Assembly: GCF_011057715.1 (NCBI RefSeq)
Contig: NZ_LNGH01000055.1
Coordinates: 1-47,024 of the forward strand
Reading direction: 5' to 3'
DNA length: 47,024 bases
Origin: Marinitoga sp. 38H-ov
GTDB lineage: Bacteria > Thermotogota > Thermotogae > Petrotogales > Petrotogaceae
Shown here: positions 1 to 47,024 of the stretch, piece by piece
Layout: every line of letters starts with the position of its first letter
How positions within the stretch are numbered: position 1 is the first letter of the stretch
The notes under the pieces: model-generated
Databases searched by the model: none
What the model was told of the DNA's origin: nothing
Seen by the model: the letters and a program-made list of their open reading frames with translations, nothing else
Made by a program: the position numbers and the translations under genes

Positions 1-40
1 AAAGTTTATCTTTAGAAACATCGATACCAACAAACAACAT
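1..40 (-). CDS. IS110-family transposase, N-terminal fragment (continues outside the window)
   Basis: On the minus strand an ATG at 40-38 opens the reading MLFVGIDVSKDKL, the N-terminus typical of IS110/IS1111 transposases. The GIDVSK segment is the first beta strand of the RuvC-like DEDD domain and carries the first catalytic Asp. A weak ribosome site (GAAAGG, about 50-55 on the minus strand) precedes it. These DEDD/Ser recombinases insert circular element copies without target duplication, guided by a bridge RNA in the characterised IS110 members. Only 13 codons are visible, so the subgroup (IS110 or IS1111) and the integrity of the gene cannot be judged here. Confidence 0.75.
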   Translation of the reverse strand, partial: MLFVGIDVSKDKL

Positions 41-64
41 AGAAACACAACCTTTCAGAATTAG

Positions 65-232
65 ATTCTAACTCTGGGTATATAAGAAAAGAGCCTCGTT
101 ATATGTAAGAGCTATAGCTCATTCTCCGGTAGCAATTCAACTTATATACCAAAGTTAGTCAGACTATTCAAGGCACTTAAGTGCAGGAGGTGACAGAATT
201 ACTTTAGTTATATAATAACTCAGAGTTAGAAT
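65..232 (-). ncRNA. Candidate bridge RNA of the IS110 element
   Basis: Read on the minus strand, this 168-nt non-coding stretch folds by exact complementarity. A 12-bp helix pairs 232-221 with 76-65 (AUUCUAACUCUG / CAGAGUUAGAAU). Directly inside it is a hairpin at 220-206 (AGUUAU-AUA-AUAACU). Next comes arm 1, 205-151, closed by AAAGU/ACUUU and capped by GCAC-UUAA-GUGC at 184-173. Then arm 2, 150-77, closed by 10 bp GGUAUAUAAG/CUUAUAUACC and capped by GAGC-UAUA-GCUC at 120-109. No base is left over between helices. Known IS110 bridge RNAs have a 5' hairpin, a target-binding loop and a donor-binding loop in this order, upstream of the transposase. The long closing helix is not something I know from the characterised IS621 RNA. 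Transcription is not shown. Confidence 0.7.
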
Positions 233-264
233 TATTTTTTTAAAAATAAATATCAGATTTATTA

Positions 265-283
265 ATTATATGAAAACATTATA
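265..283 (-). promoter_or_regulatory. Two TATAAT -10 boxes near the element's end, possible bridge RNA promoter half
   Basis: On the minus strand TATAAT occurs at 283-278 and again at 270-265, both upstream of the candidate bridge RNA and within about 25 bases of the proposed element end at 287. No good -35 box lies at the right distance in the flanking gene. In characterised IS110 elements, joining of the right and left ends in the circle creates the promoter for the bridge RNA; a -10 box next to the left end fits this. TATAAT is common in such AT-rich DNA, so confidence is modest. Confidence 0.4.
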
Positions 284-300
284 CACGAGGAGGTAAGATT

Positions 301-1062
301 ATGAAAAAAAGATTTTCATTGTTAGCATTTATTCTAGTTTTATTTTCTTTAACCTTTGCAATTACAGGTCAAGAAGTTCTTGATAATGTAAAAGATGAAC
401 ATGATAACTTTAAAACAGAAAAATCCTTGGTAATAATGAAATTAAAAGATGCTAATGGTAATATCAGAGAAAGAGAATTTGATATGTACTTGATGCATGA
501 TGGTGATGATTCATTAGCTTTAGTAAGATTCAACAAACCATCTGAAGTTAAAAACATCACTTTATTAACATTATCAGATGATGAAATATACTTATACATG
601 CCTGCATATAGAAAAACTAAAAGAATATCTGGTGGAGCAAAAAATGGGAATTTTGTAGGTTCAGATTTTAAATATAATGATATTTCATTATTATATAATG
701 AACAAACAGGAGATTATGATGCAAATTTAATAAAAGAAACAAGAACAGAATATATTGTAGAAGTTATTCCACATGAAAAGGATAATGATTATGCAAAAAT
801 AATTATGACAATAAAAAAAGAACATATGTTATTTAAAAAAATTGAGTTTTACAATCATGAAAATAAACTAATAAAAGTTATGACTTTTGAAAATGAAAAA
901 GATTTTAATGGTCATATATTAGCAACAAATATTACATTAAATAATTTAGAAGAAAATCATTCTACAATTTTAGAAATAAAAGAAGTGGAATTTGATATAC
1001 CAATTACAAAGAAATTTTTTGATAGAAGAAACATATCAAACCCAATATTAAAATATAAATGA
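301..1062 (+). CDS. Outer membrane lipoprotein-sorting (LolA-like) protein
   Basis: A 253-residue protein with a signal peptide (residues 1 to about 22, basic start, Leu/Phe-rich core). The central part has the pattern of the LolA-like family found with RND/MMPL exporters (motifs LMHDGDDSLALVRF, DEIYLYMPAYRKTKRI and NGNFVGSDFKYNDISL). These beta-barrel-like carriers are thought to move lipids or lipoproteins across the periplasm. The start is set by a strong GAGGAGGT at 287-294, seven bases before the ATG. It is followed after 14 bases by an outer-membrane protein, so the pair probably works at the outer envelope. In related bacteria an MMPL-type transporter often precedes this gene; here the IS110 element lies directly upstream instead. 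The family is fairly sure, the substrate unknown. Confidence 0.7.
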   Translation: MKKRFSLLAFILVLFSLTFAITGQEVLDNVKDEHDNFKTEKSLVIMKLKDANGNIREREFDMYLMHDGDDSLALVRFNKPSEVKNITLLTLSDDEIYLYMPAYRKTKRISGGAKNGNFVGSDFKYNDISLLYNEQTGDYDANLIKETRTEYIVEVIPHEKDNDYAKIIMTIKKEHMLFKKIEFYNHENKLIKVMTFENEKDFNGHILATNITLNNLEENHSTILEIKEVEFDIPITKKFFDRRNISNPILKYK

Positions 1063-1076
1063 TGGGGGTGTAAAAG

Positions 1077-2666
1077 ATGAGAAAAAGACTTTTTATATTT
1101 TTAATGATACTCTCAACAGTAGTAATTTTGGGATTCAATGGCGATTTGCAATATTTTTATGGATATAATTTCTCAAAAGATGCATCAACTACAATAAGTG
1201 GTTTAAAAGCAAATTTATCTTTTGAAAATTCTTTAGACACATTATATTACAAATTATCTCTTGATTTATTCAAATTAAAAAATGGAAAAACATATTTTGA
1301 TTTTGATATTAATAATTATTCAATGATTTTCCCTTCGGAAATGTACTTAATAAAACCTAATGTACCATGGATGTTATATGTTTTAAATGAAGCATATGCT
1401 GATATATATTTCGATGAAGCAACTGTAAGATTTGGAAGATTTATTTTAAATAATGGCAGCTCAACATTATATAGTCCTTCAGTTTTATTAAGCGCACATG
1501 ATGGATTAAATCCATTTGAAAATTATAAAGCATTACCAGTTGAAGGAATTAACATAAATGGTTATTTAGGTGATTATGTATATGATTTAACCATAATCCC
1601 TGAAACATATGATAATATATCTGATTTTGTTTTGTATCCAAAAAATATAAATGAAAATATTATTTACGAAAATGCTGTAACATTAACTTATCAATTTACT
1701 GAAAGTAAAAAAGAGGTTGAAAATGCAACAGAAGAACTTATTAATCAATTAATAGCTAATGGATTAGATCTAAATACAATAAATACTATGCTAAACAATC
1801 CTTTATTATTAAAAAATGTTGGATTGTCAGATGAACAAATTTATGAAATATATGCTGGTCAAACATTGATGACATTACCATCAACTTATGAAATTAATAC
1901 AATAACTGCTGAATCAACAAATATAGATGAATTAAATGCAAAAAATATGAATTACGCAGCAAAAATCTCTTTTAATATTTTGGGATATGATTTAAAAATG
2001 GGATTTGTACATGACCATTACCATTTTATGGTACCAGAAAAAATAGATATAAAATATTCTGATAATGGAACAGGTGTATCAAATACAGTAATGTATAGAC
2101 CATCAAGAAATTCTGTTACTTTAGATATACAAGGTGTGTCAAATTTCTTTGATTCTATTAGTTATCATGGGGAAGCAGCGTTTATTATGCCAGAAAAAAC
2201 TTATACAATAGTAAACACCAGTTATTATGTTCCAGATACTTTACAACCAACAGAAACAACAATAACAACAAATTCAACAAATATAGATATATTTGATAAA
2301 TATTATGCAAAAGCAGTTGCTGGTATAGAATATACAAAAGGCGAAGATTTAACAATTGGAATAGAAGGATTTAATGGATTACCAACAGAAGAATTAAAGG
2401 ATCATATTTCATTTGGCGGAGATACGTACATTAAAGCAAAATACTCAAATATTGCTATAGAAGGTTTAGGATTAGTAGCTTTTTCTAAAATTAATGACGA
2501 ATACAAACCAGGATATATGACAAACATAAAACTTTCTTATTCAGGAATAGATAATTTTGAACCCTCAATTAAAATAAATTACGCATACGCAGAAGATAAT
2601 GAACATTCTATAAAACAATATGAAAATTTAAATTCTATTTCTTTAAGCTTCAAAACTTATTTCTAA
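1077..2666 (+). CDS. Putative outer-membrane beta-barrel protein
   Basis: 529 residues with a signal peptide (residues 1 to about 20) and a C-terminus ending SLSFKTYF, the terminal Phe and alternating hydrophobic pattern used for outer-membrane barrel assembly. The chain shows many short amphipathic strands (for example KTYFDFDINNYS near the N-terminus and ATVRFGRFILNNG near residue 120) and few cysteines. No catalytic motif is visible. The ribosome site GGGGGTG (about 1064-1070) precedes the ATG at 1077. It is probably co-transcribed with the LolA-like gene 14 bases upstream and followed at once by a terminator. I cannot assign a substrate; it may be a porin-like or lipid-handling barrel of the toga. 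Confidence 0.6.
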   Translation: MRKRLFIFLMILSTVVILGFNGDLQYFYGYNFSKDASTTISGLKANLSFENSLDTLYYKLSLDLFKLKNGKTYFDFDINNYSMIFPSEMYLIKPNVPWMLYVLNEAYADIYFDEATVRFGRFILNNGSSTLYSPSVLLSAHDGLNPFENYKALPVEGININGYLGDYVYDLTIIPETYDNISDFVLYPKNINENIIYENAVTLTYQFTESKKEVENATEELINQLIANGLDLNTINTMLNNPLLLKNVGLSDEQIYEIYAGQTLMTLPSTYEINTITAESTNIDELNAKNMNYAAKISFNILGYDLKMGFVHDHYHFMVPEKIDIKYSDNGTGVSNTVMYRPSRNSVTLDIQGVSNFFDSISYHGEAAFIMPEKTYTIVNTSYYVPDTLQPTETTITTNSTNIDIFDKYYAKAVAGIEYTKGEDLTIGIEGFNGLPTEELKDHISFGGDTYIKAKYSNIAIEGLGLVAFSKINDEYKPGYMTNIKLSYSGIDNFEPSIKINYAYAEDNEHSIKQYENLNSISLSFKTYF

Positions 2667-2690
2667 AGAGCCAGAAATTTGGCTCTTTTA
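2665..2690 (+). terminator. Rho-independent terminator after the beta-barrel gene
   Basis: AAAGAGCCA (2665-2673) pairs with TGGCTCTTT (2680-2688) around a six-base loop and runs into T-rich sequence. The stem begins inside the stop codon of the upstream gene. Confidence 0.9.
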
Positions 2691-2696
2691 TTTTTA

Positions 2697-2705
2697 TGTT
2701 ATAAT
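2697..2705 (+). promoter_or_regulatory. Extended -10 promoter for dxr operon
   Basis: TG-T-TATAAT at 2697-2705 is an extended -10 box just after the upstream terminator and 37 bases before the dxr ATG. No clear -35 box is visible, which is usual when the TGN extension is present. Confidence 0.6.
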
Positions 2706-2741
2706 ATAATATCAATTCAGAAATAACAAGGAGTGTTGATA

Positions 2742-3866
2742 ATGAGAATAGCTATAACAGGAGTAACAGGATCAATAGGAACACAAACTTTAGAGGTTTT
2801 AGAATTTTTAAAATCTAAAAATTATAATTTTAAGTTAGTGGGAATAAGCGCTGGTAGTAATAAAAACAAAATGTTAGATATAATAAAAAAATGGAAACCA
2901 GAATATGCGGCTCTCGAAAATGCAAAACTTGAGAATTTTAATGGAACAAAAATATTAACAGGAAAAGACTCAACAATAGAAATGCTAGAAAAATCTAAAC
3001 CAGACTTTGTTTTAGTTGCAACTGGAGGTTCTATAGGAATAAAACATACATTAAAAGCAATAGAGGTTTCAAAAAGGGTAGGATTAGCAAATAAAGAATC
3101 TATAGTTTGTGGAGGAAAGATGCTGTTAGATTTTGCTATGAAAAATAATACTGAAATAATACCAGTAGATAGTGAGCATAGTGCATTATTCCAACTAAAC
3201 CATGGAGATTCTACACCTTCAAAAATAATTATTACAGCATCTGGTGGAGCACTAAGAGATTGGCCTATAGAAAAATTGGATGAGGTTAAAGTAGAGGATG
3301 TATTAAATCATCCAGTTTGGTCAATGGGAAAAAGAATTACAGTAGATTCTGCAACTATGGTAAATAAAGGACTTGAAGTTATAGAAGCATACCATCTATT
3401 TAATTTAAAGAAAGAAAATATCGATGTAGTAATTAACAGAAATAGTCATATACATGCGATTGTAGGATATCCAGATGGAGTTATGAAATTTCATTATGGG
3501 ATTCCAAGTATGAAAATTCCTATTGCATACTCTATTACTTATCCAGAAAGAATATATGAATATATTTATCCCGATCTAACCTTAGAATCAATTAAATTTG
3601 AAAATGTGGATTATAATAGATACCCTGCTTTGAAATTAGCTTTTGATATTTTAGGAGATCAAAAATTGCAAATTGTATATAATGCAGCAGATGAAGTTGC
3701 TGTACAATTATTTTTAGAAAGGAAAATTAAATATACAGATATTTATAAATTAATTTATCAATCGATTGATAAATTTATTAATACAAATGTAAAAATTTAT
3801 GATTTTTATGATATAATAACCCTAGATTATGAAGTAAAATATTATTCGAGAGGGTTGATATTATGA
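2742..3866 (+). CDS. dxr: 1-deoxy-D-xylulose 5-phosphate reductoisomerase
   Basis: Converts DXP to 2-C-methyl-D-erythritol 4-phosphate with NADPH, the committed step of the MEP isoprenoid pathway. The N-terminal Rossmann motif GVTGSIGTQ lies at residues 6-14. The metal/substrate region includes [10 protein letters not shown], then [12 protein letters not shown] and the signature [17 protein letters not shown]. Length (374 residues) is normal. I start at the ATG at 2742, eight bases after AAGGAG (2728-2733); a GTG at 2733 in the same frame overlaps that ribosome site and is not credible. The stop overlaps the start of the chemoreceptor gene by four bases (ATGA). The polyprenyl synthase at 29645 acts further down the same isoprenoid route. 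Confidence 0.95.
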
Positions 3867-6043
3867 GAAAAGTAAGATTTCATCAAGGTATTTTATTTAA
3901 AGCTTTATTATCGCTATCTGTAGTTGTTATAACGGCATTTTTATTCAACGGAATTTTATCTTATAATAATTTAAAAAATTTAACAGACAATTATGTTGAA
4001 GAAGGTATAATGAAACAAAGTGTAGAAAATATTGCTGTTACAATACAAACATTCAAAAATGGTTTAACAAATTTAGAAGAAACATTAAAAAATGACGAAA
4101 TAAATAGATTAAAATCATTAAATGATAGCGCCAAGAGCATAGTTTATTACTATATTAATGAAATGAAAAATGGTAATATGTCAAAAGACGAAACTATTAA
4201 TGCCATTAAAAATGAAATTAGAAAAATACGATTTGACAATAATCAAGGATATTATTTTATTTTTGATGAAAATGGTATAAATATTATGCATGCCGCTAAT
4301 CCATCTTTAGAAGGTAAAAATTTATATGATTTACAAGATAAAACTGGCATTTATATTGTTAGAGAACTTATTAAAAAAGCAAAAGATGCATATAGCAATA
4401 ATGATAGTGGTGTTCTTACATACTATTTTCAAAAACCCAGCGAAGATCAAAACAAAGTTTTTCCAAAATTAGGCGTGTCTTTTTGGATACCAGAATTTAA
4501 ATGGATAATAGGAACAGGAGTATATATTGATGAAATTGATAAAAAGATTAATGAAAAAAAGAATGAATTTAAAAATGCATTATATGAAGAATTATATAAA
4601 ACTTCGTATATTGGAGATAACACATATCCAATAATATATAATAAAGATGGATCATATTTTATGTATAAAGATAAATCTAAAATTGGAATAAATTCATCTT
4701 CAAAGGATCCTATTTCAGGTAAGTTAATTTCACAATTAGCTATTGAAACAAAAAATGGTTTCTATGAATACATGTACCCTAAAAATAATTCAAAGAAATT
4801 ATATAAAAAGATCGCTTATGTAAAAAATGTTGATGACTTATATGTTGTTCTTGCTGTATATGAGGATGAAATTTATCAACCATTATATAAAGCAACTTTA
4901 AATAATATTATTTCATTAGTAATTGCTATTGTTGTTATTATAATAGTTATTAGTATCGTCATAAAAAAATTAATTTCATCTAAAGTTCATAAATTAGTTG
5001 AAGAAATAAACAATATTGAAAAAGGTGATTTAACTAAAGAAATAAAAGTTACTTCAAATACCGAAATGGGATTATTAGAACATTCTTTAGAAAACATGAG
5101 AAAATCATTAAAAGAATTAGTTGTATCTTTAATTAAAGAAAATGAAAAAGTAAATGAAGAAAAAAATAAAATAATTGAAAGTTCAAATGAATTACAAATA
5201 ATAGTAGATAATGTTGAAAAATACCTTGAAAACGCACTAAATGAATCAGACAATGCAGCTTCTTCTATAGAAGAAACCACATCAGGTATTGAAGAAATTG
5301 CATCAGCAGCACAAATGGTAAGTTCCTCTGCACAAGATTTGAGTGAAAAGAGCAACAATGTTGAAAAATCCATTTTAGTTGGAGAAAATAGTATTAATGA
5401 AATTAAAAGCATAACAAATGAAGCAAAAATCGCTGCTAATGATAATGCAAAAAAAGTAAAGGAATTACAGGATAAATCAGCTAATATTGGCGAAATTGTT
5501 GATACAATAGTAAATATTGCTGAGCAAACTAATTTATTAGCATTAAATGCTGCAATAGAAGCTGCAAGAGCTGGAGAGGCAGGAAAGGGTTTTGCTGTTG
5601 TTGCAGATGAAATTAGAAAATTAGCAGAGGAAACAAGAAAAGCAACCGAAACTATCTCTGATTTACTTAAAGGGATTAAAAACGAGGCTGATGCAGTTAC
5701 TGAAAAATCCTTATCAATGTCATCTATTATCGAAAAAGTCACTACAAAAAGCGAAGAAGTATCTGTTGAATTTAATAATATTAAATACACTATTGAAAAT
5801 ATTGTGAGCATGGTTGATAGTTTAGCTTCAAGTTCAGAAGAACAAAGCGCTTCAACAGAAGAAATGGCCGCTGCCATGGATCAAGCATCAAAGAATGTTG
5901 TTAATGTTAATGAACAGATTAGAGAATCAAAAGATAATTTCAAAAATATTGAGATAAGAAGTGATGAATTACAAAAAATATCAAACGAATTATCAGAAAC
6001 TATAAATAAATTAGAATTAGCAATAAATAGATTTAAAATTTAG
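3863..6043 (+). CDS. Methyl-accepting chemotaxis protein with periplasmic Cache domain
   Basis: 726 residues. Membrane segments at about 10-30 and 345-367 enclose an extracytoplasmic sensor of about 310 residues with two Cache-like units ([20 protein letters not shown] near 134 and [16 protein letters not shown] near 255). A HAMP segment follows (about 368-420). The long cytoplasmic coiled coil carries the conserved signalling tip: [19 protein letters not shown] near 555-573, then [18 protein letters not shown]. Glu/Gln pairs in the flanking helices (for example [24 protein letters not shown]) are likely methylation sites. It signals to CheA/CheW, which are not in the window. The ATG overlaps the dxr stop; a terminator follows. 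The ligand cannot be read from the sequence. Confidence 0.9.
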
Positions 6044-6067
6044 CTGTGGGTATTCCACAGCTTTTTT
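6042..6067 (+). terminator. Rho-independent terminator after the chemoreceptor gene
   Basis: AGCTGTGG (6042-6049) pairs with CCACAGCT (6055-6062) across a five-base loop, followed by a run of T. It overlaps the stop codon. Confidence 0.9.
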
Positions 6068-6100
6068 ATTATATAAGTAACTAAATATTAATAAAATGTC

Positions 6101-6129
6101 TTGAAAATTCCATATGATAATGTTAAAAT
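6101..6129 (+). promoter_or_regulatory. Promoter of clpX
   Basis: TTGAAA (6101-6106), a 17-base spacer, then TAAAAT (6124-6129), with TGT directly before the -10 box. The clpX ATG lies 32 bases beyond. Spacing and extended -10 make this one of the clearest promoters in the window. Confidence 0.8.
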
Positions 6130-6161
6130 AATTTGAAATAAAAAAGTAGGAGGATTCAAAT

Positions 6162-7388
6162 ATGAAAGATAAACATTGTTCATTTTGTGGACGTCCAGCA
6201 AGTAAGGTAGAAACTTTAATAGCAGGGCCAGGAGTATATATTTGTAATGAATGTGTAGATTTATTTTCTGATTTAATTGAAGAAAAATATTCTAATAATG
6301 AAGAAATAAAAGATAATGATATAAAATTACCAACACCTGTTGAAATTAAAGCAGAACTTGATAAATATGTTATTGGGCAAGAACAAGCAAAAAAAACATT
6401 ATCTGTAGCTGTGTATAATCATTATAAACGTGTATTTTATGGAAATAAACATGATGATGTGGAAATAGAAAAATCAAATGTTTTAATGATTGGTCCAACA
6501 GGTACAGGTAAAACTTTAATGGCTAGAGTATTAGCTAAAGTATTAGGAGTGCCTTTTGCAATTGCAGATGCTACACCATTAACAGAAGCAGGGTATGTGG
6601 GTGAAGACGTTGAAAATATTATTTTGCGATTATTGCAATCAGCAAATTATGATCCTAAAAAGGCACAAATGGGAATTATATATATAGATGAAATTGATAA
6701 AATTACTCGAAAATCACCAAATCCTTCTATTACAAGGGATGTTTCTGGTGAAGGTGTTCAACAAGCATTATTAAAAATAGTCGAAGGAACTGTTGCTAAT
6801 GTACCGCCACAAGGTGGAAGAAAACATCCATATCAAGAATTTATTAAAGTAGACACATCAAATATATTATTTATAGCTGGCGGAGCATTTGATGGGCTTG
6901 ATGAAATAATCAAACAAAGAATTTTAACAACAACTATGGGCTTTGGAACTGAAGTAAAAAGCAAAAATGATATGAAACTAGGAGAATTATTAAAGAATGT
7001 AACTCAAGATGATTTAGTTCATTTTGGATTAATACCAGAATTTGTAGGTAGATTTCCTGTTGTTACAACATTAGGAGATTTAAGCGCTGAAGATTTAGTA
7101 AAAATCATAAAAGAGCCAAAAAACGCTATATTAAAGCAATATCAAAAAATGTTAGAATTAGATGGAATCAAATTAGAATTTACAGATGATGCATTACTAG
7201 AAATTGCAAAGGTTGCATTGAAAAAAGGTACTGGTGCAAGAGCTTTAAAAAGTGTATTTGAAGATGTAATGTTAGATATTATGTTTGAAGCTCCTAATAA
7301 AAAAGGAATAGTAGAAAAAATTATTATAGATGAAAATGTTGTTAAAGGAGAAAAGGAACCCATAATGATCGAACGGGAGAGTGCATAA
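6162..7388 (+). CDS. clpX: ATP-dependent Clp protease ATP-binding subunit ClpX
   Basis: AAA+ unfoldase that recognises tagged or damaged proteins and feeds them to ClpP. The N-terminal zinc-binding domain has Cys6, Cys9, Cys28 and Cys31 (CSFC ... CNEC). Walker A GPTGTGKT lies near residues 110-117, the pore loop GYVGED follows, Walker B is IIYIDEIDK, and the ClpX-specific [11 protein letters not shown] is present. The arginine-finger region GRFPV and C-terminal sensor GTGARALKS are intact. 408 residues is the usual length. A strong ribosome site GTAGGAGGA (6146-6154) fixes the start. It overlaps tsaD by one base (TAATG), so the two are translationally coupled. clpP is not nearby. Confidence 0.97.
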
Positions 7389-8392
7389 TGGAACCTATTA
7401 TTTTCTCTATTGAAACTTCATGTGATGAAACAGCAGTTGCTATATTAAAAGGAAAAAATGAAGTCTTATCACATTTAGTTGTTTCTCAAATTGATATACA
7501 TAAAATTTTTGGTGGAGTTGTACCTGAAATTGCATCTAGAAAACATTTAAATTATTTAAACAAATTAACAGAAAAGGCTTTTTCAGAAGCAAACATCAAA
7601 CCAGAAGAAATATCTGCAATAGCAGTTACATATGGCCCCGGTTTAGTCGGGGCTTTGCTTATAGGATTAAACTTTGCAAAAGGGTTAGCTTTAAATTTAA
7701 ATAAACCTTTGATAGGTGTAAATCATTTATATGGTCATATATATGCAAATTTTTTAGCTTTCCCAGAATTAAAACCTCCATTTTTGGTGTTACTCGTATC
7801 TGGTGGACATACTATGATTTTGCATGCAAAAGATTTTTTGCATTTTGAAATAGTAGGTCAAACTATGGACGATGCTGCAGGAGAGGCATTTGATAAGGTT
7901 GCAAGAATGCTAAATTTAGGATATCCAGGTGGTCCTAAAATTGATAAATTAGCTCAAAATGGTGATCCTATTTATGATTTTCCTAGACCTTTATATCATA
8001 AAGGTTATGATTTTAGTTTTAGCGGTTTAAAAACATCATTGTTATATTTTACAAAAGAAAATAAAAATTATAAGATAGAAGATGTTGCGGCGTCTTTTCA
8101 AAAAGCTTTAATAGATACATTAATACATAAAACAATTAAAGCTTCTAAAGATTTAAAAGTTAATAATATTATTATAGCTGGTGGAGTAGCGGCTAATTCG
8201 TATTTAAGAAAAAAAATAAATGAAGAACAAGAAAAAAATAATAAATTAAACATTTATTTTCCACCATTAAATTTATGTACAGATAATGCCTTAATGATAG
8301 CAAGAGCAGCATATGAAAAATATATTAGAAATAAATTTGCAGATTTAAAATTAGATGCAATGCCTAATTTGGGGTTGAAAGATATATGTTAA
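7388..8392 (+). CDS. tsaD: tRNA N6-adenosine threonylcarbamoyltransferase TsaD
   Basis: Transfers the threonylcarbamoyl group to A37 of tRNAs that read ANN codons, together with TsaB and TsaE. It is an ASKHA-fold ATP/metal protein. The start shows SIETSCDETAVAIL; the metal ligands are His113 and His117 in HLYGH; the phosphate loops are LLVSGGHT and IAGGVAAN; DDAAGEAFDKVARML and LCTDNALMIARAAY complete the family pattern. 334 residues is normal. The ATG overlaps the clpX stop by one base, and the 3' end overlaps dus by seven bases. This places a tRNA-modification pair (t6A and dihydrouridine) behind clpX. Confidence 0.96.
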   Translation: MEPIIFSIETSCDETAVAILKGKNEVLSHLVVSQIDIHKIFGGVVPEIASRKHLNYLNKLTEKAFSEANIKPEEISAIAVTYGPGLVGALLIGLNFAKGLALNLNKPLIGVNHLYGHIYANFLAFPELKPPFLVLLVSGGHTMILHAKDFLHFEIVGQTMDDAAGEAFDKVARMLNLGYPGGPKIDKLAQNGDPIYDFPRPLYHKGYDFSFSGLKTSLLYFTKENKNYKIEDVAASFQKALIDTLIHKTIKASKDLKVNNIIIAGGVAANSYLRKKINEEQEKNNKLNIYFPPLNLCTDNALMIARAAYEKYIRNKFADLKLDAMPNLGLKDIC

Positions 8393-9276
8393 AAGGCAAG
8401 ATAGGTTTAGCTCCAATGGCAGATTATACAGATTTCTCATATAGAGAAATCTGTAGAGAATATGGATCAGAATTTTCTTTTACAGAAATGATTAGTATAG
8501 AAGCATTAATAAGAGATAAAAAAGAAAGCTTTAATATGTTACCAAAAGAAAATGAGGAAAATATTGGAATTCAGTTATTTGGATCTAATATAAACAGTTT
8601 TATACAAGCTGCAAAATTAGTTCAAAACAAGGGTAATTGGATAGATATTAATGCCGGATGTCCTGTGAAAAAGGTTATAAAAAAAGGGGCAGGTTCTGCA
8701 CTTTTAAAAGATTTAAATAAATTAGGTGATATAATAAAAGCATTAAAAGAGAATATTGATAAACCTGTTGGCGTAAAAATAAGATTAGGTTTTGAAGAGG
8801 ATTATGCAGAGAAAATAATAGAAGTTGTTCAAAAAAATAAAGCAGATTATGTTATTGTTCATGCAAGGACACAGAAACAATTGTATTCCGGCAAAGCAAA
8901 TTGGAATAGGTTTAATGATTTAAAAAAAATATGTGAAATCCCATTAGGTGCTAGCGGTGATATCTACTCATATGATGATGCAAAAATTGTTATGGAAAAA
9001 TATATGGCTGATTTTGTTGTTATCGCTAGAGGAAGTATAGGAAATCCATGGATATTCTCAAATATTACGCCTGACATAAATGAAATAAAAAAAGTTATAT
9101 TAAAACATGCTAATTTAATGATTAATGAACATGGAGAAGAAAAAGCTATTAGAAGATTCAAAAAAATTTTTATAGGTTATACAAAAGGAATGAAAAATGC
9201 TAGAGAAATTAGAAAAAAAATCCCTTATTTATATACATATAATGATTTAATAAATATTGTAAATATATTGGAGTGA
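8386..9276 (+). CDS. tRNA-dihydrouridine synthase (Dus family)
   Basis: FMN enzyme that reduces uridines in the tRNA D loop using NADPH. The TIM-barrel start is LAPMADYTDFSYREI; FTEMIS and QLFGSNI follow; the catalytic Cys92 sits in INAGCPVKKV; the FMN phosphate region is GVKIRLGF, HARTQKQLYSG and ARGSIGNPW. At 296 residues it is slightly shorter than DusB of enterobacteria (about 320), mostly at the C-terminal helical domain. Which D-loop position it modifies cannot be told from sequence. The ATG at 8386 overlaps the end of tsaD, and its stop overlaps the first possible aroE start. Confidence 0.93.
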   Translation: MLKGKIGLAPMADYTDFSYREICREYGSEFSFTEMISIEALIRDKKESFNMLPKENEENIGIQLFGSNINSFIQAAKLVQNKGNWIDINAGCPVKKVIKKGAGSALLKDLNKLGDIIKALKENIDKPVGVKIRLGFEEDYAEKIIEVVQKNKADYVIVHARTQKQLYSGKANWNRFNDLKKICEIPLGASGDIYSYDDAKIVMEKYMADFVVIARGSIGNPWIFSNITPDINEIKKVILKHANLMINEHGEEKAIRRFKKIFIGYTKGMKNAREIRKKIPYLYTYNDLINIVNILE

Positions 9277-10055
9277 TTAATATTTTACAATTAGGAATAA
9301 TACAATATCCCAAAAAAACAAGTTTATCCGAAATGGTTTTTAATGAATATTTTAAAAAAGTAAATATTAATGCTATATATGAGGGTATAAATATTCATCC
9401 AAATATATTTGATAATGAAATAAAAGGTATATTAGAAAAATATTATGGTTTGAATATCACTATACCTTTTAAGGAAAGAATTTTTAAATATTTAGATTAT
9501 GCAAATGAAAGTGCTGTTTTCTTAGAAGCTATTAACACTATTCATAATAATATGGGATATAACACCGATTGGATAGGGTTTTATAATTCTATAAACGAAA
9601 AATTAGATGGAAATATATTAGTTTTTGGAGCAGGTGGTGCCGCTAAAGCAGTTTTATATGGATTACATAAATTAGGTGTAGATAAATTATGTTTAGTAAA
9701 TAGAACATATGAAAAAGCAATTGAATTAAAAAAATTATTTTTTAAGAAATTAGATATTAAAGTAATAGAATATGAAAAATTAAATTCAGAAATAAAAAAC
9801 GCAAATATTTTTATTAACACAACATCGTTAGGTATGTTTAATGAAAAAATACCCGTAAAATTACATAATAATATTAGTTTAGTATATGATGTTGTATATT
9901 TTCATACACCATTACAAAAAGAAGCTGAATTATTAGGAATTAAAACAATAAACGGAAAAGAAATGTGGTATCAACAAGCTATACAAAATTTAAAAATTTG
10001 GAATATGTATGATGAAAAAATATTTAAACAAGTATTTAATTCTATAATTCTATAA
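9273..10055 (+). CDS. aroE: Shikimate dehydrogenase
   Basis: Reduces 3-dehydroshikimate to shikimate with NADPH. The shikimate-binding SLS lies in KKTSLSEMV (the usual Pro after it is Glu here). The catalytic Lys is in ITIPFKERI and the partner Asp in YNTDWIGF. The NADP motif is VFGAGGAAKA with NRT at the basic pocket, and the C-terminal YQQAIQNLKIW is typical. About 257-260 residues. The start is uncertain: GTG at 9273 overlaps the dus stop but has no ribosome site of its own, whereas GGAG at 9270-9273 is correctly spaced for an AUU codon at 9282, which would give the family's usual N-terminal length. It begins the shikimate cluster, and a terminator follows. Confidence 0.93.
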   Translation: MINILQLGIIQYPKKTSLSEMVFNEYFKKVNINAIYEGINIHPNIFDNEIKGILEKYYGLNITIPFKERIFKYLDYANESAVFLEAINTIHNNMGYNTDWIGFYNSINEKLDGNILVFGAGGAAKAVLYGLHKLGVDKLCLVNRTYEKAIELKKLFFKKLDIKVIEYEKLNSEIKNANIFINTTSLGMFNEKIPVKLHNNISLVYDVVYFHTPLQKEAELLGIKTINGKEMWYQQAIQNLKIWNMYDEKIFKQVFNSIIL

Positions 10056-10062
10056 TTTCATG

Positions 10063-10071
10063 TGATATAAT
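10063..10071 (+). promoter_or_regulatory. Extended -10 promoter for aroC, overlapping the aroE terminator
   Basis: TG-A-TATAAT at 10063-10071 is an extended -10 box whose start point would fall near 10078, inside the left arm of the aroE terminator. No good -35 box is visible. It would supply aroC-aroKB-aroQ independently of upstream reading. Confidence 0.5.
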
Positions 10072-10102
10072 TAGCTTTGAGAGATTCTCAAAGCTAATTT
10101 TT
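10069..10102 (+). terminator. Rho-independent terminator after aroE
   Basis: AATTAGCTTTGAGA (10069-10082) pairs exactly with TCTCAAAGCTAATT (10086-10099) around a three-base loop and ends in a T-run. It separates aroE from the other shikimate genes. Confidence 0.9.
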
Positions 10103-10128
10103 AATGATATATGAATGAGGTTGATAAA

Positions 10129-11223
10129 ATGGATTATATTATTTCTGGCGATTCACACGGAAAAGAGATGATTGGTACATTAATTGGAATTCCAGCAGGT
10201 TTAGAAATAGATACTGAAAAAATCAATAATGATTTAAAAAGACGACAAAATACATATGGTCGTGGAAAGAGAATGGAAATTGAAGCTGATAAAGTTGAAA
10301 TAATTTCAGGAATTTGGAAAGGTTATACAACAGGAGCTCCTATTACATTAAAAATAACAAATAATGGGAAAAATACAGAAAAAGAAACAAGAAGCATACC
10401 AAGACCCGGACATGGCGACTTTAGTGCTTATATGAAATATAAATTACCAGATTTAAATATATATACAGAAAGAAATAGTGCAAGATGGACTGTAGTATTA
10501 ACTGCTCTTGGAGCCATTGCAAAGCAATTCTTAGAAAAATTAAACATTAGAGTGTTTGGTTATGTAAAATCTATAGGAAGAATAAAAAATGACTTTATTT
10601 CTTCTATAAACCTCCCAAATGAGAAAATAAACAAATTAATGGAAGAAGAAATTGATAAAGCTAAAAGAGAAGGAAATACTCTTGGCGGAAGCGTAAAAAT
10701 TATTGCTCAAAATATAATTCCAGGTATAGGAGGATACTCAAATATTTGTGAAAAATTAGATTCAAAAATTGGAAAATTATTTATGGCTATACCTTCAGTA
10801 AAAGGATTAATAATAGGAAATGATGATTTTTCGCTTTCAGGTAAAGAATATCATGATGAGTTTTATATAAAAAATAATAAAATCAAAAGAAAAACAAATA
10901 ATGCTGGAGGTATTGAAGCTGGAATTACAAATGGAGAAGATATTGAAATAACTGTTTTTTTAAAACCAATACCTACACTTGGGAATCCTTTAAAATCTAT
11001 TGATTTAAAAACATTAAATGAAGTTGATGCTCCATACATAAGATCTGATATTACAATAGTTCCAGCTAGTGTGGTTATTTTTGAAAACGCATTATCTTTA
11101 ATTTTAATGGAAAGTATTTTAGAAAGATTTGGTAATGATAATTTTGATGAGATTATCAGGAGGTATAATAGTGCCAATATTTTTAATTGGAATGATGGGT
11201 TGTGGAAAGACAACAATAGGTAA
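10129..11223 (+). CDS. aroC: Chorismate synthase
   Basis: FMN-dependent enzyme that converts EPSP to chorismate, the branch point to aromatic amino acids, folate and quinones. The family marks are SGDSHGKEMIG at the start, RRQNTYGRGKRM, IISGIWKGYTTGAPI, RPGHGDFSAYMKYKLP, GNTLGGSVKII and RKTNNAGGIEAGITNG. The usual SARETA segment reads SARWTV. 364 residues. I start at the ATG at 10129, eight bases after GAGG (10117-10120), because MDYIISGDSHG fits the family; an ATG at 10111 would add six residues upstream of the ribosome site. The 3' end overlaps the aroKB start by 53 bases. Confidence 0.95.
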   Translation: MDYIISGDSHGKEMIGTLIGIPAGLEIDTEKINNDLKRRQNTYGRGKRMEIEADKVEIISGIWKGYTTGAPITLKITNNGKNTEKETRSIPRPGHGDFSAYMKYKLPDLNIYTERNSARWTVVLTALGAIAKQFLEKLNIRVFGYVKSIGRIKNDFISSINLPNEKINKLMEEEIDKAKREGNTLGGSVKIIAQNIIPGIGGYSNICEKLDSKIGKLFMAIPSVKGLIIGNDDFSLSGKEYHDEFYIKNNKIKRKTNNAGGIEAGITNGEDIEITVFLKPIPTLGNPLKSIDLKTLNEVDAPYIRSDITIVPASVVIFENALSLILMESILERFGNDNFDEIIRRYNSANIFNWNDGLWKDNNR

Positions 11224-12634
11224 AGTATTAAGTGAAATTTTAAATAAAAGATTCATAGATTTAGATGAAGAAATTGAGAAAAAAGAAAATATGAAAATAT
11301 CAGATATTTTTTCTAAAAAAGGTGAAAATTATTTTAGAGAAATAGAAAGTAATCTTTTATTTCAAATGAAAGATAATGATGCTATTATATCTACTGGTGG
11401 AGGAATAATATTAAAAAAAATAAATAGAGAGTTTTTAAAAAAATATAAAACTTTGTTTTTGTATGTACCTATAGAAGAGATATTAGAAAGAGTGGATATA
11501 AAAAATAGACCATTATTAAAAAATGGAAAAAATAAATTATTTGAAATTTGGGAAGATAGAAAAGATTTATACAATCAATTTGAAAAAGTAAATTTATCGA
11601 ATTTAAGTGTATATGAATCTGCAGCAAAAATATTATATTATATTACTGAGAACAATGAGGAAATTATAGAAAATGATTTTCAATCTGTTATTTTAAAGAC
11701 TAAAGGGCTAGAAAACTTAAAAAATGAAAAAAATATTTTTGTAAGTAATAGCGTAAATAGAATATATGGAGATTATTTTAACTGTCCATATGTTTTAGAT
11801 GATGGAGAGAAAATAAAAAACTTTGATAATTTAGACATATTATATAGATATTTAATAGAAAAAGAAATAAATAGATCAGATTCATTAATAGCAGTAGGTG
11901 GAGGCACAGTAACTGATTTGATAGGATATGTTGGAGCTACCTTTAAAAGAGGAGTTAAAATAATATTTTATCCTACAACATTATTAGCACAAGTTGATGC
12001 AGCTTTAGGTGGCAAAACAGCTGTTAATCTTGATAAAATAAAAAATGTTATAGGAACATTCTATAAACCTGAAAAAGTTATAATAGATCCTTTAAGTATT
12101 ATATCTTTAAAAGAAGAGAATTATATTGAAGGAATAATTGAGGCTTTCAAAGTTTCTTTAATAGATGGAAATATTAATCTTTTTATTGATAATATAGAAA
12201 AGATAAAAAAAAGAGATTTAAATACTTTAATAAAAATAATAAAATATGCAGTTAAAGTAAAATTGGATATTGTTTCAAAAGATCCATATGATAAAAATAT
12301 AAGAAAAGCTTTGAATTTAGGACACACATTTGGACATGCTTTTGAAAGTTATACAAATATTCCACATGGACTTTCTGTAGGATGGGGATTAATAAAAGAA
12401 TTAGAATTTTTTAGTACAAATTTAAAAGATAAAGAATATATTTTAGATTTTTTAAATAAAATTATTCCAAGAAATATTTTAAATATGGAAATTAATAATG
12501 AAAATTTAATAAAATATATATATCAAGATAAAAAAATTATATCAAAAGAGGAGATAACTATTCCAGTTATTGAAGAAGTAGGAAAATTTAAATTAAAAAA
12601 TATCAATTTAAAACATATAAAAAACAAATATTAA
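11171..12634 (+). CDS. aroKB: Fused shikimate kinase / 3-dehydroquinate synthase
   Basis: Bifunctional shikimate-pathway enzyme. Residues 1 to about 160 are shikimate kinase: Walker A GMMGCGKTT (about 7-15), FIDLDEEIE, ISTGGGIIL and the lid with NRPLL. Residues from about 165 are dehydroquinate synthase: YVLDDGEKIKN, AVGGGTVTDLIGYVGAT, YPTTLLAQVDAALGGKTAVN, then zinc ligands in EGIIEAF, LGHTFGHAFE and PHGLSVGW. I start at GTG 11171, seven bases after AGGAGG (11158-11163), so translation begins 53 bases inside the end of aroC. Total 487 residues. The same fusion is known from Thermotoga. It runs steps 2 and 5 of the pathway in one chain. Confidence 0.93.
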   Translation: MPIFLIGMMGCGKTTIGKVLSEILNKRFIDLDEEIEKKENMKISDIFSKKGENYFREIESNLLFQMKDNDAIISTGGGIILKKINREFLKKYKTLFLYVPIEEILERVDIKNRPLLKNGKNKLFEIWEDRKDLYNQFEKVNLSNLSVYESAAKILYYITENNEEIIENDFQSVILKTKGLENLKNEKNIFVSNSVNRIYGDYFNCPYVLDDGEKIKNFDNLDILYRYLIEKEINRSDSLIAVGGGTVTDLIGYVGATFKRGVKIIFYPTTLLAQVDAALGGKTAVNLDKIKNVIGTFYKPEKVIIDPLSIISLKEENYIEGIIEAFKVSLIDGNINLFIDNIEKIKKRDLNTLIKIIKYAVKVKLDIVSKDPYDKNIRKALNLGHTFGHAFESYTNIPHGLSVGWGLIKELEFFSTNLKDKEYILDFLNKIIPRNILNMEINNENLIKYIYQDKKIISKEEITIPVIEEVGKFKLKNINLKHIKNKY

Positions 12635-12709
12635 AAATATGTAGTAACAATATAAGGAAGTTTGAGTTAAGATACTAAAAAACAAAATAAAAAGAGAGGG
12701 TTTTGTGAT

Positions 12710-13165
12710 ATGATATTAGTAGTGAATGGTCCTAACCTTAATATGTTAGGGAAACGCCCAAAAAGTATATATGGACTATTTTCTTATGAAGATTTATTAT
12801 TTGAGATAAAAAAATGGTCAGAAAGAAATGGAATACCTGTCGATATTTTTCAGTCAAATTGCGAAGGGGAAATAATTGATAGACTTCAAAAAATGGACTT
12901 TAAAGGGCTCATTATTAATGCAGGTGCTTATACACATTATAGTTATGCGATTAGAGATGCTCTCGAAATTTTAAATATACCAAAAATAGAATTGCATATT
13001 TCTAATATATATAAAAGAGAAGATTTTAGAAAAAATAGTGTAATAGCCCCTGTTTGTGATGGACAAATTACAGGGTTAGGACTCGATGGATATATCCTGG
13101 CATTGGATTATCTAAAAAAATTATTATGGAAAGAGGTAGAAAATGGTAAAATTAGAAAAGTTTGA
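12710..13165 (+). CDS. aroQ: 3-dehydroquinate dehydratase, type II
   Basis: Dehydrates 3-dehydroquinate to 3-dehydroshikimate by the type II (trans elimination) mechanism, as a dodecamer in known members. The motif NGPNLNMLGKR with YG is at residues 6-21; the catalytic Tyr lies in SIYGLFSYEDL. FQSNCEGEIIDRL, NAGAYTHYSYAIRDAL and the His of ELHISNIYKREDFR complete the active site. 151 residues is standard. GAGAGGG (about 12694-12700) serves the ATG at 12710. The 74-base gap after aroKB holds no hairpin, so it is probably still in the operon. Its end overlaps the helicase gene by 23 bases. Confidence 0.95.
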   Translation: MILVVNGPNLNMLGKRPKSIYGLFSYEDLLFEIKKWSERNGIPVDIFQSNCEGEIIDRLQKMDFKGLIINAGAYTHYSYAIRDALEILNIPKIELHISNIYKREDFRKNSVIAPVCDGQITGLGLDGYILALDYLKKLLWKEVENGKIRKV

Positions 13166-14735
13166 AAAACTAGGTTTATCAGAAACAACGTTAAAAGCAT
13201 TGAAAAAGAAAGGGTTTGAGGAACCAACTCCAATACAAGAAAAGGTTATACCGTTATTATTACAAGAAAATGTTGACGTAATTGGGCAAGCTCAAACTGG
13301 AACTGGTAAAACAGCTGCTTTTGGATTACCTTTAATTGAAAAATTAAAACCATCTAAAAAAGTAAAAGCTATAATTTTAACTCCAACAAGGGAATTAGCT
13401 GTTCAAGTAGCTGAAGAAATTAATTCTTTAAAAGGTAACAACAAGTTAAATGTATTACCCATTTATGGTGGTCAATCAATTGAAAATCAAATTAGTAGGT
13501 TAAAAAAAGGTGTTGATGTTGTTGTTGGAACACCTGGAAGAGTATTAGATCATATCAAAAGAAGAACTTTAGATTTAAGTTATGTAAAATATTTTATTCT
13601 TGATGAAGCAGATGAAATGCTAGATATGGGATTTATTGATGATGTAGAAGAAATTTTATCTAACGCTCCAAATGATAGGCAAATATTACTTTTTTCTGCT
13701 ACAATGCCTTCAAGAATTATTTCATTAGCAAAAAAACATATGAAGAATTATAAGATTATATCTGTAAAACCAGAACAATTAACTACAGAATTAACTGAAC
13801 AAATTTACTTTGAAGTATCTGAACAAGACAAATTTGAAGCATTATGTAGAATAATAGATATTGAACCAGAATTTTATGGTCTTGTTTTTTGTAGAACAAA
13901 AGTAGATGTTGATACAGTATCTAATAGGTTAATTGATAGAGGCTATAGTGCTGAAGCGTTACACGGTGATTTATCCCAATATCAAAGAGAAAGAATTTTG
14001 AAGAAATTTAAATCAAAAAGAGCAAATATTCTTGTAGCTACTGATGTTGCAGCAAGGGGTATAGATATTAACGATTTAACACATGTAATTAATTATTCAT
14101 TACCTCAAAATCCGGAATCATATGTTCATAGAATCGGAAGAACTGGTAGAGCCGGGAAAGAAGGAACTGCTATAACATTTGTAACTCCAGAAGAATATAG
14201 AAAATTATTATTTATTAAAAGAATTTCAAAAAGTAATATTAAAAAAATGCCAATTCCAAAAGTTAAAGACGTTATTGAAACAAAAAAATTAAGAATTAAG
14301 AATGAAATTAATTCTATTTTAGAACATAATGCATATGAGAATTATTTAAAATTAGCTAAAGAAATGCTTGAAGATAATAATCCAGAAGAAGTTCTTGCAG
14401 CTGTTTTAAAATATGCATTCCAAGATGAGTTAGATGAAAGAAATTATAGGGAGATTAAAGAAGTATCTTCTGTAGATAAAAAAGGGAAAACAAGATTATT
14501 TGTAGCTTTAGGTAGAGATGATGATTTAACAATAGAAAAATTAAAAAATATGATAAAAGAGTATACAAATTTACAAAATATATATCTAAAAGATGTTAGA
14601 ATACTTGATAAGTTCTCATTTATGACTGTGCCATTTGAAGAAGCTGAAATTATTTTACAGGCATTTAAAATGAAAAAAAGAGGTAGAAAGCCTATAATAT
14701 CAAAGGCTAAAGAAAAAAAGAGAAAGGCGGAATAA
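13143..14735 (+). CDS. DEAD-box ATP-dependent RNA helicase with DbpA-type RNA-binding tail
   Basis: ATP-driven RNA unwinding, probably in ribosome assembly or mRNA turnover. Q motif FEKLGLSETTLKALKKKG with PTPIQ; Walker A AQTGTGKT (about 55-62); PTRELA; GTPGRV; DEAD box LDEADEMLDMG; SAT; in the second RecA domain VFCRTK, TDVAARGID and HRIGRTGRAG. After residue about 370 a helical linker leads to a DbpA/CshA-like RNA-recognition fold (FVALGRDDDLTIEKLKN) and a Lys/Arg-rich end. 530 residues fits CshA/DeaD proteins. The start lies inside aroQ, with AAAGAGG ahead of it. The one-base gap to the FKBP gene suggests coupling. Confidence 0.93.
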   Translation: MVKLEKFEKLGLSETTLKALKKKGFEEPTPIQEKVIPLLLQENVDVIGQAQTGTGKTAAFGLPLIEKLKPSKKVKAIILTPTRELAVQVAEEINSLKGNNKLNVLPIYGGQSIENQISRLKKGVDVVVGTPGRVLDHIKRRTLDLSYVKYFILDEADEMLDMGFIDDVEEILSNAPNDRQILLFSATMPSRIISLAKKHMKNYKIISVKPEQLTTELTEQIYFEVSEQDKFEALCRIIDIEPEFYGLVFCRTKVDVDTVSNRLIDRGYSAEALHGDLSQYQRERILKKFKSKRANILVATDVAARGIDINDLTHVINYSLPQNPESYVHRIGRTGRAGKEGTAITFVTPEEYRKLLFIKRISKSNIKKMPIPKVKDVIETKKLRIKNEINSILEHNAYENYLKLAKEMLEDNNPEEVLAAVLKYAFQDELDERNYREIKEVSSVDKKGKTRLFVALGRDDDLTIEKLKNMIKEYTNLQNIYLKDVRILDKFSFMTVPFEEAEIILQAFKMKKRGRKPIISKAKEKKRKAE

Positions 14736-14736
14736 T

Positions 14737-15162
14737 ATGAAAGTACAAAAAGGAAGTGTTGTAAAATTACACTATAAAGGGACATTAAGTGATGGGAGTG
14801 TTTTCGATTCATCTGAAGGAAGAGAACCATTAGAATTTACAGCAGGTGCTGGACAAGTAATACCAGGATTTGATAAGGCTGTTATGGATATGGAAGTTGG
14901 AGAAAAGAAAACATTTACTATCCCTTCTGAAGAAGCATATGGAGAGTATTCAGAAGAAAAAGTATTTGAATTACCAAGACAAAGTTTCCCACCAAATATT
15001 GATGAAGCTTTGGGACAAACTGTTCAATTAGGCGATCAATCTGGTAATGTATTTTTAGCAAAAATATTAGAAGTTACAGATGAAATAGTAAAAATGGATA
15101 CTAATCATCCTTTAGCAGGAAAAGATTTAACATTTGAAATCGAAATTGTAGAAATTAATTAA
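14737..15162 (+). CDS. FKBP-type peptidyl-prolyl isomerase, SlyD-like
   Basis: 141-residue isomerase/chaperone. FKBP core at both ends: VKLHYKGTLSDGSVFDSS, then AGAGQVIPGFDKAVMDMEVGEK; the C-terminal strand is LTFEIEIVEIN. The middle (about residues 65-120, with AYGEYSEEKVFELPRQ and NHPLAGK) is the insert-in-flap chaperone domain of SlyD-type FKBPs. The His/Cys-rich nickel-binding tail of E. coli SlyD is absent. It starts one base after the helicase stop. It helps folding of new proteins in the cytoplasm. Confidence 0.92.
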   Translation: MKVQKGSVVKLHYKGTLSDGSVFDSSEGREPLEFTAGAGQVIPGFDKAVMDMEVGEKKTFTIPSEEAYGEYSEEKVFELPRQSFPPNIDEALGQTVQLGDQSGNVFLAKILEVTDEIVKMDTNHPLAGKDLTFEIEIVEIN

Positions 15163-15182
15163 AATCACTGGGAGGAAAGACT

Positions 15183-16394
15183 ATGAAAAAAGTAGAACTA
15201 CTTTCCCCCGCTGGTAATATGGAAAAATTAAAAATGGTTTTCCGCTACGGTGCTGATGCAGCTTACCTTGGCGGAAAATTTTTCAATTTAAGAGCATTAG
15301 CGGGGAATTTTTCAAATGAAGAGATTATAGAAGCTGTTAATTACGCTCATTCATTAGGTAAAAAAATTTATGTAACTTTAAATATTATTGCACATAATAA
15401 TGAAATTGACAAAGTAGCTGATTATGCAAAATTTTTAGAGTCAGCAGGCGTAGATGCAGTAATAGTTGCTGATTTAGGTGTATTTAAAGTAGTTAGAGAA
15501 AATACTAATTTAGATATAAATGTGAGCACCCAAGCAAGTAATACAAATTGGATGAGTGTTAAAGTATGGAAAGATATGGGAGCTAAAAGAATAATTTTAG
15601 CAAGAGAACTTTCATTGAAAGAAATTAGAGAAATTAAAGATAAAGTGCCTGATGTCGAACTTGAAGTTTTTGTTCATGGCGCAATGTGTATGTCTATTTC
15701 TGGAAGATGCTTATTAAGTAATTATTTAACTGGTAGAGACGCTAATAGAGGAGCTTGCGCTCAACCTTGTAGATGGAAATATCATTTAGTAGAAGAAAAT
15801 AGACCTGGAGAATACTATCCTATTTATGAGGATGAACGAGGTACATTTATAATGAACTCTCGTGATTTATGTACAATTGATTTCTTAGATCAAATTTTAG
15901 ATACTGGAGTTGATAGTTTAAAAATAGAAGGAAGAATGAAAGGTATATACTATGGTGCAATGGTAACTAAAGTATATAGAGAAGCTATTGATAAATATTA
16001 CGAAGGTAAATTCGAATATGATCCAAAGTGGATGGATATGCTTAATTCTGTAAGTAATAGAAAATATACTAAGGGATTTTTCTTTGGAAATCCTGGACCT
16101 GAAGGACAAAATTATGATTCATCATCATATAACAAAACTCATGATATTGTTGCAAAAGTCATTGGAAAATCTAAAGATAATAAATCTATTCTTGAAGTTA
16201 GAAGTAAAGTAAAAGTTGGGGATGAAATAGAAGTTATAAAACCAAAAGGCGATCCTATTAAAATGATTATGCCAGAAATGATAAAAATGAGAAAAGGTCA
16301 AGAAGAAGGTAAAATAGAAATAGCAAATCCAAATATGATTATTAAAGTTGATCTTGATTTAGAAGAAATGGATATATTAAGAAAAAAACTATAA
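15183..16394 (+). CDS. Peptidase U32 family protein (TrhP-like tRNA hydroxylation factor)
   Basis: 403 residues of the U32 family. N-terminal TIM-like part LLSPAGNMEKLKMVFRYGAD and YLGGKFFNLRA; the family core EVFVHGAMCMSISGRCLLS with the cysteines CMSISGRC and GACAQPCRW that hold an Fe-S cluster in known members; NSRDLCTIDFL and SLKIEGRMKG follow, and a C-terminal beta domain ends the protein. The family was once called collagenase, but members such as E. coli TrhP make 5-hydroxyuridine at tRNA position 34 using prephenate. That role fits its place after chorismate genes, though other U32 members act elsewhere. Good ribosome site GGGAGGAAAG before 15183. Confidence 0.85.
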   Translation: MKKVELLSPAGNMEKLKMVFRYGADAAYLGGKFFNLRALAGNFSNEEIIEAVNYAHSLGKKIYVTLNIIAHNNEIDKVADYAKFLESAGVDAVIVADLGVFKVVRENTNLDINVSTQASNTNWMSVKVWKDMGAKRIILARELSLKEIREIKDKVPDVELEVFVHGAMCMSISGRCLLSNYLTGRDANRGACAQPCRWKYHLVEENRPGEYYPIYEDERGTFIMNSRDLCTIDFLDQILDTGVDSLKIEGRMKGIYYGAMVTKVYREAIDKYYEGKFEYDPKWMDMLNSVSNRKYTKGFFFGNPGPEGQNYDSSSYNKTHDIVAKVIGKSKDNKSILEVRSKVKVGDEIEVIKPKGDPIKMIMPEMIKMRKGQEEGKIEIANPNMIIKVDLDLEEMDILRKKL

Positions 16395-16398
16395 TTCT

Positions 16399-16426
16399 GC
16401 TCTGCAATATGCAGAGCTATTTTTTT
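16399..16426 (+). terminator. Rho-independent terminator after the U32 gene
   Basis: GCTCTGCA (16399-16406) pairs with TGCAGAGC (16410-16417), three-base loop, then TATTTTTTT. Ends the aro-helicase-FKBP-U32 unit. Confidence 0.92.
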
Positions 16427-16662
16427 AGTTATTGTAAATTAATATCAAAAATAATTATTAAAATTTTTAATATAAAAAAGGATTTATAATTTTAGTCTTT
16501 TTTTATACAAAATTGAATCGCAAACTATTTTATTTATTTTTCTAATACATTTTTCATTAAAGGCATTTGAAATTAAAAATATTTATTTTATGTAAAAATA
16601 ATTTGTATTATTAATATAAAATTCACTATAGGATAGCTTTTGAAATATTTTTCACATATATA
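16427..16662 (+). other. AT-rich intergenic stretch, no gene seen
   Basis: The 337-base gap between the U32 gene and the ABC operon holds the terminator at its start and the promoter at its end. Between them I see only very A/T-rich sequence without an open frame that has a ribosome site, and no convincing riboswitch fold. It could contain operator sites for the ABC operon, but none is recognisable. Confidence 0.6.
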
Positions 16663-16691
16663 TAGACAAAAAGAAAAAAATATGTTATAAT
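16663..16691 (+). promoter_or_regulatory. Promoter of the DUF3798/ABC operon
   Basis: TAGACA (16663-16668), 17-base spacer, TATAAT (16686-16691) with TGT directly before it. One mismatch to the -35 consensus. The start codon is 40 bases beyond, preceded by the strong TTAGGAGGGG (16718-16725 region). Confidence 0.8.
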
Positions 16692-16731
16692 AATAACTGA
16701 TTTGTAACATTTTATTTTAGGAGGGGATAGT

Positions 16732-17892
16732 ATGAAGAAGTTTTTAGTTGTATTGTTATTAGTGTTTTCCTTAACAATTTTTGCAGAACCACTTTTTAAA
16801 ATTGGTGTTGTAACAGGTACAGTATCTCAATCTGAAGATGATCTAAGAGGAGCAGAACAACTTATTAAAGAGTATAAAGATATGATTGTCCACGTTACAT
16901 ACCCAGACAATTTTATGCAAGAAATGGAAACAACTATTGCACAAATAGTCGGATTAGCAGATGATCCTCTTATAAAAGCTATAGTTGTTAACCAAGCTGT
17001 TCCAGGAACGGTTGAAGCATTTAGAAGAGTAAGAGAAAAAAGACCTGATATATTATTATTAGCAGGTAATCCCCATGAAGATCCTACAATGATAGCAGAT
17101 GTTGCAGATGTTGCTGTAACTCCTGATAATGTAGCAAGAGGATATTTAATTGTTAAAGCTGCAAAGATGTTAGGAGCAGATACATTTATGCACATTTCTT
17201 TCCCAAGACATATGAGTTATGAATTATTATCTAGAAGAAGAAATATAATGAAAGTAGCAGCTGAAGATTTAGGAATGAAATTTGTTGATATGGGTTCTCC
17301 AGATCCAGTTAGTGATGTCGGTATTGCTGGAGCACAACAGTTTATCTTAGAAAAAGTTCCTGCATGGTTAGACGAATACGGTAAAAATACAGCTTTCTTC
17401 TGTACAAATGACGCTCATACAGAACCATTATTAAAAAGAATTGCAGAATTGGGTGGATATTTTATAGAAGCTGATTTACCTTCACCTACAATGGGTTATC
17501 CAGGTGCTTTAGGTATTACATTTACTGAAGAAGAAAAAGGTAATTGGCCAGCTATTTTAAAGAAAGTTGAAGAAGCAGTTATAGCAAAAGGTGGAGCAGG
17601 AAGAATGGGAACATGGGCATACTCATTTGGTTATACAACAACAGCAGCATTAGGAGATTTAGCTATCAAAGCTGTATTAGGAATTGCAGAAGTTGATAAT
17701 TTTGATGATGTTATGGCATCATTTAGAAAATACACTCCAGGTGCTGGATGGAATGGTAGCTTCTATGTAGATGCAGATGAAGTTGAAAGAGAAAATTTCA
17801 TCTTAGTATATCAAGATACATATGTATTTGGAAAAGGTTATTTACATATGACAGATTTGGAAGTTCCTGAAAAATATTTTGAAATTAGATAA
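16732..17892 (+). CDS. Periplasmic binding-protein-like, DUF3798 type
   Basis: 386 residues with a signal peptide (residues 1 to about 18). The body has the two-lobe look of a periplasmic binding protein (FKIGVVTGTVSQSEDD, IKAIVVNQAVPGTVEAF, LLLAGNPHEDPTMIADVAD, FFCTNDAHTEPLLKRI) and agrees with what I know as DUF3798. It is followed by a double ATPase and two permeases of the sugar/nucleoside branched-chain-like class, so it is most likely the substrate receptor. The substrate is unknown. It has the strongest promoter and ribosome site of the operon, and a perfect hairpin behind it that may raise its share of the mRNA. Confidence 0.75.
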   Translation: MKKFLVVLLLVFSLTIFAEPLFKIGVVTGTVSQSEDDLRGAEQLIKEYKDMIVHVTYPDNFMQEMETTIAQIVGLADDPLIKAIVVNQAVPGTVEAFRRVREKRPDILLLAGNPHEDPTMIADVADVAVTPDNVARGYLIVKAAKMLGADTFMHISFPRHMSYELLSRRRNIMKVAAEDLGMKFVDMGSPDPVSDVGIAGAQQFILEKVPAWLDEYGKNTAFFCTNDAHTEPLLKRIAELGGYFIEADLPSPTMGYPGALGITFTEEEKGNWPAILKKVEEAVIAKGGAGRMGTWAYSFGYTTTAALGDLAIKAVLGIAEVDNFDDVMASFRKYTPGAGWNGSFYVDADEVERENFILVYQDTYVFGKGYLHMTDLEVPEKYFEIR

Positions 17893-17900
17893 AAATTATC

Positions 17901-17926
17901 GATGTGTTGGCCTTGGCCAACACATC
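17901..17926 (+). terminator. Intercistronic hairpin after the binding-protein gene
   Basis: GATGTGTTGGCC (17901-17912) and GGCCAACACATC (17915-17926) form a perfect 12-bp GC-rich stem with a two-base loop. It is followed by TTATATT rather than a T-run, so it is probably a partial terminator or an RNA 3'-end stabiliser that lets the receptor be made in excess over the transporter. Confidence 0.75.
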
Positions 17927-17967
17927 TTATATTAAACAAATTTGCTTTTTTAAGTGAGGTGACATCT

Positions 17968-19554
17968 TTGAGAGGCGGCAAAGAAATATTAAGATTTGAA
18001 CATATAGAAAAAGAGTTTTTTGGAAATAAGGTCCTTGAAGACATCAACCTTGTTTTAAATGAAGGTGAAGTTTTAGGTTTAGTTGGAGAAAATGGTGCCG
18101 GAAAATCTACAATGATGAAAATATTATTTGGCATGCCTGAAATCCATGAAACTGGAGGTTATAAAGGTAAAATAATATTTGAAGGAAAAGAAGTTAATTT
18201 CAAATCTCCTTTGGATGCATTAGATAATGGTATAGGTATGGTTCATCAGGAATTTTCATTATTACCAGGATTTACTGCTACAGAAAATATTGTTTTAAAT
18301 AGAGAATCTACAAAATATAATTTTTTAGTTGAAATTTTTGGAGATAGAATAAAAACTCTTGATTTTATAGATATGAAAAAGAGAGCTAAAAAAGCTATTG
18401 AACATTTAGGAGTTAATTTAGACCCTGAAATGTTAGTTTCTGAAATGCCTGTTGGACATAAGCAGTTTACTGAAATAGCGAGAGAAATCGAAAGAGAAAA
18501 TACAAAATTATTAGTTTTGGATGAACCTACAGCAGTATTAACTGAATCAGAAGCTGATATATTATTAGATACTATAAAAAGATTATCAAATGAAGGTATA
18601 GCAATTATATTTATCACTCATAGACTCAGTGAAATTTTAGAAGTTGCAGATAAAGTTGCAGTGTTAAGAGATGGACATTTAATAAAAGAAGTTCCAATAG
18701 AAGAAGCAGATGAGCATAAAATAACTGAATGGATGATTGGAAGAAATATAGAAAAATTTGAAAATAATAGTGTTGAAAATAGAAAATTTGGAAACCCAAT
18801 ATTAAAGGTAAAAAATCTTATGGTTGACATGCCTGGAGAATTTGTAAGGAATGTTTCATTTGAAGTTAGAGAAGGTGAAATATTTGGTATAGGCGGATTG
18901 GCAGGTCAAGGAAAATTAGGAATACCAAATGGGATTATGGGATTATTTTATTCTGAAGGTGAAGTGGAATTCAACGGAGAAAAACTTTCTTTAAATAATC
19001 CTCTTGAACCATTAAATAAAGGTATTGCCTTTGTATCTGAAGATAGAAGAGGTGTAGGATTATTATTAGATGAATCAATTGAGTTAAATATTTCATTTAC
19101 AGCCATGCAAATTAGAGAGGATTTTATTAAAAGATGGTTATTTTTAAAATTACGAGATGAAGATAAAATGAGTGAGGTTGCCAAAGAATATATTGAAAAG
19201 TTGCAGATAAAATGTGTTAGTGAAAAACAAAAAGTAAAAGAGTTATCAGGAGGAAATCAGCAAAAAGTATGTTTAGCTAGAGCTTTTGTAATGAATCCCA
19301 AATTATTATTCGTTTCTGAACCAACAAGAGGTATTGATGTTGGAGCAAAAAAATTAGTTCTGGATGTTCTAAAACAATATAATAGAGAATATGGAACAAC
19401 TATCATAATAACTTCTTCTGAATTAGAAGAATTAAGAAGTATTTGTGATAGAATTGCTATTATTTCAGAAGGAGAAGTTTCTGGTATCTTACCAGCAAAA
19501 GAAGATTCTATAAAATTCGGAGAGCTTATGGTTAAAAGAGTTGAGGTGAAATGA
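17968..19554 (+). CDS. ABC transporter ATP-binding protein with two ATPase domains (sugar/nucleoside type)
   Basis: Energises import together with the two permeases that follow. First domain: Walker A GENGAGKST, Q-loop MVHQEFSLL, LLVLDEPTAVLTESE and the H-loop FITHRLSE; its signature region is the degenerate MPVGHKQF. Second domain: Walker A is degraded (GGLAGQGKLG), but the signature LSGGNQQK and Walker B region SEPTRGIDVG are good. This asymmetry is usual in RbsA/NupO-type proteins. I start at TTG 17968, seven bases after GAGGT (17956-17960); a longer frame beginning at 17902 would put the intercistronic hairpin inside the coding region and has no ribosome site. 528 residues. Its stop overlaps the first permease start. 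Confidence 0.9.
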   Translation: MRGGKEILRFEHIEKEFFGNKVLEDINLVLNEGEVLGLVGENGAGKSTMMKILFGMPEIHETGGYKGKIIFEGKEVNFKSPLDALDNGIGMVHQEFSLLPGFTATENIVLNRESTKYNFLVEIFGDRIKTLDFIDMKKRAKKAIEHLGVNLDPEMLVSEMPVGHKQFTEIAREIERENTKLLVLDEPTAVLTESEADILLDTIKRLSNEGIAIIFITHRLSEILEVADKVAVLRDGHLIKEVPIEEADEHKITEWMIGRNIEKFENNSVENRKFGNPILKVKNLMVDMPGEFVRNVSFEVREGEIFGIGGLAGQGKLGIPNGIMGLFYSEGEVEFNGEKLSLNNPLEPLNKGIAFVSEDRRGVGLLLDESIELNISFTAMQIREDFIKRWLFLKLRDEDKMSEVAKEYIEKLQIKCVSEKQKVKELSGGNQQKVCLARAFVMNPKLLFVSEPTRGIDVGAKKLVLDVLKQYNREYGTTIIITSSELEELRSICDRIAIISEGEVSGILPAKEDSIKFGELMVKRVEVK

Positions 19555-20594
19555 TGGAGAAATTAAAAAAATATATAGAAAATTTTGGTTGGCCCAGGAT
19601 TATAATTGCCTTATTCTTATTAGCGCTATTTGTTATTGCGCCTTTTGTAAATATTAGAATTTCCACGTCTATTAGTGATATTTTTATCAGATTTGGAATG
19701 AATTCAATACTTGTTTTAGCTATGGTTCCTATGGTTTTATCAGGTACAGGTTTAAACTTCGGATTACCTTTAGGAATAATTGCAGGTTTAATTGGTGCAG
19801 TTACTAGCATTGAATTAGGAGTAACTGGATTTTTTGGATTTATAACTGCAATTTTAATAGCTTTGCCATTTGCTATAGTTTTAGGTTGGGGCTATGGGAT
19901 TTTATTAAACAAAGTAAAAGGTGGAGAAATGATGGTAGCTACCTATGTCGGATTTTCTTCAGTAGCTTTCATGTCAATGATGTGGTTAATATTGCCTTAT
20001 AAAAGTCCAGATATGATTTGGGCATATGGTGGTTCAGGTTTAAGAACAACTATATCTGTAGAAAAATATTGGTTTCATGTTTTAAATGATTTTTTATCTA
20101 TTAAAATAGGCGATTATTTTGTATTTCCAACTGGAGCTATTTTGTTTTTTGCATTTATGGCCTTCTTAGTTTGGCTATTTTTTAGAACAAAAACAGGCAC
20201 TGCAATTATTGCAGTTGGTTCTAACCCTGATTTTGCTAGAGCTTCTGGTATTAATATAGATAAAATGAGGATTATATCTGTTATTATGTCTACGGTATTA
20301 GGAGCTATTGGTATTATTGTATATGAACAAAGCTTTGGTTTTATACAATTATATATGGGACCGTTTTATATGGCATTCCCTGCAGTTGCTGCTATTTTAA
20401 TTGGTGGTGCTTCTATTCATGGTGCTACAATTACAAATGTTGTTGTTGGTACATTCTTATTCCAAGGGATATTGACTATGACTCCATCTGTAATTAATAA
20501 TTTAATTAAAACAGATATGTCTGAAGCAATAAGAATAGTAGTATCTAATGGAATGATATTATATGCATTAACTAGAAAGAAGGCGAGATCATGA
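19551..20594 (+). CDS. ABC transporter permease (branched-chain / ribose type), first
   Basis: 347 residues, eight to ten membrane segments (for example IIIALFLLALFVIAPFV near the start, LIGAVTSIELGVTGFFGF, FFAFMAFLVWLFF). The family landmark is the cytoplasmic loop GSNPDFARASGINIDKMR near residue 222, which docks on the ATPase, followed by the Gly-rich ILIGGASIHGA. Two ATGs overlap the ATPase stop: 19551 and 19554. The ribosome site GAGG (19543-19546) is better spaced for 19554, so the protein may be one residue shorter. The end overlaps the second permease by four bases. Confidence 0.88.
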   Translation: MMEKLKKYIENFGWPRIIIALFLLALFVIAPFVNIRISTSISDIFIRFGMNSILVLAMVPMVLSGTGLNFGLPLGIIAGLIGAVTSIELGVTGFFGFITAILIALPFAIVLGWGYGILLNKVKGGEMMVATYVGFSSVAFMSMMWLILPYKSPDMIWAYGGSGLRTTISVEKYWFHVLNDFLSIKIGDYFVFPTGAILFFAFMAFLVWLFFRTKTGTAIIAVGSNPDFARASGINIDKMRIISVIMSTVLGAIGIIVYEQSFGFIQLYMGPFYMAFPAVAAILIGGASIHGATITNVVVGTFLFQGILTMTPSVINNLIKTDMSEAIRIVVSNGMILYALTRKKARS

Positions 20595-21688
20595 GAGAAA
20601 CATTTGCAAAAAAAATTGAATATTTTTTCATTAATAATTCAGTCCCTATAATTTTTATAATTTTAAGTGCTTTTGCTATACCTCTTTCTGGTTTTTCAGG
20701 TAAATATTTAATCCAAGAAATGATTGTTAGATTATCAAGAAATTCATTTTTGGTAGCCTCATTATTAATTCCTATTATGGCGGGTATGGGTTTAAATTTT
20801 GGTATTGTACTGGGAGCTATGGCTGGACAAATAGGTCTTATTTTTGTTACAGATTGGAATATAGTAGGAGTTCCAGGACTATTATTAGCTATGCTAATTG
20901 CACTACCAATAGCTATATTATTAGGGGTTTTTAGTGGTTCTATCTTAAATATGGCCAAAGGTAGGGAAATGGTAACATCGTTTATTTTAGGGTTTTTTAT
21001 TAATGGTGTTTACCAAATAATAGTACTATACGCTATGGGAAATTTAATACCTATTGCAAATAAAGAAATATTGTTAAGTAGAGGATTTGGAATTAGAAAT
21101 GCTATTAATTTAACAAATGTAAGACAAGCATTAGATAATGTTTGGAAGATAGATATAAACGGTGTTTATATACCTTTATCTACATTTATTGTAATTGCTA
21201 TATTATGTATATTTATAGTATGGTTTAGAAAAACAAAATTAGGACAAGATATGAGAGCAATTGCACAAAATATGGAAATAGCAAAAGCTGCTGGAATAGA
21301 TGTAGAAAGAACAAGAATATTAGCTATTGTAATTTCTACAGTATTAGCTGCAATAGGTCAAATAATTTTCTTACAAAATATTGGAACTGTAAATACCTAT
21401 AATAGTCATGAACAAATAGGAATGTTTTCAATTGCGGCTCTTTTAATAGGTGGTGCTTCTGTAGCTAAAGCATCTATTCCTAATGTGTTTGTTGGAATAA
21501 CCTTATTCCACTTAATGTTTGTTGTATCTCCGAGAGCAGGCCAGGAATTAATCGGTCAAGCCCAATTAGGAGAATTCTTTAGAGTATTTATATCCTATGG
21601 TATTATTGCTATATCCTTGGCACTACACGCTTGGAAACGTAGCAGGGATAAAGAAAGAGAAAGACATGCTATGAGACAAGAAGGTTGA
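20591..21688 (+). CDS. ABC transporter permease (branched-chain / ribose type), second
   Basis: 365 residues, the partner of the preceding permease; both share the GLNFG and GGEMM/GREMV regions and the late LLIGGASVAKA segment, which shows an old duplication. The ATPase-docking loop is AIAQNMEIAKAAGIDVERTR near residue 220. Multiple hydrophobic helices run through the length, with a Lys/Arg-rich cytoplasmic end (WKRSRDKERERHAMR). ATG at 20591 overlaps the upstream stop (ATGA). Heterodimeric permeases with one double ATPase are the pattern of nucleoside (NupOPQ-like) and some sugar importers. Confidence 0.88.
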   Translation: MRETFAKKIEYFFINNSVPIIFIILSAFAIPLSGFSGKYLIQEMIVRLSRNSFLVASLLIPIMAGMGLNFGIVLGAMAGQIGLIFVTDWNIVGVPGLLLAMLIALPIAILLGVFSGSILNMAKGREMVTSFILGFFINGVYQIIVLYAMGNLIPIANKEILLSRGFGIRNAINLTNVRQALDNVWKIDINGVYIPLSTFIVIAILCIFIVWFRKTKLGQDMRAIAQNMEIAKAAGIDVERTRILAIVISTVLAAIGQIIFLQNIGTVNTYNSHEQIGMFSIAALLIGGASVAKASIPNVFVGITLFHLMFVVSPRAGQELIGQAQLGEFFRVFISYGIIAISLALHAWKRSRDKERERHAMRQEG

Positions 21689-21697
21689 GGTGAAATA

Positions 21698-22057
21698 ATG
21701 AATAAAAGACTTATAATTAGATTAATGTTTATTATAGCTTTGTTTTTATTAGGAGTATTATTATTTAATATTGGTCAACAACATAAGGTTTTTGTAGATA
21801 ATAAAACTTTTAAGAACTATAATTATATAAATGAAACTTTAGAAGTTAAAGTAGATGATGTTATATTAAAAGTGCGAAAAAAATCGAGAAAAGTAGCGAA
21901 AGTTGTTGGACCAAAACATAAAATAACTTTTGAATATAATGGAAAAATAATCGAGAAGGAATTTAAAATCCCAATTAATCAAGATGTTATTATTAATATT
22001 CCAGCATTAATTAATGGAGATAATGAATATATAGAATATAAAAGTATGAGAGAATAA
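21698..22057 (+). CDS. Small membrane-anchored protein at the end of the ABC operon
   Basis: 119 residues. One N-terminal membrane helix (about 7-24, MFIIALFLLGVLLF) and then a soluble beta-rich domain rich in Lys, Val and Ile, with no cysteine and no catalytic motif I recognise. The helix is preceded by basic residues, so the domain should face outside, either as an anchor or as a periplasmic accessory. GAGGTG (21688-21693) serves the ATG at 21698, nine bases after the permease stop, so it belongs to the operon. I do not recognise the family; a role with the DUF3798 importer is inferred only from position. Confidence 0.75.
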   Translation: MNKRLIIRLMFIIALFLLGVLLFNIGQQHKVFVDNKTFKNYNYINETLEVKVDDVILKVRKKSRKVAKVVGPKHKITFEYNGKIIEKEFKIPINQDVIINIPALINGDNEYIEYKSMRE

Positions 22058-22060
22058 TTT

Positions 22061-22089
22061 AGTCCGCTCAAAGGCGGACTTTATTTTTT
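22061..22089. terminator. Terminator between convergent ABC operons
   Basis: AGTCCGC (22061-22067) pairs with GCGGACT (22074-22080) and is followed on the plus strand by TTATTTTTTT. On the minus strand it lies just behind the stop of the ABC-2 ATPase gene but has only a weak T-run there. Confidence 0.85.
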
Positions 22090-22869
22090 TAAATATCCCA
22101 AAACAACTTCTCTAAAATCAGGATTTCTACCTATTTCTTCATTTGTTTTTACTAAAATACCTTCATCAAGTGGAGTTATTATTTCCATTTCTTCAGTCAT
22201 TTCACTTTGTTTCACTATTTTATGAGAAGATAATGCTGTCTTTATATCTCCTTCAAATGTAGTTTTACCAGAATTTATAATAGCAAATCTAGTTGCTATC
22301 AATTCAACTTCTTCTATGTGATGAGTAGACATAATTACAATATTTTCATCATTTGAAACAAATTCCTTTAGCATTTTCAATATTTTGTCTTTTTTTACAG
22401 GGTCTATATTTTGAGTTGGTTCGTCTAATATCATTATTTTTGGTTGTGCTGAAAACATAAGAACTATATAAAATAATGTTTTCATACCAGAAGAATATGT
22501 ATGAACAGGTTTATTAATAGGCAAATTAAATTCCATCATTAATTCCTTATATTTCTTTTCATTCCAGTTTGGGTATAAAATTTTCCAAAGTTCAGCATAA
22601 TCATATGGGAATAATCCTTTAAAGGTGATTCTTTCTTCTAATAACACAGAAAGATTTCTTTTTCTATATTTATTTAATTTTTTTCCATAAATGAGAATTT
22701 TTCCTTCATCTGGTTTTAAATCTCCATATATACATCTTAATGTTGTAGTTTTTCCAGCTCCATTAGGTCCAACTAATACATATATATCTCCAGGATTTAT
22801 TGTAAGATTAATATCTATTAAAGCCGGTTTTGGACCATATGACTTTTCTAAATTAATAACTTCAATCAT
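22081..22869 (-). CDS. ABC-2 type transporter ATP-binding protein
   Basis: 262 residues, single ATPase domain. Walker A GPNGAGKT near residues 35-42, then a Q-loop region that reads VLLEERITFKG, signature YSSGMKT, Walker B IMILDEPTQNID and the switch His in STHHIEE. The C-terminal tail of about 60 residues (EGDIKTALSSHKIVK onwards) resembles YtrB/NatA-like exporters and bacitracin-type pumps. It is coupled to the membrane protein just upstream: GAGGTGA lies in the short gap before its ATG at 22869. Probably an exporter or envelope-stress pump; the substrate is unknown. Confidence 0.88.
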   Translation of the reverse strand: MIEVINLEKSYGPKPALIDINLTINPGDIYVLVGPNGAGKTTTLRCIYGDLKPDEGKILIYGKKLNKYRKRNLSVLLEERITFKGLFPYDYAELWKILYPNWNEKKYKELMMEFNLPINKPVHTYSSGMKTLFYIVLMFSAQPKIMILDEPTQNIDPVKKDKILKMLKEFVSNDENIVIMSTHHIEEVELIATRFAIINSGKTTFEGDIKTALSSHKIVKQSEMTEEMEIITPLDEGILVKTNEEIGRNPDFREVVLGYLKK

Positions 22870-22873
22870 ATTA

Positions 22874-23500
22874 TCACCTCAAAGAGTTAGTTATCAACCA
22901 AGCTACAATAATCAAAACAAAAATCAAACCTATAAATGTAAATAGTTTATTTTTATTTTTTGTATAATTTGATGAATCAGTAAAATGAAATATTATCATA
23001 ACTGATATAAATAAAAATAAAGATATTATATTAATAAAAATATTTTTTTGAGTTACTAAGCTATAATTTTTTATCATATTATTTGATTTTAAAAATAAGT
23101 CTACTAACCAAATAGAGATTGGAATATATATTCCACCTAATCCTTTAATTGAAGTTAAAATACTTAAACTATAAAAAAATGCGAAAAATAATAATGATCC
23201 AAACAACGATATATAATCCGAATTTTGTGTTATTCCAAAATATAATGATTTTGAAAATAATAATATACTTGCTCCAAATATATAATATGCCAAGTATAAG
23301 TCCATCCTTGAAACAGGTAATGTTGAAATTAAAGTGAAGTTTTTATTTTCCAATTCTCTGGTAAATAAAGTTGATGCAAATAACACTGCAAATAAATTTC
23401 CTAAATCATTTGGTAAAAATAACAAAATAGATATAAATATAAAATAATATGATCTTTGTCTAAGTTCTTTTTCAAAAACAAATTTAATAGTTTTTAACAT
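22874..23500 (-). CDS. ABC-2 type membrane permease
   Basis: 208 residues with six likely membrane helices. The start FEKELRQRSYYFIFI and the early FTRELENKNFTLISTLPVSR segment are typical of ABC-2 permeases (the amphipathic coupling helix and the cytoplasmic loop). No other domain is present. The ATG has GAGGTGATT in front. It lies between a 74-residue membrane protein (12 bases upstream) and the ATPase (4 bases downstream), so the three form one unit. Confidence 0.8.
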   Translation of the reverse strand: MLKTIKFVFEKELRQRSYYFIFISILLFLPNDLGNLFAVLFASTLFTRELENKNFTLISTLPVSRMDLYLAYYIFGASILLFSKSLYFGITQNSDYISLFGSLLFFAFFYSLSILTSIKGLGGIYIPISIWLVDLFLKSNNMIKNYSLVTQKNIFINIISLFLFISVMIIFHFTDSSNYTKNKNKLFTFIGLIFVLIIVAWLITNSLR

Positions 23501-23512
23501 ATAATCACCTCA

Positions 23513-23737
23513 TTATTTTATTGTAAGTATAAAATTAAAACTAGGAATGTAATTAGTAATTATTAAAATATAAATAACAAAAAACAATATCAAATACAAC
23601 CATTTACCTTTCTCAAAAACCATAGAAAAAACAATAGCAGCTAATGCTTCTAAAATAAAAGGCAATATTGGAACATTAGAAAAAAACACTCCTAGAATTG
23701 CAATTATTATAGCAGAATAAAAAATTAATATTTTCAT
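23513..23737 (-). CDS. Small integral membrane protein of the ABC-2 operon
   Basis: 74 residues made almost wholly of three hydrophobic helices (about 2-18, 22-40 and 50-65), with a short charged turn EKGKW. It has a clear ribosome site, AAGGAGTG, and its own extended -10 promoter. It is the first gene of the minus-strand ABC-2 unit and could be a transporter subunit or a small regulator. I do not recognise a family. Confidence 0.7.
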   Translation of the reverse strand: MKILIFYSAIIIAILGVFFSNVPILPFILEALAAIVFSMVFEKGKWLYLILFFVIYILIITNYIPSFNFILTIK

Positions 23738-23763
23738 ATAAACACTCCTTTGTATTTTTTATA

Positions 23764-23772
23764 ATTATATCA
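23764..23772 (-). promoter_or_regulatory. Extended -10 promoter of the ABC-2 operon
   Basis: Minus strand TG-A-TATAAT, reading 23772 to 23764, lies 27 bases before the ATG of the 74-residue protein and immediately behind the tatD terminator. No clear -35 box. Confidence 0.6.
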
Positions 23773-23778
23773 TATCAC

Positions 23779-23803
23779 AAAAACCTCCCTTTCGGGAGGT
23801 TTT
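23779..23803 (-). terminator. Rho-independent terminator after tatD
   Basis: On the minus strand AAAACCTCCC pairs with GGGAGGTTTT (arms 23803-23794 and 23789-23780) around GAAA, followed by T5. It overlaps the tatD stop codon. Confidence 0.92.
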
Positions 23804-24566
23804 AAATAATTTTGCTAAATAATTTTTTTGAATTTTCCAACAATATTCGCGAAGCATTTACTATATTAATATTCTTTATTTCAGCAATTTTTTCAATGAT
23901 ATACTTTACGTATATGGGTTTATTTTTCTTTCCTCTAAATGGCACTGGAGTTAAAAAAGGTGAATCTGTTTCTGGTAATATATACTCAATAGGAGTATTT
24001 CTTACAACTTCGACTAATGTATTATTATTTTTAAAAGTTATTGGACCATCTATCCCTATATAAAACCCTAGATCTAAAAATTTTTTTGCCATAGACCAGT
24101 TAGAAGAAAAACAATGAACAACACCTAAATTATCTGGAATACCTTCATTTATGAGTATATTAAAAACATCTTCATAAGCTTCTCTAACATGTAATATTAC
24201 AGGCAATTTATTTTCTTTGGCTATATTTAATTGATTAATAAAAGATTTATATTGATCTTCTTTTGATACATTTTTCCAATAATAATCTAATCCTATTTCT
24301 CCAATAGCTATAACTTTTTCATTTTTTGCTAAAACATTAATTGTATCAAAATCCTTACTTGTGAGCCCTTTAGAGTCAGTTGGATGAATCCCTACAGAAC
24401 AATAAATCTTTTCATATTTATTTGATAATTCGATGTTCTTGAATGAATTTTCTACATTTATTCCAACTTCTACTACATATTCAATATCATTTTCATCAAA
24501 TGAATCTATTATTTCATATTTATTCTCAATTAAATTTAAATGACAATGTGTATCTATAAAGCCCAT
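23802..24566 (-). CDS. tatD: TatD-family metal-dependent hydrolase / DNase
   Basis: 254 residues, amidohydrolase-fold TIM barrel. Metal ligands: FIDTHCHL at the start, the bridging Glu in IGEIGLDYY, HVREAY, HCFSSNW and the Asp in LPETDSPFL. Known members are Mg-dependent 3'-5' exonucleases used in DNA repair and RNA quality control. I start at ATG 24566 with AGGAGGAG about six bases ahead; its A overlaps the last base of the cupin stop (TAATG). A longer frame from 24596 would lie within the cupin gene with no benefit. Confidence 0.92.
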   Translation of the reverse strand: MGFIDTHCHLNLIENKYEIIDSFDENDIEYVVEVGINVENSFKNIELSNKYEKIYCSVGIHPTDSKGLTSKDFDTINVLAKNEKVIAIGEIGLDYYWKNVSKEDQYKSFINQLNIAKENKLPVILHVREAYEDVFNILINEGIPDNLGVVHCFSSNWSMAKKFLDLGFYIGIDGPITFKNNNTLVEVVRNTPIEYILPETDSPFLTPVPFRGKKNKPIYVKYIIEKIAEIKNINIVNASRILLENSKKLFSKII

Positions 24567-24925
24567 TATTCTCCTCCTGATGTTGGGATGACACAAATAA
24601 ATTGACTTTCACCATCATTAATATTTTTAAATTGATGTAAAACATTTGGCGGAACAAATACAAAAGAACCTTCTTCTGCTATAACAGTTTCTTCTCCATT
24701 AAATACTTCTAATTTCCCTTTTAAAACATAAACTTCATGTTCCCAATTATGTGTGTGTTTTGGAGTAAATCCACCTTTTTCTAATGTAAATAATCTCATC
24801 ACAAAATTTGGAGCTCCTAATTTATTTCCAATTAGAACCCTTTTATGAGCTCCCTTTACATTTACACCATCATCGTATGTTATAGGTTCTATATCCATAG
24901 CCTTACCAATATATGCCTTATTCAT
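24566..24925 (-). CDS. Single-domain cupin protein
   Basis: 119 residues. Cupin motif 1 is HTHNWEHEVYVLKG with two His and a Glu as metal ligands (near residues 57-64), and motif 2 is FVFVPPNVLHQFKN with the final His. Such small metal-binding cupins occur widely in Thermotogota as enzymes or ligand-binding proteins of unknown role. GGAGGTG precedes the ATG and lies inside the end of lgt. It is coupled to tatD downstream by a one-base overlap. No function can be assigned. Confidence 0.85.
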   Translation of the reverse strand: MNKAYIGKAMDIEPITYDDGVNVKGAHKRVLIGNKLGAPNFVMRLFTLEKGGFTPKHTHNWEHEVYVLKGKLEVFNGEETVIAEEGSFVFVPPNVLHQFKNINDGESQFICVIPTSGGE

Positions 24926-24928
24926 AAA

Positions 24929-25807
24929 TTACACCTCCATTTTTCTTTTAATTGATACATATAATATTATACCAAAAACTACAAAAAATATACTTATTAA
25001 TACCGCAACTTTCATACCTAAAAACATTAGAGAATCTGTCCTTAATAATTCTATCCATCCTCTCCCTAAAGAATATAATATTAAATATAATGATATAATT
25101 TCGCCATCAAACTTTTTATTATTTCTTGCATAATAAAATAAAAATAAAAATATCACTAAATCCCATATAGATTCATATAAAAACGTTGGATGAAAATATT
25201 CATAACTTTCATAGCCCGGCATTCTAAATTCTTTTGGCACATACATTTTCCAAGGTAAATTTGTTGGACTTCCATAAGCCTCATAATTAAAAAAATTACC
25301 CCATCTACCGATTGATTGTCCTAAAGGTAATACATGTGCCATTAAATCTAATCCTTGTAAAAATGTAAAAGAAATATTTTTCTTTAATTTTGTATATATA
25401 TATACTGATAACAATGCACCTATTATACCTCCATGAATTGCCATTCCCCCATGCCATGTTTTGAAAATTTCTGATGGCATTTTAGAATATATATCCCAAT
25501 TAAATATAACATAGTATAATCTTGCACCTATAATTGAAAAAACTACACCTAAAATTACAGCATTTGATAACTCATTTTCATTAAAATTCCATTTTTTTGC
25601 AGTATCAGTCGCTAAATAAAAACTCAAAAATACTCCTGAAGCTATAAGTAACCCATACCATCTTATTTGCAAAGATCCTATTTTCAATATAATTGGATTT
25701 ACAATTACTTCACCAGAAAAAACTTTAGGCAAAAATAATAAGCCTAAAAGAATATATACAATAGCTGAAATTAATAATACTTTTTTATATAACTTATCGT
25801 TTTTCAT
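24929..25807 (-). CDS. lgt: Phosphatidylglycerol--prolipoprotein diacylglyceryl transferase
   Basis: Membrane enzyme that transfers a diacylglyceryl group to the lipobox Cys of prolipoproteins. Seven or so membrane helices. LQIRWYGLLIASG near residue 46, WHGGMAIHGGIIGA in the middle, the Lgt signature LGQSIGRWGNFFNYEAYG with its essential Arg and Asn, and HPTFLYES near the end are all intact. 292 residues is normal. AGGGGG lies ahead of the ATG. It starts a minus-strand unit lgt-cupin-tatD, and its 5' end faces the tRNA-Gly promoter. Confidence 0.95.
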   Translation of the reverse strand: MKNDKLYKKVLLISAIVYILLGLLFLPKVFSGEVIVNPIILKIGSLQIRWYGLLIASGVFLSFYLATDTAKKWNFNENELSNAVILGVVFSIIGARLYYVIFNWDIYSKMPSEIFKTWHGGMAIHGGIIGALLSVYIYTKLKKNISFTFLQGLDLMAHVLPLGQSIGRWGNFFNYEAYGSPTNLPWKMYVPKEFRMPGYESYEYFHPTFLYESIWDLVIFLFLFYYARNNKKFDGEIISLYLILYSLGRGWIELLRTDSLMFLGMKVAVLISIFFVVFGIILYVSIKRKMEV

Positions 25808-25818
25808 ACAAAACCCCC

Positions 25819-25847
25819 TTGAAAATTTTTTTAAATAATGATATAAT
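25819..25847 (+). promoter_or_regulatory. Promoter of tRNA-Gly
   Basis: TTGAAA (25819-25824), exactly 17 bases, TATAAT (25842-25847), with TGA directly before the -10 box. The start point would be 5-7 bases before the tRNA. This is the best match to consensus in the window, as expected for a stable RNA. Confidence 0.88.
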
Positions 25848-25859
25848 AAATTTCGGCAA

Positions 25860-25935
25860 GCGGGTGTAGCTCAGTTGGTAGAGCATCAGCTTCCCAAGCT
25901 GAGGGTCGCGGGTTCGAGTCCCGTCGCCCGCTCCA
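25860..25935 (+). tRNA. tRNA-Gly (anticodon CCC)
   Basis: 76-nt cloverleaf with encoded CCA. Acceptor GCGGGTG/CGCCCGC, D stem GCTC/GAGC, anticodon stem TCAGC/GCTGA with loop TTCCCAA giving anticodon CCC, T arm GCGGG-TTCGAGT-CCCGT, discriminator U. U73 and this anticodon indicate glycine (GGG codons). It has its own consensus promoter and no visible terminator before the convergent gene six bases away. Confidence 0.96.
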
Positions 25936-25941
25936 ATTAAT

Positions 25942-27123
25942 TTATTCTATATTTATTTCATCTCTATTTTTTTCTGCAAATATTTCTTTGAAAATGCTAT
26001 GTAAGTCCCCTTTCGAATATTGGCCACCTTTTCTTTTAATATCTTCGTCTATTTCTTCTAAACTATTTAAACCTTTTATATTAGATACTACAACCTTTCC
26101 CTCAGGTTCATTTAATATTTTTTGATATTTTGAAACAATATCAATATTTGGTTTTACGGTTTCTATTTCATCTAAACTTTTTACTTTTTCATCTTTTATT
26201 ATATCTTCTATAGTTTTTTCTGCTTCATTTAAAATCTCTTCTTCTGAAATTTCTTCTTTTGTTTCATTTAAAACTTCTTCAGTTTTTTCCTCATCATTTT
26301 CTGTTTTTTCTTCATTTTCAATTGTATCTTCAAGATCTTCTATATCAAGATTGACATTATCATTAACTTCTATTTCTTCTTCTAATAAACTATCAACATC
26401 TATTTCTTCTAAATTTTGTTCAATATTTCCAACATCTTCATCATTAACATCGAGTTTATTTTTCATTTTTTCATATTCATCCCATAATTCTTCTAATTCA
26501 TCAATTTTCACTTCTAATACTTCTTCTAATGGTATAGTCTCTTCTTCAATCTCTTCATCATTTTCAACAATTTCTCTATTTTCAATTTTATTATCTAATT
26601 CAGATTTAAATGAGTATCTTCTGAAAATAAAGAAATATATTAGAAAACTGGTAATTCCTATAATCATAAATATAACAGCTGTTGTTATAATATAATAAAA
26701 TAATCCTATTTTAACATCTGTTGTTGCTTCATTTGTTGTTGAAGTAGCATTTGATTGAATCTTTAAAGATTTAAAACTCAATTCTTCTTGAATATTACCT
26801 TCTTTAATACTTTTTAAAGCTAAAGAAACCTTGGGATCATCCGTATAATATTTTAAATAATTTTCTGCTTCATTATATTTTTTTAAATAAAATTTTGTCC
26901 AACCTAACATATATCTAATATCAGGATATTTTATTTCAATTTGGGCTGTTAATTTCAAAGCTTCTTCAAAAAATTTTTCAGCGTTTTCATATTCTCCTGT
27001 CTGAAAAGCGCTTTTCCCATTAAAATAATAGATTTCTGCTTTATCCAATGCAGTTTGAGATAAAGAAATAATAGAAAATATTAGAAATATTATCATCATT
27101 ACTTTTTTATAATAGTATCCCAT
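25942..27123 (-). CDS. Membrane-anchored TPR protein with long acidic cytoplasmic domain
   Basis: 393 residues. A signal-like helix (about 8-22), a TPR block (about 28-100, KAEIYYFNGKSAFQTGEYENAEKFFEEAL and WTKFYLKKYNEAENYLKYY), a second membrane helix (about 142-167), then about 220 residues very rich in Glu, Asp, Ile and Asn, probably coiled coil or disordered. If the first helix is a cleaved signal, the TPRs lie outside and the acidic part inside. The start overlaps the end of the lipase-like gene by 25 bases, so the two belong together. I do not recognise the family; TPRs suggest it holds a partner, possibly its neighbour. Confidence 0.72.
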   Translation of the reverse strand: MGYYYKKVMMIIFLIFSIISLSQTALDKAEIYYFNGKSAFQTGEYENAEKFFEEALKLTAQIEIKYPDIRYMLGWTKFYLKKYNEAENYLKYYTDDPKVSLALKSIKEGNIQEELSFKSLKIQSNATSTTNEATTDVKIGLFYYIITTAVIFMIIGITSFLIYFFIFRRYSFKSELDNKIENREIVENDEEIEEETIPLEEVLEVKIDELEELWDEYEKMKNKLDVNDEDVGNIEQNLEEIDVDSLLEEEIEVNDNVNLDIEDLEDTIENEEKTENDEEKTEEVLNETKEEISEEEILNEAEKTIEDIIKDEKVKSLDEIETVKPNIDIVSKYQKILNEPEGKVVVSNIKGLNSLEEIDEDIKRKGGQYSKGDLHSIFKEIFAEKNRDEINIE

Positions 27124-29642
27124 AATTCAAATCCCCCATTTTTTCTAATAAATATTAAAAATGAATTATTATAATTTTCAACATCAATAATATCAAAATC
27201 TAATATAGATTGATAATCCCCTCCAAAAACCTTATTATTCAAATCTATATAAGTAATATAATTTTTATCAAATATCCATAATAAATTATTATTTTCTAAC
27301 AACTTCAATTTACCAACATCACTATTACCCAATATTTGAACCTTTTCATTTTTCGTATCATATATAATTAATTTATAATCCGATGTCAACAAATATATTA
27401 AATATGCACGAGAATAATAATCTACAAAATTCCCTATTTCTTCCTTTAATAAAGCTTCTATACCTGCCTTATTAACTATTGTAATCCAATTATTTCCTTT
27501 TCTTTTTAATATTTTATTTCCTAAAATAATATAAAATTCATTATTTATAACCTTCATTGAAATAAATTGACTACCTTCTGATATCATAGTTTCATTTTCA
27601 TATATATTAGCCAATCCATCGACATAATCAACATATATGTATCTTCTTATTTCTGGTAAATAATATACATTATTGTGTAATTCAAAATCTTTATTTTTAA
27701 TTTTAATGAAATTAAAGGCGCTTTCATCTATAGCATAAACACCATCATCTGATGCAATATATAATCTATCTTTATATTTAATACTTCCTAATATATTCTT
27801 ATTAAAAATATTGTTTCCATCCAAATCATATGCACCTTTATTTGTAAGAATAATAATATTATTATTTAAATTTACAATTTTACCATAATTTATATTTTCT
27901 AAATATAATAATTCTTCTTTAAATTCTAATAATTCTTTTTGTGTATATTTACTATTTTTTTGAAAAATAATGGTACGATTTTCTTTAGATTTCTCCTCAG
28001 ATTTAATCTTTTCAACTACTTCAATTGTTGTTTCAGGAAATTTATCATCTTCAATTTTAGGTATATCAACCTTTTCAATGTTTTTAGATAATATACTTTG
28101 TACAAAAGATAAGACATCATTATCAGAATAAAGCTTATTATATGGCATATCATATGTATAAAAATTCGCACCATTTATTCTTGCACTATCTATAGTAACC
28201 AAACCATCCCCATATCCTTTTATAAATTCCGGATAGAAAGTTGATAATTTAGTATTAGAAATATGAATATTTATATCTGGAATTGTTCCTGTAATAATAT
28301 TATATTCAATATCTTTTCTTATATTTGAATTTTTTAATTTTTTTATAAATTCCGAATCAGGTAAAAGTTCTTTATAATAAGATGAAATTAACTCTAATTT
28401 AGAAGTTATGTTTAAATACAAGGAATTGTATTCTTCTTTATTCAAACCATATGTTAATTCTATTATTTCGGGACTCTTTTTATATATAACATTATAATAA
28501 ATCGGATTAACTATATTAATTCCATTGTTTGGAGGAGAAAACATCGTTATCGTTCTAACATTAGTTATTTCTGGATGTTTTTCTAAAGCATATCTTACAA
28601 TTAAACCTCCTATACCTTGAGTTATTATATCAAACTGCTTATTTTTTTTAGCTTTTAATTCCAAAGCAAATCTCTCTGCTTCAAACTCCAAGTAACTATT
28701 TGAACCTGTTCTTATATAATAACCAAAAAAGGCATCCATATACTTTTTTGGTTTAGTTTCTAATAAAGGATATTTATAATTCCATATTGTCCTATTAGGA
28801 AAATATAAACTCCAAATATTTTCGCCATATATATTGTTTATTGTCTGAGTATTTGGTATAAATCCTAAAAAATTATTATCGATTCCTGGAACTAATATAA
28901 TATCCGGTTCTAATGATGATGGTTTTTCAATTAATGTTTTTAAACCAAAATCTACTTCTTTTGGGTTAGGATCTACATATAGTCCGAATTTCGAAAAATG
29001 AAAAGTATTTGCTTGTACTACATATGTTCCCAAAGATTCATCTTTATATATTTCACATCCAGCCAATTTTTTTACTACTGGTGGGTTATCATCAGAAGCA
29101 TAAACTATTGAAAAATTATTAAAAGAATCACCATAATATAATTCCATTGGTAATTTATATTTTATTTTAATAGGTTTCAAGGAAGACTCATCTTTTTTAT
29201 CATCAGGAATTATTTCATATATGGGACCATATAAATTTCCCAAAGTTTTTAAATTTTGATATTCAGCTGAGTTTTCTTTTAATGATTTAATAGTAAAAGT
29301 CTTTTTATATTGAAATGCATCTGGAGGTACATATATAAATAAATTTGAAATAGATGCGCTTTCTGCTTGACTTTCAACATTTAATTTTTTTGTAGAAAAT
29401 GTCGGAACTATAATTATTAAAAGTATTATTAATAATATTATTGCTAATACTGATGAAATAAATATTATTTTCTTCTTTCTATTAAAGTTTTTAAAATCTT
29501 TCAAAAATTCTATAATTTTTTTTATAGAAAAATTTTTTAAAGGTATTTTCTTAAAAATACCTAAAATACCGCTTATATTAAATTTAGATTTTTTTTCATT
29601 TTTATTACTCTCTTCTGATATATTTTTTCCTTTTTTTGCCAT
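27099..29642 (-). CDS. Membrane-anchored lipase-like protein lacking the nucleophile serine
   Basis: 847 residues. A Lys-rich cytoplasmic start (1-55), one membrane helix (about 59-81), a beta-rich domain (about 95-230), an alpha/beta-hydrolase-like domain (about 240-530) and a C-terminal part (from about 570) made of repeated short strands such as NNIIILTNKGAYDLDGN and KDRLYIASDDGVYAIDE, resembling a beta-propeller. The hydrolase part has the layout of PGAP1/LCAT-like lipases (DIILVPGI, then FDIITQGIGGLIVRYALE, later YGDGLVTIDSA). The usual GHSxGG elbow reads TQGIGG, so the Ser is Gly. It is either a non-catalytic binding protein or works differently. It overlaps the TPR gene. Confidence 0.6.
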   Translation of the reverse strand: MAKKGKNISEESNKNEKKSKFNISGILGIFKKIPLKNFSIKKIIEFLKDFKNFNRKKKIIFISSVLAIILLIILLIIIVPTFSTKKLNVESQAESASISNLFIYVPPDAFQYKKTFTIKSLKENSAEYQNLKTLGNLYGPIYEIIPDDKKDESSLKPIKIKYKLPMELYYGDSFNNFSIVYASDDNPPVVKKLAGCEIYKDESLGTYVVQANTFHFSKFGLYVDPNPKEVDFGLKTLIEKPSSLEPDIILVPGIDNNFLGFIPNTQTINNIYGENIWSLYFPNRTIWNYKYPLLETKPKKYMDAFFGYYIRTGSNSYLEFEAERFALELKAKKNKQFDIITQGIGGLIVRYALEKHPEITNVRTITMFSPPNNGINIVNPIYYNVIYKKSPEIIELTYGLNKEEYNSLYLNITSKLELISSYYKELLPDSEFIKKLKNSNIRKDIEYNIITGTIPDINIHISNTKLSTFYPEFIKGYGDGLVTIDSARINGANFYTYDMPYNKLYSDNDVLSFVQSILSKNIEKVDIPKIEDDKFPETTIEVVEKIKSEEKSKENRTIIFQKNSKYTQKELLEFKEELLYLENINYGKIVNLNNNIIILTNKGAYDLDGNNIFNKNILGSIKYKDRLYIASDDGVYAIDESAFNFIKIKNKDFELHNNVYYLPEIRRYIYVDYVDGLANIYENETMISEGSQFISMKVINNEFYIILGNKILKRKGNNWITIVNKAGIEALLKEEIGNFVDYYSRAYLIYLLTSDYKLIIYDTKNEKVQILGNSDVGKLKLLENNNLLWIFDKNYITYIDLNNKVFGGDYQSILDFDIIDVENYNNSFLIFIRKNGGFELWDTIIKK

Positions 29643-29644
29643 AT

Positions 29645-30487
29645 CTACTTCCTTTCAATTAATGATTTAATATTAATTAATTCATCAACTAAAAAATTCA
29701 TTTTCAGTTTTGAAAGTGATAAAATCGATTCATCAAATAATGAATCTGCATATTTTTTTGCTTTATCTTGATTCATTATTTTTAATAAAGTGTATTTATT
29801 TTCATCATTACTTAAATCCTTTCCAACTTCATCAAATGTACCGTGTAAATCTTTTAAATCATCATAAATTTGAAATGCTAGACCAAAACTTTTACCAGTA
29901 TTTTTAAGAATTTCAAAATCATTTTGATTATCCTTTAATAACGAGGCAAAAGCAAAAGAAAACTCAAATAAAGCAGATGTTTTCTTTTCATACATATCCA
30001 ATATTTGTTTATCTGATGGAACAATTAATTTTTTTTCAAAAGCAACATCTAAAGTTTCTCCTTCAATTAATTTAATTACAGTTTCAGAAAAGAATCCATA
30101 TAGTTTTGATAATTTATTATCATAAAAAATTTTATATGGTAAAATAAAACCCAAATCACCTGTTAAAATTGCTCTCCATTCTCCAAATTCTTTATGACTT
30201 GTCCTATTTCCTCGCCTATAATCGCTATTATCTATTGCTGGCAAATCATCATGTATTAAAGATGCTGTATGTAAAATCTCTATTGCAAAACCTATTTTAA
30301 ATAATTTTTCTTCTTCTACATTATAATATCGTCCGATATTATAAATTATCCAGGGACGTAATCTTTTTCCTCCTGAAAAATATGAATATCTAATTGTCTC
30401 ATTTAAAATGTTTATTAATTCTAAAGAATTAAATAATTCTTTAGATGCATTGTCAAAAACTTTTTTAAATTCATTTATCTTCATCAT
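29645..30487 (-). CDS. Polyprenyl (farnesyl/geranylgeranyl) diphosphate synthase
   Basis: 280 residues, trans-isoprenyl diphosphate synthase. GGKRLRPW binds substrate; the first Asp-rich motif is LIHDDLPAIDNSDYRRG (near residue 75-92, DDxxxxD form), the second is QIYDDLKDL; KTSALFEF and GKDLSNDENKYT complete the pattern. The DDxxxxD first motif is that of bacterial IspA-like enzymes; chain length is not certain. I start at ATG 30487, seven bases after GAGGGG; an ATG at 30505 lies further up, inside the end of the nuclease gene and before that site. It would use products of the MEP pathway (dxr at 2742). Confidence 0.9.
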   Translation of the reverse strand: MMKINEFKKVFDNASKELFNSLELINILNETIRYSYFSGGKRLRPWIIYNIGRYYNVEEEKLFKIGFAIEILHTASLIHDDLPAIDNSDYRRGNRTSHKEFGEWRAILTGDLGFILPYKIFYDNKLSKLYGFFSETVIKLIEGETLDVAFEKKLIVPSDKQILDMYEKKTSALFEFSFAFASLLKDNQNDFEILKNTGKSFGLAFQIYDDLKDLHGTFDEVGKDLSNDENKYTLLKIMNQDKAKKYADSLFDESILSLSKLKMNFLVDELINIKSLIERK

Positions 30488-31013
30488 ATTTTTTCCCCTC
30501 ATCAAAAAAATGCTTTTTTATTGTATCTATATCAAAATTTTCTAAAAACTTTTTAAATTCATTTCTTTTATCTTCTTCGGTATTTTCTTCCTCATTTTCA
30601 ATAGGAATAAAAGACAAATCAATTCCATTATCAATAATCAATTTATCTTTAATATAAATAGGTATTCTTTTTTTCACTGCTAGTACAAGTGCATCCGATG
30701 GTCTTGAATCAAGATTTATTTCTATTCCATCTTTTTCTAAAATAATATTTGAATAATATATATTATCTTCCATGTTATGTATTTCTACTCTATTTATATC
30801 ATATCCTTCATTTTCTAATATAGAAATTATCAAATCATGAGTTAAAGGACGTGGAGTCTTTTGCTCATTTATTGCTAACGCTAAAAAGGTAGCTTCACAA
30901 GCTCCTATCCATATTGGAATACCTAAATGTGTATTTTCTATTCTCAAAAAAACTACTGGAGAATTAGAAATTTTATCTAATCCCATTGTAATAATATCAA
31001 CCTTTTTAAACAT
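30471..31013 (-). CDS. BFN-domain protein (bifunctional nuclease family)
   Basis: 180 residues. The BFN domain fills the first 140: PVVFLRIENTHLGIPIWIG, EATFLALAINEQKTPRPLTHDL and the signature SRPSDALVLAVKKRIPIYI. The tail is Glu/Asp/Lys-rich. The family has a known structure from Thermotoga maritima (TM0160), and plant members show DNase/RNase activity; the bacterial role is not settled. The C-terminal UVR motif found in some members is not evident. The end overlaps the polyprenyl synthase start. Confidence 0.88.
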   Translation of the reverse strand: MFKKVDIITMGLDKISNSPVVFLRIENTHLGIPIWIGACEATFLALAINEQKTPRPLTHDLIISILENEGYDINRVEIHNMEDNIYYSNIILEKDGIEINLDSRPSDALVLAVKKRIPIYIKDKLIIDNGIDLSFIPIENEEENTEEDKRNEFKKFLENFDIDTIKKHFFDEGKKYDEDK

Positions 31014-31025
31014 AATATCACTTCC

Positions 31026-31763
31026 TTAATTTACTTCAGAAGATAATAAATTAAAAATGTGATTTCTTAAGTCCTCTTCACTTTCAAAATCCTTAGGAAC
31101 TAAAGGTTTAAAAATTTTTATATTAACATTATGTGGATTAAGCAAATGTTCTCCTTTTTTTATTATGTAATATGTTCCATCAATTGCAACAGGAAGTATT
31201 TTTATATTATATCTATACGGAATCATTAAAGATCCTTTTTTAAATGGCTTTACTTTTCCATCTAAAGTTCTAGTACCTTCTGGAAAAATAGTCAATTTTC
31301 TTCCTTCTTCTAATTTTCTTTTTATATCACGAAGAGCAGCCGCCGCTTTGGAAGGATTTTTTCTATCAATAAATACAGAACCTAACGCTTTTATAAAACT
31401 TGCAATTATAGGGGCTTTTTCTAATTCCTTTTTTGCTATAAATCCTGTAGGATATATATAACCTATTATTAACGGAATATCTAATAAACTTTGATGATTT
31501 GCAACAATCATATATTGTTCATTTTCAATTTCATTTATATCTATTTCACTTTCAACATTTACTTTTATCCCTAATAATTTAAACGCATTTTTCCCAAATT
31601 TATATACAACTTTTCTCAAATAAGAATCCGCCTTTTTTTCACCTGATATTTTGCTTATAATTTTTGAAATTAATAAAACAATAGAACCATATATAACTAC
31701 ATATCCAAAAAAACCAATATAAAACCATATAGTTAATAAAAATCGTTTTATTAAATTAATCAA
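31026..31763 (-). CDS. plsC: 1-acyl-sn-glycerol-3-phosphate acyltransferase
   Basis: 245 residues. Adds the second acyl chain to lysophosphatidate at the inner membrane. An N-terminal hydrophobic helix (about 8-33), the catalytic block NHQSLLD near residue 88, GFIAKKELEKAPI, VFIDR, and the substrate-binding FPEGTRT near 155 are all present. It overlaps thiI by eight bases and is followed by the BFN gene after 12 bases. Together with the polyprenyl synthase this gives the unit a lipid theme. Confidence 0.93.
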   Translation of the reverse strand: MINLIKRFLLTIWFYIGFFGYVVIYGSIVLLISKIISKISGEKKADSYLRKVVYKFGKNAFKLLGIKVNVESEIDINEIENEQYMIVANHQSLLDIPLIIGYIYPTGFIAKKELEKAPIIASFIKALGSVFIDRKNPSKAAAALRDIKRKLEEGRKLTIFPEGTRTLDGKVKPFKKGSLMIPYRYNIKILPVAIDGTYYIIKKGEHLLNPHNVNIKIFKPLVPKDFESEEDLRNHIFNLLSSEVN

Positions 31764-32982
31764 GATTCAACACCTCTTTTTCTAAAAAAGAGTAATTTTC
31801 AATAACTTCACCATTTTTTATTATATATACCAAACTATTTTTTATAGCTTCATACTCCAAATTTGATAAATTTTCTATTTTTTCTTCATATTTTCTCATT
31901 TTATCAGGGAATGATTTAGTAGCTGGTGTTTTAGGTAAAAATGCAACACAACTATCTTTATATGGCCATATTGATATATCATATGTACCAATTTCCTGTG
32001 ACCTTTTTACTATTTCTAACTTTTCATATCCAACTAAAGGTCTTAATATTAACATATCTGTTGCATCTGATATTGTTATCATATTTTCTAATGTTTGTGA
32101 TGCAACTTGGCCTAGATTTTCTCCCGTAATTAACGCTGAACTATTTGAATGCTTCGCAATTTTAGAAGCTATTCTTAACATGGATCTTCTCTGTAAAATT
32201 AACGAATAGCTTTCTACATTTAATTTTTTTATAGCCATTTGAACATTAGTAAAAGGAACAATATAATGGTAAAATTTAAATGGATAATATTCACTTAACT
32301 TTTTACTTAACTCAATTAATTTCATAATTGTTTTCTCATTATTACTTGGAGGGCTATAAAAAGATATGGCATTCATTTTCATTCCTCTTTTCATCATAAG
32401 CCATGCTGCTACAGGGCTATCTATACCTCCAGAAAGCATAATACTAGCCTTACCACCAGCACCGACGGGATATCCCGCATAACATTCTATATTTTCAAAG
32501 TATACAAAAGAAAGTTCCTGTCTTATTTCAACTTTAATTAAATAATCAGGATTATGCACATCTACTTTTAAATTCGGAAATTCATTAAGAACATCTTCGC
32601 CAAGATTTTTATTTAAATCAAAACTTCTAATTGGAAATGTTTTATCTGTTCTTCTAGCATCAATTTTAAAAGTACCTGTTGCAATATTTTTTTCTTTTAA
32701 TAAGAAAAATATTTTATTTTTTATGTCTTCATAATTTTTTTCCACTTTTAAAGCCGGAGATATAGATTTTATACCAAATACCCTTTTTAAATTATTTAAC
32801 ATAGTACTGTCTATTTTTTTATTTTCTTTAGGAGTAATTATTATTCTTCCATATATTTTTTTTGCACTAACATTATGGTCTAATTGTAACACTATATTAT
32901 TCATTAATTTATTTTCAAATATTCTTCTATTTTTTCCCTTAGTTCCTATTTCACTATATTTAATAACCACAAAATCGTACAT
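31756..32982 (-). CDS. thiI: tRNA 4-thiouridine synthase ThiI, without rhodanese domain
   Basis: 408 residues. N-terminal ferredoxin-like plus THUMP domain (IKYSEIGTKGKNRR, then GRIIITP and the THUMP part to about 165), then the PP-loop adenylation domain SGGIDSPVAAWLMMKRG near 181 and GENLGQVASQT. The C-terminus has DSCVAFLPKTPATK but no rhodanese domain, as in the short ThiI of Bacillus and Thermotoga. It makes s4U8 in tRNA and may supply thiazole sulfur. It overlaps plsC by eight bases; there are 11 bases between it and the YitT gene upstream. Confidence 0.95.
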   Translation of the reverse strand: MYDFVVIKYSEIGTKGKNRRIFENKLMNNIVLQLDHNVSAKKIYGRIIITPKENKKIDSTMLNNLKRVFGIKSISPALKVEKNYEDIKNKIFFLLKEKNIATGTFKIDARRTDKTFPIRSFDLNKNLGEDVLNEFPNLKVDVHNPDYLIKVEIRQELSFVYFENIECYAGYPVGAGGKASIMLSGGIDSPVAAWLMMKRGMKMNAISFYSPPSNNEKTIMKLIELSKKLSEYYPFKFYHYIVPFTNVQMAIKKLNVESYSLILQRRSMLRIASKIAKHSNSSALITGENLGQVASQTLENMITISDATDMLILRPLVGYEKLEIVKRSQEIGTYDISIWPYKDSCVAFLPKTPATKSFPDKMRKYEEKIENLSNLEYEAIKNSLVYIIKNGEVIENYSFLEKEVLNLD

Positions 32983-32993
32983 AAAATACCTCC

Positions 32994-33842
32994 TTAAATT
33001 TTTAATTTATCAAAACCTTCACCAAATACTCCAGCAACTGATCCCATTGAAATAAAAGCATTTTTATCATGTTTTTTTATTATTTTCAAAACAATAGGTA
33101 ATTCTCTTCTTCTTACGATAGTCAATATAATATTTCTGTTTTCTTTTGTATACCAACCTGTTCCTTGAATTAATGTTACTCCTCTACCTAATGTTTTAGT
33201 GATTTCATCTGCAATATTTCCGTATTTATCTGAAAATATAAATAATTGTACAGATGATTTCCCACCTTCTAAAACTAAATCAACAGCATAACTTGATATT
33301 GCCATTGTAACATAACCATATATTATAGTCTCAAAAGATCTAAAAATAAAATATGAACTACCTATTATTATTATATCAAATAAAAACATGGTTCTTCCAG
33401 GACTAACATTTCTAAACTTATTTATAATCATTACTATTATTTCTGTTCCACCAGTACTTCCTCCAGCAAGAAAAACAATTCCTATACCTGTACCCAATAA
33501 TATACCTCCAATTACAGATGACAAAAATTGATCATATAATATAGGAGAATTAAAAAAATTTTGCAAATAGGTTATAAAAAACGATGAACTCGCTATACCA
33601 AATATAGTTTTAAACCCAAAAGATTTTCCAATTATTTTCATAGCAATATATAATAATATTACATTCATAATTAAATAACTTATACCAACCGGAATACCTG
33701 TTACATAATAAATCATTGTACCTACACCACTTAATCCTCCACCTACTATTTTCCATGGAATTAAAAATAAAGTCCAACCTATTGCATTAATAAAAGTCCC
33801 TAAAGTTATTAGAAATATATCTTTAAATAATTCTTTTTTCAT
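32994..33842 (-). CDS. YitT-family membrane protein
   Basis: 282 residues. Five or six membrane helices (first about 10-30 with TLGTFINAIGWTLFLIPWKIVGGG, the family hallmark), each half showing the GG.SG.. loop (VGGGLSGVGT, LAGGSTGGTEI), which suggests an internal repeat. The last about 85 residues (KYGNIADEITKTLGRGVTLIQGTGWYT) form the cytoplasmic DUF2179 domain. Function is not established; some YitT proteins are thought to carry small solutes. It heads the minus-strand unit from an extended -10 promoter. Confidence 0.9.
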   Translation of the reverse strand: MKKELFKDIFLITLGTFINAIGWTLFLIPWKIVGGGLSGVGTMIYYVTGIPVGISYLIMNVILLYIAMKIIGKSFGFKTIFGIASSSFFITYLQNFFNSPILYDQFLSSVIGGILLGTGIGIVFLAGGSTGGTEIIVMIINKFRNVSPGRTMFLFDIIIIGSSYFIFRSFETIIYGYVTMAISSYAVDLVLEGGKSSVQLFIFSDKYGNIADEITKTLGRGVTLIQGTGWYTKENRNIILTIVRRRELPIVLKIIKKHDKNAFISMGSVAGVFGEGFDKLKI

Positions 33843-33877
33843 GTTTATCCCTTCCTTATTAAAGTCTTTTGCAATTA

Positions 33878-33886
33878 ATTATATCA
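33878..33886 (-). promoter_or_regulatory. Extended -10 promoter of the YitT-thiI-plsC unit
   Basis: Minus strand TG-A-TATAAT at 33886-33878, 36 bases before the YitT ATG. No distinct -35 box. Divergent from the kinase promoter about 55 bases away. Confidence 0.6.
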
Positions 33887-33937
33887 AAATAATTTTAATT
33901 TAAAGGTATTATTGTTAAAATTTGTATTTTTTTATAG

Positions 33938-33943
33938 TATAAT
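33938..33943 (+). promoter_or_regulatory. -10 box of the histidine kinase gene
   Basis: TATAAT at 33938-33943, 32 bases before the kinase ATG. A TTGTTA sits at 33912-33917 but the spacer would be 20 bases, so the -35 assignment is open. Confidence 0.5.
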
Positions 33944-33974
33944 TATTATATAAAAAATATATTGGAGTGATAAT

Positions 33975-36719
33975 ATGCTTAACGAATTATTAAAAAAATT
34001 CTCAATAGAAAATCCTTCAAATTTATTAAAAGTAGTTTTAAATGATACCGCAAAAAATTTATCCAAAAAATTCAATAGAAATATATACATATTCATACAT
34101 GAGCCTACAAGAGAATTATTAAAACTTTTGGGGGCATCTGTTGAATGCAATGCTATAAATAAATTAAAAATATATTTTTCTGATAATAAAAAATTATATG
34201 AAAATCTTATAAACAACAAAGTTAGTGAAATTACATTAGAGAATTTAGAAGAATTAAATTGCTTAAACTTAAATAAATTATTTTTAATTCCTATTATTTC
34301 TAATAATTCATTAATTGGTGCTTTTGGTGTTTCGGATAACTTTAATGAAAATGAATTAAATTATTTTTTAGAAGAAACTGAAAGTTATGGAATATTACTA
34401 AAACTTACTATGGAATTTTTAGTACTGGAAGAAACTAGAGATAGACTTGAATACATAGATGAAATTACAGAGCTATTTGAAAATATTTTAGATGAAAATT
34501 TATTGATGACTAAGATAATTGAAAAAATCAAAAATATGTTGCATGCACAATGTGTCGTTTTTTGGAAAAATGAAGGAAATAAATTGATTTTAAAAGAAAA
34601 AATCGGATTTGATAATATAGAAGAAATTTTAGAAGAAAGAAATACTTTAGAAGGTTTATCTAAATTACGAAAAAAACCATTTTTAGTTGTTGGTAAAAAA
34701 AGATTTGAGAAATTTTTTGTTCCAATAAAAACTGATCTTTTATCTGCTATATATGCACCGATTATTATAGATAATATAGATTATGGCGTAATAGGCGTTT
34801 ATAATAGAGAAGAGGGTTATGGGTTTAGGCCATATAAACATTTTGACAATTTTGATTTAGCTTCTTTAAGGAATATAACAAGAAGACTTAGCTTAGCTCT
34901 TAGTAGAATTTATTTATACGACAAACTAAAAGATGAGATAGAAAAATTAATATCATTAAAGAAAAATCATGAAAATCTTATAAACACACAAAGAGAACAC
35001 TTAGACAAACTAAATTCATTACATAAAATTAGTCAAGCTGTTAGGTCTACTTTTGATAAAATAAATGCTATAAAAATTATGTTAATGGGATTAACTAGTG
35101 TAAGAGGTTTAAAGTTTAATAGAGCATTATATTTAGAAAGAGATAGAATAAAAGGAGTTTTAATTCCTAAAATATGGATTGGACCTTCTGACGATGAAGA
35201 TGTTGATACTATTTGGAAAGAAGCAAATAAAAGAGCATTAAAATATGGGGACATTGTTCAATATTTAAGAGAAGAAGCTATACAACTACCAACGGATAAT
35301 AAATTAACACAAAATGTAAAAAATAAAATTATAGTATATAAAGGACAACCAATTTTAGAAAGAGCAGTTACAAAAAAACATATTGTACACGTTGTACCTC
35401 AAATGATTAAATTTAAAAATGATGAGCTTCAATACTTATATGACATTATTAAATACGATGAATTTGTAATAATTCCAATAACTGGAAAATGGGAAACAAA
35501 AGGTATAGTTATAGCTGATAATAAATTCAATAAAAAGGAAATTACTCCTGTCGATATTGAAATATTAAGATTGTTTCAAGATAGTATAGGACTTTCTATT
35601 GAAACAATTGAAAATTACGAAGAATTAAAAGAAAAAACTAAATATTTAGAGGAACAAAAAAATTTAATAGAATTTTATAGAAGATTTAATGAAAATATTT
35701 TGCAAAATTTATCACATGCTATAATTGTTATAGATAGAAAAGGTAAAATAATCGAATGGAATAAAAAAGCAGAATTATTTTTTGAGAAAAGCAGAGAACA
35801 AGTAGTTGGTGAAAGTTCAGAAATTTTAAGAGATAAACTTGGTATAGATGTTATAAACTCTATAGAAAGTATTTTCTTTACACGAGAAGAAATGAAAATG
35901 CCAAAATATATCATTAGAAATGATAACAATGAAAAGGTATTCGATATACAACTTTCACCTTTATGGAATAGAGATTTAGATGTAATCGAAGGAGTTATAG
36001 TTACCTTTGATGATGTTACTGAAACCTATGAAATGGAAAGAGAAATAGCCAAAAGAGAAAAATTAGCAGCTATTGGTGAAATGACAGCAAGAGTTGCTCA
36101 TGAAATCAAAAACCCTTTAACTATTATTGGTGGATTTGTCAATAGAATGATGAAAAAATTAGATGATCCAGAAAAAATAAAACAATATTCTTCTATAATA
36201 AAAGATGAATTAACTAGATTGGAAAGTATTGTTTCAGAAATACTGGAATTTAGTAGAGGAAGTAGAATCCCAGTCTTTGAATTTGTAGATATTAACTCGC
36301 TAATAGATGAAATAATATTAATGTTTCAAGATTTTCTATACCAAAAGAGAATAGAGTTGAAATTCGAAAAAATGTTTGATAAAATAGATGTAAAATGTGA
36401 TAGAAGTAGGGTAAAGCAAGTATTGATTAATTTAATAAAAAATGCTATTGAAGCTGTTAATGAGGATAATTATATATATATATATACCGGAACTGAAAAT
36501 GGATATGTTTATTTTCAAATTGAAAATAATGGAGAGCCTATTCCAGAAGAAAAACAAAACAGAATTTTTTCACCTTTTTTCACTACAAAAATACAAGGTA
36601 CCGGCTTAGGACTACCTATTTGTAAAAAAATAATAGAAGAAGAACATAAAGGTAAACTTTATTTAGTAAAATCTGATGAACAATCAACCATCTTTAGATT
36701 TGAATTACCATTAAATTAA
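33975..36719 (+). CDS. Soluble sensor histidine kinase (GAF-like, coiled coil, PAS, HisKA, HATPase)
   Basis: 914 residues with no membrane helix. Likely GAF-type sensor folds at about 150-295 and 350-540, joined by a coiled coil (about 305-345); a PAS domain follows (about 565-675, HAIIVIDRKGKIIEWNKKAE). The HisKA box is VAHEIKNPLT with phosphoacceptor His709. The ATPase has the N box NLIKNAIEA and GTGLGLPICKKI. It should phosphorylate the receiver encoded three bases further on. GGAGTGATAAT stands ahead of the ATG at 33975. The stimulus is unknown; a soluble multi-GAF protein suggests internal redox, nucleotide or metabolite sensing. Confidence 0.9.
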   Translation: MLNELLKKFSIENPSNLLKVVLNDTAKNLSKKFNRNIYIFIHEPTRELLKLLGASVECNAINKLKIYFSDNKKLYENLINNKVSEITLENLEELNCLNLNKLFLIPIISNNSLIGAFGVSDNFNENELNYFLEETESYGILLKLTMEFLVLEETRDRLEYIDEITELFENILDENLLMTKIIEKIKNMLHAQCVVFWKNEGNKLILKEKIGFDNIEEILEERNTLEGLSKLRKKPFLVVGKKRFEKFFVPIKTDLLSAIYAPIIIDNIDYGVIGVYNREEGYGFRPYKHFDNFDLASLRNITRRLSLALSRIYLYDKLKDEIEKLISLKKNHENLINTQREHLDKLNSLHKISQAVRSTFDKINAIKIMLMGLTSVRGLKFNRALYLERDRIKGVLIPKIWIGPSDDEDVDTIWKEANKRALKYGDIVQYLREEAIQLPTDNKLTQNVKNKIIVYKGQPILERAVTKKHIVHVVPQMIKFKNDELQYLYDIIKYDEFVIIPITGKWETKGIVIADNKFNKKEITPVDIEILRLFQDSIGLSIETIENYEELKEKTKYLEEQKNLIEFYRRFNENILQNLSHAIIVIDRKGKIIEWNKKAELFFEKSREQVVGESSEILRDKLGIDVINSIESIFFTREEMKMPKYIIRNDNNEKVFDIQLSPLWNRDLDVIEGVIVTFDDVTETYEMEREIAKREKLAAIGEMTARVAHEIKNPLTIIGGFVNRMMKKLDDPEKIKQYSSIIKDELTRLESIVSEILEFSRGSRIPVFEFVDINSLIDEIILMFQDFLYQKRIELKFEKMFDKIDVKCDRSRVKQVLINLIKNAIEAVNEDNYIYIYTGTENGYVYFQIENNGEPIPEEKQNRIFSPFFTTKIQGTGLGLPICKKIIEEEHKGKLYLVKSDEQSTIFRFELPLN

Positions 36720-36736
36720 CTTTGGGAGGGGTTATT

Positions 36737-37093
36737 ATGGCAAGGATATTAATTGTTGATGATGAGGATAATATTAGACTTCTTTTAAAAGAAGAATTAG
36801 AGGATATTGGTTATGAAGTTATTGAAGCAAATTGTGCCAAGAAAGCTTTGGAAATATTATCAAATGATCAGAATTTTGATATTATTTCTTTAGATATTGA
36901 AATGCCTGAAATGAACGGATTGGAATTAGCTGCAGAGATAAGAAAAAAATATCCTAATAAAAAAATTATTTTAATGACCGCATATAGTCATTATAAAAGT
37001 GATATGGCATCATGGGCAGCAGATGCTTATGTAGTAAAATCATTGGATTTAACAGAATTTAAAGATACAATAAATAGATTATTGCAATTATAA
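36737..37093 (+). CDS. Single-domain response regulator (receiver only)
   Basis: 118 residues, CheY/Spo0F-like. Acidic pocket in VDDED, phosphoacceptor Asp in [11 protein letters not shown] (near residue 53), Thr in LMTAYS and Lys in YVVKS. No DNA-binding or enzymatic output domain follows, so it acts by protein contact or as a phosphorelay link. I start at ATG 36737 after GGGAGGGG (36723-36730); a TTG at 36722 in the same frame lies before that site. Paired with the kinase upstream; ileS begins 20 bases downstream. Confidence 0.92.
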
Positions 37094-37113
37094 CTACTTG
37101 GAGGTGCTTTACA

Positions 37114-39861
37114 TTGGATTATAAAGATACGTTAAATTTGCCAAATACGCCTTTTAAAATGAAGGCAAATTTAAAAACAAAAGAACCTGAAACTTTAAAG
37201 AAATGGGAAATTTTAAATTTAGAACATTATGTAAGAAAAGAGAGAGAAAAGGCCCCAACATATATATTGCACGATGGACCTCCATATGCAAATGGTCATA
37301 TTCATTTAGGTCATGCCTTGAATAAAGTATTAAAAGATATAGTAATAAAATATAAAACAATGCAAGGATATAATGCACCATATGTTCCTGGTTGGGATAC
37401 ACATGGTCTTCCTATTGAACACAAAGTTACTACAGATTTAGGCGAAAAAGCAAAACAAATGTCAAAATTAGAAATAAGAAAATTATGTGAAGAATATGCA
37501 TTAAATTATGTAAATATTCAAAAAGAAGAATTTAAAAGATTAGGCGTTAGAGGTGACTGGGAAAATCCATATGTTACTTTAAAACCTGAATATGAAGCTA
37601 AAGTTCTTGAAATATTAAAGAAAATGGTTGAAGATGGAAATGTATTTAGAAATAAGAAACCTATATATTGGTGCCCAAGTTGTGAAACTGCTTTAGCTGA
37701 AGCTGAAATAGAATATCATGATCATACATCACATTCAATATATGTAAAATTTGAAATGACTGATGATCCAAATACATTTGTAGTTATTTGGACAACTACA
37801 CCATGGACTTTACCTGCTAATGTTGCTATAGCAGTTCATCCAGATTTTGACTATGTAAAGGTAAAGGTTGGAGAAGAAAACTGGATTTTAGCAAAAGGAT
37901 TATTAGATAATTTGTTAAAAGCAGCAGAAATTAAAGAATATGAAATAGTTGAAGAATTTAAAGGTAAAGACTTAGAATACAAAAAGACAAAACATCCTTT
38001 CATGGATAGAGAATCAATATTAGTATTAGCAGATTATGTAACACTTGAAGACGGTACAGGTTGTGTTCATACAGCACCTGGACATGGTGCTGAAGATTAT
38101 CAAACAGGATTAAAATATAATCTACCTATATTATCTCCTGTAAATCATGAAGGTATATTTACAGATGAAGCTGGAAAATATAAGGGATTGCATATTTGGA
38201 AAGGTAATAAAATTATAATAAATGATTTAAAAGAATCAGGGCATTTAATTGCTCAATCAGATATAAGACATTCTTATCCTCATTGCTGGAGATGTAAAAA
38301 TCCTGTTATTTTCAGAGCAACAGAACAATGGTTTATTTCTGTAGACAAAAATAATTTGAGAGAGAAAGCTTTAGAAGAGATAAAAAAAGTAAATTGGGTT
38401 CCTGATTGGGGAGAAAATAGAATTACTGCAATGGTTCAAGATAGGCCTGATTGGTGTATTTCTAGACAAAGAGCCTGGGGAATTCCTATTCCAGCATTAT
38501 ATTGTGAAGATTGTGGAGAAACTTATTTAGATCCAAAAGTATTAGAAAATGTTATAAACATTGTCGAAAAAGAAGGAACAAATGCATGGTATGAAAGACC
38601 TGTTGAAGATTTCTTACCAGAAGGATATAAATGTCCTAAATGCGGCGGAACTCATTTCAAAAAAGAAGAAGATATATTAGATGTTTGGATTGATTCTGGT
38701 TCATCTTGGGATGCTGTAGTTAATGTTAGAAAAGATTTAAATAAATATCCAGTTGATTTATATTTAGAAGGAACTGATCAACATAGAGGATGGTTCCAAA
38801 GCTCTTTATTCTTATCTGTAGCTAAAAATGGAATAGCTCCATATGAAACAGTATTAACCCATGGATTTATTAAGGATAAAGATGGAAAGAAAATGTCCAA
38901 ATCACTAGGAAATGTAATTAGCCCATTTGATGTTATTGACCAATACGGTGCTGATATATTAAGATTATGGGTAGCTTCAAGTGATTATAGAGGTGATATT
39001 AGAGTATCATTTGATATATTAAAACAACAAACAGAGGTATATAGAAAATATAGAAATACAATTAGATTCTTATTAGGTAATACATCTGACTTTAATCCTG
39101 AAACAGATTCAGTTCCATATGAAGAAATGGAAGAATTAGATAAATGGGCATTAATGAAAGTCCATCAATTAATACAAAAAGTTACAGAAGCATATGAAAA
39201 TTATGAATTTTTCAGGGTTCATCATTTAATAAACAATTTCTGTACAGTTGAAATGAGTTCAATATATTTAGATATTATAAAAGATAGAGTTTATACCGAA
39301 TTGCCAAAGTCAAGACTAAGAAGATCTGCACAAACAGTAATGTATGAAACATTAGTTACATTGACAAAATTAATGGTTCCGCTATTAGCTTTTACAACAG
39401 AAGAAATATATTCTTATTTACCAACAAAAAAATATGAAACTGTACAATTAGAAGAATGGCCTAAAGTAAATGAAAAATATTTTGATAATGATTTAGAAGA
39501 AAAATGGAATAAAATTTTCCAATTAAGAGAAGATGTTACAAAAGCATTAGAAGAAAAACGAAGAGAAAAATTTATAGGTCATCCATTAGATGCTAAAATT
39601 ATTGTAGAACCCAAATCAGAAGAATTAAAAGAAATTTTAAACTCATATGACCCATATTTCATTGCAGATTTATTTATCACTTCTCAATTTGAATTAGGTA
39701 CTGTTGAAGATGGTTATAATGGAGAATATGCAAAAGTTAAAGTTGTTAAAGCCGAAGGAGAAAAATGTGAACGATGTTGGAAGATTCATCCGGAAGTTGG
39801 TAATAATGAAAAATATCCAGATGCTTGTCCAAGATGTGCAAGTGTATTAGAACAATTATAA
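37114..39861 (+). CDS. ileS: Isoleucyl-tRNA synthetase
   Basis: 915 residues, class I synthetase charging tRNA-Ile. HIGH motif as GHIHLGH (near residue 63), editing domain with [10 protein letters not shown] and the [12 protein letters not shown] region, KMSKS as [11 protein letters not shown] (near 592), and two zinc-type Cys sets: CEDCG/CPKCGG (about 469-515) and the C-terminal CERCW/CPRC. It has the bacterial short form. The start is TTG 37114, nine bases after GGAGG (37100-37104). No T-box leader is present; the gene lies behind the receiver, with only 20 bases between them, so it may be read together with the two-component genes. A strong terminator follows. Confidence 0.96.
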
Positions 39862-39872
39862 TATTATGATTT

Positions 39873-39910
39873 AATAAATTAGGTGCGATAACCGCACCTA
39901 ATTTATTTTT
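39873..39910. terminator. Bidirectional terminator between ileS and rubrerythrin
   Basis: AATAAATTAGGTGCG (39873-39887) pairs perfectly over 15 bp with CGCACCTAATTTATT (39893-39907), loop ATAAC. T-rich on both strands, so it ends ileS on the plus strand and rubrerythrin on the minus strand. Confidence 0.93.
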
Positions 39911-40469
39911 ATATTTTTACAAAATAACTTTTTGGATGATTACATGCAGGACATTTTTCAGGAGGATAATATCCTTCAACTATATAGCCACATTTCTCGC
40001 ATTTCCATAAAACTTTTTCCTTGCTTTTAAATATAGTATCATTTTCTAATTCTTCTAGTAATGCTTTTAAAATATCAGAATGATGTTTTTCAGCAATAGC
40101 TATAGATCTAAAAAGAAATGCTATTTCTTTAAAACCTTCTTCTTCTGCAATATCAGCAAATTCTTGGTATAACTTCTCATATTCAAATGTTTCCCCTTCT
40201 ATCGCAGCTTTTAAGTTTTCTATGGTTGTTCCAATTTTACCAGCTGGAAATGATGCAGTAATTTCTAATTCTCCGCCTTCAAGATGCTTAAAAAAATTTT
40301 TTGCATGGGATCTTTCGTTTTCTGCTAATTCTAAAAAAGCCTTTTGAATTTTTATATACCCTTCTTTTTTGGCTACCCCTGCAAAAAAATCATATCTATT
40401 TCTTGCTTGTGATTCTCCAGCAAAGGCAATTAATAAGTTTTTTTCGGTTTTTGTTCCTTTAATACTCAT
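39909..40469 (-). CDS. rbr: Rubrerythrin
   Basis: 186 residues. Peroxide-reducing di-iron protein that protects anaerobes. The four-helix part has the Glu/His iron ligands in FAGESQARNRYDFF, AENERSHAKNF, EGETFEYEKLY and AIAEKHHSDIL. The C-terminal rubredoxin centre has CEKCG and CPAC. Length and order are those of classical rubrerythrin. The ATG at 40469 overlaps the prmC stop by four bases (ATGA). GGGAGAATT stands just ahead. It is the last gene of the rnhB-mazG unit. Confidence 0.95.
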   Translation of the reverse strand: MSIKGTKTEKNLLIAFAGESQARNRYDFFAGVAKKEGYIKIQKAFLELAENERSHAKNFFKHLEGGELEITASFPAGKIGTTIENLKAAIEGETFEYEKLYQEFADIAEEEGFKEIAFLFRSIAIAEKHHSDILKALLEELENDTIFKSKEKVLWKCEKCGYIVEGYYPPEKCPACNHPKSYFVKI

Positions 40470-41287
40470 AATTCTCCCTCCTTTTCAACAAATCTTTTAA
40501 CTCCAAAAGAATCATTATAAATTTTAATTTTTCCATATTCAGATAAAATTTTAGCTGTTTTATCAATATTAAATTCAGTAGTTTCAAATAACATATGTTT
40601 TTTTAGTATTTTTTTGTATTTTACTAATTCTCTAAAAAAATCTTGTCCATCACTTCCTGCTTCAAGAGCTATTTTAGGTTCGTGTTTTAATGACGGGTTA
40701 TTATAATAATATTCGCTTTCAACATATGGAGGATTAGAAACAATAAATTGTATTTTTTCAATAATATTTTCTGGTACATTTTCAAATATATTACTATGAA
40801 TAAAGTTTATTTCCACATTGTGAATTTTAGCATTTTTTACTGCTACTTTCAAAGCATCTTTAGAAATATCTGTACTATACACAATAATATTTGGAAATAT
40901 TTTTTTTAGAATTATTGCAATAACCCCACTTCCAGTACCTATATCCATTATATACTTATAATTATATTTTTGTATTATTTCTTTCGCAATATTTATTAAA
41001 TCTTCAGTTTCTACTCTAGGAATTAATACATTATTATCAACATAAAATTCGTAATCATAAAAAGTAACCTTATTAGTTATATATTCTAAAGGATAATCGT
41101 CTATTATTATTTTCCTTAATTTTTTATCTAATTTATTGTCTATAATAAAATTATCATCTATTAGTATTTTTGATATAGGAATAGCAGTTATTTCTGAAAT
41201 TAATTTTGCAACAAAATAAAGGGGATTACCAATCCCCTTTTTATTCAATATATTTATATATTTTTTTATAAATTCTTTTAATGTCAT
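40466..41287 (-). CDS. prmC: Peptide chain release factor N5-glutamine methyltransferase
   Basis: 273 residues. Methylates the Gln of the GGQ motif in RF1 and RF2 with SAM. A helical N-domain (1 to about 85), then the Rossmann methyltransferase: IPRVETEDLI, SAM loop DIGTGSGVIAI near residue 116, and the catalytic NPPY in FIVSNPPYVES. The C-terminal part is normal. Its stop overlaps the rubrerythrin start, and its ATG overlaps the end of the MIP18-like gene by four bases. Confidence 0.94.
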   Translation of the reverse strand: MTLKEFIKKYINILNKKGIGNPLYFVAKLISEITAIPISKILIDDNFIIDNKLDKKLRKIIIDDYPLEYITNKVTFYDYEFYVDNNVLIPRVETEDLINIAKEIIQKYNYKYIMDIGTGSGVIAIILKKIFPNIIVYSTDISKDALKVAVKNAKIHNVEINFIHSNIFENVPENIIEKIQFIVSNPPYVESEYYYNNPSLKHEPKIALEAGSDGQDFFRELVKYKKILKKHMLFETTEFNIDKTAKILSEYGKIKIYNDSFGVKRFVEKEGEL

Positions 41288-41583
41288 ATTCCTAAAATTG
41301 TTCTTACCTCATCAGAAGCTTTTGAAGGGTCCCAAGGAGGATCAAAAGTTAATTCAACATTAACACTTTTTACTCCTTCTATAGATCCAACTTTATTTTT
41401 TGCATCTTCTGTAATAAATCCTGCTAATGGGCACATAGGTGTTGTTAAAGTCATTAATACGTGAACATTATCTTCTTCATCTATGTTAATATCATATATA
41501 AGACCTAAAGATACAACATCAAAACCTATTTCCATATCATATACGTTTCTTAAAGCGTCCATAACTTGATCTTTAGTTACCAT
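41284..41583 (-). CDS. MIP18/SufT-like metal-sulfur cluster assembly protein (DUF59)
   Basis: 99 residues covering one DUF59 domain: DALRNVYDMEIGFDVVSLGLIYDI at the start, the conserved Cys in TTPMCPLAGFI and ELTFDPPWDPSKAS near the end. Related proteins (SufT, PaaD, eukaryotic MIP18/CIA2) help mature Fe-S proteins. It overlaps the SurA-like gene upstream by 11 bases and prmC downstream by 4. Likely clients in this window would be the U32 protein; that link is only a guess. Confidence 0.9.
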   Translation of the reverse strand: MVTKDQVMDALRNVYDMEIGFDVVSLGLIYDINIDEEDNVHVLMTLTTPMCPLAGFITEDAKNKVGSIEGVKSVNVELTFDPPWDPSKASDEVRTILGI

Positions 41584-42592
41584 TTATCTCATCTCCTTTA
41601 AAATATTTTGAATTTATAATAATTTCAGAATTACTTTTAAATTGTTGAAATTCTGAAGTTATTAATTTATCAAATAATTGCTTAGCTTTTTCATCTTTGA
41701 TATTTTCAATAATTAAATTTGTAGCGTCTTCTAAAGTCATTTGTTTTCTCGGTATTTTCTTATTAATTTTTATTAATGCAAAATAATTATCATTATATTT
41801 TACTGGATCTAATATTGCTCCAGGTACAGAATTTTTTATTGTTTTAATAAATTCATTCGATTCATCTTCAACGCTTATTGTTAATGATGTGGATTCGTTA
41901 GAAGTATTATAAACTTCATCAAAAGTGTAATAACCATCTATAATTTTTTTATAGGTTAACGATGCTTCATCAGAAGATTTAAAAAAAACCATTTTTAATT
42001 CAGCAGATTGTTGAGTAAAATATTTTTCTTTATTCTGTTCATATTCATTTTTGATTTCTTCGTTTGTAACTTCTACATTATTTAACAAATATTGATATAT
42101 CGATGAAACTGAATTTTTATATAATCTCTCATGATATATATTGTAAATATATTGATCTTTATTTTCAAACCCTTTAGAAAGGAAATAAAGCATTATATCA
42201 TTATCATTTAAACTTGAAGAGTTTAAAATTTCATTAGTTTGATTTTTTATAGTACTAAATAAATCATTTTTACTTAAATTTATTCCTTTACTTTCAACAT
42301 ATTGAATAAATAAAATTTCACCAGATAATCTATCTAATATATATTTTTCATATTTTTTAACTACACTATTTCCTTCATTTGTCCCAACTAAAATTTTATA
42401 AAATGTGTTATTAATATTATTTATTCCTCTTAATATTTCTAAAGATTTAGCTTGTGATTGGAAATAATCATAATTAACAATTTCATCATTAATTATTACA
42501 ATTGTTTTTTCATCTAAATCCTTATATGATATTGCACCAAATGATGAAATGATTAACAACATAATAATAATAAAAAATATGTTTTTTTTCAT
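41573..42592 (-). CDS. SurA-like periplasmic chaperone with degenerate parvulin region
   Basis: 339 residues with a signal peptide (1 to about 20). The N-terminal helical part begins with IVIINDEIVNYDYFQSQ, the usual opening of SurA/PrsA-like chaperones, and runs to about residue 195. The region expected to be a parvulin domain (about 195-290, AELKMVFFKSSDEAS to YFALIKINKKIPRK) keeps the spacing but lacks the HIL and GGDLG marks of active prolyl isomerases. It probably acts as a chaperone for outer-membrane or secreted proteins. It is coupled to mazG (one-base overlap). Confidence 0.75.
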   Translation of the reverse strand: MKKNIFFIIIMLLIISSFGAISYKDLDEKTIVIINDEIVNYDYFQSQAKSLEILRGINNINNTFYKILVGTNEGNSVVKKYEKYILDRLSGEILFIQYVESKGINLSKNDLFSTIKNQTNEILNSSSLNDNDIMLYFLSKGFENKDQYIYNIYHERLYKNSVSSIYQYLLNNVEVTNEEIKNEYEQNKEKYFTQQSAELKMVFFKSSDEASLTYKKIIDGYYTFDEVYNTSNESTSLTISVEDESNEFIKTIKNSVPGAILDPVKYNDNYFALIKINKKIPRKQMTLEDATNLIIENIKDEKAKQLFDKLITSEFQQFKSNSEIIINSKYFKGDEINGN

Positions 42593-43254
42593 TATTTATC
42601 CTCCCCTATATAATTTTCTAAATATTTTCGAGCAGCTTTTGATATTAATGTTTCTATGTTTATATTATTTTTAACATAATAATATATCAAATGCGTTAAA
42701 AAAACAATATGATATTTTTCATCATTATTATCTTTTATATTATTTAAATCTTCTATCATTAAATCTATTACATCATAATCTTTATACGGATCATAATTAA
42801 CAGCAAAAGAATTTTCTATTAAACGTCTTAAATTCATTAAAGGAGGCATACCAGGATTATATTCACCAATTTTAGAATATTTTTTATTTCCTTTTTCTTT
42901 TGCTTTTAATTTCTCCCATTGTTCATATGAATATTCACCTTCTTCTTTAAAAACATGTGGATGTCTACGAACTAATTTTTCATTTAATCTTTCTATTACT
43001 TCATTAATAGTAAATTCTTTATTTTCTTTTGCAATTTGTGAATGAAAAATAACCTGCAATAGCACATCTCCTAACTCTTCTACTAAATAGTTATTATTTT
43101 TGCTATCTATAGCATGTACTAATTCATATGCTTCCTCGATAGCATACGGTTTTAGTGACTCATGTGTTTGTTCTTTATCCCAAGGACAACCTTTTTCCGA
43201 TCTTAGAATTTCCATAATTTCTAATAATTTTTTAAAATTTTCTAATTCTTTCAT
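42592..43254 (-). CDS. mazG: Nucleoside triphosphate pyrophosphohydrolase MazG
   Basis: 220 residues. Hydrolyses NTPs or dNTPs to NMP and pyrophosphate, as house-cleaning. The MazG domain shows GCPWDKEQTHESLKPYAIEEAYELVHAI with EExxE metal ligands, then EELGDVLLQVIFHSQIA with ExxD and RRHPHVF. The C-terminal part is shorter than in E. coli MazG (263 residues) and lacks a clear second EExxE set, so the second domain is reduced. GGAGG lies directly ahead of the ATG. Stop and SurA-like start overlap. Confidence 0.93.
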   Translation of the reverse strand: MKELENFKKLLEIMEILRSEKGCPWDKEQTHESLKPYAIEEAYELVHAIDSKNNNYLVEELGDVLLQVIFHSQIAKENKEFTINEVIERLNEKLVRRHPHVFKEEGEYSYEQWEKLKAKEKGNKKYSKIGEYNPGMPPLMNLRRLIENSFAVNYDPYKDYDVIDLMIEDLNNIKDNNDEKYHIVFLTHLIYYYVKNNINIETLISKAARKYLENYIGEDK

Positions 43255-43263
43255 ATAATCCTC

Positions 43264-43923
43264 CTATAATCCTATTCTCATTAATCGCATAATATTAAAT
43301 TCATTTCTATTAAATTTAATTTCATTTTTCAATAGCATAGTTTTAACTGGATTAAATGTTATTCTGTAAAATTCTTTAATTCCATATTTTTTTATATTTT
43401 CAATATGTTCCTTAGTTGGATATCCTTTATGTTTTTGAAAATTATACTCAGTATATTTTTCACCCAATTCTGTCATAATTCTATCTCTATAAACTTTTGC
43501 TAAAATTGATGCTGCTCCTATAATTTTTGATTTAGAATCTCCTTTTACTATACACTCGTAATTTTTTATATTTAATTTAAAATTTTTCCCATCAATAATA
43601 ATATATTTATCAATAATATTAAATTCCTTTAATACTCTTTCAATACCTAATGTTGTAGCAGAAAAAATATTGTATAAATCTATTTCTTCAGGTGTTGATA
43701 ATTTTATAGAATACTTGAAATTTTCTGTAATTATTTTAAATGCCTCATCTCTAGATTTTTCTGACATTTTTTTTGAATCATTAGATATTTTATTTAATAT
43801 ATCTAATTGACTTTTATCTTCTAATAACAAAGCACCAACAACCACCGGTCCTGCTAAAGGACCTCTCCCTGCTTCATCTACACCAATAATTTTACCATAT
43901 TTTTCTATATATTCTAAATCCAT
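43264..43923 (-). CDS. rnhB: Ribonuclease HII
   Basis: 219 residues. Cuts RNA in RNA:DNA hybrids and single ribonucleotides in DNA. GVDEAGRGPLAGPV supplies the first Asp-Glu pair and the GRG substrate motif; later YIIIDGK and SKIIGAASILAKVYRDR add the other acids; FQKHKGYPTKEHI is typical of the C-terminal part. I start at ATG 43923, seven bases after AGGAG; another ATG at 43953 in frame has no ribosome site and adds ten residues. It heads the minus-strand unit and is divergent from the aminotransferase. Confidence 0.94.
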   Translation of the reverse strand: MDLEYIEKYGKIIGVDEAGRGPLAGPVVVGALLLEDKSQLDILNKISNDSKKMSEKSRDEAFKIITENFKYSIKLSTPEEIDLYNIFSATTLGIERVLKEFNIIDKYIIIDGKNFKLNIKNYECIVKGDSKSKIIGAASILAKVYRDRIMTELGEKYTEYNFQKHKGYPTKEHIENIKKYGIKEFYRITFNPVKTMLLKNEIKFNRNEFNIMRLMRIGL

Positions 43924-43997
43924 TTTTTCACTCCTAAATTTTAATAATTTCAATACATTATTATTACAAAAAAATATGAAAAAATTCTTAACATTTA

Positions 43998-44006
43998 TGG
44001 TAAAAT
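43998..44006 (+). promoter_or_regulatory. Extended -10 promoter of the aminotransferase
   Basis: TG-G-TAAAAT at 43998-44006, 33 bases before the ATG, with TGAAAA at 43977-43982 as a possible -35 (18-base spacer). The ribosome site ATAGGAGGTA follows at 44023-44032 or thereabouts. Confidence 0.55.
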
Positions 44007-44039
44007 TATATAGAAAAATATTTCATAGGAGGTAGCTAT

Positions 44040-45227
44040 ATGATTTTATCTGAAAGAGCTTCAAACATGCAAGCATCACCTATTAGGAAATTAATACCAT
44101 ATGCTGAACAAGCTAAAAAAGCTGGAAAGACGGTTTTACATTTAAATATAGGTCAGCCAGACTTAGAAACTCCTAAGGCTTTTTTTGATTATATCGAGAA
44201 AAACAAACCTGAAGTAATAGCTTATTCTCATTCTGCAGGATTAATAGAACTAAGAGAGGCTTTTTCCGCTTATTATAATAAAAATGATATACCTTTTTCT
44301 ACAGAAGAAATTATTGTTACCAATGGTGGTAGCGAAGCAATTATCTTTTCTTTAGCAGCTATTGCTGATCCAGGCGATGAAGTTATTGTAATAGAACCAT
44401 TTTATGCTAATTACAAAGGATTCGCAGAAATGATAAATGTAAAATTAGTTCCTGTAAAAGCTTTACCAGAAACAGGTTATGCTGTACCTCCTACAGAAGA
44501 ATTTGAAAAAGTTGTATCTAGTAGAACAAAAGGAATTATTTTTTCTAATCCATCAAATCCAACAGGCGCAGTTTACACTGAAGAAGAATTAAAAAGAATT
44601 GTTGATTTTGCTAAAAAACATGACCTTTTTATCATTTCTGATGAAGTTTATAGGGAATTTACTTTTGATGGTACAAAACATATTTCCACAATGGCATTTG
44701 GAGAATATGATAGAACAATTGTTGTAGATAGTGTTTCAAAAAGATATAGTGCATGCGGAGCTAGAATAGGTGTCTTTGCAACAAAAAATAAAGATTTATA
44801 TAATCAAGTAATGAAAATGGCTCAATCAAGATTATGCCCTCCAACAATAGCTCAATTGGGTACCATTGGATTATTAGAAATGGATGATTCATATATAAAA
44901 GAAGTGTATAAAGAATATGATAAAAGAAGATTAGCTGTATATGAAGAATTATCAAAAATAGAAGGTGCTGTTTTTGAAAAACCAAAAGGTGCATTTTATG
45001 TATCTGTAAAATTGCCAATTGACGATAGTGAAGAATTTGTAAAATGGGTACTTACAGATTTTAGTATAGATAACACCACCGTTATGGTTGCACCATTATC
45101 TGGATTTTATGCAACTGAAGGTGCTGGAAAACAAGAAATTAGAATTGCATATGTTTTAGAAAGTGACAAACTTAAATTTGCAACACATATATTAGCAGAA
45201 GCTGTTAAAGCATACAATAATAGGTAG
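44040..45227 (+). CDS. Class I/II pyridoxal-phosphate aminotransferase (aspartate type)
   Basis: 395 residues, fold-type I. HLNIGQPDLETP at the start, TNGGSEAI for the cofactor phosphate, FSNPSNPTGAVYT with the conserved Asn, ISDEVYREF with Asp and Tyr, and the Schiff-base Lys in DSVSKRYSACGARIG. The C-terminal Arg for the carboxylate is in EIRIAYV. It moves amino groups between an amino acid (aspartate, alanine or aromatic) and 2-oxoglutarate; the exact substrate is not clear from sequence. The aldolase gene follows after eight bases. Confidence 0.92.
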   Translation: MILSERASNMQASPIRKLIPYAEQAKKAGKTVLHLNIGQPDLETPKAFFDYIEKNKPEVIAYSHSAGLIELREAFSAYYNKNDIPFSTEEIIVTNGGSEAIIFSLAAIADPGDEVIVIEPFYANYKGFAEMINVKLVPVKALPETGYAVPPTEEFEKVVSSRTKGIIFSNPSNPTGAVYTEEELKRIVDFAKKHDLFIISDEVYREFTFDGTKHISTMAFGEYDRTIVVDSVSKRYSACGARIGVFATKNKDLYNQVMKMAQSRLCPPTIAQLGTIGLLEMDDSYIKEVYKEYDKRRLAVYEELSKIEGAVFEKPKGAFYVSVKLPIDDSEEFVKWVLTDFSIDNTTVMVAPLSGFYATEGAGKQEIRIAYVLESDKLKFATHILAEAVKAYNNR

Positions 45228-45235
45228 GTGATATT

Positions 45236-45868
45236 TTGAGAAGCGAAATAATTAAAGCTATTGACTATTTAGAAAAAAAGGGTTTAATAAAAGGCACTTG
45301 GGGAAACTTAAGTGTGAGGGTTAATGATAAAGTGTTTATTACACCATCAGGAATACCATATGATATATTAAAAGAAGAAGATATATCTGTGTTGGATTTA
45401 GAATCTCAAAAACATCTTTCGGGTTTAAAACCTTCGTCTGAAAAAGCTTTACATATAGAAATTTATAAAAATTTTCCTGAAATTAATGCTATTGTTCATA
45501 CACATAGTTTATATGCATCAATTTTTTCAGCTTTAAGAAAAACAGTTCCTTGTTATATTGAAGATCAAGCACAAATAATTGGTGGAGAAATCCCTGTAGC
45601 TGAATATAAACTTCCAGGAACATTAGATTTGGCATTAGAAGCCGTTAAAAAATTTAGGTTAGGTGTATATGGAATTTTACTTGCTAATCACGGGATAGTA
45701 TCTATTGGAAGAAATCTAAAAGAAGCTTTAATTGCTGCAGAAATAATTGAAAAAAGCGCTAATATTGCTTACTATGTGGAATTAATGGGTGGTGGGCACC
45801 CATTATCTGAAGAAGATATTAAATGGATGAGAAATCTATACATAGCATCATATAGTAAAAATATTTAG
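45236..45868 (+). CDS. Class II aldolase/adducin family protein (fuculose-phosphate aldolase-like)
   Basis: 210 residues. Zinc-dependent aldolase fold: GTWGNLSVRVNDKVFITPSGIPYD near residue 20, the catalytic Glu in KPSSEKALHIEIY, zinc His pair in VHTHSLYASIF and the third His in LLANHGIVSIG. Members cleave fuculose-, rhamnulose- or ribulose-type phosphates, or act in methionine salvage (MtnB). The substrate cannot be fixed here. The start is TTG 45236 behind AGGTGA (45226-45231). Coupled to the aminotransferase upstream. Confidence 0.88.
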   Translation: MRSEIIKAIDYLEKKGLIKGTWGNLSVRVNDKVFITPSGIPYDILKEEDISVLDLESQKHLSGLKPSSEKALHIEIYKNFPEINAIVHTHSLYASIFSALRKTVPCYIEDQAQIIGGEIPVAEYKLPGTLDLALEAVKKFRLGVYGILLANHGIVSIGRNLKEALIAAEIIEKSANIAYYVELMGGGHPLSEEDIKWMRNLYIASYSKNI

Positions 45869-45883
45869 TCAGGAGGTCTTTGC

Positions 45884-47024
45884 GTGAAAAGTATTAAAAA
45901 TCAGATTATTTTTATATTAATTATAACTTCTTTAATACCATTATTACTGTTAACCTTAAACAATTCATACAAATTGTATAATACAAAATTAAATAACGCA
46001 AAAGATTACTTAGAATTGTCAACACATAGTAGAGCAGAAACAATTATCGAATACTTTAATCCTATTATTGATTTAATTAATTTATTATCTAAAAATGAAA
46101 ATATAATGGGAGTTTTAGAGAATAATAATAATGAAAGAATAGCTGTATTAAATGAATTCGAAAATATAATTGATATATACAGCGATTTTGAATGGATATA
46201 TATTGGATTAAAGGATAAAACTACTTTAATAAAACCTGATGATAATATGGAAGGATATGATCCTACATCTAGACCTTGGTATATTAAAGCTATAAATAAT
46301 CCTAATAAAGTTATAATATCAGATCCATATCCTGATGTAAAAACAGGCGATATATTATTAACATTGTCAAAAGCTGTGATAAACAAAGAAGGAAATTTAA
46401 TAGGAGCAATAGCTATTGATCTTAATATAAAAAATCTCGTTTCAAAATTTTTTGAAAATAAAATGTATGATGATGAAGTTCCATATATAATCAACAAAGA
46501 AGGAATTACACTTGTTCATGAAGATTCATCAAAATGGGGTTTAGATGTTAAATCTCAAGATTTCTTTAAAAACGCAACTTCTGATTTTGGGGTTATTAAA
46601 TATAACTATGATGGTATAAATAAATTAGCATTTTATCATAAATTACCTAAATTAGAATGGACTATTTATACAGGAATACCAGAAAGTACAATAAAAAATG
46701 CAATTTTAAAAAGCTTATACTTTGAATTAGCAGGCATTGTTTTAATTACACTATTTGTATTTATTATTGGTTTATATTTTTCTAAAAAATCTATAATCAA
46801 TCCTATAATGATAATTTCATCTGAAATGGAAAAAGTAGGTAAAGGAGAATTAAATGTTAAAGTAGAAGTGCAATCGAAAAATGAATTAGGAGAATTAGCA
46901 AATATAATGAACAAAACAATAGAATCATTAGCAGGACTAGTAAATAAAGTAAAAGATTCATCAGAAACATTAATAAAAACATCATCAGTAGTAACAACAG
47001 CAATAGAAAAGAATACAAGTGTAA
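45884..47024 (+). CDS. Methyl-accepting chemotaxis protein with dCache domain, 3' end outside the window
   Basis: Open frame from GTG 45884 to the window edge (380 codons), with AGGAGGT (45871-45877) six bases before it. N-terminal membrane helix (about 7-25), then an extracytoplasmic dCache sensor of about 255 residues: FEWIYIGLKDKT, then the GYDPTSRPWYIKAINNP motif near residue 125, DPYPDVKTGDILLTLSKAV, and LEWTIYTGIPES. A second membrane helix lies at about 283-304, then a HAMP segment (KVGKGELNVKVEVQSKNELGELA). The signalling domain is cut off. Amino-acid ligands are common for this dCache motif. The codon pattern becomes strongly A-ending near the window edge. Confidence 0.9.
   Translation, partial: MKSIKNQIIFILIITSLIPLLLLTLNNSYKLYNTKLNNAKDYLELSTHSRAETIIEYFNPIIDLINLLSKNENIMGVLENNNNERIAVLNEFENIIDIYSDFEWIYIGLKDKTTLIKPDDNMEGYDPTSRPWYIKAINNPNKVIISDPYPDVKTGDILLTLSKAVINKEGNLIGAIAIDLNIKNLVSKFFENKMYDDEVPYIINKEGITLVHEDSSKWGLDVKSQDFFKNATSDFGVIKYNYDGINKLAFYHKLPKLEWTIYTGIPESTIKNAILKSLYFELAGIVLITLFVFIIGLYFSKKSIINPIMIISSEMEKVGKGELNVKVEVQSKNELGELANIMNKTIESLAGLVNKVKDSSETLIKTSSVVTTAIEKNTSV

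Follow-up and report, generated by a model that had tools for sequence, protein, structure and literature searches.

Our analysis indicates that an 847-aa protein of Marinitoga sp. 38H-ov, encoded on the minus strand at 27099..29642 (ATG start) of the 47,024-nucleotide stretch of DNA analyzed here (the window), is probably an inactive lipase that serves as a scaffold of the Thermotogota envelope, where it would bind together with a co-inherited, membrane-bound TPR protein. In the mechanism we propose, a positively charged N-terminus and a single transmembrane (TM) helix would tether the protein to the inner membrane and leave its remainder exposed on the outer side, as its predicted topology suggests, and a membrane-proximal ZU5/GAIN-like domain would carry the lipase-fold domain, followed by a propeller. 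The loss of the nucleophile and the catalytic His appears to date from early in the history of the phylum; docking surfaces may be offered by the inactive lipase domain and by the propeller, and the protein could form a complex with the TPR protein encoded next door. The original prediction had described a membrane-anchored lipase homologue with Gly in place of the catalytic Ser; it included neither the co-inherited TPR gene nor the ZU5/GAIN/FIIND-like N-domain with its H-x-S/T turn. A phylum-wide, single-copy gene with a partner gene in an odd envelope (the toga) is worth attention, and enzymes that are catalytically dead yet retained by selection point to binding functions on which annotation by homology errs; in this case, it would say lipase.

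Domain architecture

The AlphaFold2 model of the 847-aa protein, computed from its sequence and those of 18 named relatives (mean pLDDT, 82.4), bore out the originally described combination of a TM anchor, a beta-rich N-domain, and a propeller-like C-half. A lysine-rich N-terminus precedes a TM signal-anchor (residues 55-78; 29409..29480), which is a helix in the predicted model, followed by a ZU5/GAIN-like beta domain (about residues 92-240; 28923..29369), supported by its own predicted model and fold matches. The lipase-fold domain (residues 231-520; 28083..28952), supported by the model and a profile alignment and catalytically dead as judged by its sequence, leads to a C-terminal beta-propeller (residues 568-847; 27102..27941) with about seven blades by strand count in the predicted model; all of these features lie on the minus strand. 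A TM-like stretch occurs within the first 140 residues in 65 of 66 full-length orthologue rows, and because the residues preceding this stretch carry more positive charge than those following it in 56 rows, the topology of the anchor is probably N-in, C-out. BamB structures ranked high in the Foldseek search with the modeled propeller, but many unrelated propellers scored similarly, and the best propeller matches were generic. A phmmer search of the whole protein against the PDB gave no match, an NCBIfam search gave nothing useful, and a whole-length profile against the PDB returned designed propellers and low-complexity stretches as its best rows, which were uninformative; the domain profile A3 did better against the PDB.

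Lipase fold and loss of two catalytic residues

The model of residues 231-520 matched the lipase BlEst2 (6wpy; Z, 21.4; rmsd, 3.0; 222 residues aligned), with other lipases next, so that the structure prediction yields the lipase-type alpha/beta-hydrolase fold that had been anticipated. Pfam profiles for Palm_thioest (PF02089; 23.2 bits against a gathering cut-off of 26.8) and DUF7379 (18.5 bits against 33) remained below threshold with the window protein; at an E value of 0.1 across 32 members, DUF7379 was matched in 29, Palm_thioest in 20, and PGAP1 in 12. The second-best profile match was chain BK (mS79) of PDB 6z1p, which has a lipase-like elbow region, SYSTSG. The sequence elements originally pointed out are all present, namely the strand FDII (residues 337-340) with T341, the elbow TQGIGG (341-346; 28605..28622, minus strand), the helix LIVRYALE (347-354), and the acid-site motif YGDGLVTIDSA (477-487; 28182..28214, minus strand). 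In the HMM alignment, the elbow is set on GHSQGG of the Burkholderia-type lipase (1hqd), Gly343 (codon GGT) aligns with the nucleophile Ser in lipases of known structure, and GDGvVsvksA is set on the acid motif qnDGvVskcsA of the Burkholderia-type lipase. Asp479, within a (N/G)DGxV motif, is invariant across the 69 rows that have a residue at that position.

The view that a single residue had been lost did not hold, as the catalytic His is missing along with the nucleophile. The catalytic His that follows the acid motif in the Burkholderia-type lipase aligns with a non-His position here. Across columns 479-539 of the orthologue alignment, His reaches a maximum of 8 rows per column, at 507 in f7 (8/8 rows), and residues 480-515 are entirely free of His in 49 of 69 rows. 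Since the nucleophile Ser is replaced and no conserved catalytic His remains, two of the three triad residues are, from the aligned sequences, gone from the lipase domain. True lipases of g30 genomes (L142-L144), which served as a control, retain AHSMGG and NDGMVP together with a His further on.

Each row of the 73-row alignment represents a different genome among the 78 that gave a match, G021, G027, G055, G061, and G091 being left out, and its position 343 is Gly in 55 rows, Glu in 11, Asp in 6, and Ser in 1. Gly thus stands in place of Ser in most rows, but all 11 Glu rows and five of the Asp rows belong to f9, and the remaining Asp row belongs to f11. Likewise, the expected absence of Ser from all orthologues was confirmed in 72 of 73 rows but not in G020 (L009, f1), whose elbow reads IIANSVGG and in which the His is not conserved either. 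A 1,015-aa Caldisericia protein (L116:4429-7473) is another lipase-like protein in which Gly replaces Ser (AHGIGG); its architecture is different, and it keeps both Asp (GDAFV) and His (GNTHSIL). A literature search under "pseudolipase" found nothing, and a search on Ser-to-Gly lipases gave nothing on point among the matches listed.

Distribution and selection

Orthologues were found in 20 of 21 genomes of the family and in 78 of 103 Thermotogota genomes (protein query; E, 0.001). These tallies come from the genome searches and not from a contig pattern scan in which the nucleophile position was restricted to G, E, or D, the 19 matches of which are uninformative on Ser-bearing outside relatives. 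With the same kind of query, the protein is absent from the sister family f2 (0/17 genomes). Weak f2 profile matches of 748-753 aa were rejected as orthologues, as they align over the TM stretch only and lie beside unrelated genes; presumably, they are chain-length-determinant proteins. A further weak f2 match, also rejected, is an intact lipase with AHSMGG. The pseudolipase frame is broken at different places in four draft genomes (G006, G007, G013, and G017; L134-L137), likely through draft-sequence error, and the TPR frame of G007 is short too. From gene order, we take the pseudolipase to be TM0162 of Thermotoga maritima, because the neighboring DUF151 and synthase of G092 match the solved TM0160 (1vjl) and 2ftz almost exactly; the expected locus tag appeared in no paper of the literature searched.

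In a tree built from 71 of the 73 rows (two short rows were dropped), the four states at position 343 need four changes, with three being the minimum possible; Glu arose once and Asp twice, and Gly occurs in each of the two deepest branches, the midpoint root serving for drawing only. The Gly-for-Ser change is not a matter of chance because it is common to nearly the whole phylum. Against three congeners, omega was 0.068-0.098 for the lipase domain, 0.067-0.094 for the ZU5-like domain, and 0.13-0.27 for the propeller region, and purifying selection on the dead lipase domain is strong. Because a Ser-less hydrolase fold is conserved in the orthologues under purifying selection, a non-catalytic role of this domain is likely. 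The binding or scaffolding role first suggested stands to that extent, although the His is lost as well.

A co-inherited TPR partner gene

The partner gene (25942..27123, minus strand) shares 25 bases with the pseudolipase gene in the window, and its product has a signal peptide, a periplasmic TPR region, one TM helix, and an acidic cytoplasmic tail, with a weak, sub-cutoff match to BamD (OM_YfiO). It comes next after the pseudolipase in 50 rows outside f9, in which E, G, and L are invariant (50/50). In f9 (L054-L057, L062, L063, L065, L067, L072-L074, L076-L079, and L088), the TPR gene is located elsewhere in the genome, unlinked from the pseudolipase, which is directly followed by a gene for a polytopic membrane protein starting MIHLFLAHFVADHGFT or similar; the synthase gene was not found adjoining the pseudolipase at these loci. 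Asp or Glu at residue 343 and the relocation of the TPR gene co-occur within f9, which is a single clade.

Using a TPR-region profile (E, 1e-8), we found the TPR gene in 77 of 103 genomes; both genes occur in 77, neither in 25, the pseudolipase alone in 1 (G055, a genome 71% complete), and the TPR gene alone in 0, counts that refer to genomes rather than events, such that the Fisher value overstates independence. Few events account for the absence of the pair, namely those in f2, in two genomes of f7, in g30, and, doubtfully, in G019 and G086. The 17 f2 genomes without the pair may represent one loss and the two f7 genomes another; as a single deletion can remove both of two adjacent genes, two losses are clearly needed only in g30, a group of four f9 genomes lacking both the pseudolipase and the TPR gene.

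The conserved upstream neighbors form a block (29645..31763, minus strand) that we place outside the proposed complex. It comprises a polyprenyl (FPP-type) synthase gene (29645-30505), named by Pfam, and two genes that we take to be DUF151 nuclease-like (30471-31013) and acyltransferase-like (31026-31763). Because 22 of the 25 genomes that lack the pair still have DUF151, two genes upstream, the absence of the pair is not a loss of the whole locus. G019 and G086 are without both the pair and DUF151, and their absences may reflect only a missing contig. In G011 and G018 (f1), the pair is kept and DUF151 was not found. The co-inheritance of the two genes suggests a binding or holding role rather than fat cutting, and the TPR partner gene, rather than lipids, is the strongest functional lead.

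A ZU5/GAIN-like domain and possible self-cleavage

Folded alone from 18 rows, the N-domain reached a pLDDT of 86.7, and the predicted model is a ZU5-type beta-sandwich, matching the ZU5 domain of ankyrin (Z, 9.6), the GAIN domains of CD97 (8.2) and BAI3 (7.7), the FIIND of NLRP1 (6.0), and UNC5b (5.7), with Ig-type noise at approximately 3.7-4.4. His-Phe-Ser (residues 215-217; 28992..29000, minus strand) is placed by the model in the turn that links strand 206-213 to strand 218-223, before the last ZU5-like strand, as a candidate self-cleavage site. HFS is the cleavage site of PIDD and Nup98 (PMC3210808, in excerpt), HL↓T/S is that of GAIN domains (PMC11697300, in excerpt), and autoproteolysis has been proposed for ZU5 domains that accompany lipases in surface proteins of bacteria (PMC3482391, in excerpt). 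It is conceivable, though on balance rather unlikely, that the domain cuts itself at HF↓S (216/217), in which case the pseudolipase-propeller portion would be retained on the membrane stub solely by non-covalent pairing of strands, the arrangement seen in adhesion GPCRs, and could be shed or pulled off; this would add to the scaffold rather than exclude it. The fold matches and the position of the turn favor such cleavage, as does the pattern across 70 rows, in which H-x-S/T occurs in 44, S/T without H in 8, and neither in 18, with H always accompanied by S/T (44/44) and with F or L as the middle residue in 20 of the 44, including the row of the present protein and the Thermotoga rows. However, the middle residue of the other 24 is non-canonical and mostly small, whereas work on CARD8 stresses a buried Phe at this position (PMC3210808, in excerpt), and the motif is absent from 26 rows, being lost in f7 (FPG, 8/8) and in 10 of 15 f9 rows, with Q for H in 8 f1 rows. 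The co-change of H with S/T on the tree amounts to four independent pairs and is underpowered, the Pfam ZU5 profile gave no match at an E value of 1 in any of 18 members, and the residue equivalence of the turn to known cleavage sites is one of topology. If the domain does self-cleave, it would offer a simple, thermostable bacterial model of a mechanism known mostly from work on animal receptors.

A more far-reaching version, which we regard as improbable, would make the protein a bacterial counterpart of the adhesion-GPCR design, in which a self-cut (HF↓S), non-covalently held dead-lipase-propeller ectodomain would report to, or be held by, the co-inherited single-span TPR protein with its cytoplasmic tail. 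Such a design would act as an envelope sensor or tether that is released by force or by a ligand, and it would be ancestral in most of the phylum.

Other readings of the lipase domain

The original proposal that the dead pocket binds or carries an outer-membrane lipid or lipoprotein is similarly doubtful. The lipase fold and the probable extracytoplasmic position are consistent with it, as is the order with the polyprenyl synthase and acyltransferase-like genes, conserved in many genomes; yet this order may be old operon structure, as DUF151 stays where the pair is lost, and the toga protein paper, in the part available, makes no mention of the pseudolipase (PMC3387000).

It is very unlikely that the protein is still an enzyme, for example, a transferase, acting through another nucleophile such as a relocated Ser or through the conserved Asp. 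The invariance of Asp479 counts against a scaffold, and S316, S430, and S486, well conserved across orthologues, may do so as well, together with His507 of f7 and Ser343 of G020, as parts of a different catalytic set. The strong constraint seen in omega would also fit an enzyme. Alpha/beta hydrolases with an Asp nucleophile exist, and the f9 rows in which residue 343 is Asp or Glu resemble them in this respect, as does the one f11 row with Asp. Nevertheless, most members have Gly at 343, there is no family-wide His after the acid, with most rows free of any in 480-515, and the oxyanion-loop Gly253 is Asp in all nine f8 rows. That the Gly reflects a mutation confined to this genome or an error in its sequence, as a GGT codon one base from a Ser codon might suggest, is refuted by the orthologues, with Gly in 55 rows and no Ser in 72.

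Comparison with known systems

The inactive scaffold that we favor shares its fold, elbow strand and helix, and GDGxV motif with lipases of the Burkholderia/BlEst2 type (1hqd and 6wpy), Palm_thioest, PGAP1, and DUF7379; unlike those lipases, it has neither the nucleophile Ser nor the catalytic His and is fused to an anchor, a ZU5-like domain, and a propeller. The modeled N-domain resembles the ZU5/GAIN/FIIND domains of ankyrin, UNC5b, CD97, BAI3, and NLRP1 in fold and, in many members, in its H-x-S/T turn, but no sequence match was found, and the motif is lost in several clades here. In contrast to adhesion GPCRs, the N-domain comes after an N-terminal anchor, in reverse order. A probably extracytoplasmic propeller (cf. 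BamB) with a periplasmic TPR partner (cf. BamD) recalls the BAM complex, although the propeller matches are generic and both proteins here have a TM helix. Neuroligins are known dead alpha/beta-hydrolases, and there, as proposed here, a binding module has been made from a hydrolase fold; the present protein belongs to the lipase-type branch and is bacterial, and the likeness is by analogy.
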